Shown here: piece after piece, positions 1 to 64,000 of the stretch
How positions within the stretch are numbered: the first letter of the stretch is position 1
How the letters are laid out: every line of letters begins with the position of its first letter
Assembly (NCBI RefSeq): GCF_011516755.1
Contig: NZ_WOSY01000001.1
Coordinates: 310,001-374,000 of the forward strand
Length of the DNA stretch: 64,000 bases
Source: Acetobacter conturbans
GTDB lineage: Bacteria; Pseudomonadota; Alphaproteobacteria; Acetobacterales; Acetobacteraceae
Direction: 5' to 3'
Notes under the pieces: model-generated
Told to the model about the DNA's origin: nothing
Databases searched by the model: none
The model's input: only the letters and a program-made list of their open reading frames with translations
Made by a program: the position numbers and the translations under genes

Positions 1-1
1 C

Positions 2-1714
2 GACTCGCCAGCGGTGAAGGCGGATCTGGAACGTGCCGCCGAGGAAGCAAAGGCGTTTTCCGACCGCTACAAGGGCCGCGTTCCCGCACTGTCCGGCGAC
101 GAACTGGCAGCCGCCATCGAGACCTGCCAGTCCATCAACGAAATTCTGGGTCGGCTCGGGTCCTACGCCTCGCTTTCCTTCTCGGCGGACATGACCGACC
201 CCAATACGGGCAAATTCAGCCAGTTCGTGCGCGAGACGCTCTCCGACATCTCCACGAACCTGCTGTTCTTCACGCTGGAACTGAATCTGATCGAAGAGGA
301 TGCGCTTGCGGCGAAAATCGCCGAATCCTCCGCCCTCGCGCGCTGGCAGCCATTCCTCCACGATCACCGCATGTTCCGCCCGCACCAACTGTCCGACGAG
401 ATCGAGCAGGTGCTGCTTGAGAAGTCCGTCACGGGTGCCTCGGCATGGTGCCGCCTATTCGACGAGCAGATGAGTGCGCTCCGCGTACCGCTTGAAGGCC
501 GTGAGATGACGCTGGGCGAGGCGCTTAACCTGATGTCGGACCCGAACCGGGCGCGCAGGGAGACTGCCGGCAAGGCCGTCGGGGCCGTTCTGCAAACCAA
601 CATCAAGCTGTTTTCGCTGATCACCAACACACTGGCGAAAGATAAAGCCGTCTCGGACAAGATGCGGCATTACCCGCGTCCTGAATCCTATCGCAACGTC
701 GCGAACATGGTTGAAGACGACGTGGTGGACGCTCTGGTGTCAGCGGTCGTGGAGGATTTTCCGCGTCTCTCGCACCGTTATTACGGGCTGAAAGCAAAGT
801 GGCTCGGGCTTGAGAAGCTGGAGCACTGGGACCGCAACGCACCGCTGCCCGGCATGCGCGAGAAAGAAATTCCGTGGTCCGACGCGAAATCCATCGTGCG
901 GCATGCCTATGAAGGCTTCGATCCCTCTCTGGGCGCGATTGTCGGCGAATTCCTCGACAAACCATGGATCGACGCGGCTCCCGTGCCCGGCAAGTCATCC
1001 GGCGCTTTCGCACACCCGGTCGTGCCGTCGGTGCATCCCTACATCCTGATGAACTATCGTGGCCGCACCCGCGACGTCATGACGCTGGCGCACGAACTCG
1101 GTCACGGCATCCACCAGAAGCTGGCGGCGAAGCAGGGCTACTTCATGTCCTCGACGCCCCTCACGCTTGCCGAGACGGCCAGTGTGTTCGGGGAGATGCT
1201 GACCTTCCAGTATCTGCTCGATGCCGAGAAAGACCCCACGCAGAAGCGCCTCCTGCTCGCCTCCAAGGTAGAGGACATGCTGAACACGGTCGTGCGCCAG
1301 ATCGCGTTCTACCGTTTCGAGAGCCGCGTGCATCATGCGCGCCGTGACGGCGAGTTGCTGCCGGAGCAGATCGGGGCGATCTGGCGCGACGTGCAGGTGG
1401 AAAGCCTTGGTCCGGTGTTCAACTTCACACCGGAATACGATGCTTACTGGTCTTATGTGCCCCACTTCGTGCACACGCCGTTCTATGTCTATGCCTATGC
1501 GTTTGGAGACTGCCTCGTGAACGCCCTCTATGGTGTCTATCAGCAGGGGGCTCCCGGCTTCCGCGAGAATTATCACGCGATGCTAGAAGCGGGCGGCACG
1601 AAACGCCATCGTGAACTGCTGGCGCCCTTCGGGCTGGATGCCAGCGATCCGGGGTTCTGGCGCAAGGGACTGGACGTGATTTCAGGATTTATCGATCAGC
1701 TTGAGGTGGCCTGA
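2..1714 (+). CDS. pepF: M3 family oligoendopeptidase (PepF-like), 5'-truncated by window edge
   Basis: Zinc metallopeptidase of the thimet/oligoendopeptidase F family, which cleaves short peptides in the cytoplasm. The reading frame is open to the first bases, so the true start lies upstream; the GTG at 14 is internal, because the codons before it still read as family-like sequence. The catalytic HELGH motif is encoded at about 1091-1105, followed by the LAETASVFGE stretch that carries the third zinc-ligand glutamate. About 570 residues are visible against roughly 600 for the family, so only a short N-terminal piece is missing. The stop is 3 bases before the next start, so the two genes are probably co-transcribed. 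Confidence 0.93.
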   Translation, partial: DSPAVKADLERAAEEAKAFSDRYKGRVPALSGDELAAAIETCQSINEILGRLGSYASLSFSADMTDPNTGKFSQFVRETLSDISTNLLFFTLELNLIEEDALAAKIAESSALARWQPFLHDHRMFRPHQLSDEIEQVLLEKSVTGASAWCRLFDEQMSALRVPLEGREMTLGEALNLMSDPNRARRETAGKAVGAVLQTNIKLFSLITNTLAKDKAVSDKMRHYPRPESYRNVANMVEDDVVDALVSAVVEDFPRLSHRYYGLKAKWLGLEKLEHWDRNAPLPGMREKEIPWSDAKSIVRHAYEGFDPSLGAIVGEFLDKPWIDAAPVPGKSSGAFAHPVVPSVHPYILMNYRGRTRDVMTLAHELGHGIHQKLAAKQGYFMSSTPLTLAETASVFGEMLTFQYLLDAEKDPTQKRLLLASKVEDMLNTVVRQIAFYRFESRVHHARRDGELLPEQIGAIWRDVQVESLGPVFNFTPEYDAYWSYVPHFVHTPFYVYAYAFGDCLVNALYGVYQQGAPGFRENYHAMLEAGGTKRHRELLAPFGLDASDPGFWRKGLDVISGFIDQLEVA

Positions 1715-1717
1715 CCC

Positions 1718-3073
1718 ATGGCGGAAAAGGATCTCGACACCACCGGCCTATTTGGCGAATTTCGCCGCATGGTCCGCACGACCGGCACAGTGGGTGGCAT
1801 CGCGGCCCGCCTTGCCGGACATAGACTGGGCCTCAAGGGCGACGGCGCGGCGCATGCGGAGGACCTGAAAGGGGTTCTGGGTGGCCTGAAAGGACCGCTG
1901 ATGAAGGCCGCCCAGCTGCTCGCGACGATTCCGGGAGCCCTTCCGGACGAATACGCCACGGAACTGGCGGAACTTCAGTCGAATGCCCCGCCGATGGGCT
2001 GGAGCTTCGTGCGCCGACGCATGGCTGCGGAACTGGGGCCGGACTGGCAGAAGAATTTCCGCGAATTCGGACGCGAAGCGGCAGCGGCGGCCAGCCTCGG
2101 GCAGGTCCACAAGGGTGTCCTGCAGAATGGCGAGGTTGTGGCCTGCAAACTGCAATATCCCGATATGACCACCACCGTGGAAGCGGACCTCAAGCAGTTC
2201 CGCATGGCGATGAGCGTCTATCACAAGCTCGATAACGCCATCAAACAGGATGAGGTGATCGAGGAACTGACGGACCGGCTGCGCGAGGAGCTGGACTACA
2301 AGCGCGAAGCCGCCAACATCAAGCTCTATGGCCTCATGCTGAAGGATTCCGCCCTCGTCACCGTGCCCAAAACGGTGGATGCCCTCTGCACGCGGCGACT
2401 GCTGACCATGGAGTGGGTGAACGGCCGCGGACTTCAGAAAATTCTCGATACCAACCCGACGCAGGAAGAGCGGAACGACATGGCGCGCGCGCTGTTCGAG
2501 GCGTGGTATGTGCCCTTCTACCGCTATGGCGTGATCCACGGCGATCCCCACATGGGCAACTACACGGTGCGGGACGATCTGGGGCTCAACCTGCTTGATT
2601 TCGGCACGATCCGCGTCTTCCGGCCGCGTCTGGTGCGCGGGGTGATCGAGTTGTGCGAGGCGCTCCGGCAGAATGATGATGACCGGGCCGCCGACGCTTA
2701 CAAGATGTGGGGTTTCACCAACATTTCGCACGAGACGGTCAAGGTTCTGAACGAGTGGGCGCGTTTCCTTTACGGCCCGCTGATGGAAGACCGGGTGCGC
2801 ACGATCAACGAGGATGTCGAGACGGTCTTCGGACGCGACATCGCGGGCCGCGTCCATACCGGTCTCCAGCGCACCGGGGGCGTCAAGCCTCCCCGCGAAT
2901 TCGTGCTGGTGGACCGCTCGGCGATCGGGCTGGGCTCCGTGTTCATGCGTCTGGGCGCGAAGCTGAACTGGTACCGGCTGTTTCAGGACCTGATCAAGGA
3001 TTTCGACGAAGATACGCTCGCCGCCCGCCAACAGGAGGCTCTCAAGGCCGCAGGACTGGATCGGATGGCCTGA
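1718..3073 (+). CDS. ABC1/AarF/UbiB-like atypical kinase
   Basis: A 451-residue protein of the ABC1 (ADCK/UbiB) family, atypical kinases or ATPases often linked to quinone and lipid metabolism. Visible motifs: an alanine-rich nucleotide loop AAAASLGQVH near residue 122, the VACKLQYP lysine near 143, the catalytic HGDPHMGN at about 274, and the metal-binding DFG at about 294. The family KxGQ motif appears as KAAQ in the N-terminal helix. No membrane anchor is obvious, unlike E. coli UbiB. The start follows the peptidase stop by 3 bases. Substrate and pathway cannot be read from sequence; ubiB identity is unproven. Confidence 0.9.
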   Translation: MAEKDLDTTGLFGEFRRMVRTTGTVGGIAARLAGHRLGLKGDGAAHAEDLKGVLGGLKGPLMKAAQLLATIPGALPDEYATELAELQSNAPPMGWSFVRRRMAAELGPDWQKNFREFGREAAAAASLGQVHKGVLQNGEVVACKLQYPDMTTTVEADLKQFRMAMSVYHKLDNAIKQDEVIEELTDRLREELDYKREAANIKLYGLMLKDSALVTVPKTVDALCTRRLLTMEWVNGRGLQKILDTNPTQEERNDMARALFEAWYVPFYRYGVIHGDPHMGNYTVRDDLGLNLLDFGTIRVFRPRLVRGVIELCEALRQNDDDRAADAYKMWGFTNISHETVKVLNEWARFLYGPLMEDRVRTINEDVETVFGRDIAGRVHTGLQRTGGVKPPREFVLVDRSAIGLGSVFMRLGAKLNWYRLFQDLIKDFDEDTLAARQQEALKAAGLDRMA

Positions 3074-3237
3074 CCTAATTCTTTCCCGCCAGCCATGAAT
3101 TGAAAGACTGGCGGGGACGTCTTTTCTGCCAGACTGACGTTGCTTCGTCGGGGGACCTCTTCTTACTCAGGCGATCCCGACAAAAACATGATGGACCGGA
3201 GACAGTTTGTTTCCCCCATCAGCCGGAGAACAGCGTC

Positions 3238-3807
3238 ATGTCCGCCACGACCTCGCTTCATTTCGTCACACTCCTCGGCAGTCTGAGGAAAGCGTCTTTC
3301 AACGCAGCGGTGGCCCGTGCGCTGCCCGATCTGGCCCCCGAAGGCGTGATGGTTTCACCACTGGGCTCCATCAGGGATTTTCCACACTACGATGCCGATG
3401 AACAGGACAAGGGGTTTCCCGCTCCCGTCCTACAAATGGCCGAGCAGATTGCCGCAGCCGACGGGCTCATCATCGTGACACCGGAATATAATTACTCCGT
3501 TCCGGGGACGCTGAAGAACGCCATCGACTGGCTTTCGCGCCTGTCCCCGCAACCGCTCGCCGGGAAGCCGGTAGCGATTCAGACGGCATCGCCCGGCATG
3601 ATCGGCGGTGCACGCGCCCAGTATCATCTGCGCCAGAGTCTGGTGTTTCTGGATGCTTTTGTTCTGAACAGGCCCGAAGTGATGATCGGCCAGTGCGCAC
3701 AGAAGATAAATCCCGACACGCTGGAACTGACCGATGCCGGAACCCGTGAGTTCCTGACACGGCAGATGGGAGCGCTGGCAGTGCTGGCACGAAAACTTCG
3801 CAGCTAA
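3238..3807 (+). CDS. NADPH-dependent FMN reductase (flavodoxin-fold)
   Basis: A 189-residue flavoprotein of the NADPH-dependent FMN reductase family (ChrR/YieF-like), which reduces quinones, chromate or azo compounds using bound FMN. The FMN phosphate loop GSLRKASFN lies at residues 14-22, and PEYNYSVPGTLKNAIDW near residue 82 is the typical flavin-contacting segment. The ATG at 3238 was chosen over upstream in-frame starts because the family N-terminus begins just before the strand leading to GSLR, and a GGAG sits about 10 bases upstream. It is monocistronic and followed by a strong hairpin. Physiological substrate unknown. Confidence 0.92.
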   Translation: MSATTSLHFVTLLGSLRKASFNAAVARALPDLAPEGVMVSPLGSIRDFPHYDADEQDKGFPAPVLQMAEQIAAADGLIIVTPEYNYSVPGTLKNAIDWLSRLSPQPLAGKPVAIQTASPGMIGGARAQYHLRQSLVFLDAFVLNRPEVMIGQCAQKINPDTLELTDAGTREFLTRQMGALAVLARKLRS

Positions 3808-3850
3808 CGCGCACCGCCAACGCACTCTGCCGAAGCATTTCCACGATACA

Positions 3851-3886
3851 TATGAAAAACGCGGCACTGAGGCCGCATTTTTCATG
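3851..3886. terminator. Bidirectional intrinsic terminator between convergent genes
   Basis: The core stem GCGGC/GCCGC with loop ACTGAG is extended by A-run/T-run pairing and a further 3-4 pairs, giving about 14 pairs with one mismatch. A T-run follows on both strands. It lies between the rightward FMN reductase stop and the leftward 52-aa gene stop, so it can end transcripts from both sides. Confidence 0.85.
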
Positions 3887-3892
3887 GGTAAA

Positions 3893-4051
3893 TCAGTCTT
3901 CCATTTCCGCGTTGAGCTTTTTCAGCTTTTCCGTCAGTGCATGGACTTTACCCGGATCGTTTTTATGTGCTTCGGCCAGTTCGCGCTGAATTTCCTTCAG
4001 GCGATGCTCCAGCGTCTGCTGCGACGGCACTTCATGAGAATGCTCGGTCAT
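3893..4051 (-). CDS. Small charged helical protein, 52 aa, unknown function
   Basis: A 52-residue reading frame beginning MTEHSHEVPSQQ and ending LKKLNAEMED. It is rich in Lys, Glu, Gln and Leu with heptad-like spacing (LEHRLKEIQRELAEAHK), suggesting a single amphipathic helix or short coiled coil. There is no signal peptide. Its ATG lies 4 bases after the stop of the 81-aa gene, so the two are almost certainly co-translated, and the strong terminator lies just past its stop. I do not recognise the family. Support is the tight spacing, the terminator placement and a plausible soluble composition. Confidence 0.7.
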   Translation of the reverse strand: MTEHSHEVPSQQTLEHRLKEIQRELAEAHKNDPGKVHALTEKLKKLNAEMED

Positions 4052-4055
4052 CGGT

Positions 4056-4301
4056 TTATTTCTCCCGAGTCAGGATCTGGCGCGCGAGCACCGAGATTTC
4101 CTTTGCCTCAATGCCTTCCGGATTGTGAAGAGCCTTCTTGGCAATGATTTTCTGTTCTTCCGTCGCGCCCTCGGCACCCTTCAGAACGAAATCCGCCAGC
4201 TTCTCCACTTCCTGCTTTGTGAGCAGTTTGGGCTGACGCTCCGCTTTTTCCGCGAGGTGCTGCAACGCCGATGTTTCATGCGGCAAGGGATCGTGTGACA
4301 T
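4056..4301 (-). CDS. Small hypothetical protein, 81 aa, first gene of a two-gene unit
   Basis: The ATG at 4301 (protein begins MSHDPLPHETSALQHL) is preferred to the longer frame because GGGAG sits about 6 bases upstream. The product is 81 residues, hydrophilic and predicted helical, with no signal peptide and no cysteines. The segment KLLTKQEVEKLADFV and the C-terminal half look like short helices. The stop is 4 bases before the 52-aa gene. No family is recognised; a cytoplasmic stress or regulatory accessory role would be speculation. Confidence 0.72.
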   Translation of the reverse strand: MSHDPLPHETSALQHLAEKAERQPKLLTKQEVEKLADFVLKGAEGATEEQKIIAKKALHNPEGIEAKEISVLARQILTREK

Positions 4302-4317
4302 GGAAACTCCCATCAAC

Positions 4318-4345
4318 AGGCCTGCCGCTTTCATGCGGCAGGCTT
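4318..4345. terminator. GC-rich hairpin between helicase and small-gene pair
   Basis: A perfect 8-bp stem CCTGCCGC/GCGGCAGG with loop TTTCAT is extended by further G-C, G-U and A-T pairs. It lies between the DEAD-box helicase stop and the start of the 81-aa gene. The trailing T-run is weak on both strands, so it may be an imperfect terminator or a 5'-UTR structure of the small-gene unit. Confidence 0.5.
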
Positions 4346-4447
4346 TCTGAAGATGTTGGTACGATCAGGGAGTTTTCAATGCATCCTGCGGCTTTTCATC
4401 GCAATAACTCTTATGCGCGGAAAAACCGGGGGAGTTTCGTAGTGCTC

Positions 4448-6235
4448 TTAGCTGCGCTTGCGCGAAGAGCTTTTGGTCGGATCCACGGGACGACGCGGCT
4501 TGGACGGACGGGAACCCGGCGTACGACCACGGGGTGAAGGTGCTTCACTTCCCGAAGGTGCCTTGGCAGGTTCGATCGTGATCTCGTCCGCATCGGCTGC
4601 GGAGGCGCACTCAGCGAAACGCGTGGCTTTATCCCCCGCGATCTCGACGAGGGTGTAGGTCGGAGCGATACGGATCGCGCCGATATCCTTTTTCGTGATG
4701 CCGCCCAGACGGCAGATGACCGGAACCAGCCACTTCGGATCGGCCTTGTCGGCGCGCCCGACGGAAAGCTTGAACCAGCTTCCGCCTTCCATCTCGCGGC
4801 TGCGCTCGCGTGGTTCCCTCGGCTCTCTTGGCTCCCGCGTCCGCTCGCGCGACGGACCCGCGTCACGGCTGCTGCTTCCCGGCGTAATCGCGCGCACGCC
4901 TACAGGCTGCGGAAGCGATTTGTTCCAGAGGAACACCAGCGCGGCGGCCAGCTGTTCCGGTGTCTTTTCAGCCACCAGACGCTCGACGAGAGGCTTCTCT
5001 CCCGTGACGGACTCGCGGGTCAGCGCTTCGCTGGTCAGCAGACGCTCGGTGTCGGCCTCACGAATGGCGTCCTGCGTCGGGACAGTATTCCATGCGACAT
5101 CCACGCCGGCGGCCTGCATCAGGCGGTCGGCCTGGCGCTTCTTGGAAGGCACGGTGACGAGCACGCATACGCCCTTGCGTCCGGCTCGACCCGTACGACC
5201 CGAGCGATGCAGCAGCGTAGCAGGGCTACCCGGCAGGCTGGCATGGATCACCAGTCCGAGCGACGGCACATCAATGCCACGTGCAGCGACATCGGTGGCG
5301 ACGCAGACGCGGGCCAGACCGTTGCGCAGGCTCTCGATGGCGCGGCTACGCTCGTTCTGACCCAGTTCACCGGAAATGGCGACAGAGGAGAAGCCATGCC
5401 CCACGAGGGCGGCCTGTAACTGACGCACACCCTCACGGGTATGGCAGAACACCATCGCGCAGGGGCTTTCGATCAGACGCAGCACGTTGATGATCGCGCC
5501 GATCGTGTCACTCTGATCGGCAAGAATGGCGCGGTATTCGATATCGGTGTGCGGCGCGTTGTCGCCGACCGTGTCGATGCGCAGGGCATCGCGCTGATAA
5601 CGCTGGGCAAGACGCGCGATCTCGCGGGCAATCGTCGCAGAAAAGAGAAAACTGCGACGGGTCGGCGGCGTGGCGTCGAGCATCGTCTCCAGCTCTTCGC
5701 GGAAGCCGAGGTCGAGCATCTCGTCGGCCTCGTCCAGCACCGCAACCTTAAGGCCGGACAGGTTCAGGTTTTTGCGCGACAGGTGATCGCACAGACGCCC
5801 CGGCGTGCCGACAACGATGTGGCAGCCCATTGCCAGAGCGCGCGCTTCCTGGCGTGGCTCCATACCGCCAACGCAGGACACGATGCGTGCCCCCGTGCCA
5901 GCGTAGAGCCATACAAGCTCATTCTTCACCTGCAACGCCAGTTCGCGTGTCGGTGCAATGACCAGCGCCAGCGGGGTCGGAGCGGGAAGGGCCTTGCCCT
6001 CTGCATCGAGAAGCTCGCTCGCCATGGCGAGGCCGAAGGCAACTGTCTTGCCCGAACCGGTGCGAGCCGACACCAGCAGGTCCCGTCCTCGCGCATTGTC
6101 GGCCAGGACTGCCTCCTGCACAGGCGTCGGCTCCTGATAGCCGCGTTCGGCGAGGGCGTGCGCAAGTGTGGGAACGGTGTCCGGAAAAGGCATGGTCGAG
6201 ATTGGTCCTGGAACGGGAGGTCGGAAGCCGGACAT
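4448..6235 (-). CDS. DEAD-box ATP-dependent RNA helicase with DbpA-type RNA-binding domain
   Basis: A 595-residue DEAD-box helicase that unwinds structured RNA, probably during ribosome assembly or mRNA decay. Ordered motifs: Q motif PTPVQ (37-41), motif I SARTGSGKT (about 57-64), PTRELALQ, TPGRL, DEAD at about 166, SAT, ARGID and HRSGRTGRAG. After an Arg/Glu/Pro-rich linker (REPREPREPRERSRE) comes a DbpA/CsdA-like RNA-binding domain (SWFKLSVGRADKADP onward), then a basic tail ending SSRKRS. A second in-frame ATG 14 codons in could be the true start. It is preceded by two hairpins that insulate it from the porin upstream. Confidence 0.93.
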   Translation of the reverse strand: MSGFRPPVPGPISTMPFPDTVPTLAHALAERGYQEPTPVQEAVLADNARGRDLLVSARTGSGKTVAFGLAMASELLDAEGKALPAPTPLALVIAPTRELALQVKNELVWLYAGTGARIVSCVGGMEPRQEARALAMGCHIVVGTPGRLCDHLSRKNLNLSGLKVAVLDEADEMLDLGFREELETMLDATPPTRRSFLFSATIAREIARLAQRYQRDALRIDTVGDNAPHTDIEYRAILADQSDTIGAIINVLRLIESPCAMVFCHTREGVRQLQAALVGHGFSSVAISGELGQNERSRAIESLRNGLARVCVATDVAARGIDVPSLGLVIHASLPGSPATLLHRSGRTGRAGRKGVCVLVTVPSKKRQADRLMQAAGVDVAWNTVPTQDAIREADTERLLTSEALTRESVTGEKPLVERLVAEKTPEQLAAALVFLWNKSLPQPVGVRAITPGSSSRDAGPSRERTREPREPREPRERSREMEGGSWFKLSVGRADKADPKWLVPVICRLGGITKKDIGAIRIAPTYTLVEIAGDKATRFAECASAADADEITIEPAKAPSGSEAPSPRGRTPGSRPSKPRRPVDPTKSSSRKRS

Positions 6236-6250
6236 AGAGAGAAACGCGGG

Positions 6251-6307
6251 AAAAGGCTAGATCAGCCTTTATAAAAAATGGCGCTCCCCGGTGAGGAACG
6301 CCATTTC
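6251..6307 (-). terminator. Tandem hairpins ending the porin transcript
   Basis: Read on the minus strand, AAATGGCG/CGCCATTT encloses a 15-base loop region and runs straight into a T-run, a classic intrinsic terminator about 20 bases past the porin stop. A second stem, AAAGGCT/AGCCTTT with loop GATCT, follows at 6251-6270, just ahead of the helicase start. Confidence 0.8.
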
Positions 6308-6325
6308 ACCCCGCGATGAACCGGA

Positions 6326-8179
6326 TTACTGGAAGGGAAGATACCGGAAATCGAAAAATAGCTGGCTTTCGGAAGTATGTGGCCGCCCACCTACGCCCTG
6401 CCACGCCTGCACACGGCTATAGGCAATTTGCGCGCCCGCTTCCACGGTGCCGTAACGCCCCTTGAGGAAGCGCCACCAGGCCCCGATCGTCCCTTCCATC
6501 ACATTGTGGATGTTACCCGTGCACGGGAGGGATGACAGCTCGATGTTACAACCTGCGTTGGACGACAGCGGATTACCGTAGCCCAGAGCCGAGCCACCCA
6601 CATCGGAATAGCTGCGTCCTGCCCACTGGGTTCCGAAATAACCATAGATATCAAAGCGGTTGTTAGGGTGTGCGATGACGCCCGCAGTCCCCTGCGCGGA
6701 AAACAGCGGCTCCGGCTTGCCCTGTGCGCTGACGGTCGCATCCGGCAGCAGTACCGAGCCATAACGGCCGATGCCATAACCCGCCAGACCGGCGATACGG
6801 ACCTCGACCTTGTGTGGGATGACAGGCAGAATCATGGAGCCCCCGCCACCCCCGCTCGGCGTGGTATAGTTGCGGCCGCCACCGGTCCATGAGACCCGGT
6901 CATGCGCAAAATGGGCGATCCCTTCGATTTCGTAATGGCCCCATTTCGGGTCATACGCGATCTTGGCGATCACATCCGGGGCAATTTCGTTCGAGAACGG
7001 AGCACTGTTCGTCAGGCCGGTGCCGTCCTTGTTGATTGTCGCCACATGACCATTCGGCAGCACGACACGCTCGTCACCATCGGTGGTAAAGCCCGTCGTG
7101 TCATACAGCGTCTGCGGGTTTTCGAGCGAAAGACCGACCCAGAGTTTATGCTGGAAGAAATCCTTGGTGATGCGGACCTGCCACTGACGCGCCCAGGTCT
7201 GTCCTGCCAGCATGGCGGCGTCGATGGTTTCCGGCAGGCTCTCCTGACGGGGCACAATGCCGATACGACCGGGGGTCAGCATGCTCCACGCCTGACCGGC
7301 GAGGAAATGAAAGTTTTCCTTGCTGTTGTCATAGACGAGATAGGCCTGCCGGAGACGCGGCGAATAGCTGTTGCTTTCGTAGGCGTTGGTCGTGGCGGCA
7401 CCTGCACCGAAATCGGTCTCGAAAAAGCCGGAAATCGTTTCGTACTGATCGATGTTACCCTTCATCATCAGGGACAGACGACTGTAACGCGCGGCGCCTT
7501 CGAAGCTGTTCGTATGATAGTTCGGGCTGTTGCGGTATGGCAGGCCCGACCACAGGGTAAAGGTTCCCGATGACATCTGACGATTCTGCAGGACGGTTGC
7601 CGCATCGACGAAACCGCCCAGCGCGATCGTGACGGGTCCCATGTGGAAGACGCCGTGATCGCCGACGGCGCCTGCCGACTGGGCACCCGCCGTTTCACGC
7701 GGGTGCGGCCCGACACCGTTTTCCGCCGTGTGCACGATGATGTCCTCGGCCCGGTGAGCCGTCACGGTTTTGAACGTCGGCTGATCGTCGGTCACGAAAT
7801 TTGGACGCACTTCCGGGTTATGGGCATGCGCCGTCGGGCTTCCGAGGTTGATCTCCTCTTCTTCCTGCGGCTCGACATGCTGCCATTTCTCACCGTTCGC
7901 CACGGCGATTTTCTGGCGTGTCGTCTTGCTCAGGCTTGCATGAGAGGAGGACGCCCCGAGTGTCGTTTTTTTAACGACAAGCTGCTTCTGCAAACCGACG
8001 AGAGCCTTCGTCAGCTGCGCCTGCTGCTCCTGAATGCGCGCGATCTGCTTTTCCATGAGCTCAAGCGATTCGCTCTGGTCGTCAGCAAAAGCCGCGAACG
8101 GAAAAAGAGCTGTTCCCGCACACAGAGCGAGCACATACGAGCATCTGGTCCGGCGGAGAAACGTCGGGCGTTGTGGCAT
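6326..8179 (-). CDS. DcaP-like outer-membrane porin (paralogue 1)
   Basis: A 617-residue exported protein. A basic N-terminus and hydrophobic core lead to a signal peptidase site near residue 32 (AAFA|DD). Residues about 35-75 form a predicted coiled coil (LELMEKQIARIQEQQAQLTKAL typified by heptads). The rest is beta-barrel-like with alternating aromatic strands and a C-terminal aromatic residue region FRYLPFQ. It shares many blocks with the gene at 28249-30117, including the SRLSLMMKG/SRFSLLIEG, PRLRQAYL and FLAGQAWS segments. The architecture matches DcaP-type trimeric porins, which take up organic acids or peptides. It is divergent from dapF and has its own terminator. Substrate unknown. 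Confidence 0.8.
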   Translation of the reverse strand: MPQRPTFLRRTRCSYVLALCAGTALFPFAAFADDQSESLELMEKQIARIQEQQAQLTKALVGLQKQLVVKKTTLGASSSHASLSKTTRQKIAVANGEKWQHVEPQEEEEINLGSPTAHAHNPEVRPNFVTDDQPTFKTVTAHRAEDIIVHTAENGVGPHPRETAGAQSAGAVGDHGVFHMGPVTIALGGFVDAATVLQNRQMSSGTFTLWSGLPYRNSPNYHTNSFEGAARYSRLSLMMKGNIDQYETISGFFETDFGAGAATTNAYESNSYSPRLRQAYLVYDNSKENFHFLAGQAWSMLTPGRIGIVPRQESLPETIDAAMLAGQTWARQWQVRITKDFFQHKLWVGLSLENPQTLYDTTGFTTDGDERVVLPNGHVATINKDGTGLTNSAPFSNEIAPDVIAKIAYDPKWGHYEIEGIAHFAHDRVSWTGGGRNYTTPSGGGGGSMILPVIPHKVEVRIAGLAGYGIGRYGSVLLPDATVSAQGKPEPLFSAQGTAGVIAHPNNRFDIYGYFGTQWAGRSYSDVGGSALGYGNPLSSNAGCNIELSSLPCTGNIHNVMEGTIGAWWRFLKGRYGTVEAGAQIAYSRVQAWQGVGGRPHTSESQLFFDFRYLPFQ

Positions 8180-8370
8180 GGGGCGGGAAGCGTCCGTTTA
8201 TGAAAGAAACTTTAAGACAAAACATTGCTGTTTCAAGAGATCTAATAATAATTTGACGAGAAATTGTCATTCAATTTTTTTTTAAAAAAGGTAGCAAAAC
8301 AGCCTCAGATGTCTCTGTTTTTCAAGAAAACCGTGTGTTTCACCGGGTTTTGGCATACATATCACACATG

Positions 8371-9195
8371 ATGACATTTTTTCAGAAGATGCATGGATTG
8401 GGGAATGATTTCGTCATCATGGACGAGCGGACCGCCGCCCTTCCCCTGACACCAGCACGAATCGCCGCCCTCGCCGACCGCAGACGTGGCATCGGCTGCG
8501 ACCAGTTTGTCACCCTCTCCGCCCCGACCAAACCGGAAGCGTCTGTATCTGTGCGTTTTTTCAATCCCGATGGCAGCGAGGCAGGAGCCTGCGGCAATGC
8601 CTCCCGCTGCATCGCCAGCCTGATCGGGCAGGAAACAGCGGTCGATACCCTGACCTTCGAGACACGCGGCGGCCTGCTGAAAGCCAGTGTGCTGTCCCGG
8701 ACGGAAACCGGCGGCGCTGTCGTCACAGTGGATATGGGCCGTCCCGCAACCGACTGGCAGGCTGTGCCGCTTGCACGGGAGACCGATACCCTGCGTCTTC
8801 CCCTGCAGGGCGAACCCGCAGCACTCTCCATGGGCAATCCGCACGCGACCTTCTTTGTCGAGGATCTGGCCGAAGCCGAACGCGGTCCAGCCCTGGAAGT
8901 CGATCCGCTGTTCCCCGACCGCGCCAATATCGGATTTGCCCGGATCGATGCACCCGACCGGATGCGGCTGCGTGTCTGGGAACGCGGCGCGGGCTTCACG
9001 CTGGCCTGTGGTTCCGGCGCCTGTGCAGCCGTGGTGAATGCCGCGCGACGCGGGCTGGGCGCACGCCGGATGACGGTTGAGGTTGACGGCGGGGAGATGG
9101 GTATCGCATGGGAGGCAAACGATCATGTGCTGATGACCGGACCCGCCCAGCTTGCCTTTAAGGGGTCCGTCGACCTCGAGGCCTATCCAAAATGA
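8371..9195 (+). CDS. dapF: Diaminopimelate epimerase
   Basis: Interconverts LL- and meso-diaminopimelate in the lysine and peptidoglycan precursor pathway; cytoplasmic. It has 274 residues, the usual length. The two catalytic cysteines are in ACGNASRC (Cys74) and LACGSGACAA (Cys213). The N-terminus MTFFQKMHGLGNDFVIMD is characteristic and fixes the start at 8371; an adjacent in-frame ATG at 8368 would add one residue. No strong ribosome-binding site is seen. The stop overlaps the next start in an ATGA, so dapF, mtaB and ftsY are translationally coupled. Confidence 0.97.
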   Translation: MTFFQKMHGLGNDFVIMDERTAALPLTPARIAALADRRRGIGCDQFVTLSAPTKPEASVSVRFFNPDGSEAGACGNASRCIASLIGQETAVDTLTFETRGGLLKASVLSRTETGGAVVTVDMGRPATDWQAVPLARETDTLRLPLQGEPAALSMGNPHATFFVEDLAEAERGPALEVDPLFPDRANIGFARIDAPDRMRLRVWERGAGFTLACGSGACAAVVNAARRGLGARRMTVEVDGGEMGIAWEANDHVLMTGPAQLAFKGSVDLEAYPK

Positions 9196-10472
9196 CCGAC
9201 ACCCCTCCGGAACTGCCGGTCGCCCCCACGCAAGGCGTGGACATTCTGACCTTCGGCTGCCGTCTCAACACCTATGAGAGCGAGGTGATGCGCGGCCACG
9301 CGGCGACGCTGGAAGATGTCATCATCGTCAATACCTGCGCCGTCACCAATGAAGCCGAGCGGCAGGCGCGGCAGGCCATTCGCCGCGCCCATCGTGAACG
9401 TCCGGGCGCACGCATTGTCGTGACCGGCTGTGCGGCGCAGATCAATCCGGATCGTTGGGCTGCGATCCCCGGCGTGACACGGGTGCTGGGCAACGAAGAC
9501 AAGCTGAAGGCGGAAAGCTGGAGCCTGCCCGCCCTGAGCGCCGGCAATGCCGTCTCCGACATCATGGCGGCGAAGGAAACGGCGGCGCATCTGGTCACGG
9601 AATTCGCCGGACGCACCCGTGCCTTCGTGCAGGTGCAGCAGGGGTGCGACCATCGCTGCACTTTCTGCATCATCCCTTACGGACGCGGCCCCTCACGCTC
9701 CGTGCCGGTGGGCGTTGTGGTGGAGCAGGTGCGCGCTCTTGTTGCCGCAGGGTATCGCGAGGTCGTCCTGACCGGCGTGGACATCACCTCGTGGGGCGAT
9801 GATCTGCCCGGCACGCCACAACTCGGACAGCTCTGCCGACGCCTGCTGGCGCTCGTGCCGGAACTGGAGCGGTTGCGGCTGTCCTCCGTCGATCCCGTGG
9901 AGATCGACGACGACATCTGGCGGCTTCTGGAAAACGAACCCCGTTTTATGCCGTATCTGCACCTGTCATTGCAGGCAGGTTCGGACATGATCCTCAAGCG
10001 CATGAAGCGGCGGCATCTGGTGGCGGACGCTGCATCCGTCATTGAACGTGCACGGTCGATCCGGCCGGAGATCGGCCTCGGTGCCGACCTGATCGCCGGG
10101 TTCCCGACCGAGGATGACGCGCTGTTCGAGGAAACCCTGTCCTTCCTTGAGCAGGCCGCTCTCCCCTATCTGCATGTCTTTCCCTACAGCGCCCGTCCGG
10201 GAACGCCCGCGGCGAAGATGCCAGCCGTGCCTGTCGTCGAGCGTAAGGCCCGCGCCGCCCGGGTCCGGGCGGTCGGAGAGCAGTCGGCCCGGACCTATTT
10301 CAACAGTCTGCTCGGGCGCGAATTGCGCGTGCTGATGGAAACGGCGAACAGCGGCCACAGCGAGGAATTTGCCCCCGTCAGGCTGGCGCAGGGCCAGTCG
10401 GAGATGGGGCGCATCGAGGTCCTGCGTGCGGTAGCGGTTGACGCAGGCGGTCTGGTGGCGGAGATCGTGTGA
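9192..10472 (+). CDS. mtaB: tRNA t6A37 methylthiotransferase MtaB
   Basis: Radical-SAM enzyme that adds a methylthio group to N6-threonylcarbamoyladenosine at tRNA position 37. The N-terminal MTTase domain has FGCRLNTYESEVM and NTCAVTNEAERQ, whose cysteines bind the auxiliary cluster. The radical-SAM motif CDHRCTFC is at residues about 152-159. The FGCRLN signature separates MtaB from MiaB and RimO. The length of 426 residues is typical. The start overlaps the dapF stop by 4 bases, and the stop is 1 base before ftsY. Confidence 0.95.
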   Translation: MTDTPPELPVAPTQGVDILTFGCRLNTYESEVMRGHAATLEDVIIVNTCAVTNEAERQARQAIRRAHRERPGARIVVTGCAAQINPDRWAAIPGVTRVLGNEDKLKAESWSLPALSAGNAVSDIMAAKETAAHLVTEFAGRTRAFVQVQQGCDHRCTFCIIPYGRGPSRSVPVGVVVEQVRALVAAGYREVVLTGVDITSWGDDLPGTPQLGQLCRRLLALVPELERLRLSSVDPVEIDDDIWRLLENEPRFMPYLHLSLQAGSDMILKRMKRRHLVADAASVIERARSIRPEIGLGADLIAGFPTEDDALFEETLSFLEQAALPYLHVFPYSARPGTPAAKMPAVPVVERKARAARVRAVGEQSARTYFNSLLGRELRVLMETANSGHSEEFAPVRLAQGQSEMGRIEVLRAVAVDAGGLVAEIV

Positions 10473-10473
10473 C

Positions 10474-11436
10474 ATGGCACTCGGATTCTTCTCCCGTCTC
10501 AAGCAGGGGCTCTCGCGCTCCACCCAGAAACTCAGCGGCGTCTTCACCAAGCGAAAGCTCGATGAAGCAGCGCTTGAAGATCTGGAAGAGCACCTCATCG
10601 CGGCCGATCTCGGCCCCGAAGTCGCAGAACGTGTAATCGAGTCCTTCCGCAAGACCCGTTTCGGGGCGGAAGTGACGGACGATGAAATCCGCACCACGCT
10701 GGCCGACGAGATTGCCCGCGTTCTGGAACCTGTCGCCATTCCTTTCGAGCCGGACCCGGCGCTCAAGCCGCATGTCGTGCTGATGGTGGGTGTGAACGGC
10801 AGCGGCAAGACGACGACCATTGGCAAGATGGGTCGTTATTTCAGCGAGCAGGGCAAGAAAGTCATCATGGTAGCGGGAGATACGTTCCGCGCCGCCGCTG
10901 TGGAGCAGCTTCAGATCTGGGGTGAACGCACCAATGTGCCCGTGATCTCGGGCAAGCCCGGTGCTGACGCTGCCGGTCTCGCCTTTGAGGCCCTCAAGCG
11001 CGGTAAGGCGGAAGATGCCGACCTGCTACTGATCGACACGGCCGGCCGCCTCCACAACAAGGGCGCTCTGATGGAGGAGCTCGCGAAGATCATCCGCGTG
11101 ATGAAAAAATTCGACGAGACCGCGCCGCATTCCGTCATTCTCGTTCTGGATGCCACGACTGGGCAGAACGCCGTCGAACAGGTGCGCGTCTTCCGTGAAC
11201 TGGTGAACGTGACGGGCCTGATCGTGACCAAGCTGGACGGGTCCGCCCGCGGCGGCATCGTGGTGGCGCTGGCGAACCAGTTCAAGCTGCCGATCCATGC
11301 TGTTGGGGTGGGAGAGAAAGCAGAAGATCTGCGGCCTTTCTCAGCGCAGGAATTCGCGCGGGGGCTTGTGGGGCGAGCGGATATTTCAACCACGACCGAA
11401 GAGGTTTCCGAGGAAGAGAGCAGCCTTCAACCATAG
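10474..11436 (+). CDS. ftsY: Signal recognition particle receptor FtsY
   Basis: SRP receptor GTPase that docks ribosome-nascent chain complexes at the inner membrane. It has 320 residues with a short N-terminal region instead of the long acidic A domain of E. coli. The N domain is followed by the G domain: GVNGSGKTTT near residue 106, DTFRAAA, DTAGRLHN, and TKLDGSARGG. The ATG at 10474 gives MALGFFSRLKQGL, the usual FtsY opening; the longer frame starting at 10438 overlaps mtaB. Last gene of the dapF-mtaB-ftsY operon. Confidence 0.97.
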   Translation: MALGFFSRLKQGLSRSTQKLSGVFTKRKLDEAALEDLEEHLIAADLGPEVAERVIESFRKTRFGAEVTDDEIRTTLADEIARVLEPVAIPFEPDPALKPHVVLMVGVNGSGKTTTIGKMGRYFSEQGKKVIMVAGDTFRAAAVEQLQIWGERTNVPVISGKPGADAAGLAFEALKRGKAEDADLLLIDTAGRLHNKGALMEELAKIIRVMKKFDETAPHSVILVLDATTGQNAVEQVRVFRELVNVTGLIVTKLDGSARGGIVVALANQFKLPIHAVGVGEKAEDLRPFSAQEFARGLVGRADISTTTEEVSEEESSLQP

Positions 11437-11668
11437 GTGCTTTCTTCTCCTCAACCGCTGGTTTCTGAGGATTCAGAGACGAAAACGTTGCATAATCGAC
11501 ACAGACCGAGACAAACAGACACGCTCCCTGCGTTTGCCTGCGAATCCTGTTGTCTGGCATAAAATCGACAGACAGCATTATATAAGCGTCTCCGATTAAC
11601 GGATTCCCCACGAAATCTCTGGTCATTTTCCAGCACGCCCCGTTTCTGGAACAGGAAGGGAACTGAAA

Positions 11669-12925
11669 GTGCAGAAGCGTAAACTCTCCCTTATTTTTCT
11701 TGCCGTTACTTGCATAATCAGTTCGGTCGGCAATGCTCACGCCGCCATCAACCTGTTTGCGGCTCAACCCGGGGCGTCCGAATTTGAACAATGGTGGCGG
11801 AGCATCACGCTGGCCGGTCGGATTGATGGCGGCATCATGGCTAATCCGGCGCGTCCCGATAATGGTATCAATTTTGGCGATTTCATTGGCGACCACGCCA
11901 ATCAGGTCCAGCTCAACCAGTTTGCCCTGACCCTCGCACGGGCGATTGACACTACAAGCAACGATTACAGTTTCGGATTCACCCTCGAAGCCAGTTATGG
12001 CTCGGATTCACGGTACTACCATCTGCTGGGCATTTCCGACCGTGCCTTCAATGCGCGGTATCAGATCATTCCCTCGCACGCCCAAGTGGATGCACATCTG
12101 CCCTGGCTGACGAAACTGGGTATCGACATGCACGCCGGCATTCTGCAGGCACCCATGGGACCCGAAGCGTTCGATCCGAATGCCCGTCCCTTCTACACGT
12201 TCAGCTATACCGGTCAGTATTCGGTGCCTTTCCAGCATATCGGCATGATGACCACGATCCATGTGACGCCGATGATCGACGTGCTGACGGGCATCGATAC
12301 TGGTAACCAGACAACATTTGGCAACAGCGACAACAACAACAAACCTGCCGGTTATGCGGGCATCGCACTGAACAATCTTGCCGATGGCAAGCTGACCATT
12401 ACGGAACTCAGCCGTTTCGGGCCGGAAGATTCCCGTCTCGTTCTTGGGCGCGAAGCCAATAGTGCTATGCGGTTCTGGAATGATATTCTGGCCGTTTATA
12501 AGGTAACGCCCACCATAACCGTCACGGGCGAGTTCAATTACCTCCATGATGATGGCCTCCGTGCTGACACGGAAAGTTTTGTCTCTTATCTGTCTTGGAA
12601 CTTTGCCAAGAACTTCACCTTCAACTATCGCGGGGAAATCTATCGCGACAATACCGGTCAGATGGTGGTCAATTTTCTCACTAACGAAGGCTACATGAAC
12701 GGTATCGCTGGACGGTCAACTCCGACCGAGAGTGCTCCGCCAACCACATATGGCGCGATGACACTGGGCGTAACCTACAGGACATCGCTTGCAAAAGACC
12801 TTGGGTATTTCGCCATTCGTCCGGAAATCAGGTTTGATCGTTCTCTGAATGGGACCACACCGTTCAACGATGAACGCAACAGTGGCATGTTCACTTTTGG
12901 CGGTGATGCCATGATCGGTTTCTGA
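11669..12925 (+). CDS. Outer-membrane beta-barrel protein, OmpL/Bbp2-like porin
   Basis: A 418-residue exported protein. The signal peptide ends at AHA|AIN near residue 25. The body has alternating aromatic/polar strands, many Gly, Asn, Thr and Tyr residues and a terminal phenylalanine (GGDAMIGF), all typical of outer-membrane barrels. The opening segment WRSITLAGRIDGGIMANP and NQVQLNQFALTLARAID resembles the putative beta-barrel porin-2 family; this assignment is from pattern only. The GTG start at 11669 has an AGGAAGGG ribosome-binding site 8 bases upstream. It stands alone after a 232-bp gap in which I see no other gene. Confidence 0.78.
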   Translation: MQKRKLSLIFLAVTCIISSVGNAHAAINLFAAQPGASEFEQWWRSITLAGRIDGGIMANPARPDNGINFGDFIGDHANQVQLNQFALTLARAIDTTSNDYSFGFTLEASYGSDSRYYHLLGISDRAFNARYQIIPSHAQVDAHLPWLTKLGIDMHAGILQAPMGPEAFDPNARPFYTFSYTGQYSVPFQHIGMMTTIHVTPMIDVLTGIDTGNQTTFGNSDNNNKPAGYAGIALNNLADGKLTITELSRFGPEDSRLVLGREANSAMRFWNDILAVYKVTPTITVTGEFNYLHDDGLRADTESFVSYLSWNFAKNFTFNYRGEIYRDNTGQMVVNFLTNEGYMNGIAGRSTPTESAPPTTYGAMTLGVTYRTSLAKDLGYFAIRPEIRFDRSLNGTTPFNDERNSGMFTFGGDAMIGF

Positions 12926-12929
12926 AAAA

Positions 12930-12962
12930 GAAAAAGACGCAACAGTGAAAACTGTTGTGTCT
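12930..12962. terminator. Strong terminator between porin and flagellar operon
   Basis: A 12-bp stem AGACGCAACAGT/ACTGTTGTGTCT (one G-U pair) closed by a GAAA tetraloop. The minus strand continues into two T-runs, so it terminates the leftward flgE-flgK-flgL transcript; it also lies 9 bases after the rightward porin stop. Confidence 0.85.
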
Positions 12963-13033
12963 CTTCAATGAGGCCTCCCTGCCAGATGAGCCGATCTCCC
13001 GCGTGGCTTTGGCTGCGGGAATAGGCGTCTCAA

Positions 13034-14152
13034 TCACATATAACTGGCGAGAGTCATCCCTTTCATGTCCGCTATAAGCGTGTAGGACGCCTCCAGCTGC
13101 TCCTGAACCGTTGTGGTCTGAACCGAGATGGCAGCGAGATCGCTACTGCTCAGTTCTTTCACGTTCGAGAGCTGGGAAGTCAGCATCACGCTCATTGTCG
13201 AAAGTGAGCTTGACTGATTCGTCAGCGAGTTCTGGGTGATTCCCAGCGAGCCTTCCTCGTCGGTCAACTGGGTGGAAATCGTGGATGTCGATGACTGGAG
13301 CTGCGACACCAGATCCGAAAAATTCGAACTTGAGGTGTCGGCGCTCCCAAGGGAGGCCACGATCATCAGGTTTCGCATCAGATCCCGGATCGTCGAGCCT
13401 GTGGTCGTGGTGGAGTCCCCCGTGCTGGAGCCCTCCGTTGCCACCACCCCAACACTGATGGTCGTCGACTGCCCGATAACGGCTTTGCTTGCCAGCGATT
13501 GTGCTGAAACAGGATCGGTGGAAAGAGCCGAAGAAAATACGGAAAGATCGGATGTCGTGCCGGAACTGTCCGTATAAGTCGCGCCGCTTGAAGCATACTG
13601 AGTCGCGTCCGCGAAAACCGCCGACGCGCCAAGCGTATCCAACTGGCTGACGGCGCTCGACGTTGCCGTGGCAAGTTCACTCGTCGCCAGTCCACTCGCA
13701 TCGGTCACCGGAGCAGTCTGGGAATCCTGTCCCGCGAAAACATATCCAGTGCCACTGCTGGTATTGAGATACGTGCCCAGTTCCGAAAGCGCTGACTGGG
13801 CGCTTGCGACAATGGTGCTCAGTTCACTTTGCCCAAGGGTTCCTGAAAGAGAAACGAGATTGGTGGAAAGCGTTGTCGCAATGGAGGAGATCTGGGTCAG
13901 CGCCGTCTGGGTCGTATCCAGAGACGTCTGAGCGCTGGAAATAGATGACTGCCAGCTTGAGACCGCCGTTATTTGCGGATCCAGACTTAATGCCTGGGCA
14001 CGGTCATCGCCCAGCCCGACATAGGTGCTGGACTTCATGCCACTGGATGTCTCATCTGCGAGAGCTGTTTGCTGCTGCGTCAGGTTCTGGACTGCCTGCT
14101 GCAAAATATAGGCTGTGCCACTTGAACCGTACAGACCGACTGATGTGCTCAT
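13034..14152 (-). CDS. flgL: Flagellar hook-filament junction protein FlgL (HAP3)
   Basis: Flagellin-like junction protein secreted through the flagellar type III system. Its 372 residues have conserved N- and C-terminal flagellin-type helices: LQQAVQNLTQQQTALADETSSG near the start and LEASYTLIADMKGMTLASYM at the end. The middle is extremely Ser/Thr/Ala rich with few charged residues. It starts 5 bases after the flgK stop and is the last gene before the strong terminator. Flagellin itself is not in the window; FlgL rather than FliC is chosen because of the flgK partner and C-terminus. Confidence 0.88.
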   Translation of the reverse strand: MSTSVGLYGSSGTAYILQQAVQNLTQQQTALADETSSGMKSSTYVGLGDDRAQALSLDPQITAVSSWQSSISSAQTSLDTTQTALTQISSIATTLSTNLVSLSGTLGQSELSTIVASAQSALSELGTYLNTSSGTGYVFAGQDSQTAPVTDASGLATSELATATSSAVSQLDTLGASAVFADATQYASSGATYTDSSGTTSDLSVFSSALSTDPVSAQSLASKAVIGQSTTISVGVVATEGSSTGDSTTTTGSTIRDLMRNLMIVASLGSADTSSSNFSDLVSQLQSSTSTISTQLTDEEGSLGITQNSLTNQSSSLSTMSVMLTSQLSNVKELSSSDLAAISVQTTTVQEQLEASYTLIADMKGMTLASYM

Positions 14153-14157
14153 GACTG

Positions 14158-15693
14158 TTACACCGCATCCAGAAGGGCCGTGAACATGGATTGCACGGCG
14201 GTTATGATTTTTGCATTGGCTGTATAGGCGTTTTGCAAGGCGATAACTTTTGACATCTCGTTGTCCACATCCACACCCGACACGTTGGATACGCTTGTTG
14301 TCAGTGTGGTCTGAACAGAGGTCGCGGTTGTCAGATTAGACGATGCCGTCGAAGCCACGGAAGCCTGCGAGGACGTCAGCGCCGTCGCCAGATTGGCCAG
14401 GGTCTGACTACCGCTATAACCGGTCGAGATGGTCCCGTTCACCCCCAGACCGGAACTCGGCGCGGCCGGTGTGCCACTTCCCAGCGCTGTGGTCAGGAGC
14501 GATTCAGCCAATGTCGTCGAACCATCTTCTGAAAGAGAGGACGGATCGGATGAAAGTGAAGAACTGACCTGAATTGTGCTGGCGAAACCCACAATCCCGT
14601 CTGGCGTGCCCTCAGTCGTGCTGGAACTGGGGATTACCCCGGAACTGTCGGTGAAAAGGTCGATACCTGCAGAACTGAATCTGTCGGCCAGAGTATAAGC
14701 GAAAGAATCGAGCTGCGCCTGCATTGTCGGATAAGTGGTGTCCCGCAACTGGATGTTGGCACCGAGACTTCCGCCCGTGAGGTCCGAAGTCAGGTCCGTC
14801 GTGCTTCCCACCAGCGTAATCGCCGGAATATCACTGGAAGAGGATGAAGACGTCTCGGAGGACGTAGCCGCAAGAGTGATGTCTTCTGTCGTGAGGGGCC
14901 ATGTCGATGACGCTTCCAGCGTGCTCGAAGAGTCGGACGGATAGGTCGAGGTGGCGTTATTTTCGCTGTCCGTGGGATAGGTCGGCAGCTGTGTGCCATT
15001 GGCCGTCTTGACCAGCATGTCCCCTTTTGATGTCTCGGTATAAGACACGGAGATATAGGACGACAGGTCGGACATGGCAGCAGAACGCTGATTTTCCAGA
15101 TCGGCAGTACTGACTCCCTGAGCCTGCAATGTCATGATCTTTTTGGACAGCACGCCGATCGTCGTCAGGTCCGTATTGACCGACGATACTTCGGTAACAA
15201 TGGAATCCTCAGCCGACTGTCTCTGCGTCTGGTAAGCGGAAGAAAGCGTATTGATCGTGGAGGCGAGCGTCGATGCATCCGAGACGACAGTGCTTCGTGC
15301 CGTTGAATCGGTCGGCGAGGAAATCAGGGATGTAATCGCATCCGAAATATTGCCGACTTCGTCTGTCAATGAGCCCGTTGAGCCTGAATCCGAACTCGTC
15401 GTCCCCTGCAAGGCCGTAATAGCGGAGAGCGAGTTGTCTTCCACCGTCAGACCGGACACCTCGGCGTTCTGTGTGTAAAGACTGGCCTGAAGGGCAGCAT
15501 TCACATTTCGCGTGGTGAGGCCAATGGAAACACCCGAACCCGTTCCTGCGGTATCCTTGGCGTTCAGGTTCGCATTTTCCGACACATAGCCAGTTGTGCT
15601 TGCGTTGGAGACATTCTGCGAAACGACGCCAAGGGCGTACTGGGTACCCTCCAGCCCGCTGGTGGCAATTGACAGGGCGTTGTTCAGATCCAT
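14158..15693 (-). CDS. flgK: Flagellar hook-associated protein FlgK (HAP1)
   Basis: Hook-filament junction protein. The start MDLNNALSIATSGLEG at 15693 is used, not the longer frame at 15750, because it matches the rod/hook family N-terminus and has GGAG about 9 bases upstream. The N-terminal D0 helix ends with QNVSNASTTGYVSENANL. The C-terminal helix has the typical NEMSKVIALQNAYTANAKIITAVQSM-like pattern ending in FTALLDAV. 511 residues, slightly short for the family, with a Ser/Thr-dominated middle. Second gene of the flgE-flgK-flgL unit. Confidence 0.92.
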   Translation of the reverse strand: MDLNNALSIATSGLEGTQYALGVVSQNVSNASTTGYVSENANLNAKDTAGTGSGVSIGLTTRNVNAALQASLYTQNAEVSGLTVEDNSLSAITALQGTTSSDSGSTGSLTDEVGNISDAITSLISSPTDSTARSTVVSDASTLASTINTLSSAYQTQRQSAEDSIVTEVSSVNTDLTTIGVLSKKIMTLQAQGVSTADLENQRSAAMSDLSSYISVSYTETSKGDMLVKTANGTQLPTYPTDSENNATSTYPSDSSSTLEASSTWPLTTEDITLAATSSETSSSSSSDIPAITLVGSTTDLTSDLTGGSLGANIQLRDTTYPTMQAQLDSFAYTLADRFSSAGIDLFTDSSGVIPSSSTTEGTPDGIVGFASTIQVSSSLSSDPSSLSEDGSTTLAESLLTTALGSGTPAAPSSGLGVNGTISTGYSGSQTLANLATALTSSQASVASTASSNLTTATSVQTTLTTSVSNVSGVDVDNEMSKVIALQNAYTANAKIITAVQSMFTALLDAV

Positions 15694-15740
15694 GACCCAG
15701 AACTCCAGAAAAACCCCGCCACTTCCATGAATATGGTCAG

Positions 15741-15778
15741 GGCGCACCACGCCCGGCAGTTTTGCCGGAGTGGCGCCT
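15741..15778. repeat. Long GC-rich hairpin between flgE and flgK
   Basis: GGCGC.CCACGCCCGGC on the plus strand pairs with GCCGG.GTGGCGCC across a 6-base loop, about 15 pairs with small bulges. A T-run (TTTTATT) follows only on the plus strand, so it is not a normal terminator for the leftward flagellar operon. It could slow, protect or attenuate the flgE-flgK message, or stop antisense transcription. Confidence 0.6.
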
Positions 15779-15852
15779 TTTATTGAACCGGACGTGGCTT
15801 CCGATCTTTTTTCAGACTGCCACGCTCAGATGAAAAACAGGTTAAGAACCTA

Positions 15853-17181
15853 TTACTGGATCATTGCGATCGTTGACTGAAGCAGACTGTTCGCGGTCGT
15901 GATGACCTTTGTATTCGCCGTGTAAGCTTCCTGCGCAACGATCAGGCTCGACAGGTCCGACGTCAGATCCGTGGTGGAGGATTCCGTCGAGGAGGTTTCA
16001 AGCGTGCCCGTGCCGTTTGCACCGACGACACCCGTCGTCGCGGACCCGGAAGCCGCCGTCGCGACGTACGACTGCCCGTCGACAGCCATCAGGCCATCAG
16101 CATTTTTGAAGGATGACAGAGCAATCTTACCAACAAGCTGCGTGTCGCCATTGCTGAAGGTCGCCATGACGGAGCCATCACTCTCCATGGAAATCCCTTC
16201 ATAAGTCGCGGAGGTTGCGCTGTCGCTTGTGAGGGTGGGCGTCGTGGAGTTCTCGGTGGCGGTCGTGGTGCCGGAAGAGCTGCCGATCGTGCCGATATTC
16301 AGATCTACCGTCTGGCCCGCTGCGCCATTGGTGTAGGAAAGGGTGATCGGAAGAGTGGCCGTCGATCCTGTGGTGCTGTTGAGCACATTACCGCTGGAAT
16401 CCTTCACATCCAGAATATTGCCGCTGGAATCGAAGTCGACCGTATAGGAAGAACTATCGCTGGCGACCGCCATGGTTGAATCCGTCGAGGATGCCGCATT
16501 GGCGACCGTGACAGTGGAACTATAGGTGGTGGTTCCGTCTGTGGCGGTTGACGATGTCAGGGCTGACCAGTCCACGCTGAGCGAATGCGCCTGCGAGGTG
16601 GAATCATACACCGTCTGTGTCATGTCGGTCGCGGCGGAAGAAGAAAGTCCGCCAGTCTGCGTCAGCGTCGTCGTTTCCGTGGGACGGAACGTGACGTTGG
16701 AGACATTGAGCTGCGTCAGCTGATCGCTCAGGGTGCCCGTGGTGGAATCAGCCATATATCCGTCGAGATAATAGCCGGAAGTATTGACGAGGTAACCGTT
16801 CTTATCTTCGGAGAAATCACCGTTTCGCGTGTAATACTGCTGATCGGAGAAGCTTTCCGTGCCGGAAGTGGCTTGCCCGGATGCTTCCGACACGTCAAAG
16901 AAGCCATTGCCGGAAATGGCCAGCGCAAGAGAGTTCGTGCTGGTTGAAATGGTGCCCTGCGCCTGCGTCTGCGTGGTCGTCACGGCGCCGACGCCGTCAG
17001 AGACGGCCTGCCCACTGGAATAGGAAGAAAGGTTGTTAGAAACATAATCCTGAAAAGAGGTGTCTGAAGCCTTGTAACCGACCGTCTGGCTGTTCGCGAT
17101 ATTATTACTGAGATTGGTAAAAGCCGTTGACTGGGCATTCATACCCGCATCGGCGGTCGTCAGGGCATTGAAAATCGACAT
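15853..17181 (-). CDS. flgE: Flagellar hook protein FlgE
   Basis: Structural subunit of the flagellar hook. 442 residues. The N-terminus MSIFNALTTADAGMNAQS followed by LSNNIANSQTVGYKAS is the classic rod/hook signature. Next come LALAISGNGFFDV and YYTRNGDFSEDKNGYLVN, and the C-terminus has LIVAQEAYTANTKVITTANSLLQ. Strongly enriched in Ser, Thr, Gly and Asp. TAGGAG lies 7 bases before the ATG, and a sigma-54-type promoter lies about 60 bases upstream. First gene of the leftward hook operon. Confidence 0.95.
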   Translation of the reverse strand: MSIFNALTTADAGMNAQSTAFTNLSNNIANSQTVGYKASDTSFQDYVSNNLSSYSSGQAVSDGVGAVTTTQTQAQGTISTSTNSLALAISGNGFFDVSEASGQATSGTESFSDQQYYTRNGDFSEDKNGYLVNTSGYYLDGYMADSTTGTLSDQLTQLNVSNVTFRPTETTTLTQTGGLSSSAATDMTQTVYDSTSQAHSLSVDWSALTSSTATDGTTTYSSTVTVANAASSTDSTMAVASDSSSYTVDFDSSGNILDVKDSSGNVLNSTTGSTATLPITLSYTNGAAGQTVDLNIGTIGSSSGTTTATENSTTPTLTSDSATSATYEGISMESDGSVMATFSNGDTQLVGKIALSSFKNADGLMAVDGQSYVATAASGSATTGVVGANGTGTLETSSTESSTTDLTSDLSSLIVAQEAYTANTKVITTANSLLQSTIAMIQ

Positions 17182-17243
17182 GGATCACTCCTAAAGGGGG
17201 CCCCGGCAGCACGGATGCCGACGACCTCAACACCCCATAGACA

Positions 17244-17260
17244 TGCACGAAGCGTGCCAG
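17244..17260 (-). promoter_or_regulatory. Sigma-54 promoter for the flgE-flgK-flgL operon
   Basis: On the minus strand the site reads CTGGCACGCTTCGTGCA: an exact TGGCAC -24 box, 5-base spacer, then GTGC for the TTGC -12 box. The invariant GG and GC dinucleotides have the correct spacing. Predicted transcription start is near 17233, giving a 52-base leader before flgE. Confidence 0.75.
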
Positions 17261-17657
17261 ACCGTGCCGTATAACGATTTTTTTTCGAATGCCGGAAAAG
17301 CTTCGGAAAATCATGGGCTTTTTTCTTTCTTGCTTTCTCAGCATCCCCGCAAGGACAGCCACCTGAAACAAGGATGGTAAAAACAGACCCGGCATATAAT
17401 GCCTGCACGGCACATTTGACCGGCATCCGGCACCCTTTTCAACGACGGACGGTGTCATTCCGCTCAATGGGGAAAGAAGAAATTTGATACCCTGAGCGAG
17501 GCAAATGCACGTCTTTCCGGCCCGGAAGACCACTCAGCCAATTCCTTATAACACGTTTAAAAACCTATGATTATTTACAACATCCTCATAATCGTCCGGC
17601 ATGATGCCCTGACCGTCGGACACCATAAGCGCCTTGTCACAGGCATTTCGCTGAATG

Positions 17658-17674
17658 TTGGCCCGAAACTTGCA
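17658..17674 (+). promoter_or_regulatory. Sigma-54 promoter for fliK-flgD
   Basis: TTGGCCCGAAACTTGCA matches the sigma-54 consensus with one mismatch in the -24 box and a perfect TTGC -12 box at the standard spacing. The predicted start near 17685 lies 25 bases before the fliK ATG at 17710 and downstream of the alternative ATG at 17674. Confidence 0.78.
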
Positions 17675-17709
17675 TGCTCTACGGGCATATCATTCGGTTG
17701 GGTTTAGTC

Positions 17710-20082
17710 ATGGCAAATTTGCTGACATCGCGTCTTACTGAAAATCAATCGGGAGGGACAAACGTCGCTGCCCAGTCTTCAGCCAGCACGAAAAACCGTG
17801 ACCCACAGTCATCCACTGGCAGCACGGCACAGACAACCTCAGGCAGAAGCTCATTCAGTACGGTCCTGACGCAGCGGATCGCGGCAAGTCAGAAAACCGA
17901 TCCTAAAAAGCAGGCCAGCGCGACGGCCACCGACAAAACATCCGCAACCACGGCCTCCCAGGTCACGGCCGCAAACACGAGCAGCCAAACGAACGTCACG
18001 TCGGACCCAACCGCCACAACCGACGCCACCGATGTGACGACCACGCAAAATACGACGACTGATCCGGTTCAACTGGCAGCGACAGTAGAAGACGGAAGCA
18101 TGACGCTCACGCGACAGACAGCAGGCGCACATAACAAGGGCATGACAGATCTTTCGAATTCCGATGACGATTCATCGGATGATGACGAAACCACTCTGGC
18201 GGTCGCTTCTCCGCTGACCCTTGAGTTTGCGGCACTGTTTGCCCAGTCGTCCGTTGCCACCCCCTCGTCTTCGGTTACACCCTCCTCAACGCCCAGTGAC
18301 GGCATCGCCATAGCCTCGGTGTCCGCCGCCGGTGCGACAGGGGCCGCCAGCACCTTCGCTGCCCTTGCCGCGAATACCAGTGCTGACAGTAGTACCGCGA
18401 CAGACCAGAATACTTCTTCTGAGAGCGCCACCGAACCCACAGCAGCCTCTTCCACAAACACTGCCGCCACCACACAGAGTGCGACCGCCACAACGTCCGC
18501 AAATGACCAGTCCCTTCTGAATGTGATGATGGCTGTTCCCGATGCGACTTCGATTTCCGGCGCTTTCAGCACGGCAGCCCAAGCCGCTTCATCAGGCGTT
18601 GCGCCGGGCGTGTCTTCCACTCCCATCGTGACAATGGGCACCCCTCAGGCGACGGGAGATGCGACGGCAGCCATCCCGACGAATGCCAGTTCGAATACCG
18701 CCGACGCGGCGTCCACCACTTCAACGCCCGTGGCCACCTCCGCACCGACCAACACCGCTCTGGCCGCACAGATTGCCATGACCTCTCTTGGAGGCACGGC
18801 TCCGTTCCCACAGATCAGCGGCGCGAATGACTCCACACCTCTTTCCAGCATTGCTGGAACGCAAGTGACTGAAGGCAGCCTCTCTTCTGCCGCCTCCTCG
18901 GGGAGTGACACCAGCCAGACCGGCATGCCGTCCATCACGGCTGCTTGCTTTCCGGCGACCAACGGTGACGCATCCATGCAGGCGCAGCAGCTTTCCCAAC
19001 TCTCGTCCACTGCCTCGCAGCCTGTCACCACCACCACGGCCAGCAACTCCGTCGCATCCACCGTCGCAACGCCCCTCAACGCCACCCCGTCTTCCGACTC
19101 AACGGCTTCCACAGAGACAACGGCTTCGACCCTCCTCGCCGCGGCTTCGGCATTTCAGCAGCCTTTGACAGCCCAGAACGCTTTTTCCGCGCAACAGGCC
19201 GGACAGACAACGAATGGCCGGACGGATGGCAACCGGATCTCCGCAAGCGACGGCCAGAAGGCTACCAGCGACACAACCCTCTCACCTGGTTCCGCACAGC
19301 CTCAGCAGGCCACCACAGCCATCGCTTCGACCAATGCCGGATCATCTAAAACATCCGACCAGGACACTTCTGACGAGCCGGGGCTGAAGGATCAGGCAGC
19401 GGAGAAGCAGACAGACAGCACCGGCGCTACGGTCGGTTCTTCCTCATTTGCACAACAGGCGTTGCTCTCCGAACAGAAGACAGCAACGCCTGAGGCCACA
19501 ACAGTTCAGACATCCACCACAACCGCAGCAAACCACCCGACTACAACGGCAACATCCTCCGCAGCGTCGAGCACGACCGATACCAGCTCTACGGCCCTGA
19601 ATCTCACGGTCTCGCTGCAGGATGACCAGAATCCTGTACAGGTCACCATCGACCGTTCCGGCGATTCTTCCGGCCTCAGCATCCATATCGGCACCGATGA
19701 GCAGACGACGCTGAACGATCTGAACACCCATCAGCACGAACTGCTCAATGCGCTCGAAAATGCCGGCATCTCAACGGCAGATTCACAGATCTCATTCGGT
19801 CTCACCGACAACTCCTCCGGCTTCTCCTCCTCGCAGCAGGGGGGCCAGGATCACGCCTTCCAGAATGACGGGACAGCCTCCAGTGGCGGTTCTTCAGACT
19901 TTGCAAATGCTTTTGGCGGTACACTGTCGGGTAACAGTGATGGAAACGGCACGCAGGGTGACGGAGGCTTACGCTCCCGGACAATGACGGCGTCCACCAT
20001 CACCCGGACGATGGATGAGACAAGTGACACGACCTATGCCGGTCCCGTCGGGCGGACGGGCTCCGTAAACATCACAGCCTGA
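17710..20082 (+). CDS. fliK: Flagellar hook-length control protein FliK
   Basis: Secreted ruler that sets hook length and switches export specificity. 790 residues, long for the family. Almost all of it is low-complexity Ser/Thr/Ala/Gln sequence with very few charges. The recognisable C-terminal Flg_hook domain spans about residues 630-705: LNLTVSLQDDQNPVQVTI, then LSIHIGTDEQTTLNDLN and LLNALENAGI. The start at 17710 (MANLLTSRL) is chosen because the earlier ATG at 17674 falls inside the sigma-54 -12 box. flgD follows after 11 bases. Confidence 0.87.
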   Translation: MANLLTSRLTENQSGGTNVAAQSSASTKNRDPQSSTGSTAQTTSGRSSFSTVLTQRIAASQKTDPKKQASATATDKTSATTASQVTAANTSSQTNVTSDPTATTDATDVTTTQNTTTDPVQLAATVEDGSMTLTRQTAGAHNKGMTDLSNSDDDSSDDDETTLAVASPLTLEFAALFAQSSVATPSSSVTPSSTPSDGIAIASVSAAGATGAASTFAALAANTSADSSTATDQNTSSESATEPTAASSTNTAATTQSATATTSANDQSLLNVMMAVPDATSISGAFSTAAQAASSGVAPGVSSTPIVTMGTPQATGDATAAIPTNASSNTADAASTTSTPVATSAPTNTALAAQIAMTSLGGTAPFPQISGANDSTPLSSIAGTQVTEGSLSSAASSGSDTSQTGMPSITAACFPATNGDASMQAQQLSQLSSTASQPVTTTTASNSVASTVATPLNATPSSDSTASTETTASTLLAAASAFQQPLTAQNAFSAQQAGQTTNGRTDGNRISASDGQKATSDTTLSPGSAQPQQATTAIASTNAGSSKTSDQDTSDEPGLKDQAAEKQTDSTGATVGSSSFAQQALLSEQKTATPEATTVQTSTTTAANHPTTTATSSAASSTTDTSSTALNLTVSLQDDQNPVQVTIDRSGDSSGLSIHIGTDEQTTLNDLNTHQHELLNALENAGISTADSQISFGLTDNSSGFSSSQQGGQDHAFQNDGTASSGGSSDFANAFGGTLSGNSDGNGTQGDGGLRSRTMTASTITRTMDETSDTTYAGPVGRTGSVNITA

Positions 20083-20093
20083 AAGAGCAGACC

Positions 20094-20888
20094 ATGACGA
20101 CAACCACCTCACTTCTTTCGACCGCTGAGACAGCAGCGAAGTCGTCCGCCACGACCAACGCCGCGTCGATCAGTTCGGCCTCCACGACAACGACGACAAC
20201 CAGCACCAGCGCCCTGTCGTCACTGTCTAGCAATTTCAGTACGTTCCTGACGCTGCTCACCACCCAGCTGCAGAATCAGGATCCCAGCAGCCCGATGAGC
20301 AGCGACACCTTTACCTCCGAACTGGCTCAGTTCGCAGGTGTGGAACAGCAGGTGGCCACCAACACTAACCTGACCACTCTCATCTCCCTCACCGAAGACG
20401 GTCAGCAGTCGAGTGACATGTCGCTCGTGGGCAAAACGGCGACGGCCAGCACGACGCAGCTTCCTCTTCAGAACGGAAGCAGTTCGATCTCGTTCAACAC
20501 GACCAGCGCGGAATCGATCGCCATCGCGGTTACGGACAGTTCCGGCAATGTCGTCAAAACGGCCGAGCTCACGTCGAGTGCGGGGGCCAATACCTGGACG
20601 TGGGACGGCACGAACACCAGCGGCACGCAACTGGCGGATGGTTCCTACAATGTCGCCGTGGAAACAGAGGACGGCAGTGGCAACACCTCCACTGTTCCCT
20701 TTACCGTTACCGGCACCGTCACGGGCATCAGCAACAACAGCGGCACCATCTACGTCAAGATGGGCAGCTCTCTTATCGATATGGCGGATGTCACATCCTT
20801 TACGGACGCGTCATCCACGACGAGCAGCAGTTCGACTACATCAAGTGCGACAAGCACAAGCAGCGCGTCCACATCCACGACGAGCTGA
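20094..20888 (+). CDS. flgD: Flagellar hook assembly (capping) protein FlgD
   Basis: Hook-cap scaffold required for FlgE polymerisation. The conserved N-terminal core FSTFLTLLTTQLQNQDPSSP with MSSDTFTSELAQFAGVEQQ is at residues about 45-85. It is followed by a FlgD Ig-like/tudor region (WDGTNTSGTQLADGSYNV). Both ends are long Ser/Thr stretches; the last 30 residues are almost purely Ser/Thr/Ala. 264 residues. It lies 11 bases after fliK, in the same rightward unit. Confidence 0.93.
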   Translation: MTTTTSLLSTAETAAKSSATTNAASISSASTTTTTTSTSALSSLSSNFSTFLTLLTTQLQNQDPSSPMSSDTFTSELAQFAGVEQQVATNTNLTTLISLTEDGQQSSDMSLVGKTATASTTQLPLQNGSSSISFNTTSAESIAIAVTDSSGNVVKTAELTSSAGANTWTWDGTNTSGTQLADGSYNVAVETEDGSGNTSTVPFTVTGTVTGISNNSGTIYVKMGSSLIDMADVTSFTDASSTTSSSSTTSSATSTSSASTSTTS

Positions 20889-20907
20889 TCCTCGTCTCCT
20901 CCACCGG

Positions 20908-20943
20908 ATTTTCCTTGTCCCTGTCATGCAAGGGACACGGAAA
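20908..20943. terminator. Hairpin after flgD
   Basis: TTTCC.TGTCCCT and AGGGACA.GGAAA form an interrupted stem around loop GTCATGCA, about 20 bases past the flgD stop. There is no clear T-run on the plus strand, so termination may be weak or factor-assisted. Confidence 0.5.
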
Positions 20944-21010
20944 GTCCACACTCTCTCAACCCGTCACGCTCCGACAAAAGCGAGTTTACGGCCAACACAT
21001 TCAGGTCGGG

Positions 21011-21214
21011 TCAGTCCTCTCCGAGCACCGCTTTCGCCCGGCGGACGACAGTCGCATATTCATCGTCCGTCAACTCTCCGCGATGGTGAAATTCGCTGGC
21101 ACGGGCGAGAGCGTCGCGGGCATGGGCATCGTCAGGAATGGGATAGCGGCGCCCCGGTAGAGCAAACGCACTGTCAGGCAATGCCTCACGTTCGGCAGTA
21201 GTCAGTCTCGACAT
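21011..21214 (-). CDS. Small DUF6582-like protein
   Basis: A 67-residue soluble protein. The segment LPGRRYPIPDDAHARDALARAS matches the pattern of a small domain (DUF6582-type) often seen in phage or accessory proteins and as stand-alone genes; its function is unknown. A GGGAGGAAG ribosome-binding site lies 6-10 bases before the ATG. No partner gene is coupled to it: the MATE gene lies about 140 bases away on the same strand. Composition matches the surrounding chromosome. Confidence 0.75.
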   Translation of the reverse strand: MSRLTTAEREALPDSAFALPGRRYPIPDDAHARDALARASEFHHRGELTDDEYATVVRRAKAVLGED

Positions 21215-21357
21215 GGCGGTCTTCCTCCCTGCGTCTTCTTACCCTCCCTGACGGGCAATGACGCTTTCAGATCATGAATATGGGACGACTGGTTCTGAAA
21301 TCCAGATCAGCAGCAAAGACTAATGTTTTCCAACAATAGCGTATGGTCTTTGCCGCA

Positions 21358-22833
21358 TCACGATCTTTCATTCTCGGCGGAAAATTCCGCTTCCCCAATT
21401 TCAGCCAGATCGGCCATGGCCGCACCGGCGCTCTGGGTGGGGATATCGGACGCTCCGATTTCACTGGCCTGCGCTGCCATGACAGCGGGTTTCGAAGCCG
21501 CCAGATCAGCCACCACCCGGAAGGCCGTGACAATGGCCACGCTGCCGAACAGGACGCTGCCAAGCGCCTGACCGACCTGAACGCCAAGAGCACCAAATGA
21601 CGCTCCGTAGGAGACGAACGGCATTGTGCCCAGCGTTGCCCGGCCCCAGTTGAAGAGGGTCGAATAGAGCGGGTGACCCAGATTATTGAACGCCGTGTTC
21701 GCCACGAACAGCATGCCGATAAAGAGATAACCGGCTACCGTCCATGTGCAGAACAGGTGAACCAGTGCCGCTCCGTCTCCCTGAAGATTGAATCCCTCCA
21801 CCAGCAGCGTCTGGCTGGCCGCGAGCAAGGCCCATGTGCAGACGACACAGACTGAGGAAACCTTCAGGGACGCGATCAGGACTTCCCTCACCCGGTCCAT
21901 CTGGCCCGCGCCGAGATTCTGCGAGATGATCGGCCCTACGGCTCCGGTAAGGGCGAACACGAAGGAAAAGGCGACGACGACGATGCGCTCAACCGCCGTC
22001 TGGCCACTGACTGCTTCCAGACCGAACCGCGCCATGTGCGCGGTGACATAAGCTCCCCCCACGGGTGTCGCCAGATTGGTCAGTATGGCTGGCAGCGCAA
22101 TGCGCCACACACCGCGACTGTCACTGGCAATAGCGCCGAGCTTCGGCCAGCTCAGCATACCGTGTGCACTGGCCCCGTGCACACCGAGCAACAGCATGGC
22201 GAACCGTGACAGAACGGCACTGATCGCGGCTCCCATCAGTCCCTCATGCATGCCAAGGATCAGGACCGGATCGAGAAGAGCCGTCAGGATGGCGCCTCCC
22301 AGCGTGACGTTCATGGAGCGTTTTGCATCGCCCACTGCCCGCATGAGCGCCGATGCGGACATGCCGAGGGAAACCAGCGGCAGGAAGGGAGATGTGATGT
22401 AGAGATAGAGCGCTGCCTGATTCAGGGCTTCTCCGGATGCGCCGAGCAGTTCGAGAATGGGCCGGGCAAGGAATGCCGTCAGCAGACCCACGAGCATGGT
22501 CAGGACGAAGCTCGTAAAGAGGAATGACGAAGCGATACGACGGCCACGATAAAACTGGCCGCTCCCGATCTCACGCCCGATGGATGCGCCCAGCCCGATC
22601 GTCAGACCGATGGAGACGGCGATCTGGATTCCACCAACCGCTCCGGCGAAACCGATAGCCGCCGTCAGCGCGGCATCTCCAAGATGCGCGACGTAGATCA
22701 TGTTCAGCATGTCCACGGCGAACACCGCCATCAGTCCGATGGCGCCTGTTCCGGACATGACGAGGACATGCTTCATGATGCTGCCCGACACGAAGCACGC
22801 TTTTTTGTGTCGCGGCGGTCGTCTTCCGCTCAT
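21358..22833 (-). CDS. MATE family multidrug efflux transporter
   Basis: A 491-residue inner-membrane antiporter with about 12 hydrophobic segments arranged as two similar halves. The first half has the typical DMLNMIYVAHLGDAALTAAIGFA-like helix, and the second half repeats QTAVERIVVVAFSFVFALTGAVGPIISQNLGAG-like sequence. MATE proteins export cationic drugs or metabolites using proton or sodium gradients. A second ATG at codon 20 (MKHVLVM) could be the true start. It is monocistronic. Substrate cannot be inferred. Confidence 0.9.
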   Translation of the reverse strand: MSGRRPPRHKKACFVSGSIMKHVLVMSGTGAIGLMAVFAVDMLNMIYVAHLGDAALTAAIGFAGAVGGIQIAVSIGLTIGLGASIGREIGSGQFYRGRRIASSFLFTSFVLTMLVGLLTAFLARPILELLGASGEALNQAALYLYITSPFLPLVSLGMSASALMRAVGDAKRSMNVTLGGAILTALLDPVLILGMHEGLMGAAISAVLSRFAMLLLGVHGASAHGMLSWPKLGAIASDSRGVWRIALPAILTNLATPVGGAYVTAHMARFGLEAVSGQTAVERIVVVAFSFVFALTGAVGPIISQNLGAGQMDRVREVLIASLKVSSVCVVCTWALLAASQTLLVEGFNLQGDGAALVHLFCTWTVAGYLFIGMLFVANTAFNNLGHPLYSTLFNWGRATLGTMPFVSYGASFGALGVQVGQALGSVLFGSVAIVTAFRVVADLAASKPAVMAAQASEIGASDIPTQSAGAAMADLAEIGEAEFSAENERS

Positions 22834-23017
22834 TCAGATCCCGTTTGCCGGACAGAAAACCGGCAAATCCTCCCGTTCCGACTGAGTATGGCATGACTGA
22901 AAGGCGGCGCGAATGCCGTTCCCTGATCAAATCGCGAATTTGGAGTCTTCGCATCCTGCATTTGTGATTGCAGGTGTGTGTTTCACATACAGGCTGCCGA
23001 CGGACACTCCCGTCTGA

Positions 23018-24187
23018 TCATCGCATCCTGCTCAAGGGCGTTCCACGCTCGCGCGACCAGTTTCTCCACAGCAGATGCAGCGTGGCCATCGCCGCAGGCC
23101 CCAGAAACAGTCCCAGAAGCCCCCACGTTTCGGCCCCTCCGACAATGCCCAGAAGCACCCACAGGAAGGGAAGCTTCGTGCTGCCGCCGATCAGGCTTGG
23201 CCGCACGAAATGATCCGCCGTGAAAATCACGATCGCGCCAATGGCAAACACGGTGACTGCCGCCATCGTGCCGCCATCGACCAGCAGGAAGGTCGAGGCG
23301 AGAGCGACTGGAATCATCGCGCAGAACGGGATCATCGCGGCGATGGCGGTGGCGCCTCCCAGCAGCGTCGGGTGCGGCACGCCGGTGAAGAAATAGACCA
23401 GCCCCATGATGATGCCTTCACCCACCCCGACGAGAACCAGGCCCGCCACCGTGCCGTGGATCGAGGCGATGATCTGGTGGCCGATGATCTCCCCACGACG
23501 ACCGAAGGCACGGCGGGATGCCACAGTGCATTCACGCATAATCTTGTCGCCATCCTTGTAGAGGAAGAACAGCGTGAGGATGGAAAAGAAGAACAGGGTG
23601 CCGCGATGCACCACCTGCGAACCGACCGTTCTGGTCATCGCCAGTCCACGGGCGTCGAAGGAGCTGAAAAACTCGGCAGCGGCGCTGGGGTCTGAAAGAT
23701 GGTTGCCCCACCATTTGCTGACCGCGCCACTGGCGAAAGGCAGACGCTCCACCCATGCCGGAACCGGCACACCGGAGTTACGCGCGTGCTTCATCAGTTC
23801 GAGCACGTTCTGTGCCTCGTTAGCGGCCTCGATCCCCACGAACAGCATGGGGATAAGAAACATGAGCGCCATGGCCGCCGTGCACAAAAGCGGCAGAAGC
23901 GGTCCTTTCGCCAAAGCCGGGCAGCGGAGTTGTATCTTGCGATAGAGCGGCCATGTCGCCACGGCGAACACGACACCCCACGCCAGCGCTCCCAGAAAAC
24001 CATGCACCGTGTAGACGGAGACCGCGACGATGGCGAGGGCGAGGAACTCCCTCGCTTTCCACTGCGCCCGCCATGCGGCCTGCCACTGGTCAGGGGAGGC
24101 ATTGTCCGTGGGATAGGACGTCAGGGGAGCCGAACACGCCGGACGGAGAGGATCTTCGTCAGGCTGCGTCTGACCGGGCTGGGGCAT
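23018..24187 (-). CDS. AI-2E family (PerM-type) membrane transporter
   Basis: About 389 residues with the AI-2E/PerM layout: a helix pair near residues 45-75, a soluble amphipathic insert (about 110-200), then five or six helices including HGTVAGLVLVGVGEG and LLGGATAIAAMIPFCAMIP. Family members are proposed exporters of small molecules or sodium-coupled antiporters; the name is not proof of autoinducer transport. The ATG at 24187 (MPQPGQTQ), preceded by GAGAGAA, is preferred over a TTG five codons upstream. Confidence 0.88.
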   Translation of the reverse strand: MPQPGQTQPDEDPLRPACSAPLTSYPTDNASPDQWQAAWRAQWKAREFLALAIVAVSVYTVHGFLGALAWGVVFAVATWPLYRKIQLRCPALAKGPLLPLLCTAAMALMFLIPMLFVGIEAANEAQNVLELMKHARNSGVPVPAWVERLPFASGAVSKWWGNHLSDPSAAAEFFSSFDARGLAMTRTVGSQVVHRGTLFFFSILTLFFLYKDGDKIMRECTVASRRAFGRRGEIIGHQIIASIHGTVAGLVLVGVGEGIIMGLVYFFTGVPHPTLLGGATAIAAMIPFCAMIPVALASTFLLVDGGTMAAVTVFAIGAIVIFTADHFVRPSLIGGSTKLPFLWVLLGIVGGAETWGLLGLFLGPAAMATLHLLWRNWSRERGTPLSRMR

Positions 24188-24263
24188 CGGGTATTCTCTC
24201 AAGCAGAACCTTCAATCGGGCGCATCCCGGACTCTATAGACCAGAAGGACGACGGCGCACGCA

Positions 24264-26357
24264 TCATGCCGCGTTTCGGGTGCGCGCCTCGGCCCAGATG
24301 GCGAAGGCGTGGATCAGCGCCGCCTCGTCCAGCGCCTTGAACCGGCCGGACGCACCGCCGTGTCCCGCTTCCATGTTGATCCGCAGAAGCAGGGGATTGT
24401 CGGACGTAGAATACTCCCTGAGCCGGGCAATCCACTTCGCAGGCTCCCAGTAGGTGACGCGAGGATCGGTCAGGCCGCCAATGGCGAACACTGCGGGATA
24501 GGGAGTGGCCGTGATCCGGTCATAGGGAGAATAACCGGCGATGCGGTCATAGGCTTTTTCGTCGGTCAGTGGGTTGCCCCATTCCGGCCATTCCGGAGGC
24601 GTGAGCGGCAGGCTTTCGTCTGACATCGTGTTCAGCACATCGACAAACGGCACAACCGCAACGATGCCCGCGAACAGATCGGGGCGCATGTTGGTGATCG
24701 CCCCCATCAGCATGCCGCCCGCCGAACGACCGTCCGCGACGATACGGCCGGCATCCGTCCAGCCTTCGGCAATCAGGTGGTCTGCACAGGCGATGAAATC
24801 CGTGAAGGTGTTGGTCTTGTGCTCGCCCCGACCGCCAAGGAACCAGTTCCAGCCTTTTTCCGAGCCTCCGCGAATATGCGCGATGGCATAGACCCACCCC
24901 CGATCCACCAGACTGAGCGTGCGCGTCGAAAAGGTTGGATCAATCGAATGTCCGTAAGAGCCGTAGCCATAGAGCAGCAGCGGCGCTGACTGGTTTTCGG
25001 GCGTGTCGCGGTGCCAGAGCAGCGTAATTGGCACCAGTTCGCCATCGGGCGCTTTCGCCATCAGCCGTCTGGTGCGGTAATGCTCGGGATCGTGGCCGGA
25101 TGGCACGTCCTGCATTTTCAGCAGATGTCGTTCGCGCGTCGCCATGTCATAGGCGAACCACTGTCGGGGAGTGGTTGGCGACTGGTAGGAATAGCGGAGT
25201 TCTGTCGTGGCGAACTCATAAGCGCCATCAAGGGAAAGCGTGTAAGCCTCCTCGTCGGTGGCAAGCTGATGCCGTTCCCCTGCCCTGTTCTCGATTTCAA
25301 TGACGATGTTGGCGTTGACGCGCTCGGTCCATACGAGATGATCGGCGAAGCAGATCGCGGCGGTGAGGTAGTGGCCCGGCTGGTGCGGGACGTGTTCACC
25401 CCACGCGGCACGGTCGCCCAGAGCATCGTCACGCACCACCATCAGCTTGAAGTCGGTGGCCCCGTCGGCATTTGTCCGGACGATAAAGCGGTCACCCCAG
25501 TGGGACAGTTCGTACATCACCCCTTTTTCGCGGGGCGCGACACAGACCGGCGATGTCTCGGGGGTAGCTGCGGGAATGACCCAGTTTTCAGACGTGTCAT
25601 GGTCGTTGGTGCTGATGACGATCCACTTGCCCGACCGCGCGGCGCTGACGCCGACGAAGAAACCGGCGTCGGCTTCCTCATAAACCAGCACGTCGGGACC
25701 ACCGGAGAGAGTGCGGCGGAAGATCTTCACCGGACGACCGTGTTCGTCACGATACGTCCAGAAGATATGCTGCGAGTCCGGGGAAAAGGTAAAATCGCCT
25801 GAGCAGTTGCTGATCTCGACCGGCAGCATGTCGCCAGTCGTCGTATCCCGGACAAGGATCGTGTAAATTTCCGAACCCTGCGTGTCCTCGGCCCACGCGA
25901 ACAGGCGATGGTCAGGGCTGTGGGTGGCGCCGCGGGCGGCATAATAGGACAGGTCCTTCGCGCTCAGGTCGGCGTCAAGCAGCACCTCCTCGCTTTCCGG
26001 ATGACCTTCCTTATGGCGCACATAGCGCGGCTGCTGCGCACCGGATTCGTACCGCATGCCGTAGCGCCAGGAACCGTGGGGCAGCGGCGGAAACGAGTCG
26101 TCTTCCTTCAGCCGCCCCTTCATTTCCGCGACGAGGGTGGCCTGCAAATCGGTCGTGGAAGCCAGAATGGCGTCGGAATAGGCGTTTTCCGCACGAAGAT
26201 GGTCGGCGATATCCTGACGCAGAAGGGCCGGGTCACGCAGGACCGCCTGCCAGTTGTCGTCCTTCATCCACGCGTAATCGTCCACGCGGGTGCGGCCAAG
26301 CTGCTCGATGCGGCGAGGGTCCTTGTGGGCAACAGGCGGGAGAAGAGTCTTGGACAT
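24264..26357 (-). CDS. ptrB: Oligopeptidase B (S9 prolyl oligopeptidase family)
   Basis: Serine peptidase that cleaves short peptides after basic residues, in the cytoplasm or periplasm. 697 residues. The N-terminal beta-propeller (DDYAWMKDDNW onward) precedes a C-terminal alpha/beta hydrolase with the nucleophile in GRSAGG (about Ser545), TDPRVTYWEPAKW before the acid residue, and the histidine in EAGHGG. The start MSKTLLPPVAHKDP at 26357 is used because the longer frame at 26420 runs through a perfect hairpin; the likely ribosome-binding site GGAAGG lies inside that hairpin. Confidence 0.93.
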   Translation of the reverse strand: MSKTLLPPVAHKDPRRIEQLGRTRVDDYAWMKDDNWQAVLRDPALLRQDIADHLRAENAYSDAILASTTDLQATLVAEMKGRLKEDDSFPPLPHGSWRYGMRYESGAQQPRYVRHKEGHPESEEVLLDADLSAKDLSYYAARGATHSPDHRLFAWAEDTQGSEIYTILVRDTTTGDMLPVEISNCSGDFTFSPDSQHIFWTYRDEHGRPVKIFRRTLSGGPDVLVYEEADAGFFVGVSAARSGKWIVISTNDHDTSENWVIPAATPETSPVCVAPREKGVMYELSHWGDRFIVRTNADGATDFKLMVVRDDALGDRAAWGEHVPHQPGHYLTAAICFADHLVWTERVNANIVIEIENRAGERHQLATDEEAYTLSLDGAYEFATTELRYSYQSPTTPRQWFAYDMATRERHLLKMQDVPSGHDPEHYRTRRLMAKAPDGELVPITLLWHRDTPENQSAPLLLYGYGSYGHSIDPTFSTRTLSLVDRGWVYAIAHIRGGSEKGWNWFLGGRGEHKTNTFTDFIACADHLIAEGWTDAGRIVADGRSAGGMLMGAITNMRPDLFAGIVAVVPFVDVLNTMSDESLPLTPPEWPEWGNPLTDEKAYDRIAGYSPYDRITATPYPAVFAIGGLTDPRVTYWEPAKWIARLREYSTSDNPLLLRINMEAGHGGASGRFKALDEAALIHAFAIWAEARTRNAA

Positions 26358-26360
26358 GCA

Positions 26361-26392
26361 AATGGCCTTCCAGTGGCTACCGGAAGGCCATT
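26361..26392 (-). promoter_or_regulatory. Perfect hairpin enclosing the ptrB ribosome-binding site
   Basis: An 11-bp perfect stem AATGGCCTTCC/GGAAGGCCATT with a 10-base loop ends 3 bases before the ptrB start codon. The 3' arm contains GGAAGG, the only good Shine-Dalgarno candidate. It could control translation or act as a terminator for the upstream DUF2934 gene, although the T-run is only three bases. Confidence 0.6.
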
Positions 26393-26466
26393 CTTGCACA
26401 GGATGGTGCAACGGACACAACCCTATGCGCGGGGCCTATTCGCCGACCCTGACTATACGGAAGCGT

Positions 26467-26799
26467 TCAGGAATTCTTCAGTGCCTGCTCTTCTTCGGCG
26501 CGGGTGCCGAATGGCACTTCCTGCCTGTCATCCTGCTCGTCCATGCTGCCACCGAGATTGCCAAGATTTTCCTGAATCTTCGCGTCTTCGACAGGCTCAC
26601 CGTTCGGGCCGAGGGGCACAGGAGACTCAACCGGGATTTCCCCGGCATCCGGGTTGATTTCCATCCCGATCAGGTCGGTAGCGGCTTCCATGTAGCCTTC
26701 GGGGCCACAGGTGGGCTTGCCGTCGGCAATCCACATTTCCTTCGCCTTGGCCAGAATACTGGCTGTACGCTTCGGTGAGTCTTCCAGTGGATTTTCCAT
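26467..26799 (-). CDS. DUF2934 domain protein
   Basis: A 110-residue acidic soluble protein. The N-terminal segment ILAKAKEMWIADGKPTCGPEGYMEAATDL follows the DUF2934 pattern (helix, W, x-G-x-P, W/Y-x-x-A). The rest is Glu/Pro/Gly rich and probably disordered, ending EEEQALKNS. DUF2934 proteins are common in Acetobacteraceae and Rhizobiales and have no established function. About 110 bases separate its stop from the ptrB start. Confidence 0.8.
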   Translation of the reverse strand: MENPLEDSPKRTASILAKAKEMWIADGKPTCGPEGYMEAATDLIGMEINPDAGEIPVESPVPLGPNGEPVEDAKIQENLGNLGGSMDEQDDRQEVPFGTRAEEEQALKNS

Positions 26800-26952
26800 T
26801 TTTCACTCCTCAAGCAGTCGTCGCCCGTTCAGGACGAAAGCATATCCCTGCCGGAACGACGCCTCATGCAGCGTGGTTTCAGCATAGCCCCTATATAGGC
26901 ACGCAACGGAAGAAACGCATATTCAGGCGGTCGTCGCATGGCATGGCGTTTT

Positions 26953-27999
26953 TCAAGGCGCCGGATTGCAGTGCACCTGATGGATCGTATTGATCCGGGC
27001 CTCAAGTTCCGGCGTGAAGGCGACATCGACAGACCCGAGAATGGTCTCCAGCTGCGCGATACTTGTCGCACCGATGATGTTTGACGTCACGAAGCAGCGG
27101 GACGTGACGAACGCCACGGCCAGTTGCACCGGATCAACACCGATATCCTGAGCCAGCGCCAGATAAGCCCGGATGGCCTCGTCCACGCCGGGTTTCTCAT
27201 AACGCTGCCCGCGATTGAACAGGGTTGTCCGCGCACCCGGAGGACGCGCGCCGTCGAGATATTTTCCGGTGAGGTACCCCTGTGCCAGCGGCGAATAGGC
27301 CAGCAGTCCGACCTTCTCCCGGATGGCCATCTCGGCCAGACCCAGTTCAAATGTCCTGTTGATCAGGTTGTAGGCGTTCTGGATCGACACCACACGCGGT
27401 GCGCCGGTGCGGGATACTTCGAGGCATTTCGCCACACCCCACGGCGTCTCGTTGGACAGGCCGACATGGCGGATCTTGCCTTCCGCCACGAGGTCGCCCA
27501 GCACCCCGAGCGTCTCTTCCAGCGGCACCTCGTTATCTTCGCCCGGCTGGACATAGGTCGTGCCGCCACCACCGAAGAGGTTCACGCGCCTGTCCGGCCA
27601 GTGGAGCTGGTACAGATCGACGTAATCCGTGCCGAGACGGCGCAGGGACCCTTCCAGCGCATAGCGGATCTGACGCGGACTCAGGCGTGTTTCCTCACCG
27701 CCGGGACGGTACCAGGGATTTGTGCCCCGGCCCACGACCTTTGTGGCAAGGATGATCCGGTCGCGTTTTCCGGTGTTGGCCAGCCAGCTTCCGACGATCC
27801 GTTCCGTCGCGCCATAGGTCTCGGCCCGTGGCGGAATGGAATACAGTTCTGCCGTATCGATGAAGTTGATGCCACGATCCAGAGCAAGATCGAGCTGCGC
27901 ATGTCCCTCGGCTTCGGTATTCTGCTGCCCGAACGTCATCGTCCCGAGACAGATCTCGCTGACCATGATCCCCGTGCGACCGAGTTCACGTTGTCTCAT
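26953..27999 (-). CDS. Aldo/keto reductase (Tas-like)
   Basis: A 348-residue NADPH-dependent oxidoreductase with a TIM-barrel fold. Visible: MRQRELGRTGIMVSEICLGT at the N-terminus, catalytic Asp48 and Tyr53 in DTAELY, a lysine in LATKVVG near residue 87, and LYQLHWPD with the active-site histidine. The length and the inserted ETYGATE and GGEETRLSPRQIR segments resemble E. coli Tas and related large reductases. It is a single gene; the divergent porin at 28249 begins 250 bases away. The physiological substrate is not known. Confidence 0.92.
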   Translation of the reverse strand: MRQRELGRTGIMVSEICLGTMTFGQQNTEAEGHAQLDLALDRGINFIDTAELYSIPPRAETYGATERIVGSWLANTGKRDRIILATKVVGRGTNPWYRPGGEETRLSPRQIRYALEGSLRRLGTDYVDLYQLHWPDRRVNLFGGGGTTYVQPGEDNEVPLEETLGVLGDLVAEGKIRHVGLSNETPWGVAKCLEVSRTGAPRVVSIQNAYNLINRTFELGLAEMAIREKVGLLAYSPLAQGYLTGKYLDGARPPGARTTLFNRGQRYEKPGVDEAIRAYLALAQDIGVDPVQLAVAFVTSRCFVTSNIIGATSIAQLETILGSVDVAFTPELEARINTIHQVHCNPAP

Positions 28000-28248
28000 G
28001 CTGGTGGCTCCTGTTCCGGCGATATCGCGACAGGCAGATAAGCCGCGTTATGCGGCGCCCTGCAAGAGAGGAGAGCGCCCTTCAGACGGGTTTCATGCTG
28101 GCGGCAACCGTCTTTCTTCTTTCCGGCTGGATGGATGGGTCGTAGAATTGGCATATCTCCACTCAGCTCTTTCCCATTAATTCACTCTTTCGTTATCGCA
28201 GGCGACCGCAAATGAAGCTGGCCGACCCGCTGACGAGGAACGGGTGGG

Positions 28249-30117
28249 GTGGACAGACAGCATTACCAACGGTGGGCGAAGACAAGCGCCCGATTGTGTC
28301 TTTCGCTGTCCGTGGCGGGCCTTCCTCTGGTTGGCTTTCCCCATCTTGCGCACGCGGATAGCACCGCCGAGATCGCTCAGCTGCGCACGATAGTGTTCCA
28401 GCTTCAGGCGCAGGTGCGGGAACTCCAGAAAAACCGGAAACCGACACGGGAAGAACCGTCTCGATCCATGCGGGCGGCACAGGGCCGCAGCCTGAAGCGG
28501 CCGCCTGCTCGCGTAGCCGCCACTTCGCCCGACGTGACGCCTATCCTGCCGGTTACCACCGCAGGTCCCGCACGAACGGGACAGGATCTGACGGGAGCGA
28601 TGCTTATCGATGGCAAACCGGTGCCTGCCCTTTCGGCGGATGCCGTTCCGGATAGCGTCGCACTGGAACCGGAAACGGTCCGCAGCATAAATCTCTCATC
28701 GTCCAGCCCGACAGCCCTGACCCAGACCGAAGTGGACAGCCTGCCGCCCATCTTCAAGATCGGCGGTGTTTCCGTGCGACTGGGCGGTTTCGTGGATATG
28801 TCCAACATCTACCGCGACAAGAACCTGACCGCCGGACCCGCCACGCCGTGGGGTTCCTTTCCCTATTCGGGCAACCCCAACGCCCATGCCTCGGAATATC
28901 GTCCGACCGCCCAGCTCAGCCGCTTCAGCCTTCTGATCGAAGGGAAACCGGCGAAAGGCGTCACGGTCGAAGCCTATGTGGAAAGCGATTTCGGCGGCTC
29001 GGGCAGCAACTCCAACGCGGTGCAGACCAACAGTTATGTACCCAGGATGCGGCAGGCCTATCTGGCTGCCGACGACCGCGAGTTCGGGCTGCACTTTCTC
29101 GCAGGACAGGCGTGGAGTCTGGCGACTGGCTACACCAACACGCTCCTGCGTCGTCACGAGCAGTTGCCGCCTGTGGTGGACAGCAACCTCATTCCCGGCG
29201 TGACGTTCACGCGCGTGCCGCAGATCCGTCTCATCAAGGACTTCAACCGCAAATGGTGGCTCGGTCTCTCCGTCGAGACACCGCAGGCCACACTCGGATT
29301 CGACGATTCCACCCTTGTCTCGGGCGATGCTATCCCCGCTGCTGCCGGACAGAGCGCCGGGCCTCACGTGGTCTATAACAGCACCGGCTCCGGCATGCTT
29401 GACCCGGAAGCGCATTACAGCATGGATGTCGCGCCCGACATCGTACTCAAGGGTGCGGTCGATACATCCATGGGACATTATGAACTCTATGGACTGGCGC
29501 GCTGGTTCCGCACGGTGGTCATCGACGGCAGCGGCGCCAGCGGAAAAGCGCACTCACGGGTCGCGCTCGGAGGAGGCGTTGGCGGGTCGATGGTCGTCCC
29601 GCTGCTTTCTTCGGGGAAAATCCAGTTCGTGGGAGATGTTCTCGCGGGCAAGGGCATCGGTCGCTACGGCCCGAGTCAGCTTCCGGACATGACGTTGAGC
29701 AGTTCCGGGGCACCTGCCCCTCTGAAGGAAATCATCGGCTCGGTCGGTCTGATCGGTCATCCGACCAAAAACCTCCTGCTCTACACGTATGGTGGCGTGG
29801 AAGCAGCGCATCGTTCGGTCTATGACGGCGCTGACGGCAACTATTACGGTTATGGCTCGCCGACCACCAACCTCGCGGGCTGTGCCATCATGCTCGGCAC
29901 CTGCAATGCGGAGACACGGGCACTGGCCTCTTTCACCATGGGTGGATGGTGGCATCTTCTGGATGGCCGCTACGGCAGCGTCATGGCGGGGCTACAATAT
30001 ACTTACGTGCGGAAATTCGCTTTTCGGGGCTTGGACAATGCTGGCGCTGTGACGTGCCCCACAGCGAATGGCAATACTGTGTTCGTGACGTTCCGGTATT
30101 ATCCGTTCCAGAACTGA
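28249..30117 (+). CDS. DcaP-like outer-membrane porin (paralogue 2)
   Basis: A 622-residue exported barrel protein, paralogous to the gene at 6326-8179. The signal peptide ends at AHA|DS near residue 36. A short coiled coil follows (IAQLRTIVFQLQAQVRELQKN split by heptads), then a Pro/Thr linker and a beta-barrel with SRFSLLIEG, FGGSGSNSNAV, PRMRQAYL and a C-terminal FRYYPFQN. The GTG start at 28249 has GAGGAA 10 bases upstream. Both paralogues keep the barrel motifs but differ in the linker, which suggests different substrates. The 250 bases before it hold no gene. Confidence 0.8.
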   Translation: MDRQHYQRWAKTSARLCLSLSVAGLPLVGFPHLAHADSTAEIAQLRTIVFQLQAQVRELQKNRKPTREEPSRSMRAAQGRSLKRPPARVAATSPDVTPILPVTTAGPARTGQDLTGAMLIDGKPVPALSADAVPDSVALEPETVRSINLSSSSPTALTQTEVDSLPPIFKIGGVSVRLGGFVDMSNIYRDKNLTAGPATPWGSFPYSGNPNAHASEYRPTAQLSRFSLLIEGKPAKGVTVEAYVESDFGGSGSNSNAVQTNSYVPRMRQAYLAADDREFGLHFLAGQAWSLATGYTNTLLRRHEQLPPVVDSNLIPGVTFTRVPQIRLIKDFNRKWWLGLSVETPQATLGFDDSTLVSGDAIPAAAGQSAGPHVVYNSTGSGMLDPEAHYSMDVAPDIVLKGAVDTSMGHYELYGLARWFRTVVIDGSGASGKAHSRVALGGGVGGSMVVPLLSSGKIQFVGDVLAGKGIGRYGPSQLPDMTLSSSGAPAPLKEIIGSVGLIGHPTKNLLLYTYGGVEAAHRSVYDGADGNYYGYGSPTTNLAGCAIMLGTCNAETRALASFTMGGWWHLLDGRYGSVMAGLQYTYVRKFAFRGLDNAGAVTCPTANGNTVFVTFRYYPFQN

Positions 30118-30197
30118 AGGCAGCAAGACGTTCAGGGAAAAGTGCTGTTCTTTGGTTGTCCAAGGTCTTTTGCAGGGAATTATTGCCCGGCGCAGGA

Positions 30198-31346
30198 CTA
30201 GGGGCCCACCCCAACCGTGACGGTATTTCCGCCCCGCTTCTTGCTTTCATACATGGCAAGATCGGCAATTTTCAGAAGTTTGGATGTATCTGTGGCTCCC
30301 TGTTCACAGAACGCAATGCCCACGCTTGCCGAGGACCGCAATTCATATCCCTCGAACAGAAGCGGCGGCTCAAGAGCATGGCAGAATGATTCCGCCAGCC
30401 GAAGAGCTTCGTTGCGGTGGTGCAGGCCGGTAAGACAGGCAGTGAACTCATCCCCTCCCAGCCGCGCGATCACGCAGCCCGGATGGGATTCCACGCATCT
30501 GGAAAAGCGGTGTGCCGCCTCTGTCAGAAGCATATCGCCTGCCGAATGTCCGAAACGGTCATTGATCTGCTTGAAATCATCAAGGTCGATGAGACAGACT
30601 GCTGGCGGGACGGTCGGCACGGTCCAGGCCTGAACCGTTTCCTTCAGGGTCTTGTGAAAACTGGTCCGGTTGGGAAGCCCCGTAAGCGGATCGTGGGAGG
30701 CATCATGCAGGAGCTGTTTCTGCGCCTGCTCGCGTTCCATGACGCGCGCGATATGGCCTCCGACATTCATGCACAGGCCGACCACCGGCTCCTCGGCCTT
30801 TACTTCCGCGCAGGAGAAGAACACCAGCAGCGCACGCACTGACCCGTTGGCAATGACAGGAAAGCCGAGCGCATGGGCCAGCGTCGCCGGCACGTCATCG
30901 CTTTGGGTGCATCGCCAGCTGAGGATTTTTTGTTCGCTCGTGATCTCCGCAGCAATGCCACCCGCATCGAACAGTCCGGAAACGCGGCAGGCCATGAGAG
31001 CGTTTGCACAGGTTTCCGGCGTCTCCGGACAGCACAGATGCGGGCTGGCAACACTGATATCGCCCTCATCCTGCAGGAAGGCGATTCCACAACTCATGCC
31101 GAGACCTCTGCACGTTTCGAGCAGCGTAACTTCGATGACACGGTTTGCGGAAGACGTGGTGTTCGCACAACTGACTATGGTTTCCAGCAGTTGCTGCTGG
31201 GCATTGCGCCGATAGAGTTCGCGGAGGCCACGCTCCGCGATCGCCTCCGCTTCCCGGCGGATTTTTCGCTCACGTTCGAGACGCCGGACTGCCACTTCAT
31301 ACAGCTTGCGATAATCGTCTGATGAATGTCCGGCGTCGCTGGCCAT
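30198..31346 (-). CDS. GAF-GGDEF diguanylate cyclase, coupled to H-NOX
   Basis: A 382-residue predicted c-di-GMP synthase. An N-terminal helix (RKLYEVAVRRLERERK) precedes a GAF-like sensory domain (about residues 45-205), then a GGDEF domain starting HDPLTGLPNRTSF. The active motif RLGGDEF is intact, with DLDDFKQIND as metal/GTP site. The inhibitory RxxD site five residues before GGDEF is absent (HPGC there), so no classical product feedback is expected. The ATG at 31346 overlaps the H-NOX stop as TGATG; a second ATG five codons upstream (31361) is also possible. Confidence 0.9.
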   Translation of the reverse strand: MASDAGHSSDDYRKLYEVAVRRLERERKIRREAEAIAERGLRELYRRNAQQQLLETIVSCANTTSSANRVIEVTLLETCRGLGMSCGIAFLQDEGDISVASPHLCCPETPETCANALMACRVSGLFDAGGIAAEITSEQKILSWRCTQSDDVPATLAHALGFPVIANGSVRALLVFFSCAEVKAEEPVVGLCMNVGGHIARVMEREQAQKQLLHDASHDPLTGLPNRTSFHKTLKETVQAWTVPTVPPAVCLIDLDDFKQINDRFGHSAGDMLLTEAAHRFSRCVESHPGCVIARLGGDEFTACLTGLHHRNEALRLAESFCHALEPPLLFEGYELRSSASVGIAFCEQGATDTSKLLKIADLAMYESKKRGGNTVTVGVGP

Positions 31347-31882
31347 CAGGTGTCCAGCCATCGAATAATCATATCGTTTTCCTGCGGCGATCCGGCTGGA
31401 AAACGTTCGACGGACACTTTTTCATTCCATTCCCCCGCCGCACCGATCACGAAACCGTGCGCAAGGTCCAGAAGCTTTCTGGAGGAACGATACGTCATCC
31501 GGACGGCTTCATCGGACTCGTCCTGAAAGCGGAAATAAGGGCAGCACGCCCCTGAATACAGCTTCATCACTTCCGGATGGATGATGGTGTTGACCGACAG
31601 GACAAAAGCTTTTGACGAATGGAACGGCGCGAACAGTTCGGGATAAAAAGATTTCAGAAGTGGCATGGCCGTTTCCCCGAACCAGCGAAGCACATCCTGT
31701 TCCGGCACGCCAAGCCGGGCTGCCGCGGCTGTCACGATCGCCTGAATGTCACCGTCGGGATAATCTCCCAGAGAGGAATAGACACCGTCCAGACCGGTCT
31801 CATCCAGAAGGATATCCCATGTCTCGGCACCATAACATCCGGAGATGGCATCTTCGAGCAGATTGAAAACGACGCCCTTCAT
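31346..31882 (-). CDS. H-NOX haem nitric-oxide sensor protein
   Basis: A 178-residue stand-alone H-NOX domain that binds haem and senses NO. The proximal ligand is His102 in NTIIHPEVMKLYSG, and the propionate-binding YxSxR motif is at Tyr131, Ser133, Arg135 (TYRSSRKL). Pro115 and Trp67 are also at family positions. Residue 140 is Leu rather than Tyr, residue 9 is Leu and residue 74 is Pro, so the oxygen-stabilising network is missing and NO selectivity is expected. GGGAG precedes the ATG. It is coupled to the diguanylate cyclase, its likely partner. Confidence 0.93.
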   Translation of the reverse strand: MKGVVFNLLEDAISGCYGAETWDILLDETGLDGVYSSLGDYPDGDIQAIVTAAAARLGVPEQDVLRWFGETAMPLLKSFYPELFAPFHSSKAFVLSVNTIIHPEVMKLYSGACCPYFRFQDESDEAVRMTYRSSRKLLDLAHGFVIGAAGEWNEKVSVERFPAGSPQENDMIIRWLDT

Positions 31883-32043
31883 CAGACTCCCGATCAGAAT
31901 GAATTACATTGCTGATAAGTTTGGCACTCTTAATGCTCACATCTGGTTAAGAACATCTTTTCAAAAACACGTCAGTGCAATCGGCATACCATGAATGCAC
32001 ATCAGCCTCGTTTCACGAGACCCCTGATACTGGGCGAGAGAAC

Positions 32044-32982
32044 TTACTCCTCCGGCCCCAGATGCCGCATCCCCCGTTCCGCAGCCAGTTGGGTCTGCCG
32101 TTCGCGGTCTGCATAACGGCGACGCTGCTCTTCCGTCCGTTCATCATGACAGGCCGGACAACTCACACCTTCCTCGTAGAGAGGGGAGGCTTTGTCGTTC
32201 TCGCTGACCGGGCGACGACAGGCATGGCAGACACCGTACCGGCCCTGTTCCAGACCGTGCTTCACGGTGACGCGCTGGTCGAAGACAAAGCACTCACCGT
32301 CCCACAGGCTCTCACTTTCGGGGATCGTCTCAAGGTATTTCAGAATACCACCCTTGAGATGATAGACTTCTTCCACGCCTTCGGCTTTTGCGAAGGCGGT
32401 GGATTTTTCGCAGCGTATTCCGCCGGTGCAGAACATCGCCACTTTCGGACTGCGGCCCTGCACGACCAGTTCGTCACGCTTGGCGCGAAACCAGTCCGGA
32501 AACTCGCGAAACGTCGCAATCTCAGGGTCGAGGGCACCGCGGAACGTCCCGACCGCGACTTCATAATCATTGCGTGTGTCGATGACGATCGTGTCCGGAT
32601 CAGCGATCAGGGCATTCCAATCGGCGGCCTCGACATAAGAGCCGACAATGGCGAGAGGATCGACCCCCGGCACGCCCATGGTGACGATCTCTTTTTTCAC
32701 GCGCACCTTCATCCGCATGAAAGGCAGTTCCGTCGCACGAGACTCCTTCACCTCGATCCCGGCGCATCCCGGCAAAGCGCGAATATGATCCAGCACCTTG
32801 CCGATGGCCTCATCGCTGCCTGCGATGGTGCCGTTGATCCCTTCTCCAGCCATCAGAAGGATGCCCCGCACGCCAAGCGAGCAGCACAGCTTCGCCAGTG
32901 GCATACGGATCGCCTCGCAATCCTCGAAAGGCGTAAAGCGGTAAAGGGCGACAACCCTGACAGGAAGGTTCTGGTCAGACAT
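32044..32982 (-). CDS. trhO: tRNA uridine-34 hydroxylase TrhO (rhodanese family)
   Basis: A 312-residue YceA/TrhO protein that hydroxylates U34 of tRNA in an oxygen-dependent way. The N-terminal acylphosphatase-like domain carries [19 protein letters not shown]. The rhodanese domain has [13 protein letters not shown] and the active-site [10 protein letters not shown] with Cys185. A C-terminal cysteine-rich segment (CHACRRP, CPACHDE) probably binds zinc. Its start overlaps the ABC ATPase stop by 8 bases, an unusual partner that implies translational coupling. Confidence 0.94.
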
Positions 32983-33829
32983 GGGTGTTCATCGTTTCGG
33001 AATAAGCCTTGAGCACATCCTGCGTGGGACCATCCATCCGCACGCTCCCCGCCTCAAGCCAGATGATCCGGGTGCACCATTCTTCGAGGATCGAGAGCGA
33101 GTGCGATGTTATGACAAGAATATCCGCGCCGTTCACCACGCCGGCAAGCCGGGTCAGCGCCTTGTCCTGAAACCGCGCGTCACCGGCCATGAACCATTCA
33201 TCCATCAGCAGGATCTGCGGCGCGATGGCCGTCGCGAGACCGAAGCCCAGACGGATGGCCATGCCGGACGAATAAAGCTTCACGGGCAGGTCCATGAAGT
33301 CGCCCAGTTCGGCGAACGTCTCCACGTCGTGCTCCAGCGCCTTCAGTTGCGCTGACCGCAGCGCCTTGTGCTGGGCCTGAAGATAGATGTTCTCGCGCCC
33401 GGTAAGAGCGGGATTCATCCCCGAATTGGTGTCGATCAGCGTCTCGACCGATCCCCGCACCATCACCATTCCCGGTTTCGCGAGATAGATACCGCCCAGC
33501 ACCCGGAGCAGCGTGGACTTGCCCGCGCCGTTGTGACCGACCAGCCCGACCCGTTCGCCAGCCCGGATGGTCAGCGAGACATCGTGGAGCGCCCTCACCT
33601 CGACCACACCGGGCGTGTCCTCGCTCATTCGCACGTCACCGCCGGTAAGACCGGCTTTCCGGGTCGCAAGAGGTCGTTTGACCTTGCCGAACAGGCTTTT
33701 CTTGAGGGAGCGCGCGCCTCCGTGAAAGATCGGAAAGCTGAGCGTGAGATGGTTCAGCCGGATGAAAGCCGGTTCGGCGCTAGATACAGCGGAGGAAGGC
33801 CGCATCGGAACGGAAGAAGCACTGGTCAC
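32975..33829 (-). CDS. ABC exporter ATPase (polysaccharide/Wzt-KpsT type)
   Basis: ATP-binding subunit of an ABC-2 exporter for polysaccharide or lipid-linked glycan. Motifs: Walker [13 protein letters not shown], signature [12 protein letters not shown], Walker [12 protein letters not shown] and H-loop ITSHSL. About 284 residues, without the C-terminal carbohydrate-binding domain of long Wzt proteins. The GTG at 33829, 4 bases after the permease stop, is taken as start; an ATG at 33805 is an alternative, and longer frames overlap the permease. A poorly conserved N-terminal stretch precedes the core. Confidence 0.9.
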
Positions 33830-33833
33830 GCGG

Positions 33834-34793
33834 TCAGATCCAGAAGGCGAGCTGAGCCCGCGAGCGCGAGAAGACGAGCAGGCTGGAGAACCAGAGCAGG
33901 ACACTCAGCCCGATTGCCGTGCACCAGACAGGCAGGGACGGCATCTCTCCGGTCAGCGGCTGCCGCACAATCTCAAGCAGGGAATAGAATGGATTGAAAA
34001 TCAGCCACCATCCTTTTGCGCCAAGCTGCTTTCCGCTCCAGATGATCGGCGTGATGTAGAACGCGACCTGCACGATGCTGGCGACGATGGGCGGAATATC
34101 GCGGAACCGCGCGGCCACGGAGCCCAGCAGGAGACAGAATGCGAAGGCGTTCAGCGCCCAGACCGCCAGCCCCGGCAGTGCCAGCAGCGCGACAGGCCCC
34201 GGCAGGAGGCCGAAGATCGCATACACGCCGATGGGCACGACGATATTGTAGCCGAATACGACGCAGTTCCGCACCAGCACACGCAGTGCCTGCACGGAAA
34301 ACGGCAGGCGTGTGGCGCGGATGGAACTTGCCGCGCTGATGAAGCAGTTGCAGGCATCCTGCGTGACACCGGCGATGCCGATCTGCCAGAGGATCATCGA
34401 GATCGACAGATACGGCAGGTAATCTTTCAGGACGATGTGGAAGAGCCTACTGTAGATCATGCCCATCGAGCCGATCATCACCGCCGTTCCAAGCGTGAGC
34501 CATAGCGGCCCCACCCGCGAACCACGGAACTGGAGGCGTATATCGAGCCAGCCCAGCGACAGGGCGAGACGCCAGAGTCGGAGCCCTTCCGCGATGTCAT
34601 CCAGCGCCAGTAGCATCCGTGAGCGATGCACCAGCGGCATGAGGGGAGGCTCCGGCAGGTTGGAGCCGATGTCTCTTTTATCCGCCGTCCCTGTAGTGAC
34701 GACACTCCCCTCCCCATCCGTCGGCGGCGATGCGACGATGAGATCCCCGCTGACGGGTGACACTGGAAGGGTATGGCCGGTCGTGGCGTTCAT
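33834..34793 (-). CDS. ABC-2 type exporter permease (polysaccharide/Wzm-KpsM type)
   Basis: Membrane subunit partner of the ATPase that follows it. About 319 residues from the ATG at 34793 (MNATTGHTLP); a further in-frame start at 34865 would add 24 residues. A cytoplasmic N-terminal tail of roughly 85 residues precedes six predicted helices. The segments WLDIRLQFRGSRVGPLWLTLG and RFRDIPPIVASIVQVAFYITPIIW are typical of O-antigen/capsule permeases. No glycosyltransferase cluster is attached, so the exported glycan is unknown. Confidence 0.9.
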   Translation of the reverse strand: MNATTGHTLPVSPVSGDLIVASPPTDGEGSVVTTGTADKRDIGSNLPEPPLMPLVHRSRMLLALDDIAEGLRLWRLALSLGWLDIRLQFRGSRVGPLWLTLGTAVMIGSMGMIYSRLFHIVLKDYLPYLSISMILWQIGIAGVTQDACNCFISAASSIRATRLPFSVQALRVLVRNCVVFGYNIVVPIGVYAIFGLLPGPVALLALPGLAVWALNAFAFCLLLGSVAARFRDIPPIVASIVQVAFYITPIIWSGKQLGAKGWWLIFNPFYSLLEIVRQPLTGEMPSLPVWCTAIGLSVLLWFSSLLVFSRSRAQLAFWI

Positions 34794-35031
34794 GATCTGA
34801 TCGGGTAGCCCATCCTCCCTGCCAGCGGCAACTCTTCCCGCATGCCGCCGTCCCGATGTTTCCACGACTCCATCAACGCCACGATGGCGTCACAATTTGG
34901 CGCCACAGCGGGTCAGTTGGTGATGCGACGACGCCAGAACGCCGAAAATCGCGTGCATCCTGTGACGTTGGAGGATATTCCTCTCTTCCGGGATGAAGAG
35001 GACAACAGGGAGACATGCCTTGCGGACGGGG

Positions 35032-36474
35032 ATGGATACATCAATGCACCAGGCGCCTGAGCCTTCCCCGCTGAAACACCGGCCGCCCTTTCCCTCCCCG
35101 ACGGCTCTGAAAACAGTCTGGCAGGCGAGCCGTCCCGCGCGGTTACCCGCCATTCTTGGCTTGCTGGCGCTTCTCTCGGCCTGTGCCGGAGAGGGTCCGC
35201 AGTCCGACATGCAGATTCCCATCGCGCAGGAAGAGGCGCGCTATCGCGCCCATGCGAAATCCTATTATGCGCCGCCGGGATCGTCCGATGATCCGTGGGG
35301 GCCTTACATTGCCGAAGCCTCGCAGCGATTCGATGTGCCGGAAATCTGGATTCGCAGCGTCATCCAGCGTGAGTCCGGCGGCAGGCTGTATCATAACGGC
35401 GATCTTGTAACGTCCGCGCCCGGCGCGATGGGGCTGATGCAGCTCATGCCGCCGACCTATGACGCGATGCGAGACCAGAACAATCTCGGTGGCGATCCTT
35501 ACGATCCGCACGACAACGTCCTCGCCGGCACCGCCTATATTCGCCAGATGTACGACATCTATGGCTCACCGGGATTCCTTGCCGCCTACAATGCGGGGCC
35601 GGGTCGTCTGGAGGATTTCATCTCGCGTAGCCGCACGCTGCCGCGCGAGACACGCAACTATGTTGCCGCCATTGGACGCGAGATCGCGGGTATCTACCCG
35701 AACAACCGCTCTCAGGCCGATCTTCTCGTAGCCAGCCATACATCAGGCCAGAACGCGGCCTACGCGGCGGCGGCGATGCCGTCAGGCACCTCGACGAACG
35801 TGCGCAATGCCTGGGCACAGAAGGGCTCGGGCACAACAGCGCAACCGGTTGAAGTGGCCGAAGCTCCCGGCACAGCGGAAGACGACACGACGCCCGTCAG
35901 TGTAGCGCCCGCTTACACACGGCAGTATGCTCCGGTTTCCCACTCCGCCGAATCGCCGCAGTCGGTCAATGCCGTGTGGGAAGCCCGCCTCAAATCGGAG
36001 GGCGACACCTCCGGTTCGACAGCCTCCGAAGAAGCGGTCCCAGTGAGCACGGCGGCTCCTTCGCAACCGGTCGTGATCAACGACAGCGCCATTCCTTCCC
36101 GTCCGTCACGCGTTCGGAACAGCGGTTTCTCGCTGACATCTCAGGCTGCGGCCGCCACCCCTTCACGAAGCATCGTGCATTCGCGGGACAATTCGGCCTC
36201 TGCGGCGGCCATGGCGGGAACACGTAACTGGGGCATTCAGGTCGGTGCGTTCAGCTCGCCGTCTCTTGCGCAGGCGGCCACGAGCCGCGCCCGGTCACGG
36301 GCCAGCAGCGACCTTTCGACAGCCCGAACGCAGATTGCCAGCGTGCGGGTGCAGCGGGGCCAGCTTTATCGCGCCCGCCTGACTGGGCTTTCCCGCTCCG
36401 AAGCGGTCGCTGCATGCCAGAGACTGGATGGCGGCGTCTCCAACTGTGTCGTTGTATCGCCGGAAGGCATCTGA
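35032..36474 (+). CDS. Lipoprotein lytic transglycosylase with SPOR domain
   Basis: Peptidoglycan-cleaving enzyme, likely anchored to the outer membrane. A lipobox LLSAC places the lipidated cysteine near residue 51. The SLT domain carries the catalytic Glu in IRSVIQRESGG, then GAMGLMQLMPPTYDAM and YNAGPGR. After a long Ser/Thr/Ala linker, a SPOR domain (NWGIQVGAFSSPSLAQA to VSNCVVVSPEGI) is expected to bind denuded septal peptidoglycan. The N-terminus is unusually long; starts at 34993, 35032 and 35044 are all possible. Similar to RlpA-like division-site enzymes in concept, but with an SLT catalytic domain. Confidence 0.88.
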   Translation: MDTSMHQAPEPSPLKHRPPFPSPTALKTVWQASRPARLPAILGLLALLSACAGEGPQSDMQIPIAQEEARYRAHAKSYYAPPGSSDDPWGPYIAEASQRFDVPEIWIRSVIQRESGGRLYHNGDLVTSAPGAMGLMQLMPPTYDAMRDQNNLGGDPYDPHDNVLAGTAYIRQMYDIYGSPGFLAAYNAGPGRLEDFISRSRTLPRETRNYVAAIGREIAGIYPNNRSQADLLVASHTSGQNAAYAAAAMPSGTSTNVRNAWAQKGSGTTAQPVEVAEAPGTAEDDTTPVSVAPAYTRQYAPVSHSAESPQSVNAVWEARLKSEGDTSGSTASEEAVPVSTAAPSQPVVINDSAIPSRPSRVRNSGFSLTSQAAAATPSRSIVHSRDNSASAAAMAGTRNWGIQVGAFSSPSLAQAATSRARSRASSDLSTARTQIASVRVQRGQLYRARLTGLSRSEAVAACQRLDGGVSNCVVVSPEGI

Positions 36475-36532
36475 CATCCTGTTTCTCAAGCGGTGGCAGC
36501 TTCCCTGCCGCCACGTGAGAGGCGCTTACGAG

Positions 36533-37078
36533 ATGACATTCTTCCGCTTTCTGGCGATCGGTCTTTTGACGGGAACAGTCATGGCGGATCAGGCCCATGC
36601 GGCACTGCCGGTCCACAGTCAGGCTCCCTCTTTCACTCTTCCGGCCAGCCTCGGCGGCAACACGTTCAGCTTCTCACTGACGGACGCCCTGAAAAAGGGA
36701 CCGGTGGTTCTTTACTTCTATCCGGCGGCGTTTACGCCCGGCTGCACGATCGAGGCGCATGATTTTGCCGAAGCCATGGACCAGTTTCATGCACTCGGCG
36801 CGACCGTCATCGGTGTTTCAATGGACAAGATTGCGACCCTGAAGAAATTCTCGACCAGCGAGTGCAGGAGCCGTTTCGCGGTCGCGGCCGATACGAACGG
36901 CGCGGTTGCCACGCAGTATGATGCACGGACGCCTGACGCCACATACGCGGCGCGCATATCCTATGTGATCACTCCCGACGACCGGATCATCATGAGTTAC
37001 GAGGACCGCAAGTCGGACAAGCATGTGGAGAAGGCGCTTGCGGCTCTCCAGACATGGAGACAGACACACCCTGAATAA
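36533..37078 (+). CDS. Exported peroxiredoxin (Bcp/PrxQ-like)
   Basis: Thiol peroxidase that reduces hydrogen peroxide and organic peroxides. The ATG at 36533 gives a signal peptide (FLAIGLLTGTVMADQAHA|ALP), so the protein is likely periplasmic; the longer frame would hide it. The peroxidatic Cys71 is in FTPGCTIEAHDF, and Cys111 (STSECRSRF) could be the resolving cysteine. 181 residues. Its stop codon TAA is also the left copy of the apparent 3-bp target duplication of the adjacent small element. Confidence 0.9.
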   Translation: MTFFRFLAIGLLTGTVMADQAHAALPVHSQAPSFTLPASLGGNTFSFSLTDALKKGPVVLYFYPAAFTPGCTIEAHDFAEAMDQFHALGATVIGVSMDKIATLKKFSTSECRSRFAVAADTNGAVATQYDARTPDATYAARISYVITPDDRIIMSYEDRKSDKHVEKALAALQTWRQTHPE

Positions 37079-37241
37079 AGGGCTGTTTCAAAAGCGCTCT
37101 TTTGGCAATCCGACGGGCGCTTTCCGCGCTCCAATGCTTACGGCCCGCACAGCCGCTTCACTTCAGTGCTCACAAACCCACGCCGGTCGCGCCCACCCTC
37201 AGGGACAGTCGCACTCAGCCGAGAGCTTTTGAAACAGCCTC
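37079..37241. mobile_element. 163-bp MITE-like non-coding element
   Basis: Terminal inverted repeats: the left end AGGGCTGTTTCAAAAGC and the right end (inverted) GAGGCTGTTTCAAAAGC share 15 identical inner bases. The element is flanked on both sides by TAA, consistent with a 3-bp TNA-type target duplication. It contains no open frame of note. The termini look like those of an IS5-type transposon, which is inference. It sits between convergent genes, and its left TAA is the peroxiredoxin stop. Confidence 0.65.
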
Positions 37242-37257
37242 TAAAGGGAAAGCTCCG

Positions 37258-37809
37258 TCAGCTTGTTGCCCATTTGATTTTTGTGAGAAACCACTCCAGC
37301 TCAAGCACACTCGCCAGACGTCGGCCTTCCGGGGTATCGATCATCTGCCCTCTGGCCGGGCTGGCCGGTTCGATCAGTCCCCACTGAACAAGATCCGTTC
37401 GGATCTTTTTGTCATCGTACTCATAGCCTTCAGACAGGACCGTTCGGAGACGCTTCACGATTGTCGCCAGAAGCCGCAGATCGGCGGCATGGCGCGCCAG
37501 CATCTCTTCGCGAACCTGAGTGACGGCAGCAGAGACCGCGCGCGGCACCTCGTTTTGCGGCACGAGCGGCGTGATGCTGTAACCCAGACCGCCATAACGG
37601 GCCGGATCATCCGTGGTGATCCATTTCTCCCGTCCTGAGGCTTCCACCAGCCACGCTTCCACCTTGACCTTGACGGCAGGCATCGGCGCTCCATCCAGAC
37701 CGGCGGACAGGCTTTCAGCCTCCCCCCCTGCGACCAGCAGCGGTCTTTCTTCGGGGCTCTCAGGCATATCCATGCTCGACAGGGCGCTGCTCCTTTGCGG
37801 ACCACTCAC
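37258..37809 (-). CDS. Conserved-looking hypothetical protein, 183 aa
   Basis: Soluble protein without signal peptide or membrane segment. The N-terminal 45 residues are Ser/Pro/Gly/Glu rich and probably disordered; the rest appears folded, with KVKVEAWLVEASGREKWITTDDPARYGGLGYSITPL and a helical C-terminal half ending LELEWFLTKIKWATS (given here in segments). The GTG at 37809 is the first start; ATGs at 37773 and 37767 are alternatives. I do not recognise the family. Its stop is 14 bases from the MITE-like element. Codon use is like its neighbours, so it is a real gene. Confidence 0.7.
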   Translation of the reverse strand: MSGPQRSSALSSMDMPESPEERPLLVAGGEAESLSAGLDGAPMPAVKVKVEAWLVEASGREKWITTDDPARYGGLGYSITPLVPQNEVPRAVSAAVTQVREEMLARHAADLRLLATIVKRLRTVLSEGYEYDDKKIRTDLVQWGLIEPASPARGQMIDTPEGRRLASVLELEWFLTKIKWATS

Positions 37810-38063
37810 CGGGAACAGGCTACCGCGTCCGTTTGTTCATAATTTGGTAAACGATTCTTCTTTTCGAGCATGGGCTCCTGTCCGTCTACCCTAACAGGAA
37901 CACCCAGACCGGTATTTTCAGCTACCCAAACCCATCAGACAGTAGTCTTTGTCTAACAAAAAGGCGATTCAGCCCCACTTCATACCGGTTGAGTGAGGGT
38001 GGTCAGCATGATGAGTCTCAGCCTCATTACGGCAAGAAACATGATGACTGCGCGTCATGGTCC

Positions 38064-39263
38064 TCAGACGACCAGTCGCGGCAGGATCGCCTCCAGCCTC
38101 AGACGCCCGGAAGCCGTCGCCCTCAGACCGCCCTGCGGAAGATGCTCAAGGTAGCCTTCCTCAAGACAGAGCCTCAGCGTGTCCGCATCAATCGCATCCA
38201 TCAGGCGGCAGCCGGTTCTTTGCTCAAACAGCGTGGCATCGACACCTTCCGTCAGGCGAAGACCCATCAGCAGCATTTCACGGGACCGGTCCAGCAGGCT
38301 GAGCGCTTCCGCGCTGGTTTCGCCTGAGCCGCTACGCTCAACCTTTTCAGCCCAGATTTCGGGTGCGCGATGCCTGCGCGTCGCCAGCAACTGCCTGTCG
38401 ATCGTCAGGCGGCCATGCGCACCGGGACCGATCCCGAGATAATCGCCGTAACGCCAGTAAGTGAGATTATGGCGGCTTTCCGCGCCCGGAACGGCATAGT
38501 TGGAGACCTCGTACCCCGACAGCCCGTGACGGGCGGCCACGTCCGCCGTATCCGCATACAGTTCAGCCGACAGATCCTCGTCGGGCAACACCAGTTTGCC
38601 CTGCCGGAAAAGCCCTTCGAACTTCGTCCCCTGTTCGATGGTCAGCTGATAGAGCGAGATGTGGTCCGCCACGAGATCAAGCGCCTGACCCAGTTCCGCC
38701 TTCCACTCTTCCCGTGACTGACCCGGCCGCGCATAGATCAGATCGAAGGTGACACGGGGAAACAGGCCGCGCGCCAGTTCGAGGGCGTGTATGGCCTGCC
38801 CGGACGAATGCTCCCGCCCCAGCATGGCCAGCGCATCGTCGCGCAGTGACTGCACACCCAGCGAGACACGGTTCACTCCCGCCTCGCGAAAACCCCGTAG
38901 CCGACCGATCTCAACGCTTGTGGGGTTGGCTTCCAGCGTAATCTCGATATCGGGGGCGGCCTCGAACAGAGCGCGGGCATCGGCGATCAGAGCCGCCACG
39001 CCGTCAGGCGGCATCAGGGATGGTGTGCCTCCCCCGAAAAAGATGGAGGTCAGCCGCCGACGCCCGAGACGCACCGCTTCGTGCGCCAGTTCCATCCGGA
39101 GCGCTGCAATGAAGCGTTCGGACGGAATCCGTTCCCTCACATGGCTGTTGAAATCGCAGTACGGGCATTTCGCCAGACAGAACGGCCAGTGGATATAAAG
39201 CGCCAAAGCCTCTCCGCAGGACGGAGAGGCTTTCTGGTCGGCGAAGGAAAGGGTTTTATCCAC
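38064..39263 (-). CDS. hemW: Radical-SAM haem chaperone HemW
   Basis: HemN-like protein that inserts haem into target proteins rather than oxidising coproporphyrinogen. The cluster motif CLAKCPYCDF follows LALYIHWPF. It also has FFGGGTPSLMPP, the EANPTSV strand, NRVSLGVQSL and the HNLTYWRYGDYLGIGPGAHG signature of the family. 399 residues, typical. It lies 6 bases after kup, so it is likely co-transcribed with it. HemN proper would need an extra N-terminal cysteine and is usually longer. Confidence 0.93.
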   Translation of the reverse strand: MDKTLSFADQKASPSCGEALALYIHWPFCLAKCPYCDFNSHVRERIPSERFIAALRMELAHEAVRLGRRRLTSIFFGGGTPSLMPPDGVAALIADARALFEAAPDIEITLEANPTSVEIGRLRGFREAGVNRVSLGVQSLRDDALAMLGREHSSGQAIHALELARGLFPRVTFDLIYARPGQSREEWKAELGQALDLVADHISLYQLTIEQGTKFEGLFRQGKLVLPDEDLSAELYADTADVAARHGLSGYEVSNYAVPGAESRHNLTYWRYGDYLGIGPGAHGRLTIDRQLLATRRHRAPEIWAEKVERSGSGETSAEALSLLDRSREMLLMGLRLTEGVDATLFEQRTGCRLMDAIDADTLRLCLEEGYLEHLPQGGLRATASGRLRLEAILPRLVV

Positions 39264-39269
39264 GGCTCC

Positions 39270-41267
39270 TCAGATGGCGACCTTCACGCCAAGTTCTACG
39301 ACGCGGTCCATCGGGATGCGGAAGAATTCCGTGGCAGGCGTCGCATTGCGGGCCATGAACATGAAGAGCGCCATGCGCCAGCGCGCCATCTTCGGCACCG
39401 AAGAGCGTGCAATCAGCTCCCGGGAGATGAAGAAGGATGCCTGCGTCGGGTCGAAATCGACGCCGTTCGCCTTCAGGTCTTCCAGTGCGCGCGGGATGTT
39501 AGGCGTTTCCATGAAGCCGTAGCTCAGGACCACGCGATAGATGTCGTGCGCCAGTTCTTCCACCAGCACACGGTGGCCGCGATCGGCCTCCGGCTGATCC
39601 AGATTCTGGATGGTCACGAACAGAACATGGTCGTGCAGCACCTTGTTGTGCTTGAGGTTGTGCAGCAGGCAGGGTGGTACGAAATCCGGTGTCGCGGTCA
39701 GAAAGACGGCCATGCCGGGCACACGGATGGTGCGAGACTGCGGCAGACGGGCAATGAAGGACCCCATCGGCAGGCTGTCCTGTCCCTGACGGGCGATGAT
39801 GAGACTGCGACCGCGCTTCCATGTCGTCATCATCAGCGTGAGGACGCAACCGAGCATCAGCGGCACCCAGCCACCATCCGGGATCTTGAGGGCATTGGCC
39901 GAGAAAAATATCGCGTCGATGAGCATGAGCGGAATGAACGTGGCGTAGACCGCCTGCGCCGACCAGTGAAAATGCTTGCGAAAAACGATGAAGCACAGGC
40001 CTGTCGTGCAGATGAATGTGCCGGTGACCGCGATACCGTAAGCGGCGGCCAGTGCGTCTGAACTGCGGAACGCCACCACCAGCAAGAGCGCACCGACCAT
40101 CAGGAAGCGGTTGAAGTCAGGGAGATAGATCTGCCCCTCTTCTTCAGCGTTCGTATGCACGATCCGCATACGCGGCAGGTAGCCAAGCTGAATGAGCTGG
40201 CGACAGACCTGAAAGCCTCCGGAAATTCCGGCCTGACTGGCGATGACGGTCGCGAAGGTGGCGAGGATCACCAGCGGAACCTGCATCGCCTGCGGCGCGA
40301 GCATGAAGAACGGATTGGCCAGTGCGGTCGGATCGCTCATCACCAGCGCGCCCTGACCGAAATAGTTCAGCACCAGCATCGGCAGCACGAAGAACAGCCA
40401 CGCATAGCGGATCGGCTGCCGCCCGAAATGGCCCATGTCGGCGTAAAGCGCCTCGGCACCGGTCACGCACAACACGACCGACCCCAGCGCCATGAAGGAC
40501 ACCGTGCCATGATGAAAGACGAAAAGGATCGCGTAGAGCGGTGAAATGGCCAGCAGGACGCCGGGGTGATGCATCACCTCGAGAAATCCCATCAGGCCCA
40601 GCGAGCCGAACCAGAGCAGCATGACCGGCCCGAAGATCGCGCCCACCTTGCCGGTTCCGAGCCATTGCACGCTGAACAGCCCGATGATGACGGCAATCGC
40701 CATCGGGATGACGAAATCATGCGCGCCGGGGAGGCTGACCTCCACACCTTCGATGGCGGAGAGAACCGAGATGGCCGGCGTGATGATGCCGTCACCAAAA
40801 AACAGACAGGCGCCGACGATACCGACCAGACCAATGATAATCCGCATCCGCGTGTCGGTCGTCACACGCTGGGCCAGGGAGGTGAGCGCCAGAATACCGC
40901 CCTCACCATTATGGTCGGCCCGCATGACCAGCAGCACGTATTTGACGGTGACGACGATGACCAGCGTCCAGAAGATCAGGCTCTCGATCCCGAGGATCTC
41001 GGAGTTCTGGATCGGATGGTGACCTGAGACGACTTCGATGGTGGAGCGCAGAGCGTAAAGCGGGCTCGTTCCGATATCGCCATAAACGACACCGAGCACA
41101 CCCAGCAGAGCAGCGAAACCGACGGGTGGCGCCTCATGCTGTGGCTGGTCCGCGCCGAATTCGGTGATTTTGGACTGCCTGGATGCCGCCGGACCATGCG
41201 GGCCTCCGGGCGCATCGGGAGAAGACGCCGCACCGTGATCGGTCGACGATGTCTCATTTCCAGTCAT
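39270..41267 (-). CDS. kup: Potassium uptake protein Kup
   Basis: Proton-coupled low-affinity K+ importer in the inner membrane. 665 residues with about 12 helices. The family signatures GVVYGDIGTSPLYALRS and ADHNGEGGILALTSL are near the N-terminus, and the C-terminal soluble domain carries YGFMETPNIPRALE. An unstructured N-terminal extension of about 45 residues (Ser/Pro/Gly/Ala rich) precedes the first helix. It is followed by hemW after 6 bases and preceded by yggS at 92 bases on the same strand. Confidence 0.96.
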   Translation of the reverse strand: MTGNETSSTDHGAASSPDAPGGPHGPAASRQSKITEFGADQPQHEAPPVGFAALLGVLGVVYGDIGTSPLYALRSTIEVVSGHHPIQNSEILGIESLIFWTLVIVVTVKYVLLVMRADHNGEGGILALTSLAQRVTTDTRMRIIIGLVGIVGACLFFGDGIITPAISVLSAIEGVEVSLPGAHDFVIPMAIAVIIGLFSVQWLGTGKVGAIFGPVMLLWFGSLGLMGFLEVMHHPGVLLAISPLYAILFVFHHGTVSFMALGSVVLCVTGAEALYADMGHFGRQPIRYAWLFFVLPMLVLNYFGQGALVMSDPTALANPFFMLAPQAMQVPLVILATFATVIASQAGISGGFQVCRQLIQLGYLPRMRIVHTNAEEEGQIYLPDFNRFLMVGALLLVVAFRSSDALAAAYGIAVTGTFICTTGLCFIVFRKHFHWSAQAVYATFIPLMLIDAIFFSANALKIPDGGWVPLMLGCVLTLMMTTWKRGRSLIIARQGQDSLPMGSFIARLPQSRTIRVPGMAVFLTATPDFVPPCLLHNLKHNKVLHDHVLFVTIQNLDQPEADRGHRVLVEELAHDIYRVVLSYGFMETPNIPRALEDLKANGVDFDPTQASFFISRELIARSSVPKMARWRMALFMFMARNATPATEFFRIPMDRVVELGVKVAI

Positions 41268-41359
41268 GCTTCGCGTTACACTCCTTCGCGCGGCACCTTG
41301 GTCTCGCCATGAGCCGCCCGCGCCATCGGAAAATTCTGCCAGAGACTTACCGGTTCGGA

Positions 41360-42085
41360 TCAGGTGCCCGCAAGTCCTGCGGGACGGTGACCGAAGATGG
41401 CTGTCCCCACACGTACGAGCGTTGCACCCTCGGCAATGGCCTGTGGGAAGTCCGCCGACATGCCCATTGATCGCACGGAAAGACCATGCTCGTCAGCAAG
41501 AGCCGTGAGGAAACGGAAATGCGGACAGGGGTCCTCGCCAGCGGGCGGGATGCACATCAGCCCCCTCAGCTTGCTCCCGAAGCGGGCGACGCTTGCCCGG
41601 ATGAAAGCATCGGCTTCCTCACGGGGAACACCGAATTTCTGCGGCTCGTCACCCGTGTTCACCTCGATCAGCAGATCGGGCAGCCGCCCTTCCTGATCCG
41701 CGGCCCTGAGCAAAGCATCCGAGAGGGGAGCACGGTCGAGGCTCTCGATCATGTCCGCGATGCGTACGGCGTCACGCGCCTTGTTGGTCTGCAAACCACC
41801 GATGAGATGCAACCTGAGATCGGGGTAGCGCTCCCGGAGTTGCGGAAACTTGGACATCGCTTCCTGCACGCGGTTCTCACCGAACACGCGCTGCCCGGCC
41901 GCGAGCGCCGCCTCAACCGCTTCGAGCGGGTGGAATTTCGAGACGGCCACCAGCGTGACGGTTTCCGGCTTTCTGCCTGCGTCGCGGGCTGCCTGCGCGA
42001 TCTGCTCACGCACGGCTGCCAGTGCGCTGGCGATCTCTCCGTGCCCGGTTCCGGCGCTTGCCACGCCAGATTGTGAATCAGTCAT
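41360..42085 (-). CDS. yggS: YggS family PLP homeostasis protein
   Basis: Pyridoxal-phosphate-binding protein of the PLPBP family that buffers PLP; no catalytic activity is established. The PLP lysine lies in VAVSKFHP. FGENRVQE, HLIGGLQTNKAR, VNTGDEPQKFGV and RSMGMSADFPQAIAEG are characteristic. The ATG at 42085 (MTDSQSGVAS) is preferred to a longer frame starting at 42130. 241 residues. It may be the first gene of a yggS-kup-hemW run. Confidence 0.93.
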   Translation of the reverse strand: MTDSQSGVASAGTGHGEIASALAAVREQIAQAARDAGRKPETVTLVAVSKFHPLEAVEAALAAGQRVFGENRVQEAMSKFPQLRERYPDLRLHLIGGLQTNKARDAVRIADMIESLDRAPLSDALLRAADQEGRLPDLLIEVNTGDEPQKFGVPREEADAFIRASVARFGSKLRGLMCIPPAGEDPCPHFRFLTALADEHGLSVRSMGMSADFPQAIAEGATLVRVGTAIFGHRPAGLAGT

Positions 42086-42228
42086 GTCCCGCACATTGCT
42101 CCTTTGTGACCTACCGTCAAAATGTCGCACTCCGAAGACACCACACGCTCACAAACAGTAACAACGTGAGCAATTAACACGCCTTTCCCAGAGTGTTATC
42201 TGTCGCGTGGAAAGAAGGCTGACACCCC

Positions 42229-43089
42229 ATGCAGGTATTCTCACCCAGAAAGCAGGTGATTGTCGTACTCGGCGCACGCAGCGGCACGTCTGCCCTGAGC
42301 GGGGCATTGTCCCTGCTGGGCGCAGGATTACCACAGAACCTCATGCTGGCGAACTGGGCCAATCCGAAAGGATATTTCGAACCGCAGGACATTGCCGCCC
42401 TGCATGACGAAATTCTCGCCTCGGTCGGCAGTTCATGGTCGGACTGGCGCGTGTTTCCGAAGGACTGGTTCCAGTCCGCTGCCGCAGAGCACTACGCCAC
42501 GAAGCTGACGGTGATGTTCCTCAATGATTACCAGAACGCTGAGGGCGTCTGTATTCTCAAGGAACCCCGGATATGTCGCCTGCTGCCGCTGTGGGAGACC
42601 GTGTTCCGGACGGCCAATGTCATGCCGCTCTACTGCTTCATCGACCGCGCACCGGCCGAAGTGGCGGCTTCGCTTGCCGCCCGTGACGGTTCGACGATCG
42701 AACAGGGGCTACTCTATTACATCCGCAACCATATTGAGTCGGAGCAGGACACGCGCGACGCCCCCCGCGCCTTTGTCAGCTATGATGCACTGCTTGACGA
42801 CTGGCGCGCCGTCATCGGCAGGGCCGGACGTGAACTGGATATTCCTTTCCCTCTGCACGGAGCCGCCGCCGCCGAAGTGGACGGTTTTCTTGAGCGCGGC
42901 CTGCGACATCAGACAGTAACCGTCACGCATGACCGGAACTGGATCGAGGCGCTCGCGGACACCATCCATCATGCCTTCACGCTGCTGGCGGACGATCCAT
43001 CCGATCCCGTCGCTCTGGCCATGATGGATCATGCCCGCGTTGTTTTCGCGATGCGGGAAGAAGAACTCACCCAGCAGGCAACGGCCTAA
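42229..43089 (+). CDS. Sulfotransferase-like protein
   Basis: A 286-residue protein with a P-loop-like 5'-phosphosulfate motif VVLGARSGTSALSG near the N-terminus and the second family element LKEPRICRLLPLWE, followed by a basic/aromatic strand YCFIDRAPAEVAASL that resembles the 3'-phosphate-binding region. Bacterial relatives transfer sulfate from PAPS to glycans or lipids. GAAGG precedes the ATG. It overlaps the convergent glycosyltransferase by 4 bases at the stop codons, suggesting a joint role in modifying a surface glycan. Confidence 0.82.
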   Translation: MQVFSPRKQVIVVLGARSGTSALSGALSLLGAGLPQNLMLANWANPKGYFEPQDIAALHDEILASVGSSWSDWRVFPKDWFQSAAAEHYATKLTVMFLNDYQNAEGVCILKEPRICRLLPLWETVFRTANVMPLYCFIDRAPAEVAASLAARDGSTIEQGLLYYIRNHIESEQDTRDAPRAFVSYDALLDDWRAVIGRAGRELDIPFPLHGAAAAEVDGFLERGLRHQTVTVTHDRNWIEALADTIHHAFTLLADDPSDPVALAMMDHARVVFAMREEELTQQATA

Positions 43090-44114
43090 TCCAGCCTGCG
43101 CCCCTCCCCCATGCCGAAGGCGAGGTAATGATAGAACGCCTTCATGCCTGAGGCCGTGACGTCAGGATAAAGGGCAAGGTAAGCCGCAGCCTCGAACGGT
43201 CGCGACTGTTCAACGCGGCCATTCTTCACCTGCACCAGTTCCACCAGATCGTGCGGCTCATCCGGCTGCGCCACCGTTTCCGTGCCGAAAAAATTATTAC
43301 GTACGCCCAGAGCGCGGAAATGGTTCAGAACGCCGGGAAAACGGAAATACACGCCATCCGCCGCGAACCGGGCGTGATAATCAGCTTCCGTCATGAAAAA
43401 ATAATCGACGAGGTGATGACCGGGGCCGTCGTAATTCCGGAGTGCCGCCCTGTCGGCCACGTTCACCCGGTCGCCAAGCTTTCGTTCCGCATGCTTGAGC
43501 AGCATTGGAAAAGGTTTGTGGTGCATGTGCAGATAGGCCAGCCGGGTTTCGATCACACCCTCCGCCATGCGTGAGGTGATGGCGTGATAACCGAGGTCCA
43601 CGTCGCCCACCGTTCCCTTTGCGACGAACCGCTTGGGAAAATCCATCGGCATGAAGCAGCCCGGCACACCCGGCACGTTTCCCGGATTGAAACGCAGTTG
43701 CATGGGGCGTTGCTCGTCCCTCAGTTCGTTGAGAGCGGCATGAATATCGGCTCTGGAACAACTGAAGCCGTTATCGGTGTAAACAGCGAGAAATTCATCG
43801 CAATCGACCGGAATGGCGAAGTCGTAATCGCTCGTCGCATCCCAGAAGGTGATGATCTGACGGGCATATTCCCCTTTCGCTTCGAAGTCCGAAGCCCGGC
43901 GCTGTTCGAGGTCGGTCGGCCTGCCCAGCCCGCGAAAGATGCGGACGCCAGCCTGTTCATATTGCTCCAGCGTTGCCAGCACGGACGGTTCAATGGAGCC
44001 GTTATCCAGCACGACAAGATTCTCGAAACCGAAGAGATAGCCGTAATGACGCAGCCATGGCTCCAGCAGCAGCGTTTCGTCCCGCTGCATCATCACGCAT
44101 TTCACCCGCGCCAT
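43086..44114 (-). CDS. Family 2-like glycosyltransferase
   Basis: A 342-residue glycosyltransferase of the Glyco_tranf_2_4 type. N-terminal KCVMMQRDETLLLEPWLRHYGYLFG and VLDNGSIEPS build the nucleotide-sugar fold; IPVDCDEFLAVY provides the DxD-like metal site. The ATG at 44114 is used, with GGGATGG upstream; the frame remains open to 44843, but that part is antisense to hisG and does not look like protein. The stop overlaps the sulfotransferase stop on the other strand. The acceptor is unknown. Confidence 0.85.
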   Translation of the reverse strand: MARVKCVMMQRDETLLLEPWLRHYGYLFGFENLVVLDNGSIEPSVLATLEQYEQAGVRIFRGLGRPTDLEQRRASDFEAKGEYARQIITFWDATSDYDFAIPVDCDEFLAVYTDNGFSCSRADIHAALNELRDEQRPMQLRFNPGNVPGVPGCFMPMDFPKRFVAKGTVGDVDLGYHAITSRMAEGVIETRLAYLHMHHKPFPMLLKHAERKLGDRVNVADRAALRNYDGPGHHLVDYFFMTEADYHARFAADGVYFRFPGVLNHFRALGVRNNFFGTETVAQPDEPHDLVELVQVKNGRVEQSRPFEAAAYLALYPDVTASGMKAFYHYLAFGMGEGRRLD

Positions 44115-44324
44115 CCGCGCACCATCCCGATCATCCGCGTCGCAACGCCCACTCCAGCCAACACCGGCACCCTGACCTGCACCGGTTAAGACTCTCTTCC
44201 GCACCCGTTCGGGTTCCGGTTTTGGCGGCATCCCTACTCTATGGTAAATGCCGCAGCGACCACCCCTGAAGGCCGCCCTTCGCGGCCCTGGCCCGGCGTT
44301 ACGCCGGACGACCCGGAGTATCAG

Positions 44325-45059
44325 ATGAAAGCCGACCGGACCACGGATCTTCCTGCGAACGCCCCTGTCACCACTGGCGCGCCGACGCATGCGGGTCATC
44401 ATCCGGATGACATGCTGGTGCTCGCCCTGCCCAAAGGCCGCATTCTCAAGAGCGCCGGACCGTTGCTGAAGAAGGCAGGGATCATCCCTTCGCCGGACTG
44501 TCTCGATGAGAGCAGTCGTCGCCTGCGATTCTCGACCAACGATCCGAAACTGGATGTTGTGCGCGTGCGCTCCTTCGACGTTGCAACCTTCGTAGCACAG
44601 GGCGGCGCGCATCTGGGGATCTGTGGCGCGGACGTGATGATGGAGTTCGACTATCCGGAACTCTACGCGCCACTCGATCTCGGGATCGGCGGCTGCCGGG
44701 TTTCCGTCGCAAGCCCCGCTGCCGATGACCCGGACGAGGACTGGACGCGCTATTCGGAAGTGCGCGTCGCCACGAAATATCCGTCCCTCACACGTCGTCA
44801 TTTCGCGGCACGCGGCGTCAATGCCGACATCGTGCATCTGCATGGCGCGATGGAACTGGCCCCGATGCTCGGCCTGTCACGCGTGATCGTCGATCTGGTG
44901 GACACCGGTTCGACGCTGCGCGCCAATGGGCTGCGCGAGGTGGAAACCATCGCCCACATCACGAGTCGCCTTGTAGTGAACCGTACCGTGCTGAAGACTC
45001 GCCCGCAGGAAATCGCCGGGCTTATCGCCCGTTTCCGCGATGCCGTCACCGCTGCCTGA
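44325..45059 (+). CDS. hisG: ATP phosphoribosyltransferase catalytic subunit HisG (short form)
   Basis: First step of histidine biosynthesis, joining ATP and PRPP. The core begins LVLALPKGRILK; further on are the GICGADVMMEF segment and the PRPP-binding loop DLVDTGSTLRANGL. It lacks the regulatory C-terminal domain of long HisG, so it is the short form that needs HisZ, not present in this window. The ATG at 44325 (MKADRTTD) has GGAG 6 bases upstream. The 244 residues include a nonconserved N-terminal tail of about 30. It is followed by hisD. Confidence 0.93.
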   Translation: MKADRTTDLPANAPVTTGAPTHAGHHPDDMLVLALPKGRILKSAGPLLKKAGIIPSPDCLDESSRRLRFSTNDPKLDVVRVRSFDVATFVAQGGAHLGICGADVMMEFDYPELYAPLDLGIGGCRVSVASPAADDPDEDWTRYSEVRVATKYPSLTRRHFAARGVNADIVHLHGAMELAPMLGLSRVIVDLVDTGSTLRANGLREVETIAHITSRLVVNRTVLKTRPQEIAGLIARFRDAVTAA

Positions 45060-45112
45060 TTCACGGCCAGAGACAAGAGCCCAGATACAAGAGCTGAGAC
45101 ACAGAGAGCATC

Positions 45113-46405
45113 ATGAAACGCCTCGACACACGCTCCGCCGACTTTGAACCCGGTTTCGTCGCCCTCCTTGCCGACCGTGAGACGGAAAGCGGGCGGGTGG
45201 ACAAGCCTGTCGCCGCCATCCTTGAAGATGTGCGCACCCGTGGCGATGCCGCCGTCTGCGAACTGACCGCCAAATTCGATCGTCTGGACCTGACGCCTGA
45301 GCGGATGTCCATCACGGCGGACGAAATTGAAGCTGAGACAGCCCGCGTTCCACAGGATCAGATGGCGGCGCTGGACGTCGCGGCGACCCGCATAGAAGCC
45401 TTCCATCGCGCTCAGTTGCCGAAGGACATGGAGTTCACCGACGCCGACGGCGTGACGCTCGGCCAGCGCTGGAACGCACTCGACGCGGTGGGCCTGTATG
45501 TTCCGGGCGGCAAGGCAGCCTACCCCTCCTCCGTGCTGATGAACGCCATTCCCGCCCGCGTCGCGGGCGTGGAACGTCTCGCCATGTGCGTGCCGACGCC
45601 CGATGGCATACTGAATCCACTGGTGCTGGCAGCGGCCAGACGCGCGGGCGTGACCGAGATTTACCGTATCGGTGGCGCGCAGGCTGTCGGGGCGATGGCT
45701 TTCGGCACAGCGACCATCCGCGCGGTGGACCGCATCGTCGGCCCCGGCAACGCCTATGTCGCGGAGGCCAAGCGACAGGTGTTCGGGCGCGTTGGCATCG
45801 ACAGCATCGCCGGGCCCTCCGAGGTTGTGGTGGTGGCGGACAACCGGAACAATCCACGTCTGGTGGCGCTCGACCTGATGGCGCAGGCCGAGCATGACGA
45901 GCTGGCACAGTCGATTCTCATCACCGACGATTGTACGTTTGGGGATGCCGTCGCATCCGCCATCGACACCGAACTGAAGACGCTGACCCGTTCAGCCATC
46001 GCCTCCGCGAGCTGGCGCGATTTCGGCGCGATCATCGTCGTCGCCGACTGGACGGAAGCCACGAAGCTGGTGGACCGGATTGCACCGGAGCATCTTGAAC
46101 TGATGCTGGACGATCCCAGGTCAGTGTTCGCGAAGGTAAGGCACGCCGGAGCGGCTTTTCTCGGCCGTTTCTGCCCCGAAGCCGTGGGCGATTATGTCGG
46201 CGGTCCGAACCATGTGCTGCCGACATCGCGGACGGCCCGGTTCGCCTCCGGCCTGTCGGTCTATGACTTTCTCAAGCGGACGACCTACATCGCCGCTGAC
46301 CGGGAAGCTCTGGAAAAAATCGGTCCTGCGGGGGTTACACTGGCCAACGCGGAAGGTCTGGAAGCGCACGCACTCAGCATTTCGGCGCGCCTCAACAATT
46401 CCTGA
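45113..46405 (+). CDS. hisD: Histidinol dehydrogenase
   Basis: NAD- and zinc-dependent enzyme for the last two steps of histidine synthesis. 430 residues, usual length. Motifs: GLYVPGGKAAYPSSVLMNAIPA, the GGAQAVGAMAFGT and GPGNAYVAEAKRQVFG loops, IAGPSEVVVVAD, QAEHDELAQS with zinc ligands, and APEHLELM. It lies 53 bases after hisG in the same orientation; infA follows after 115 bases. Confidence 0.97.
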   Translation: MKRLDTRSADFEPGFVALLADRETESGRVDKPVAAILEDVRTRGDAAVCELTAKFDRLDLTPERMSITADEIEAETARVPQDQMAALDVAATRIEAFHRAQLPKDMEFTDADGVTLGQRWNALDAVGLYVPGGKAAYPSSVLMNAIPARVAGVERLAMCVPTPDGILNPLVLAAARRAGVTEIYRIGGAQAVGAMAFGTATIRAVDRIVGPGNAYVAEAKRQVFGRVGIDSIAGPSEVVVVADNRNNPRLVALDLMAQAEHDELAQSILITDDCTFGDAVASAIDTELKTLTRSAIASASWRDFGAIIVVADWTEATKLVDRIAPEHLELMLDDPRSVFAKVRHAGAAFLGRFCPEAVGDYVGGPNHVLPTSRTARFASGLSVYDFLKRTTYIAADREALEKIGPAGVTLANAEGLEAHALSISARLNNS

Positions 46406-46520
46406 CACAGCAACACTCAGCCAGAACTTGACCGGGAGGCATGGGCGCGGCCATAAGACCGCCCTTGGCCTGCGGGTTCATTACAAGAAAGACGACACCA
46501 TATGATAAGTGGAAGCCACG

Positions 46521-46739
46521 ATGTCTAAAGAGGACATGATCGAGTTCAGCGGAACTGTTACGGAGCTGCTGCCTAACGCCATGTTCCGCGTCAAGCTCGA
46601 CAACGAGCACATGATCCTCGCCCACACGAGCGGAAAGATGCGCAAGAATCGTATCCGCGTGCTGGCTGGCGACCGTGTGAGCGTGGAGATGACGCCGTAT
46701 GACCTGAGCAAGGGTCGCATCACCTTCCGCTTCAAGTAA
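46521..46739 (+). CDS. infA: Translation initiation factor IF-1
   Basis: A 72-residue OB-fold factor that binds the 30S A site. Sequence [20 protein letters not shown] through [22 protein letters not shown] is nearly canonical, with alphaproteobacterial [12 protein letters not shown]. The ATG at 46521 is four codons into a longer frame and has GGAAG 7 bases upstream. It leads a compact run with maf, an RNase E/G-like gene and yacG. Upstream, at 46443-46464, is a small GC-rich dyad of unknown role. Confidence 0.97.
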
Positions 46740-46745
46740 GACCGC

Positions 46746-47390
46746 GTGCCGGGACTTTCTGACAGCCCGGACAGCGGACCGGAGAGCGGGATCCTGCCTC
46801 CTCGCCTGATCCTTGCTTCCGCTTCTCCCCGACGGCTTGCTCTTCTGGAGCAGATCGGGCTGAAGCCGGATCGCATCGAGACCCCAGACATCGATGAAAC
46901 GCCTGCAAAGGGCGAACTGCCGCGCCCTTATGCCGAACGACTGGCGCGGGAGAAGGCCGCCGTCGTGGCAGCACGCACGCAGGAACCGGCACTGATTCTC
47001 GCTGCCGACACGGTCGTTTCATTAGGACGCCGCATCCTGCCGAAAGCCGAGGACCGCAAGACCGCCGAGTCGTGCCTCCGGCTGCTTTCCGGACGACGCC
47101 ACACCGTCATCACCGCCGTTGTCATCCAGCCGAGCGCTGTCTGGACGGCTGGCACCACGGCACTCCGTGTGGTGGAGACAGCCGTCGCCTTCTCCCGTCT
47201 GACGGATGCACAGATTCTGGGGCTGCTCGACGGCGGCGACTGGGAAGGCAAGGCTGGCGGCTACGCGCTTCAGGGGCAGGCCGCGTCCTGCATCCGCTTC
47301 GTGTCCGGCAGTCCTTCCGCCGTGATCGGCCTTCCCCTCTTCGAGACGGCGCAACTCCTGCGCGGCCAGAAAGGCCCGTGGCTGCCGTGA
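46746..47390 (+). CDS. maf: Maf/Ham1-type nucleotide pyrophosphatase
   Basis: Maf-family nucleoside triphosphate pyrophosphatase that hydrolyses dTTP/UTP or modified nucleotides. Features: LILASASPRRLALLEQIG, DETP, ARTQEPALILAADTVV and the GDWEGKAGGYALQGQA motif. 214 residues with a GTG start 6 bases after infA; the first 18 residues are nonconserved. Its stop overlaps the next GTG start (GTGA), so translation is coupled to the RNase E/G-like gene. Confidence 0.93.
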   Translation: MPGLSDSPDSGPESGILPPRLILASASPRRLALLEQIGLKPDRIETPDIDETPAKGELPRPYAERLAREKAAVVAARTQEPALILAADTVVSLGRRILPKAEDRKTAESCLRLLSGRRHTVITAVVIQPSAVWTAGTTALRVVETAVAFSRLTDAQILGLLDGGDWEGKAGGYALQGQAASCIRFVSGSPSAVIGLPLFETAQLLRGQKGPWLP

Positions 47391-48487
47391 AAGGCACGCT
47401 GCGGGTCGCCTGCTCTCCCGGCGAGGCTCGGATTGCGATCTTCGAACAGGGCGAGTTGCTGGATTTCGGCATCTGGACGCCGGGTTTTTCCGATCATCTG
47501 GGCGACGTATCCGTCGGGCGCGTCACGGCCCTGGTCCCAGCTCTTGGTGGCGCTTTCGTCAATATCGGTCTGAATGAGGCCGGTTTTCTGCCAGTGCGCG
47601 AAAATGAACCGCCGCTTCACGAAGGTGAGGCTGTGGTGGTCAGGCTGATCCGCTGCGGTATGAGCGGCAAAGGTCCGCGCCTGAAACGGGAGCATGATAT
47701 TCCGGCTCCCGCTGGCGATATAGGACTCCTGACTGCTGGCCCCTCTCCTCTTGAAGATATGGCGAAGCGATGGGACGGAGAGATTCTGGTCGATGCGCCC
47801 GCGTTCACGGCCCGCATCCCCAGCGCTCTGCGTGAACGGGTTCGTCTCGTGTCGAACGCGTGGGACGATGAAATTCATGATGCGGTCGATATGCTGCAAG
47901 CACCGGAAATTGCGCTGCCCGGCGGAATGACCGCGACCATCACCCCCACCCCGGCGCTGGTCGCCATCGACATGGATACGGCGGCCGCATCCTCGGCACA
48001 GGGCCTGAAGCAGACAACCCAGTTCGCTCTCAACCGTACAGCCTTACCCGCACTCGTGCGACAGATCTGTCTGCGAAACCTGTCAGGAGCCATCCTGATT
48101 GATCCGGCGGGGCTCTCCACACGCAAGAGGCAGGCGTTACGCGAGTCCGTGGACCTGGCGCTGAAAGCTGACCCGCTGAGAGCCCGCTGCCTCGGCATCA
48201 CTGAGCTTGGGCTGGTGGAGATTGTGCGCTCGCGGATACGTCCGCCACTGCACGAAATCATGGGGAGCCCGCATGGGCGTGCCATGGCAGCCCTGCGTGA
48301 CGTTGTGGCCTGCTGTGCGGGGCAGCCTTCGGTTCGCCCGGCGCTTGATGTGGGGCCGGGGCTGGTCGATGCTTTTTCGGTGGATTCGCTTGCTGTCGCA
48401 GATGTGAGCGTATGGTGCGGCTATCCGCTGAGCCTGCGGAGTAATCCGGCTCTTCCTTCGCTATCATGGAGCGTTGTCAGTGGCTGA
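47387..48487 (+). CDS. Short RNase E/G-like ribonuclease
   Basis: A 366-residue protein with the RNase E/G catalytic layout. An S1-like start ([24 protein letters not shown] in part) precedes a DNase I-like catalytic region with the metal-binding aspartates expected in VAIDMD and ILIDPAG. It then ends shortly after [18 protein letters not shown]. The CPxC zinc-link cysteines of RNase E/G are absent, and the protein is shorter than RNase G (about 480). GTG start overlapping maf. The activity is inferred from family. Confidence 0.85.
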
Positions 48488-48665
48488 CGTCCCCACTTGC
48501 CCGATCTGTGGAAAACCGACAGTCACGGCTTTCCGACCCTTCTGCTCCCGGCGGTGCGCCAGCATCGATCTGGGGCGCTGGTTTTCCGAGGATTATCGGG
48601 TTCCCTCCGAGCCTTCCGACGAGTCGACAGAAAATTCTGTGGAAGAAGATGACCTCCCTGCTTGA
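48480..48665 (+). CDS. yacG: DNA gyrase inhibitor YacG (zinc-ribbon protein)
   Basis: A 61-residue zinc-binding protein that inhibits gyrase in E. coli. Four cysteines in CPIC and CSRRC bind zinc, and [13 protein letters not shown] is the signature that follows. The C-terminal tail is acidic ([14 protein letters not shown]). The GTG at 48480 overlaps the RNase E/G-like stop by 8 bases. It ends the infA-maf-RNase-yacG run; tRNA-Phe follows 61 bases later. Confidence 0.92.
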
Positions 48666-48726
48666 TCTTCTTTTCAAGCCGCGTTAAATGCTCCCCACAC
48701 CAGACAGCAATGACTGCTGGACCGGT

Positions 48727-48802
48727 GCCCAAGTAGCTCAGTTGGTAGAGCATGCGACTGAAAATCGCAGTGTCACTGGTTCGATCCCGGTCTTGGGCAC
48801 CA
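48727..48802 (+). tRNA. tRNA-Phe (GAA)
   Basis: A 76-base cloverleaf. The acceptor arms GCCCAAG/CTTGGGC pair fully. The D arm is AGCTCAGTTGGTAGAGCA-like, the anticodon loop CTGAAAA carries GAA, the T loop is TTCGATC, the discriminator is A, and CCA is encoded. A possible promoter TTGATC...TTAAAT (48662-48689) with 16-base spacing lies at the end of yacG and just after it. Confidence 0.97.
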
Positions 48803-49129
48803 CTTAAACACCCCAAATAAAATACAAAACCCCTTAGCTTATAAATACTTGGGTTAATCTGCCTGTTATTCCAACACGGTACTCAGGCAGAATATTTATG
48901 GCAGTAAAATAAAACAATATACATTTATATTGTTCCTGATTATTTGCCGCTGTCAATAATTCCCAATTTCATTCTGGTGCAGGGACAAGTTATTCTTGTC
49001 GCCCTCAAACTCGATCACATTCCTGTCAAAATTTAATATCATTGATTCAAAAAAAATAATTAGGAACTTTTTTGCTCTTACATCATAATAATCGCCACTT
49101 GTATCGCGAGAGGCGGCAGTAACCTGATC
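48803..49129. other. AT-rich strip after tRNA-Phe
   Basis: About 330 bases that are clearly AT-richer than the rest of the window. Contents: a 9-bp perfect palindrome AACAATATA/TATATTGTT at 48913-48934, a CTGCCTG/CAGGCAG stem near 48862-48893, and a minus-strand frame of 61 codons (48953-49138) of unlike composition, probably not a gene. It looks like foreign or decayed DNA beside a tRNA, a common integration site. Confidence 0.6.
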
Positions 49130-49783
49130 ATGAAGCACAACGCCGTCCCCAAAAGTGTCTTTCGTGAAAGACGCTTCGTGATCGTACTCAACCTCATCCG
49201 CGACATCATTGAACGAAAGGGATTCTGTAGAATCGTCGATTTAGGCGGGACACCGGATTACTGGCTCAACTTCGCCGAATTCCAGAATCTGTCAGCCGTT
49301 TCCATCTCGATCGTCAATCGGGACTTTTATCCCAACACGGATCCCCGGATACAATTTGCAGTCGGAGACGCCACAAACATGGCGTCTTATGCCGACAACA
49401 GCTTCGATCTGGTTCATTCGAACAGCGTGATTGAGCATGTCGGTTCATGGAAGGCCATGAAGGACATGGCCCGTGAAGTCAGAAGACTCGCGCCTGTTTA
49501 TTATGTACAGACACCGAATTTCTGGTTTCCTTACGAATTTCATTCAAAATGTATCGGGTTTCACTGGTTGCCCAAAGCAATACGCATGCAACTGGTCATG
49601 AACTTTGCCTGTGGGTATTATCCACGCGCCAAGACCCGTGCAGAAGCTCTCGGCTATGTCGAGGATGCTGATTGCCTGAGCCACCATCAGATGCGCTCCC
49701 TCTTCCCGGATGCCCGCATCCTGGGGGAACGTTTTTTTGGTCTCAATAAAAGCTGGATGGCAATACGAAGCCCCGCAGCGTGA
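49130..49783 (+). CDS. SAM-dependent methyltransferase
   Basis: A 217-residue class I methyltransferase. The SAM motif I is IVDLGGTPDYW; the acidic motif II region is ISIVNRDFYPN; NSFDLVHSNSVIEHVG is the motif IV-V region of SAM-binding enzymes. The C-terminal half (PYYVQTPNFWFPYEFHSKCIGFHWLP in part) resembles glycan or lipid methyltransferases with an aromatic-rich active site. It adjoins the AT-rich strip and has slightly different codon use, so recent acquisition is possible. Substrate unknown. Confidence 0.85.
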   Translation: MKHNAVPKSVFRERRFVIVLNLIRDIIERKGFCRIVDLGGTPDYWLNFAEFQNLSAVSISIVNRDFYPNTDPRIQFAVGDATNMASYADNSFDLVHSNSVIEHVGSWKAMKDMAREVRRLAPVYYVQTPNFWFPYEFHSKCIGFHWLPKAIRMQLVMNFACGYYPRAKTRAEALGYVEDADCLSHHQMRSLFPDARILGERFFGLNKSWMAIRSPAA

Positions 49784-49786
49784 CGC

Positions 49787-51196
49787 TTACACCGCAGGCT
49801 TTGCAATCTCGTTCGCGGGAAACAGCACCAGAAAACAGGCACCCCGGTCCGGATGGCCGGGATCAGCATCCAGAATCCTGAGTTCAGCGTTATGAAGACG
49901 CAGAATTGAGGCTACCAGACTAAGACCGAGACCGCTGCCGCGAATGTGCCGACTTTTATCCGACCGGTAAAACCGCGTCAGAACGGCGTCGCGCTCATCC
50001 GGATGAATCCCGATGCCGGTGTCCATGACCGCCACGAAGGGGTGGGCATCGCTCACGCCGACAGAGACCCGAACCCGCCCCCCTTCAGGCGTAAACTTGA
50101 TCGCATTATCGACAAGATTGGCCAGCATCTCGATCAGAAGGTCACGGTCACCGCGTGTGTTCACCGACACATCTGATTCCGGAAAGAGCAGTTCCACACC
50201 TTCGCTTTCCGCAATCGGTTCGTAGAGATCGATGATGTCGCGCGTCAGGGCTGCAAGATCGATCGACGTGAAGGCATCCCGCCCCTTGCTGTTGTCGATC
50301 TCCGCCAGCCGCAACAGCGCCGTGATGATGGCAAAGCACTGATCGAGATTGTCGAGTGCCCGTCCGATGGCGATTTGAAGTGTTTCAGCCGAGGCGCCCT
50401 GCGGTCCCGACACGGCGCGCTCCAGTCCGGCCCTGACACGGGCGAGCGGCGTACGCAGATCGTGCGCGATATCGTTGCCGACATTTCCCATGTCGCGCAT
50501 GAGTTGCTCAAGCCGGTCAAGCATCCGGTTCACGCTGGCGGCCAGACGCTGCAATTCGTCCTGTTGCGTCCCGGTGGGCAGACGCTCGTGAATATCGCCC
50601 CGCATGATCCGGTCTATGGCTTCGTGCATGTCCTTCACACGAGCAAGAGCGCGATGGCTGAGCCACGTCCCCGCGAACAGGGCGAAGAGCACGATCGGCA
50701 CGAGCGTAGTCAGCGAGGCGCGCCTGAGCATCAGTTTCTGCTCGTTCAGAAAATGCAGGCTCCGACCAAGCACGAGAACGCGGCTGTCAGGCATCCGGGC
50801 GGCAAGAAACCGCAAAGTGTAAGGGGCCCCTTCTTCCGGCTCCATGACGACATTGTGCAGTTGCCCGTCAGCAACCAGCCCTTCCGGCCAGACATGCAGT
50901 TCTCCCGTCACGGGCTGGTGCGAAGCGGTAAAAATCCCTGCCTCATTCACGACCAGTCGCAAATCATCGGTCGAACGCTCGCGGATGACGTAATCCAGAT
51001 GCTCAGGCGACATGGCCAGAAGAAGCTGCATCTCCCGGTCCAGCACCTGACCGGAACGCCGAAACTCCAGTGTCGTCATCTGGCTGTACATCAGACAGAA
51101 CTGAACCGCGATCGCCCCCAGCATCGCCAGCGCGAACGCCAGACCGAGTTTGAAGCGGGCCGTCCTGAACAGTGCAAAACGATCGCTGACCGGCAT
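49787..51196 (-). CDS. Two-component sensor histidine kinase with HAMP
   Basis: A 469-residue inner-membrane kinase. TM1 is at about residues 15-35, a periplasmic sensor of roughly 115 residues follows, TM2 is near 158-178, then HAMP. The phosphoacceptor is about His245 in NDIAHDLRTPLARVR. The ATPase has NLVDNAIKFTPEGG, MDTGIGI and GSGLGLSLV. It lies 10 bases after the response regulator. It resembles EnvZ/CusS-type kinases; the signal is unknown. Confidence 0.95.
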   Translation of the reverse strand: MPVSDRFALFRTARFKLGLAFALAMLGAIAVQFCLMYSQMTTLEFRRSGQVLDREMQLLLAMSPEHLDYVIRERSTDDLRLVVNEAGIFTASHQPVTGELHVWPEGLVADGQLHNVVMEPEEGAPYTLRFLAARMPDSRVLVLGRSLHFLNEQKLMLRRASLTTLVPIVLFALFAGTWLSHRALARVKDMHEAIDRIMRGDIHERLPTGTQQDELQRLAASVNRMLDRLEQLMRDMGNVGNDIAHDLRTPLARVRAGLERAVSGPQGASAETLQIAIGRALDNLDQCFAIITALLRLAEIDNSKGRDAFTSIDLAALTRDIIDLYEPIAESEGVELLFPESDVSVNTRGDRDLLIEMLANLVDNAIKFTPEGGRVRVSVGVSDAHPFVAVMDTGIGIHPDERDAVLTRFYRSDKSRHIRGSGLGLSLVASILRLHNAELRILDADPGHPDRGACFLVLFPANEIAKPAV

Positions 51197-51206
51197 CAGG
51201 ACGGAT

Positions 51207-51920
51207 TCACTCTGGCGCCTGAAGCGTGAATCCGGCTCCGCGGATACTGTGGATCAGCACCGCTTCCCCGGCAACATCGACCTTGCGGCGCAACTTGCCG
51301 ATATGCACATCGACCAGATTTGTCTGCGGCGTGAAACGATAGTTCCAGACCTCTTCAAGCAACATCGCACGGGTGAGCACCTGCCCCGGACGGCGCATGA
51401 GATATTCCAGCAGACGAAACTCACGCGGCAACAGCTCGATCTCACGCTCGCCACGCATGACGGTACGGTCGATGAGATCCATGCTCAGCGGCCCAACCCG
51501 CAACACAGTCTGGCGACTGTCATCAGGACGACGCAGAAGCGCCTCGATGCGGGCAACCAGTTCCTCCATGGCGAAAGGCTTGGTCAGATAATCGTCGCCA
51601 CCTGCTTTCAGGCCACTGACCCGATCATCGACCGCCCCGAGAGCCGACAGAACCAGAACCGGCGTACGGACACCCTGCCCGCGCATGGTTTCGATCAGCG
51701 AGAGACCGTCCATCCCCGGCAGCATGCGGTCAACAACCATCACATTATGGGTGCCGGAACAGGCCTGCTCCAGTCCCGTGTCACCTGTTTCCGCAAGCGT
51801 CACCGCGAAGTTGCGGCTTTCCAGTTCTCCGACGATCTCGACGGCAATGTCCCTGTCGTCCTCGACGAGAAGAACACGGATTTCGTCCAAACCTGTTGCG
51901 GTACCGGCCATATCAGTCAT
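51207..51920 (-). CDS. OmpR-family response regulator
   Basis: A 237-residue DNA-binding regulator. The receiver domain has the acidic pair EDDRD, phosphorylatable Asp64 in VVDRMLPGMDG, and Lys in YLTKPF. The C-terminal winged helix contains ELLPREFRLLEYLMRRPGQVLTR (quoted in part) and LVDVHIGKLRRKVD. It is first in the operon, before its kinase. An ATG three codons later is an alternative start. Confidence 0.95.
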   Translation of the reverse strand: MTDMAGTATGLDEIRVLLVEDDRDIAVEIVGELESRNFAVTLAETGDTGLEQACSGTHNVMVVDRMLPGMDGLSLIETMRGQGVRTPVLVLSALGAVDDRVSGLKAGGDDYLTKPFAMEELVARIEALLRRPDDSRQTVLRVGPLSMDLIDRTVMRGEREIELLPREFRLLEYLMRRPGQVLTRAMLLEEVWNYRFTPQTNLVDVHIGKLRRKVDVAGEAVLIHSIRGAGFTLQAPE

Positions 51921-52003
51921 GCCTCCATCGATGCCCCGGCGTCCTGGACACGACCATTAAAATCCCTTTCATGGAGACGCATCCGTACGCTGCGGAAGGC
52001 CCC

Positions 52004-52348
52004 ATGCACATGATATCGTCTCTTCATGTGAAGCGGGTTTATGGTCCACCCTCCCCTGACGACGGAGCACGGATTCTTATAAAGCGGCTGAGGCCGCCAC
52101 GGGATGAGTAAGAAAAAAAGCGGCCCTCACGGCATCGTCAAGGATACCATCCCTTCCACTGGCCTGCCTCTCTGGTCGGGACACGATCCCGGGAAATGGA
52201 ACGGGTTACGGGATCGTTACTACCCGGAACTCGACCATAACGGCACGCCCGTCAATGAGTTGCTTTCAGCCTGAATAACGGTCCGCTCGCACTGCTTTTC
52301 AGCACACACGACACACACTGTGAGCGGATTGACGTGCTGGCGCATGCC
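52004..52348 (+). pseudogene. DUF488-family gene broken by two frameshifts
   Basis: Three reading frames join into one DUF488-like protein. Frame 1 starts at 52004 with MHMISSLHVKRVYGPPSP, continues DDGARILIKRLRP, and then stops early at 52111. After one extra base near 52097, frame 2 continues PHGMSKKKSGPHGIVKD with SGHDPGKWNGLRDRYYPEL to a stop at 52274. After one missing base near 52270, frame 3 gives LNNGPLALLFSTHDTHCERI. The order and spacing match the family (VYDPP..DG.RVLVDRLWPRG, K-D..P, LR.W..H, LLYAA.D..HN). GGAAGG precedes the first ATG. Either a decayed gene or sequencing errors. Confidence 0.72.
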
Positions 52349-52400
52349 CCGCGCCAGCGTGTGAAATACGCCTCCCCACCATGCGTCAGACACACTCGCC

Positions 52401-53270
52401 TCAGAGCGTGGGCGCGTTGAACGTGTCGCAATGGCCGATATCCCCATAGGTCAGACCGCGCCGGAACCATGTGACACGCTGTGCGGATGTGCCATGCGTG
52501 AAGCTGTCCGGCACCACATACCCCTGCGCCTGTTTCTCCAGCCGGTCGTCGCCCACGGCAGCGGCGGCGTTCAAACCCTGCTCGACATCGCCGGTCTGGA
52601 GGATGCTTTTCGCGTCATTGGCACGCTTCGCCCACACGCCTGCGAAACAGTCCGCCTGAAGTTCCACCCGGACCGACAGGCTGCTGGCGCCACTCTGGCC
52701 GGTCCCGCCCTCGCGATTCACCTGCTGCATGATGCCAAGTTCGTTCTGGACGTGATGTCCGACTTCGTGCGCCACGACGTAGGCGCGAGCAAAATCGCCA
52801 CCCGCGCCGAGACGATCCTGCAATTCCTTGAAAAAACCGAGATCCAGATAAACCTTCTGGTCCGCCGGACAATAAAACGGTCCAACCGAGGTCTGCGCAT
52901 AACCGCAGGCGGAATTTGCGCCGCCAGAGAAGAGCACCAGATGCGGATCGTGATACGTGCGGCCCATCTGCTGGAAATAACTGCTCCACACGTCCTCTGT
53001 TGAGGCGAGAATGCGGGAAATGAACTGCTTCTGCGCGTCGTCCTGTGGTGAGGGCGCCTGCGCCACCGTCTGACTGCTGCCGCTGTCCGTCGTTCCGCCA
53101 CCTTGCAGCAGGTTCAGAACGACCTGTGGATCAACCCCGAAATAGAGCGCGCCAAGCACCAGAATCACGCCCCCGATCCCGCCGATGCGCAGCGGCATGC
53201 GACCGCCGCCACCGCTCTGCCCACGGATATCCTCGATGTTGTTGCTCTCGCGTTCGTCGTCCAGACGCAT
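52401..53270 (-). CDS. Neutral zinc metallopeptidase (YpfJ/KPN_02809 family)
   Basis: Putative membrane-anchored metallopeptidase. A flexible Gly/Arg/Asp N-terminus precedes one helix (GGIGGVILVLGALYFG). The zinc motif HEVGHH is at about residue 168, and RVELQADCFAGVWA supplies the third ligand. The start MRLDDERES at 53270 is chosen over a longer frame because it is the family opening. 289 residues. Next to the DUF488 remnant; target proteins unknown. Confidence 0.9.
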   Translation of the reverse strand: MRLDDERESNNIEDIRGQSGGGGRMPLRIGGIGGVILVLGALYFGVDPQVVLNLLQGGGTTDSGSSQTVAQAPSPQDDAQKQFISRILASTEDVWSSYFQQMGRTYHDPHLVLFSGGANSACGYAQTSVGPFYCPADQKVYLDLGFFKELQDRLGAGGDFARAYVVAHEVGHHVQNELGIMQQVNREGGTGQSGASSLSVRVELQADCFAGVWAKRANDAKSILQTGDVEQGLNAAAAVGDDRLEKQAQGYVVPDSFTHGTSAQRVTWFRRGLTYGDIGHCDTFNAPTL

Positions 53271-53519
53271 GGGGGGATCCTGTCGGTTCTGGTTTTCTTT
53301 CCGATGCACATAGCATTTATTCGCGAAGTGGGGGAGGCAGGCAGAACGGCTGCTTTTTTATGCCAGGCGAGCAGGTATCTGATCCTCTTTTTCCTCGGGA
53401 ACAGTGCGGACGCGCGACCCGTCACAAATATTTTCCAGAACAGAACCGGCCTGACTGCGTTCTCATGAGAATCAATGCTCCAGCGCGTCCATGCAGACGA
53501 CGCGAAAGGACTGCTTTTC

Positions 53520-54191
53520 ATGATTGTCGTGCACCATCTCGAAAACTCACGCTCGCAGCGGATACTCTGGCTGCTTGAAGAACTCGGCGTGCCTTACGAA
53601 ATCAAGTTTTACAAACGTGACCCGGAGACCATGCTGGCCCCTCCGGAGTTGCGTAAGATCCACCCGCTCGGCAAGTCGCCCATCCTCACGGACGGAGGTG
53701 TCACACTCGCCGAAAGCGGTGCCATCATCGAATATCTGCTCGATCACTATGGAGAAGGACGTCTGCGTCCTCTCGCAGGAACTCCAGACTATCGAAGCTT
53801 TATTTACTGGCTGCATTATGCCGAAGGATCGGCCATGCCGCCGCTGGTCATGAAGCTGATTTTCGGCATGCTGCCTCGACGTGTCCCCTTCCTGCTTCGC
53901 CCTTTTGCAGCTCTCATCTCGAAAGGGGTGCAGGAGAAGCTACTGGATCCAGAAATTCAGCGTCACAGGGAGTTCTGGGAACATTCCCTCGCTGCAACGG
54001 GATGGTTCGCGGGACCGGACTTCACCGCGGCGGACATCCAGATGAGTTTTCCGCTGGAAATCACAGGCACGAGAACGGATACCGTGTTGCATCTTCCGCA
54101 TGTAACGGCCTTTCTGCACCGTATCCATGAACGCGCGGCCTGGCGCAGAGCGCTTCAAAAAGGAGGGCCTTATGTCTATTCCGGAGCGTGA
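53520..54191 (+). CDS. Glutathione S-transferase
   Basis: A 223-residue GST. The N-terminal thioredoxin-like domain begins MIVVHHLENSRSQRILWLL (Ser near the GSH thiol), followed by HPLGKSPILTDG with its cis-proline and LAESGAIIEYLLDHYG. The C-terminal helical domain contains FAGPDFTAADIQMSFP, the N-capping box region. The ATG at 53520 is used; 15 extra codons upstream are not conserved. Members detoxify electrophiles or reduce peroxides. It is monocistronic. Confidence 0.93.
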   Translation: MIVVHHLENSRSQRILWLLEELGVPYEIKFYKRDPETMLAPPELRKIHPLGKSPILTDGGVTLAESGAIIEYLLDHYGEGRLRPLAGTPDYRSFIYWLHYAEGSAMPPLVMKLIFGMLPRRVPFLLRPFAALISKGVQEKLLDPEIQRHREFWEHSLAATGWFAGPDFTAADIQMSFPLEITGTRTDTVLHLPHVTAFLHRIHERAAWRRALQKGGPYVYSGA

Positions 54192-54263
54192 GAGCCGGGA
54201 AGTAACAGGCTGGTCTGCTGGAGAACGGAACCCGGCAGCCTGAGCCGAGACGAAGCACATCAT

Positions 54264-54301
54264 TTCCGGAAGTGCGCCCGGCTCACAGGGCTCCTTCCGG
54301 G
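54264..54301. terminator. Hairpin between convergent GST and 54303-55004 genes
   Basis: CCGGAAG/CTTCCGG arms enclose a second GCCC/GGGC stem. No T-run follows on either strand, so this may be a weak or factor-aided terminator shared by the two convergent genes. Confidence 0.5.
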
Positions 54302-54302
54302 G

Positions 54303-55004
54303 TTAATTGCGGGAAGAAGGCGGCATGTCGTGGTCGTCCATGCCCGCTCCACCACCGATACCCATATCCGCACCGCCCTGCATGCCGCCCCCACCGCCAC
54401 CTGTTTTTTCCGGACCTTCCTTTTTGCCCTCTTCTTTTCCACGACCACCCGAAGCCTGCACGCGCGCAGGCCCTTGCATCGGAATAAGAACATCCTCGGG
54501 AATTGGCTCCAGATCCAGAGCCTTGCGTATGAAATTGCGCAGTGAGACGACCAGATCGTGAGTATGCACGAGTTGTCCTGACACAAGCTCCTGTGCCGCA
54601 TGTTCGGCCAGCCGGACATGCTCCTCCGTGCCAAGAAGAATGATATCCGAGAGGGCAGCTTCCACCGCATCACGGATACGGCGCATCCGTTCAGACCCGG
54701 CCGGCATATCGACATCCATGTTGGTGAGGAGGTCTTCCGCAGGAAGGCCCTCTGGCTGCCCCCGGAGTTCCCGACGATGCCGCGGATCGACAGCCAGATC
54801 GCCCGTGAAAGAGCCGCCAAGAGTCCGGTAGGCTGCAATCAGAGTGCGCAGCCGCTCGTTGATCTGGCGATTCATCCGTTCACGTCGCTGCTGGATGGTC
54901 ACCATCATCAGCAGCCTGATGCCCACGCCGGTCAGGGTGATCAGCGACAGCCCGAGCATGGTGATCAGAAGACTGCGCCACGAGCTGAAATCGAGATTAC
55001 GCAA
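54303..55004 (-). CDS. Uncharacterised membrane-anchored protein with Gly-rich tail
   Basis: 233 residues. One N-terminal membrane helix (SLLITMLGLSLITLTGVGIRLL in part), then a helical cytoplasmic region (MNRQINERLRTLIAAYRTLGGSFTGD onward) and a low-complexity tail GGGGGGMQGGADMGIGGGAG-like ending HDMPPSSRN. TTG start with an AGAGG ribosome-binding site 6 bases upstream. I do not recognise the family; its N-terminal layout suggests a small signalling or scaffold protein. The central region is leucine-rich and helical without a nucleotide motif. Confidence 0.72.
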   Translation of the reverse strand: MRNLDFSSWRSLLITMLGLSLITLTGVGIRLLMMVTIQQRRERMNRQINERLRTLIAAYRTLGGSFTGDLAVDPRHRRELRGQPEGLPAEDLLTNMDVDMPAGSERMRRIRDAVEAALSDIILLGTEEHVRLAEHAAQELVSGQLVHTHDLVVSLRNFIRKALDLEPIPEDVLIPMQGPARVQASGGRGKEEGKKEGPEKTGGGGGGMQGGADMGIGGGAGMDDHDMPPSSRN

Positions 55005-55164
55005 TTTTGACCTCTTGTTCAGGGAGTGAGCAACCGTGACTGATCGGGATACCCCAAGAGTCCGTCGCCTGACGTAACAAGCCTGCCCTTGTGATGATGC
55101 TCATGTCCATAAGCCACGTTCCCGCCCGTGTCAGAGACTTCGGGGCACGTTTTCAGAAAATAAT

Positions 55165-56358
55165 TTACAGGCCCTTCTGCCGTCCGGGAGGCAAGCGGCG
55201 CTTGCGCCACCAGATCATCACCCCGGTCACTGTGAGCACGCAGACTGCAAGCCCGGAGATGCAAATGACGATACGACCGGCGAGTCCGGCAATCTCGCCA
55301 CTGTGCCAGGGAAACTGCAACTGCAGAACCAGATTTCCCAAAGCGCCCTTGCCGGGAATTTCTCCACTGATGATACGGCCTGTCTTCATATCGACCGTGA
55401 TCAGCGGGCTTCCCAGTCCCGTAGGCACTGCACCGCTGTTACTGAAAAGATAGAACGTCGCGGTCGATCCATCCGGCGCCAGCAGCACGGCGGCCGGTCG
55501 CGCATGAACTCCCTGCGACTGCACAAAAGCGGCGGCGATGCTTTCAGCCTCATCGATTATGACTGCATGGAGCGGTGTCTGCGGCTGCTCTGGTGGCTCG
55601 GACGAATCTGTTGGCAGGACAGCCCTAACGACGGGTTCGAAGACCTCATCGCCAAGCGCGAGCGCCACGCCGCTGATCGCTATCCCCAGCAGAATGACCC
55701 AAAGCCAGAGCGAAATGGCCCGATGAAGATCGAATGTGAGCCTGATGAATGAGCGCCCGAACGCAATCGTCCAGGCTTTCCCCCATCGTTCCCAGAAATC
55801 CTTTTTCCATGCGGCAGGATGCAATGGAAAGGTGAGGATCAGGCCGACGAGGCAATCGACTGTCCACAGGATCGCGGAAAGTCCGAGTATCCATGAACCG
55901 GTCTTTCCGAGATCAAGAGAATAATGAACCCGATACAGGAAGGGCATCAGGGCACGGCGATTGAAACAGCATCCTTCGGCTGGCCGAAGACCCTGAATAA
56001 ATCCGCTGGAGGGATCGAGAAAGATTTCGTTCTGAAGAGGGCTTTCCTCGTCGGAAGGGTCACTGGAGGAAAAAGCCTCGATGGATCGTCCCGGTTGGGG
56101 GCGGTACATCAGGACGGCAATCGGTTCGGAGGGTCTCTGCTCCTTCAGACGCGCAAGAAGGGCCGAGAGGGGAAGAAGATGATCGGGATGCGCGGCCTGA
56201 AAGAGATCCGGATTGAGAGCGGCGTCGATTTCATCCTGAAAAGCGCAGATGCTACCCGTCAAACCGGCGATGAACAGGACAAGGGACAGAATCAGGCCGC
56301 TGTAGCGGTGCATGAGCACCAGCCTCGGACGAACGGTTTTCAGGATCGGGACAGCCAT
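55165..56358 (-). CDS. PepSY-associated membrane protein (PiuB-like)
   Basis: Inner-membrane protein of the PepSY_TM family, often found with siderophore uptake and thought to act as a ferric reductase. About 397 residues with four helices: HRYSGLILSLVLFIAGLTGS, ILGLSAILWTVDCLVGLILTF (in part), LWLWVILLGIAISGVAL and a final VCVLTVTGVMIWW. A periplasmic PepSY-like domain lies between them. The ATG at 56358 is used; a TTG 12 codons earlier is possible. A Fur-box-like site lies about 45 bases upstream, and the FecI-FecR-receptor genes lie on the other side. Confidence 0.87.
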   Translation of the reverse strand: MAVPILKTVRPRLVLMHRYSGLILSLVLFIAGLTGSICAFQDEIDAALNPDLFQAAHPDHLLPLSALLARLKEQRPSEPIAVLMYRPQPGRSIEAFSSSDPSDEESPLQNEIFLDPSSGFIQGLRPAEGCCFNRRALMPFLYRVHYSLDLGKTGSWILGLSAILWTVDCLVGLILTFPLHPAAWKKDFWERWGKAWTIAFGRSFIRLTFDLHRAISLWLWVILLGIAISGVALALGDEVFEPVVRAVLPTDSSEPPEQPQTPLHAVIIDEAESIAAAFVQSQGVHARPAAVLLAPDGSTATFYLFSNSGAVPTGLGSPLITVDMKTGRIISGEIPGKGALGNLVLQLQFPWHSGEIAGLAGRIVICISGLAVCVLTVTGVMIWWRKRRLPPGRQKGL

Positions 56359-56399
56359 TACGCGTGGCTTGCCATATCTATCAAAACCGGGCAACAGGG

Positions 56400-56418
56400 G
56401 TTAATAATACTCATTTGC
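56400..56418 (-). promoter_or_regulatory. Fur-box-like site before the PepSY gene
   Basis: On the minus strand GCAAATGAGTATTATTAAC matches 13 of 19 positions of the classical Fur consensus. It is about 45 bases upstream of the PepSY start, where iron repression is expected. Confidence 0.5.
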
Positions 56419-56542
56419 ATATTCCATACCTGCATGCGGGAATGCCATCGTTCTGATGAGCAGGGGAGCATTCCGCTGATTTTGACCGTTACGGCCCTCG
56501 TTCTGGCCTTTCGCTGATATCCGGATGTTGTTTCTCCGCTCC

Positions 56543-56561
56543 TTTATTGATAATCATTCTT
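56543..56561 (+). promoter_or_regulatory. Fur-box-like site before fecI
   Basis: TTTATTGATAATCATTCTT matches 14 of 19 positions of the classical Fur consensus, including an unbroken GATAATCATT core. It lies about 75 bases before the FecI-type sigma gene, so iron-repressed expression of the receptor cassette is likely. Confidence 0.65.
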
Positions 56562-56636
56562 AAAAATAGCAGGAAGAGCAGATATCGCCGCAATCTCGCG
56601 GGGCTGCCGGAGTAAGCATCAGGGAAACTTCACGCT

Positions 56637-57149
56637 GTGGTGTCCAACGATCACCTTCTGGAAGCCTACCTCGCGAACCGATCGCGTTTTGTTTCTCTCG
56701 TGACCTCCATGGTCGGATGCGCGGCCCATGCGGAGGACATCGTTCAGGACGCGTTTATCCAGATTATTTCCGCAAAAAAGCAGGGCGTCATCGTTTTCAG
56801 TCCGATTGCCTATCTGACTACGATCATTCGTCGCCTCGCCCTCGACCATATGCGGTCCTCGCGTCGACAAATTCCCACGGAGATCGATCACTTCCTGCTG
56901 GCCGACACGGGGGCGGAGTCATTTTCACCGGAAGCGCAGGCTGGCCATAGAGAGGAACTGGACGCGGTTGCAGATATCCTCGCCGCCCTGCCCCCACGCA
57001 CCCGACGCGCATTCGAGATGTATCGGATCGGGGGCTACAAGCTTCAGGAAATAGCAACCGTTCTCGGGGTTTCCACCACACGGGTCCACAAGATGATTCA
57101 GATCGCGCTGGTGGCCTGCGCGGCGGCTCTCCCAGATATGGAGCCGTAA
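56637..57149 (+). CDS. FecI-type ECF sigma factor
   Basis: A 170-residue extracytoplasmic-function sigma factor that should transcribe the receptor gene when released by FecR. Sigma region 2 includes EDIVQDAFIQI and IAYLTTIIRRLALDHMRS; sigma region 4 has LAALPPRTRRAFEMYRIGG with KLQEIATVLGVSTTRVHKMI as the helix-turn-helix. GTG start (two adjacent GTG codons); ribosome-binding site poor, with AGGGA about 12 bases away. It is followed by the FecR gene after 100 bases and preceded by a Fur-box-like site. Confidence 0.93.
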   Translation: MVSNDHLLEAYLANRSRFVSLVTSMVGCAAHAEDIVQDAFIQIISAKKQGVIVFSPIAYLTTIIRRLALDHMRSSRRQIPTEIDHFLLADTGAESFSPEAQAGHREELDAVADILAALPPRTRRAFEMYRIGGYKLQEIATVLGVSTTRVHKMIQIALVACAAALPDMEP

Positions 57150-57249
57150 AGATTTTTGCTTTAACGTTGAAAAATAGGTCTCTGCCTCGTCCCTGTTCTG
57201 CGGCACGCGTGCAACGCCTTTGTCGCGGGACGTCAGGGAGTGAGATCCG

Positions 57250-58257
57250 ATGAAAACATCACGGACACAGGAAGGCGGAAACGTCATGCGGGAGGCAGCC
57301 GCATGGAAAATCCGGCTGCATGAAGATCCCCACAACGACGTTTTAAAGACGCGATTCGAGGAGTGGAGAGCCCTCGACACGCGGCATGACCGAGCCTGGC
57401 ACAGGATAGAGAGAGCTTGGAACGTGACAGGAGAACTGTCCGCCACCGCAACACTCCCAGCCTCCCCGCCTGTCCTGTCATTGCGGCCCCCCGCCCCTCC
57501 ACGCCAGACCTTCTGGAGAAACCCCTTCCGGCTCGCGGCATGCGCCATGGTTCCGGCTCTGGCCTGTGCAATCGCATTCGCTGCGCCGGATCTCCTGATC
57601 CGCTTGCAGGCCGATTACTACACGAAAACGGGCGAGACCCGCACGGTCGCCCTGCCCGACGGATCATCCGTCATTCTTGCGGCACGCTCCGCCATTGCGC
57701 TGCATTATTCAGGCAAAGAACGCGGCATCACGCTGCTGGCAGGCGAAGCTTTCTTTACCGTCCTTCATGACGAGAAGAGGGGATTTTCTGTCCAGGCAGC
57801 CAGTGTAACCACCAGTGACATCGGCACCGCTTTCGATATCCGGATGGCTGGCCCTCATGTGGCCGTGGCTGTCAGGGAAGGCGTTGTGAGCGTGTCACGA
57901 AGAGACAACAGCAGTGTCGGCCTTCATCTTACAGCGGGCCAGCAGTGGACCCTCAATCAGCAGAACGGACAAACGGAGCGTACGGACATCGATGCGGAAA
58001 CGGTTGGTTCATGGAGCTCAGGTCATCTGGAACTGAGCGGGCTGACTCTCTCGGAAGCCGTCGAGGAACTGGGGCGATATTACCCCGGGATCGTCCTGAC
58101 GCACGGTCTTGAAGGGGACAAAACCCCTATGGGCGGCGTGTATGACCTTCACCATCCGAAGGAAGCACTGGCAGCCATCTGCGCTCTGCATGGGGGACGG
58201 CTCATATCCCTCCCGGCAGGCTTCGTGCTTGCTGTCGCAGGTCAAAGCCACTCCTGA
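57250..58257 (+). CDS. FecR-family anti-sigma/transducer protein
   Basis: Membrane-spanning regulator that holds the sigma factor and relays receptor occupancy. A cytoplasmic N-terminal domain (AAAWKIRLHEDPHND, FEEWRALDTRHDRAWHRIE) binds sigma; one helix at about residues 95-115 follows; the periplasmic FecR domain includes TGETRTVALPDGSSVILAA, GITLLAGEAFFTVLHDE and VREGVVSVSR. 335 residues. GGGAG precedes the ATG. It sits between FecI and the receptor, the usual order. Confidence 0.93.
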   Translation: MKTSRTQEGGNVMREAAAWKIRLHEDPHNDVLKTRFEEWRALDTRHDRAWHRIERAWNVTGELSATATLPASPPVLSLRPPAPPRQTFWRNPFRLAACAMVPALACAIAFAAPDLLIRLQADYYTKTGETRTVALPDGSSVILAARSAIALHYSGKERGITLLAGEAFFTVLHDEKRGFSVQAASVTTSDIGTAFDIRMAGPHVAVAVREGVVSVSRRDNSSVGLHLTAGQQWTLNQQNGQTERTDIDAETVGSWSSGHLELSGLTLSEAVEELGRYYPGIVLTHGLEGDKTPMGGVYDLHHPKEALAAICALHGGRLISLPAGFVLAVAGQSHS

Positions 58258-58265
58258 CGCGACCT

Positions 58266-58291
58266 CGGCAGGGCAAAATTTTGCCGCTGCC
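58266..58291. repeat. Perfect palindrome between fecR and receptor genes
   Basis: GGCAAAATTTTGCC is an exact 14-base palindrome; flanking GGCAG and CTGCC extend it by five further pairs with one bulged base. It is about 10 bases after the fecR stop and 140 bases before the receptor start, so it can act as a transcript-processing hairpin or regulator site. Confidence 0.6.
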
Positions 58292-58434
58292 CGGCAAACC
58301 GATCCTTCCCCGACACCCAGACACACGAAAAATTCCGTTGGCCCGTTAAAAAACAGACGTCCCGGACGACATAGCAATGCGCGAATGCAATTCGTTTGCA
58401 TCGTCTGATAACCGTTCGTCCGTGGGACCAAACC

Positions 58435-60948
58435 ATGCTCTGTGTTTTCTCGCCACGCCATTGCCAGATCGTTCGGCATTTCAGGAGCGCTCTTCTTTGC
58501 CGCTCCTCTCTCCTTATGTTCGCAGCATGGCCGCTTGCGGTGCATCCCGCCGTAGCAGCAGACGCTGACAGTGCACCGGCCACCGCCTTGCAGACCCAGC
58601 ACTTTAATATTCCTTCCCAACCTCTGGCGCGGGCCCTCGCGACTTTCGGCGTGCAGACAGGCACGCAGATCGCTTTTGACAGCGCGACGGTTGCCGGGGC
58701 GAAATCCGGTGCTGTGAACGGTCAGATGACCAGTGAGCAGGCCCTCTCCGGCCTTCTTGCGGGAACGAACATCGGCTATCAGAAAATCGGAAGCCACTCG
58801 GTTTCGCTCCACAAACTTTCTGCCATCACCCTTGCTCCCGTACGCGTGAATGGAACGCTGGTTCATTCGCAAAAAGATCAGATGGAAGCCGGACGGGCGG
58901 AAGAGATTGCCGTTCTGGGACTGACGCACCGTGCCGGGCTCGTGCCCAAAAACTCGAGCGCCGCCACAAAGACCGACACCCCGCTGATCGAAACGCCGGA
59001 ATCGGTGTCCGTCATCACACGCGCGCAACTCGATCAGCAGAATGCACGCACGATCGCCGAGGCGCTGCGTTACAGCGCGGGTGTCTCCGGCGATGTTGCG
59101 TCAGGCTATACGACCCGGTTCGATATGGTCGAAATCCGAGGATTTCAGGGAGCGGCGGGAGCCGACGAGTTTGTCGACAATCTGCGCCTGTTCAACGGCG
59201 CCTATTATGCAACGCAGCAGATCGACCCCTATCTGCTGGAGCGCATTGATATCCTGAAAGGGCCGCCTTCCGTATTGTATGGCCAGTCCAATCCGGGAGG
59301 GGCCATCGTCCTGACGACGAAGCAGCCAACCGCCACACCCATTCATTCCGTTTCAATCGAGGGGGGGACCTATGGGTATGTGCGTGGCACAGCGGACTTT
59401 GCCGGCCGGATCGATAAGGATGGAAAATGGCTCTATCGGATCGCCGCGACCGGAACGACATCCGGAACGCAGGATCTGCATACCCGTAACGAGCGTGTGG
59501 GTATCCTTCCGTCCCTGACATGGGCCCCTAATGATCGGCTGACCATGACCCTGTCGGGCTTCTGGCAGCGCGATCCGCGTGGAGGCAATTTCGATACAGC
59601 CCCATTGCAGGGCACTATTCTTCCCAATCCGAACGGCAAGATATCCCGTCATTTCTATCCGGGAGACCCGGATTTCGAGACTTATAGCCGAACGCAGAAA
59701 TCCGTTAATTATCATATGGATTACAAGATTTCCTCTAACTGGACCTTCAAGTCGTTAGCCCGCTATGCGAACGTTTACGCTAATTTCAAGCAGATTTCGT
59801 CAGGAGGCATGCTCGACGCCGACGATCGCACGCTTGAACGCGAAGCTTATGCATCCAAAGAACATTACGATACGGTGACGGTCGAAGAGCAGATTCTGGG
59901 TCATTTCATGACGGGGCCAGTCAAACATCAGGTCATTGTGGGAGGGAACTGGCAGAATCTCCGTGATTCAGCGAACCTTTACGAAGGCGATGCCTCATCG
60001 CTGGATGTGTTCTCCCCCACATATGGGCAGGCCGTACCGAACCTTTCCCTCGTGACAATACAGAGCATCACCACAAATCAGGAGGGTGTTTACGGCGAGG
60101 ACCAGATGACTTGGGGCAAACTGCACGTGCAGGGCGGCGTGCGTCACGACTGGTCACGCATCGATACCCGCGATGCGATCGACGACGGCAGTTTCAATCA
60201 GTCCGATCAGGCGACGACATGGCGCGCCGGCATCCTCTACGCATTTGATGTGGGTCTTTCACCCTACTTCCATTATGCGGAATCCTTCCAGCCGACGAAC
60301 TCCCTCTCGTTCAGCGGAACGCCTTTCAAACCAACGCGCGGCAAGCAGTTCGAAGTCGGCCTGAAATATCAGCCGCGCCACTTCAACGGCTTCTTCACCG
60401 TAGCGCTGTATGATCTCAAGCAGAGCAATGTTCTGGTTACTGATCCGGAGCATCTCGACTTCTACACTCAGGCTGGCGGCATACGGTCTCGCGGCATCGA
60501 GGTGGAAGCCCATGTCGATCTCACGCGCAATCTGAACATTGTCGCCGCCTATACCTATCAGGACGTAGCCTATACCAAAAGTAGTGGCGCAGGTCTCGCG
60601 GGAGAGCGCCCCACCTCTGTCCCGAAGCAGACTTTTTCCATCTGGGGACATTATGATTTCCACAATGGTCCGGTGCGAGGCTTAGGCTTTGGCGTCGGCG
60701 TGCGTTATAACGGGAACACGCTTGTCGATAATACGCTTGAATATGTCACGCCGAGCTACACACTTGTGGATGCTCAGGCCCAGTACGCATTCGACACGAT
60801 GGTTCCAAGTCTGAAGGGACTGCTTTTTCAGGTGACCGCTCAAAATCTTCTGAACAAGCGTTACTATCCCGGATGCGCATCCGCGGATACGGGCTGCTAT
60901 ATCGGTGCCAACCGGAACGTCATCGGGAAGGTTACCTATAACTGGTAA
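58435..60948 (+). CDS. TonB-dependent siderophore receptor with STN signalling domain
   Basis: FecA/FpvA-like outer-membrane transducer. The ATG at 58435 (MLCVFSPRH) is used instead of a TTG start upstream. A signal peptide ends near AVAAD, an STN domain follows (HFNIPSQPLARALATFGVQTG), then a TonB-box/plug region (IETPESVSVITRAQLDQQNART and IDILKGPPSVLYGQSNPGG, quoted in part), and a 22-strand barrel ending NRNVIGKVTYNW. The STN domain fits the adjacent FecI and FecR genes in surface signalling. The ferric ligand is unknown. Confidence 0.93.
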   Translation: MLCVFSPRHCQIVRHFRSALLCRSSLLMFAAWPLAVHPAVAADADSAPATALQTQHFNIPSQPLARALATFGVQTGTQIAFDSATVAGAKSGAVNGQMTSEQALSGLLAGTNIGYQKIGSHSVSLHKLSAITLAPVRVNGTLVHSQKDQMEAGRAEEIAVLGLTHRAGLVPKNSSAATKTDTPLIETPESVSVITRAQLDQQNARTIAEALRYSAGVSGDVASGYTTRFDMVEIRGFQGAAGADEFVDNLRLFNGAYYATQQIDPYLLERIDILKGPPSVLYGQSNPGGAIVLTTKQPTATPIHSVSIEGGTYGYVRGTADFAGRIDKDGKWLYRIAATGTTSGTQDLHTRNERVGILPSLTWAPNDRLTMTLSGFWQRDPRGGNFDTAPLQGTILPNPNGKISRHFYPGDPDFETYSRTQKSVNYHMDYKISSNWTFKSLARYANVYANFKQISSGGMLDADDRTLEREAYASKEHYDTVTVEEQILGHFMTGPVKHQVIVGGNWQNLRDSANLYEGDASSLDVFSPTYGQAVPNLSLVTIQSITTNQEGVYGEDQMTWGKLHVQGGVRHDWSRIDTRDAIDDGSFNQSDQATTWRAGILYAFDVGLSPYFHYAESFQPTNSLSFSGTPFKPTRGKQFEVGLKYQPRHFNGFFTVALYDLKQSNVLVTDPEHLDFYTQAGGIRSRGIEVEAHVDLTRNLNIVAAYTYQDVAYTKSSGAGLAGERPTSVPKQTFSIWGHYDFHNGPVRGLGFGVGVRYNGNTLVDNTLEYVTPSYTLVDAQAQYAFDTMVPSLKGLLFQVTAQNLLNKRYYPGCASADTGCYIGANRNVIGKVTYNW

Positions 60949-61026
60949 TCTTCCTTCAGATTATCACTACTTGTCCCCTCTCATCATCGAAGCATCCAGA
61001 GACATGGGGAAGGCGTTTCCCTTCCC

Positions 61027-62259
61027 TTACAGCAGCACTTCCTCGTCACCTTCATCCGCCGTATCCAGACTCCGCAACTGCCGCGTCACCACCCGGGTAC
61101 GGCGGCGGGCATCCTCAATAGTGGAGCTCATCGTCTGGGCATTACGCGAGAGTTTTTCCAGAACACCATCCATCTTCAGCATTTCCTGACGGGTCGCCCC
61201 GAGCAGACGCGCGATGGTGTCCGTGCGCTCTTCGAGGGAGAGCGTGACGTAACCAAGATGGATGGTCCGCAGCAGGGCCGGCATCAGGGACGGCCCCATG
61301 ACCAGCACGCGACAGGTGCGACCGATTTCGTCAATCAGGCCGGGCGCGCGGGCGATTTCCGCATAGAGCCCGTCGGTGGGGAGATACAGCACGGCGAATT
61401 CCACCGTTTCCGGTGGCACGATATATTTGGAGGCAATCTTCTTCGCCTCCATCTTGAGTGTAGCCTCAAGGGAACGGCGGGCGACACGCTCCCCGTCCTT
61501 GTCATCGCGAGCGCAAGCGTCGAGCAGCCGCTCATAAGCCTCGGTCGGAAACTTGCTGTCGATGGAAAGAACCGGCGGATTCGGTCCACGCACAGGCATC
61601 TTCACAACAAATTCAACCACCTCCCTGCCCTGCCCCAGACGGCGGTTGGCCTCGAACGTGCCGGGAGGCAGAACGTCCTCGAGAATGGCCCGGAGCTGCG
61701 CCTCCCCCCACCCGCCGCGTGTCTTGACGTTGCCGAACAGCCGCTTGAGATCACCGATCTGCGCCGTCATGGCTGAAACTTCGCCCATGGCCTTCTGCAT
61801 CGCGGAGAATTGTTCCAGCACACGCTGGAAAGATGTCTGCATCTGCTGTTCCACGGCTGCATGAAGCTGCTCCGTCACCGCACTGCGGATCGTGGCCAAC
61901 TGCCGGGCGCTGGTCTCCGCCATTTCACGCAGAGCTTCGGACTGGGCGGCACGGGCTTCCGCCTGCTCGCGACCGAGGGAACCGGAAAGATGAGCAACAC
62001 GTTCCATCAGTTCGGCTCGCATGTGCTCGACACGTCCGAGGAGGGCGCGCTCAGTGTCAGCCAGACGGCTGCGCTGCTGCTCCCCTTCCCGTTCCACCAG
62101 CACATAAAGCTGCGCAAGCAGATCCGAGTCCCCTCCGGCCCGTGCCGGACCACGCCGACGCAGCAGAAGAAAGAGCAGCAAAACGACAATCATGCAGGCC
62201 AGCAACAAAATTCCGGTCAGCAGGCCGTATTCGGAGGGACCGGACGATACTGGAGACAT
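61027..62259 (-). CDS. rmuC: DNA recombination protein RmuC
   Basis: 410 residues. One N-terminal helix (YGLLTGILLLACMIVVLLLF) precedes a coiled coil (about 50-180: REGEQQRSRLADTERALLGR and later heptads), then the nuclease-like RmuC domain: FGNVKTRGGWGEAQLRAILED, SIDSKFPTEAYERLL and KIASKYIVPPETVEFAVLYLPT (in part). Family members limit DNA inversions and may be nucleases. Monocistronic and convergent with the receptor gene, with 78 bases between their ends. Confidence 0.93.
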   Translation of the reverse strand: MSPVSSGPSEYGLLTGILLLACMIVVLLLFLLLRRRGPARAGGDSDLLAQLYVLVEREGEQQRSRLADTERALLGRVEHMRAELMERVAHLSGSLGREQAEARAAQSEALREMAETSARQLATIRSAVTEQLHAAVEQQMQTSFQRVLEQFSAMQKAMGEVSAMTAQIGDLKRLFGNVKTRGGWGEAQLRAILEDVLPPGTFEANRRLGQGREVVEFVVKMPVRGPNPPVLSIDSKFPTEAYERLLDACARDDKDGERVARRSLEATLKMEAKKIASKYIVPPETVEFAVLYLPTDGLYAEIARAPGLIDEIGRTCRVLVMGPSLMPALLRTIHLGYVTLSLEERTDTIARLLGATRQEMLKMDGVLEKLSRNAQTMSSTIEDARRRTRVVTRQLRSLDTADEGDEEVLL

Positions 62260-62438
62260 GGGGCACTTTCAGAAGACTCTGTCTGCCTTGCTCTATCAAA
62301 TAAGAACAAAACAGGAAAGTTTAACGGATTTGGCGAGAAACGTTCCGCCTGTTATCGCTTTCTTCTGACGGGCGTCCGTCTATGGGCGGACAGTAAACAA
62401 CAACAATATTCTCCCCGCATCGTTCAAGGCATACGATA

Positions 62439-63800
62439 ATGACCGATACGTCTTCCTCATCGCCTCGCCGTCCGCTCTGGAAAAGCCTGTATGTTCAGGT
62501 GCTTGTCGCGGTGACGGGCGGCGTCCTCCTCGGTTATTTCGATCCCGGACTGGGCGCCGCCATGCGCCCGCTGGGCGACGGTTTCATCAAGCTGGTGAAG
62601 ATGGTCATCGCCCCCGTCATTTTCCTGACGGTTTCAACCGGCATTGCTGGAATGGGCAATCTCGGAAAAGCGGGCCGTATCGGCGCGAAGGCGATGGGCT
62701 ATTTCCTGTTCTTCTCCACTCTCGCGCTCGCGGTGGGCATGGTCATTGCCAATGTCGTGCAGCCGGGCGCCGGAATGCATGTGGATGTGCATTCGCTCGA
62801 TGCCGCCAGCGTGGTGGGCTACGTGGAAAAGGCGAAGGAGCACTCCTTTTCCGACTTCCTGCTTCAGATCATCCCGACCACGACGGCGAGCGCCTTCACC
62901 TCCGGCGAGATCCTGCAGGTTCTGTTCGTAGCGATCGTGTTCGGGATCAGCCTTTCCCAGATGGGGCCGCGGGGCGAACCGGTGCTGAAACTGTTCCGGC
63001 AACTGACCGAACTGGTGTTCGGCGTTGTGCGTATCGTGATGCTGGCTGCTCCCATCGGCGCGTTTGGCGCAATGGCGTTCACCATCGGCAGGTTCGGGAT
63101 CGGCTCGGTCATCAGCCTGATCTGGCTCGTGGCGACTTTCTACTTCACGTCTGCCCTGTTCATCCTTCTGGTGCTCGGCCTTGTCGCGCGGGTGTGCGGA
63201 TTCTCGATTATTCGTCTGCTTCGTTATCTGCGCGAGGAACTGCTCATCGTTCTGGGCACCAGTTCGTCTGAGTCCGCGCTGCCTACCCTCATGGCCAAGC
63301 TGGAAGCCGCCGGATGCGACCGACCGATTGTCGGTCTTGTCGTTCCGATGGGCTATTCCTTCAACCTTGATGGTACCAACATCTACATGACGATCGCCGC
63401 ATTGTTTGTGGCGCAGGCGACGGACGTGCATCTGGGCTTCGGTGAGCAACTGGCGCTGCTGCTGGTAGCGATGGTGAGTTCGAAAGGCGCTGCTGGCGTG
63501 ACGGGTGCGGGGTTCGTGACACTGGCGGCGACATTATCCGTCGTGCCGTCAATTCCAGTGGCGGGCATGGCGCTGATACTGGGCGTCGACAAGTTCATGT
63601 CAGAATGCCGGTCGCTCACGAACATCATCGGCAATGCGGTGGCGACGATCGTGGTGGCCCGCTGGGAAGGGGCTCTGGACAAGAGCAAGCTGGATGACGC
63701 GCTGGCAGGGCGTCTGCCGCCACTGGAGCTCCAGACCACTCCCATGGAACTGCCCGAAAATGAGGCGATCCCGGACGAATTCGGACATGGCTTTCACTGA
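62439..63800 (+). CDS. dctA: C4-dicarboxylate transporter DctA
   Basis: A 453-residue dicarboxylate/amino acid:cation symporter importing succinate, fumarate or malate. [22 protein letters not shown] and [20 protein letters not shown] open the protein; the HP1 loop [37 protein letters not shown] and [16 protein letters not shown] form the substrate-binding core. The ATG at 62439 is used. Acetic acid bacteria use such carriers for growth on organic acids. A 12-bp inverted repeat follows 9 bases after the stop. Confidence 0.95.
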
Positions 63801-63808
63801 CGGCTTTT

Positions 63809-63847
63809 GTCAAACTCTTGCGGATTTTTCTCTCTCAAGAGTTTGAC
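63809..63847. terminator. Perfect 12-bp inverted repeat after dctA
   Basis: GTCAAACTCTTG/CAAGAGTTTGAC around a 15-base loop rich in T and C. There is no good T-run after it on the plus strand; a run of A's follows, so on the minus strand it would begin after T's. Best read as a weak terminator or mRNA stabiliser of dctA. Confidence 0.55.
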
Positions 63848-64000
63848 CAGAAAAAAATACCCGCATGTTACTGAGTCGCCGAATAAGTAACTAACCAGTT
63901 AAATATAAACTGCCCTCCAAGGCGGCGGGTTTTCTACTGATATTCTATAGAAACTGGCGAATTTCTTTCCCTCCGGCCCGTTTCGCGTTTGCGGCTCTGT
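63848..64000. promoter_or_regulatory. AT-rich tail region with small dyads
   Basis: No gene is visible in the last 150 bases. Two dyads occur: TAACTAACCAGTTA near 63889-63902 and TTTCT/AGAAA arms around 63931-63954. They could be operators for a gene outside the window. Confidence 0.35.

Follow-up and report, generated by a model that had tools for sequence, protein, structure and literature searches.

In Acetobacter conturbans, a gene for an H-NOX (haem NO/O2-binding) protein overlaps a gene for a diguanylate cyclase, and the two probably form a switch that links NO to c-di-GMP. The best reading of the locus, by analogy with characterised pairs, is that a non-O2-binding, NO-type H-NOX would regulate the cyclase encoded beside it. 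What is new here is that the cyclase represents the cyclase-only end point of an apparently once-bifunctional enzyme, and that it begins with a helix shared among H-NOX partners. The features of the pair are listed below, numbered from the first base of the window, that is, the whole 64-kb stretch of DNA analysed.

31346..31882, minus strand: H-NOX protein, 178 amino acids (PF07700, E = 2.1e-33; phmmer to PDB 2kii, E = 7.7e-22)
31538..31591, minus strand: helix F and haem-ligand stretch of H-NOX, NTIIHPEVMKLYSGACCP, residues 98-115, with HxxVxKLY, Cys114 and Pro115 (alignments)
30198..31346, minus strand: predicted diguanylate cyclase, 382 amino acids, with helix, GAF-like domain and GGDEF, without EAL (PF00990, E = 3.1e-37; structure model, mean pLDDT 86)
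31191..31298, minus strand: N-terminal helix common to H-NOX partners, cyclase residues 17-52, about 36 residues (profile; within predicted helix 9-63)
30813..31148, minus strand: GAF-like domain, cyclase residues 67-178 (secondary structure order; Foldseek best match 4zmu; GAF_2 in homologues)
30225..30701, minus strand: GGDEF domain, cyclase residues 216-374, GGDEF motif at 297-301 (Pfam; alignment; structure match)
30474..30485, minus strand: I-site position, cyclase residues 288-291, with HPGC in place of RxxD (alignment)
31929..31953, minus strand: block TTAAC..TGTGA..A upstream of H-NOX (alignment of 8 Acetobacter loci)

The H-NOX protein scored 116 bits against PF07700 (HNOB; curated cut-off 25.5), and its predicted structure model was well folded. 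Residues 1-165 aligned to residues 1-165 of PDB 1u4h, so the family numbering should apply, and the closest solved structures included 2kii and 6ocv (E = 7.4e-19), which we take to be the H-NOX proteins of Shewanella oneidensis and Vibrio cholerae. As the original prediction stated, the alignment placed His102 (the haem ligand), Pro115 and the YxSxR residues Tyr131, Ser133 and Arg135, in the protein's own numbering, at the family positions. The O2-pocket residues Tyr140, Trp9 and Asn74 are a feature of the Thermoanaerobacter tengcongensis H-NOX; positions 9, 74 and 140 here are Leu, Pro and Leu, confirming the further claim that the O2-binding network is missing. Judged by these residues, the pocket is of the NO type, without distal hydrogen-bonding side chains. 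The only cysteines of the protein are Cys16 and the neighbouring Cys113 and Cys114 at the haem pocket, such that a zinc-cysteine redox site, which we considered, seems absent. Cys114 and Pro115 are kept together in 12 of 12 aligned H-NOX proteins of the close GGDEF/GGDEF-EAL group and in L178, and the other H-NOX proteins of the phylum set mostly have ELP, EPP or similar at this place. A redox or haem-ligand role for this Cys-Pro pair is possible.

The cyclase is predicted to be a diguanylate cyclase, as the motifs we looked at are present: the GGDEF motif and the metal and substrate residues are kept (DLDDFKQINDRFGH, GGDEF and KKRGG). The original prediction had described both an intact GGDEF and a feedback site reading HPGC, and the alignment agrees on each point. 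The RxxD I-site is common in diguanylate cyclases without defining them. It is also missing from the other Acetobacter rows and from both rows of the related genus g60 that cover the region, so its loss is probably old. No EAL domain was found at E ≤ 0.01 in the 64-kb window or in the Acetobacter loci searched. In an AlphaFold2 model made from six sequences (mean pLDDT 86, pTM 0.63), the protein begins with an extended helix (residues 9-63), followed by an alpha/beta domain (67-178); a linker helix (186-217) then leads into the GGDEF domain, which matched the GGDEF domain of YfiN (7a7e) with a VIA-align Z of 25.0 and an rmsd of 1.5 over 162 residues. The best Foldseek match of the model was Dcsbis (4zmu, E = 7e-17), presumably a GAF-GGDEF protein. 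VIA-align matched residues 71-379 of the model to it with a Z of 24.5, but the rmsd over 277 residues was 16.8, meaning that the domains are placed differently in the two. The GAF label of the original prediction found no backing from Pfam in the cyclase itself, where the best GAF family was GAF_2 at E = 0.17, but the predicted fold and the 4zmu match favour it, as does the homologous region of two related partners, which passes the GAF_2 cut-off (L058, E = 9.4e-8; L062, E = 1.1e-10). We call the domain GAF-like. In the L062 partner, a long insertion separates the I-site region from GGDEF, and phmmer matched the GGDEF domain of this partner in two overlapping pieces, as if partly repeated.

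On the minus strand, H-NOX precedes the cyclase, and at the junction, ...GACACCTGATGGCC, a single A both ends the H-NOX stop codon TGA and opens the cyclase ATG, which bears out the predicted one-base TGATG overlap. If the cyclase instead started at an in-frame ATG further upstream (31361), the overlap would be 16 bases. Measured from the first start codon of each frame, the overlap is 1 base in the A. oeni and A. fallax orthologues and 4 bases in those of A. musti and A. estunensis. Junctions this close are ordinary: of the 32 H-NOX/partner pairs in a phylum-wide sample, all but one have an in-frame partner start no more than 30 nt from the end of H-NOX, and in 12 pairs such a start overlaps the H-NOX stop. 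Since overlapping H-NOX/GGDEF pairs are already known, with hnoX overlapping dgcA in Paracoccus denitrificans (available text of PMC5588039), the Acetobacter pairing is itself of a known kind.

The N terminus of the cyclase carries a feature that recurs across H-NOX partners. Comparing partner N termini by eye, we saw the helix consensus RRLxRERxARxEAExxxExxxxxLYxxN in cyclases, GGDEF-EAL proteins and kinases alike. A strict regular expression matched 14 of 46 partners, and in its place we used a profile built by eye from 22 stretches of H-NOX partners (a 21-row version for genome searches), against which the cyclase, itself part of the profile, scored 50 and 54 bits. Among the open reading frames of the window and the collected loci, the 22-stretch profile at E ≤ 1 matched only genes that follow H-NOX. 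The genes matched included the actinobacterial partners, which lie outside the profile, in nine of nine loci (L016-L024), several of them near-identical in sequence and three from Acidimicrobiales; the three scanned, L018, L021 and L022, were above the HisKA cut-off, the latter two also having HATPase_c. Across 385 alphaproteobacterial genomes there were 11 matches in 11 genomes, 9 of them directly after an H-NOX gene and the other two the weakest (27 and 25 bits).

A sample of 398 genomes from the phylum, partly overlapping the alphaproteobacterial one, gave 53 matches in 50 genomes. H-NOX-family genes adjoin 35 of these (one of the 35 being a fragment and one broken over two frames; adjacency in genomes G000, G453 and G673 was taken from other searches in the same analysis), and adjacency follows score, with 30 of 32 matches at 36 bits or more having an H-NOX neighbour and 5 of 21 below. 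The remaining 18 matches, 15 of them in a single family (f23) and 16 under 36 bits, indicate that the helix is not exclusive to H-NOX partners; the five that we scanned, two from f23, were all kinases. In genus g436 the helix begins two kinases (L211, L218), each with a 360-amino-acid gene upstream; the product of the L211 gene is an MCP that carries a CZB (zinc-binding) domain, and the docking helix may be paired there with another sensor. The 32 H-NOX-linked partners retrieved in the phylum search include HATPase_c in 22, GGDEF in 10 and EAL in 10 and have a mean identity of 14%, and the sole invariant columns of their alignment fall in the helix, by which these partners had been selected. 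The helix has an RExxxRxxAExxxE core and is mostly N-terminal; in L119 it is internal, at about residue 180 of the reading frame, and weak (28-34 bits). We propose that the N-terminal helix of the cyclase is a docking site for H-NOX.

Helix-linked H-NOX proteins share a pattern of their own. We assembled 41 loci chosen solely by H-NOX, comprising 22 of 24 from Acetobacteraceae, 18 of 19 from alphaproteobacteria and, added separately, the A. conturbans window (of the two sets, the matches left out are the window itself and A. estunensis G387). A helix partner is present in 19 of the 41 and missing from 22. The haem-ligand region is followed by the pattern [EDN]-V-x-[KRM]-x-[YH] in 19 of 19 helix-linked H-NOX proteins versus 0 of 21 others, the truncated L068 being left out of the table. 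As the pattern was chosen post hoc, 17 of the 19 helix-positive partners are part of the profile and the rows share ancestry, the Fisher value of 7.6e-12 is a description of this table only. In the phylum set, the strict pattern is found in 25 of 32 H-NOX proteins and a looser HxxVx[KR]x[YH] stretch in 29 of 32. Kinase-side mapping by hydrogen-deuterium exchange (HDX) is reportedly contained in Rao 2017 and Guo 2018, which may already describe the site on the kinase. On the H-NOX side, the surface facing the kinase comprises helices A-C and F according to HDX work as summarised in the available text of PMC7108781, in keeping with a role in docking.

Some H-NOX proteins depart from the canonical haem site. 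In L066 and L067, the His lies one residue earlier (HEVEVRKLY and HEREVRKLY) and YxSxR reads YxSxK; their haem ligand may have moved or disappeared. Both keep the EVRKLYP stretch and have helix partners all the same. A more divergent H-NOX-like group (L069-L079) in other Acetobacteraceae genera adjoins GGDEF/EAL or EAL proteins; Tyr replaces the haem His in L074-L076 and L079, some members lack the Arg of YxSxR, and several of these neighbouring proteins open with another conserved sequence, QKLxxxxNFxLD. L129-L131 represent the H-NOX group, described in the accessible part of PMC8738867, whose members mostly have Pro where the His would be. Their partners have no helix match, and that of L129, the only one of the three scanned against Pfam, had HNOBA just above cut-off.

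On this evidence we put at about even the chance that one docking module, the RExxxRxxAExxxE helix recognised by a face of H-NOX to which the HxxVxKLY helix F belongs, is common to H-NOX partners of different outputs in Pseudomonadota and actinobacteria, has been swapped between those outputs, and in Acetobacter drives a cyclase derived stepwise from a bifunctional enzyme.

The derivation of that cyclase can be followed among its relatives. Among named species, the nearest H-NOX loci are those of A. oeni (77% identity), A. musti (73%), A. fallax (68%, residues 81-176) and A. estunensis (67%), and the Acetobacter partners are 379-395 amino acids long with no EAL at E ≤ 0.01. Partners in three other genera, g60 (L058, L059), g64 (L062, L064) and g92 (L065), align in full over helix, GAF-like domain and GGDEF and continue into an EAL domain, for lengths of 634-751 amino acids; the g17 partner (L066) is likewise GGDEF-EAL, but shorter, and has the helix, and the L063 and L067 partners had no GGDEF or EAL. 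In a maximum-likelihood tree of the shared helix-GAF-GGDEF part of 17 chosen partner sequences, the seven EAL-less Acetobacter rows formed one clade (support 100/100) with g60 as its sister (96/99); 8 of the 14 inner branches of this tree are open, some of them within the Acetobacter clade, and four rows elsewhere are long-branched. At the metal-aspartate site of the EAL domain, g60 has NSFGGG or NSFGSG. All other aligned EAL rows keep DDFG (DDFGTG, or DDFGAG and DDFGSG in L179 and L195), the aspartates of which we take to be metal-binding. The simplest history is that the phosphodiesterase half appears to have decayed and then been lost, turning a bifunctional enzyme into a cyclase.

To place the pair in its genomic setting, we considered its distribution and neighbours. 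HNOB matches were found in 24 of 397 sampled Acetobacteraceae genomes and in 8 of 49 genomes of the genus Acetobacter; in the A. conturbans genome, H-NOX matched once, GGDEF ten times and EAL eight times. Both genes are open frames in seven of the eight Acetobacter copies, and the active-site residues are kept in all five of these that were read. In A. fallax, the H-NOX gene breaks off at about codon 96 at one contig end and continues at a second one (L092 and L093), the sequence on both sides of the break being unrelated, as with an insertion element, and the cyclase is intact. Four of the five g60 copies are damaged, by an internal stop in H-NOX (L059), a partner cut to 173 amino acids (L060), a split partner (L061) or an H-NOX of 53 amino acids (L068); errors of draft assembly may explain some gene breaks. 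In A. musti, A. oeni and A. fallax, the pair adjoins genes that are presumably hslVU and trpS; L087 and L089 show a second setting, A. estunensis a third, with a tRNA-Lys in the locus, and the A. conturbans window a fourth, where none of the proteins other than the pair matched these Acetobacter loci (E ≤ 1e-10, >35% identity). Kept in at least four Acetobacter settings, the two genes thus stay together while their surroundings change. We rejected TrhO, a porin and other neighbours as parts of the system: five neighbour proteins gave no match (E ≤ 1e-5) in the 17 further loci compared, from Acetobacter, g60, g64 and g92, which extend no further than about 6 kb from the pair and in which H-NOX served as the positive control.

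A TTAAC..TGTGA..A block 47-71 bases upstream of H-NOX is conserved in the eight aligned Acetobacter loci despite their differing contexts and could be a promoter or operator. Scans of positions 30000-32200 gave one promoter-like site (shuffle mean 1.0) and three terminator-like sites (shuffle mean 2.1), neither above chance, and the sole Rfam match was a tRNA at 48727-48799.

Patchiness raises the prospect of the pair being an accessory, in decay or seldom used, that moves between sites, is lost and has little physiological role. Its restriction to 8 of 49 Acetobacter genomes, the A. fallax H-NOX split at about codon 96 and flanked there by foreign sequence and the four broken copies of five in g60 would all fit, but both genes remain open in seven of eight Acetobacter copies with active-site residues kept in the five read, the upstream block is conserved across contexts, and assembly errors may account for some of the breaks. 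We consider decay unlikely. A change of sign, in which NO would raise cyclase activity and the EAL half was lost as the sign changed, strikes us as quite improbable. With EAL absent in Acetobacter and degenerate in g60, the ancestral NO-to-phosphodiesterase arm is gone from both, as such a change would have it. However, the characterised direct pairs, Legionella Hnox1/Lpg1057, Dinoroseobacter H-NOX/Dgc1 and S. woodyi SwH-NOX/SwDGC, are all NO-negative in the available text of PMC8846402, and inhibition by H-NOX has been inferred from mutants for the GGDEF-only pair of P. denitrificans (PMC5588039, accessible portion).

A redox sensor, in which cyclase activity would be set mainly not by NO but by oxidation of the haem or of the Cys113/Cys114 pair next to Pro115, would suit an organism such as Acetobacter, which is an obligate aerobe, and the retention of Cys114 before Pro115 in all 12 close-group rows and L178 also counts in its favour. 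Precedent exists in the Caulobacter and V. cholerae H-NOX proteins, which respond to cysteine oxidation (available text of PMC12329717 and PMC7108781). The Caulobacter protein binds NO, but its NO form does not inhibit the kinase, whereas cysteine oxidation does (PMC12329717, same portion), so an H-NOX can bind NO without having NO as its signal. Those precedents rely, however, on a Cys-ligated zinc site, which appears absent from a protein with only Cys16, Cys113 and Cys114, and the NO-type haem residues are present. It seems doubtful to us that redox is the main input, and we favour the NO-to-c-di-GMP switch.

For that switch, we infer NO binding, docking at the helix, the sign of the effect and the cellular output as follows. 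H-NOX would bind NO at the haem held by His102. Movement of the haem and subdomains, which is known for the H-NOX family, would then alter how helix F and helices A-C of H-NOX (the distal face) sit on the cyclase helix at about residues 9-63. This helix would run through the GAF-like domain and the linker helix (186-217) into GGDEF, such that docking would shift the register of the dimer. By analogy with characterised pairs, NO would inhibit the Acetobacter cyclase, most likely lowering its activity and yielding less c-di-GMP. Without an EAL domain, the cyclase could only make less c-di-GMP and not destroy it, removal being left to the genome's other EAL proteins, and without an I-site it should escape the usual product inhibition. 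The GAF-like domain may take a second, dominant signal. NosP/FIST was rejected as a second NO sensor, as the A. conturbans genome has no FIST match.

Cellulose synthesis, one of two outputs put forward originally, loses its footing here: the A. conturbans genome (a draft, 99.94% complete) has no BcsB and no PilZ match at E ≤ 0.001, and the suggestion is thus without support for this genome. The other, motility, is a possible output. One flagellin match above cut-off lies elsewhere in the genome, which also has one MshEN match, and genes for FlgK, an FlgE-type hook protein and FlgD are found at 14158-20888, about 9-16 kb from the pair.

Several known systems resemble the Acetobacter pair in part. 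The original prediction had pointed to H-NOX control of cyclases in Shewanella and Legionella, and this is corroborated by S. woodyi SwH-NOX/SwDGC and Legionella Hnox1/Lpg1057 (H-NOX-associated c-di-GMP enzymes, HaCE), which, like the Acetobacter pair, join H-NOX to a c-di-GMP enzyme and which are NO-negative (available text of PMC8846402). The partners SwDGC and Lpg1057 are bifunctional (accessible text of PMC5588039), whereas the Acetobacter partner has no EAL; of the traits of a GGDEF-EAL-type HaCE, Acetobacter shows gene adjacency to H-NOX and lacks the EAL domain. Closer in architecture is P. denitrificans hnoX/dgcA (Pden_3719/3720), in which, as in Acetobacter, H-NOX overlaps the gene for a GGDEF-only cyclase, the N-terminal part of which is described as a domain of unknown function; its H-NOX is without the haem-ligand His, in contrast to the Acetobacter protein with His102 (PMC5588039, same text). 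In the alphaproteobacterial sample, the EAL-less GGDEF partners of His-less H-NOX (L129-L131) gave no helix match, unlike the Acetobacter cyclase. In the H-NOX/HnoK pairs of Shewanella, Vibrio and Caulobacter, the partner gene adjoins H-NOX, overlapping it in Caulobacter (available portion of PMC12329717), and the output is a histidine kinase rather than a cyclase. H-NOX-linked kinases in the genomes examined, the named HnoK proteins not being among them, have the same N-terminal helix as the Acetobacter cyclase. The S-helix, a helical segment of about 40 residues in signalling proteins with varied outputs, is similar to the shared helix in these respects, but sits between receptor and effector domains (PMC1592074, accessible text), whereas the shared helix is mostly N-terminal and has the RExxxRxxAExxxE core. 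The stretch LEQRVEHRTREL, which follows the shared helix in L066, has what we take to be a resemblance to the S-helix.

Judged by title and opening abstract, we found no paper on such an H-NOX/cyclase pair in Acetobacter, only a biofilm review for H-NOX with Komagataeibacter, none for H-NOX with Acetobacteraceae, and, among the open-access matches listed, no description of the shared helix of H-NOX partners.

As far as the literature covered goes, it is not well understood how partners so unlike each other are recognised and switched by H-NOX. If the shared helix is indeed the docking site, a short, defined element would become a precise target for mutation, and H-NOX partners would be recognisable from sequence by its presence. 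The Acetobacter clade and its relatives, with intact EAL, degenerate EAL and no EAL, offer a natural series on NO control of c-di-GMP, and the pair bears on c-di-GMP signalling in an acetic acid bacterium in which neither BcsB nor PilZ was detected.
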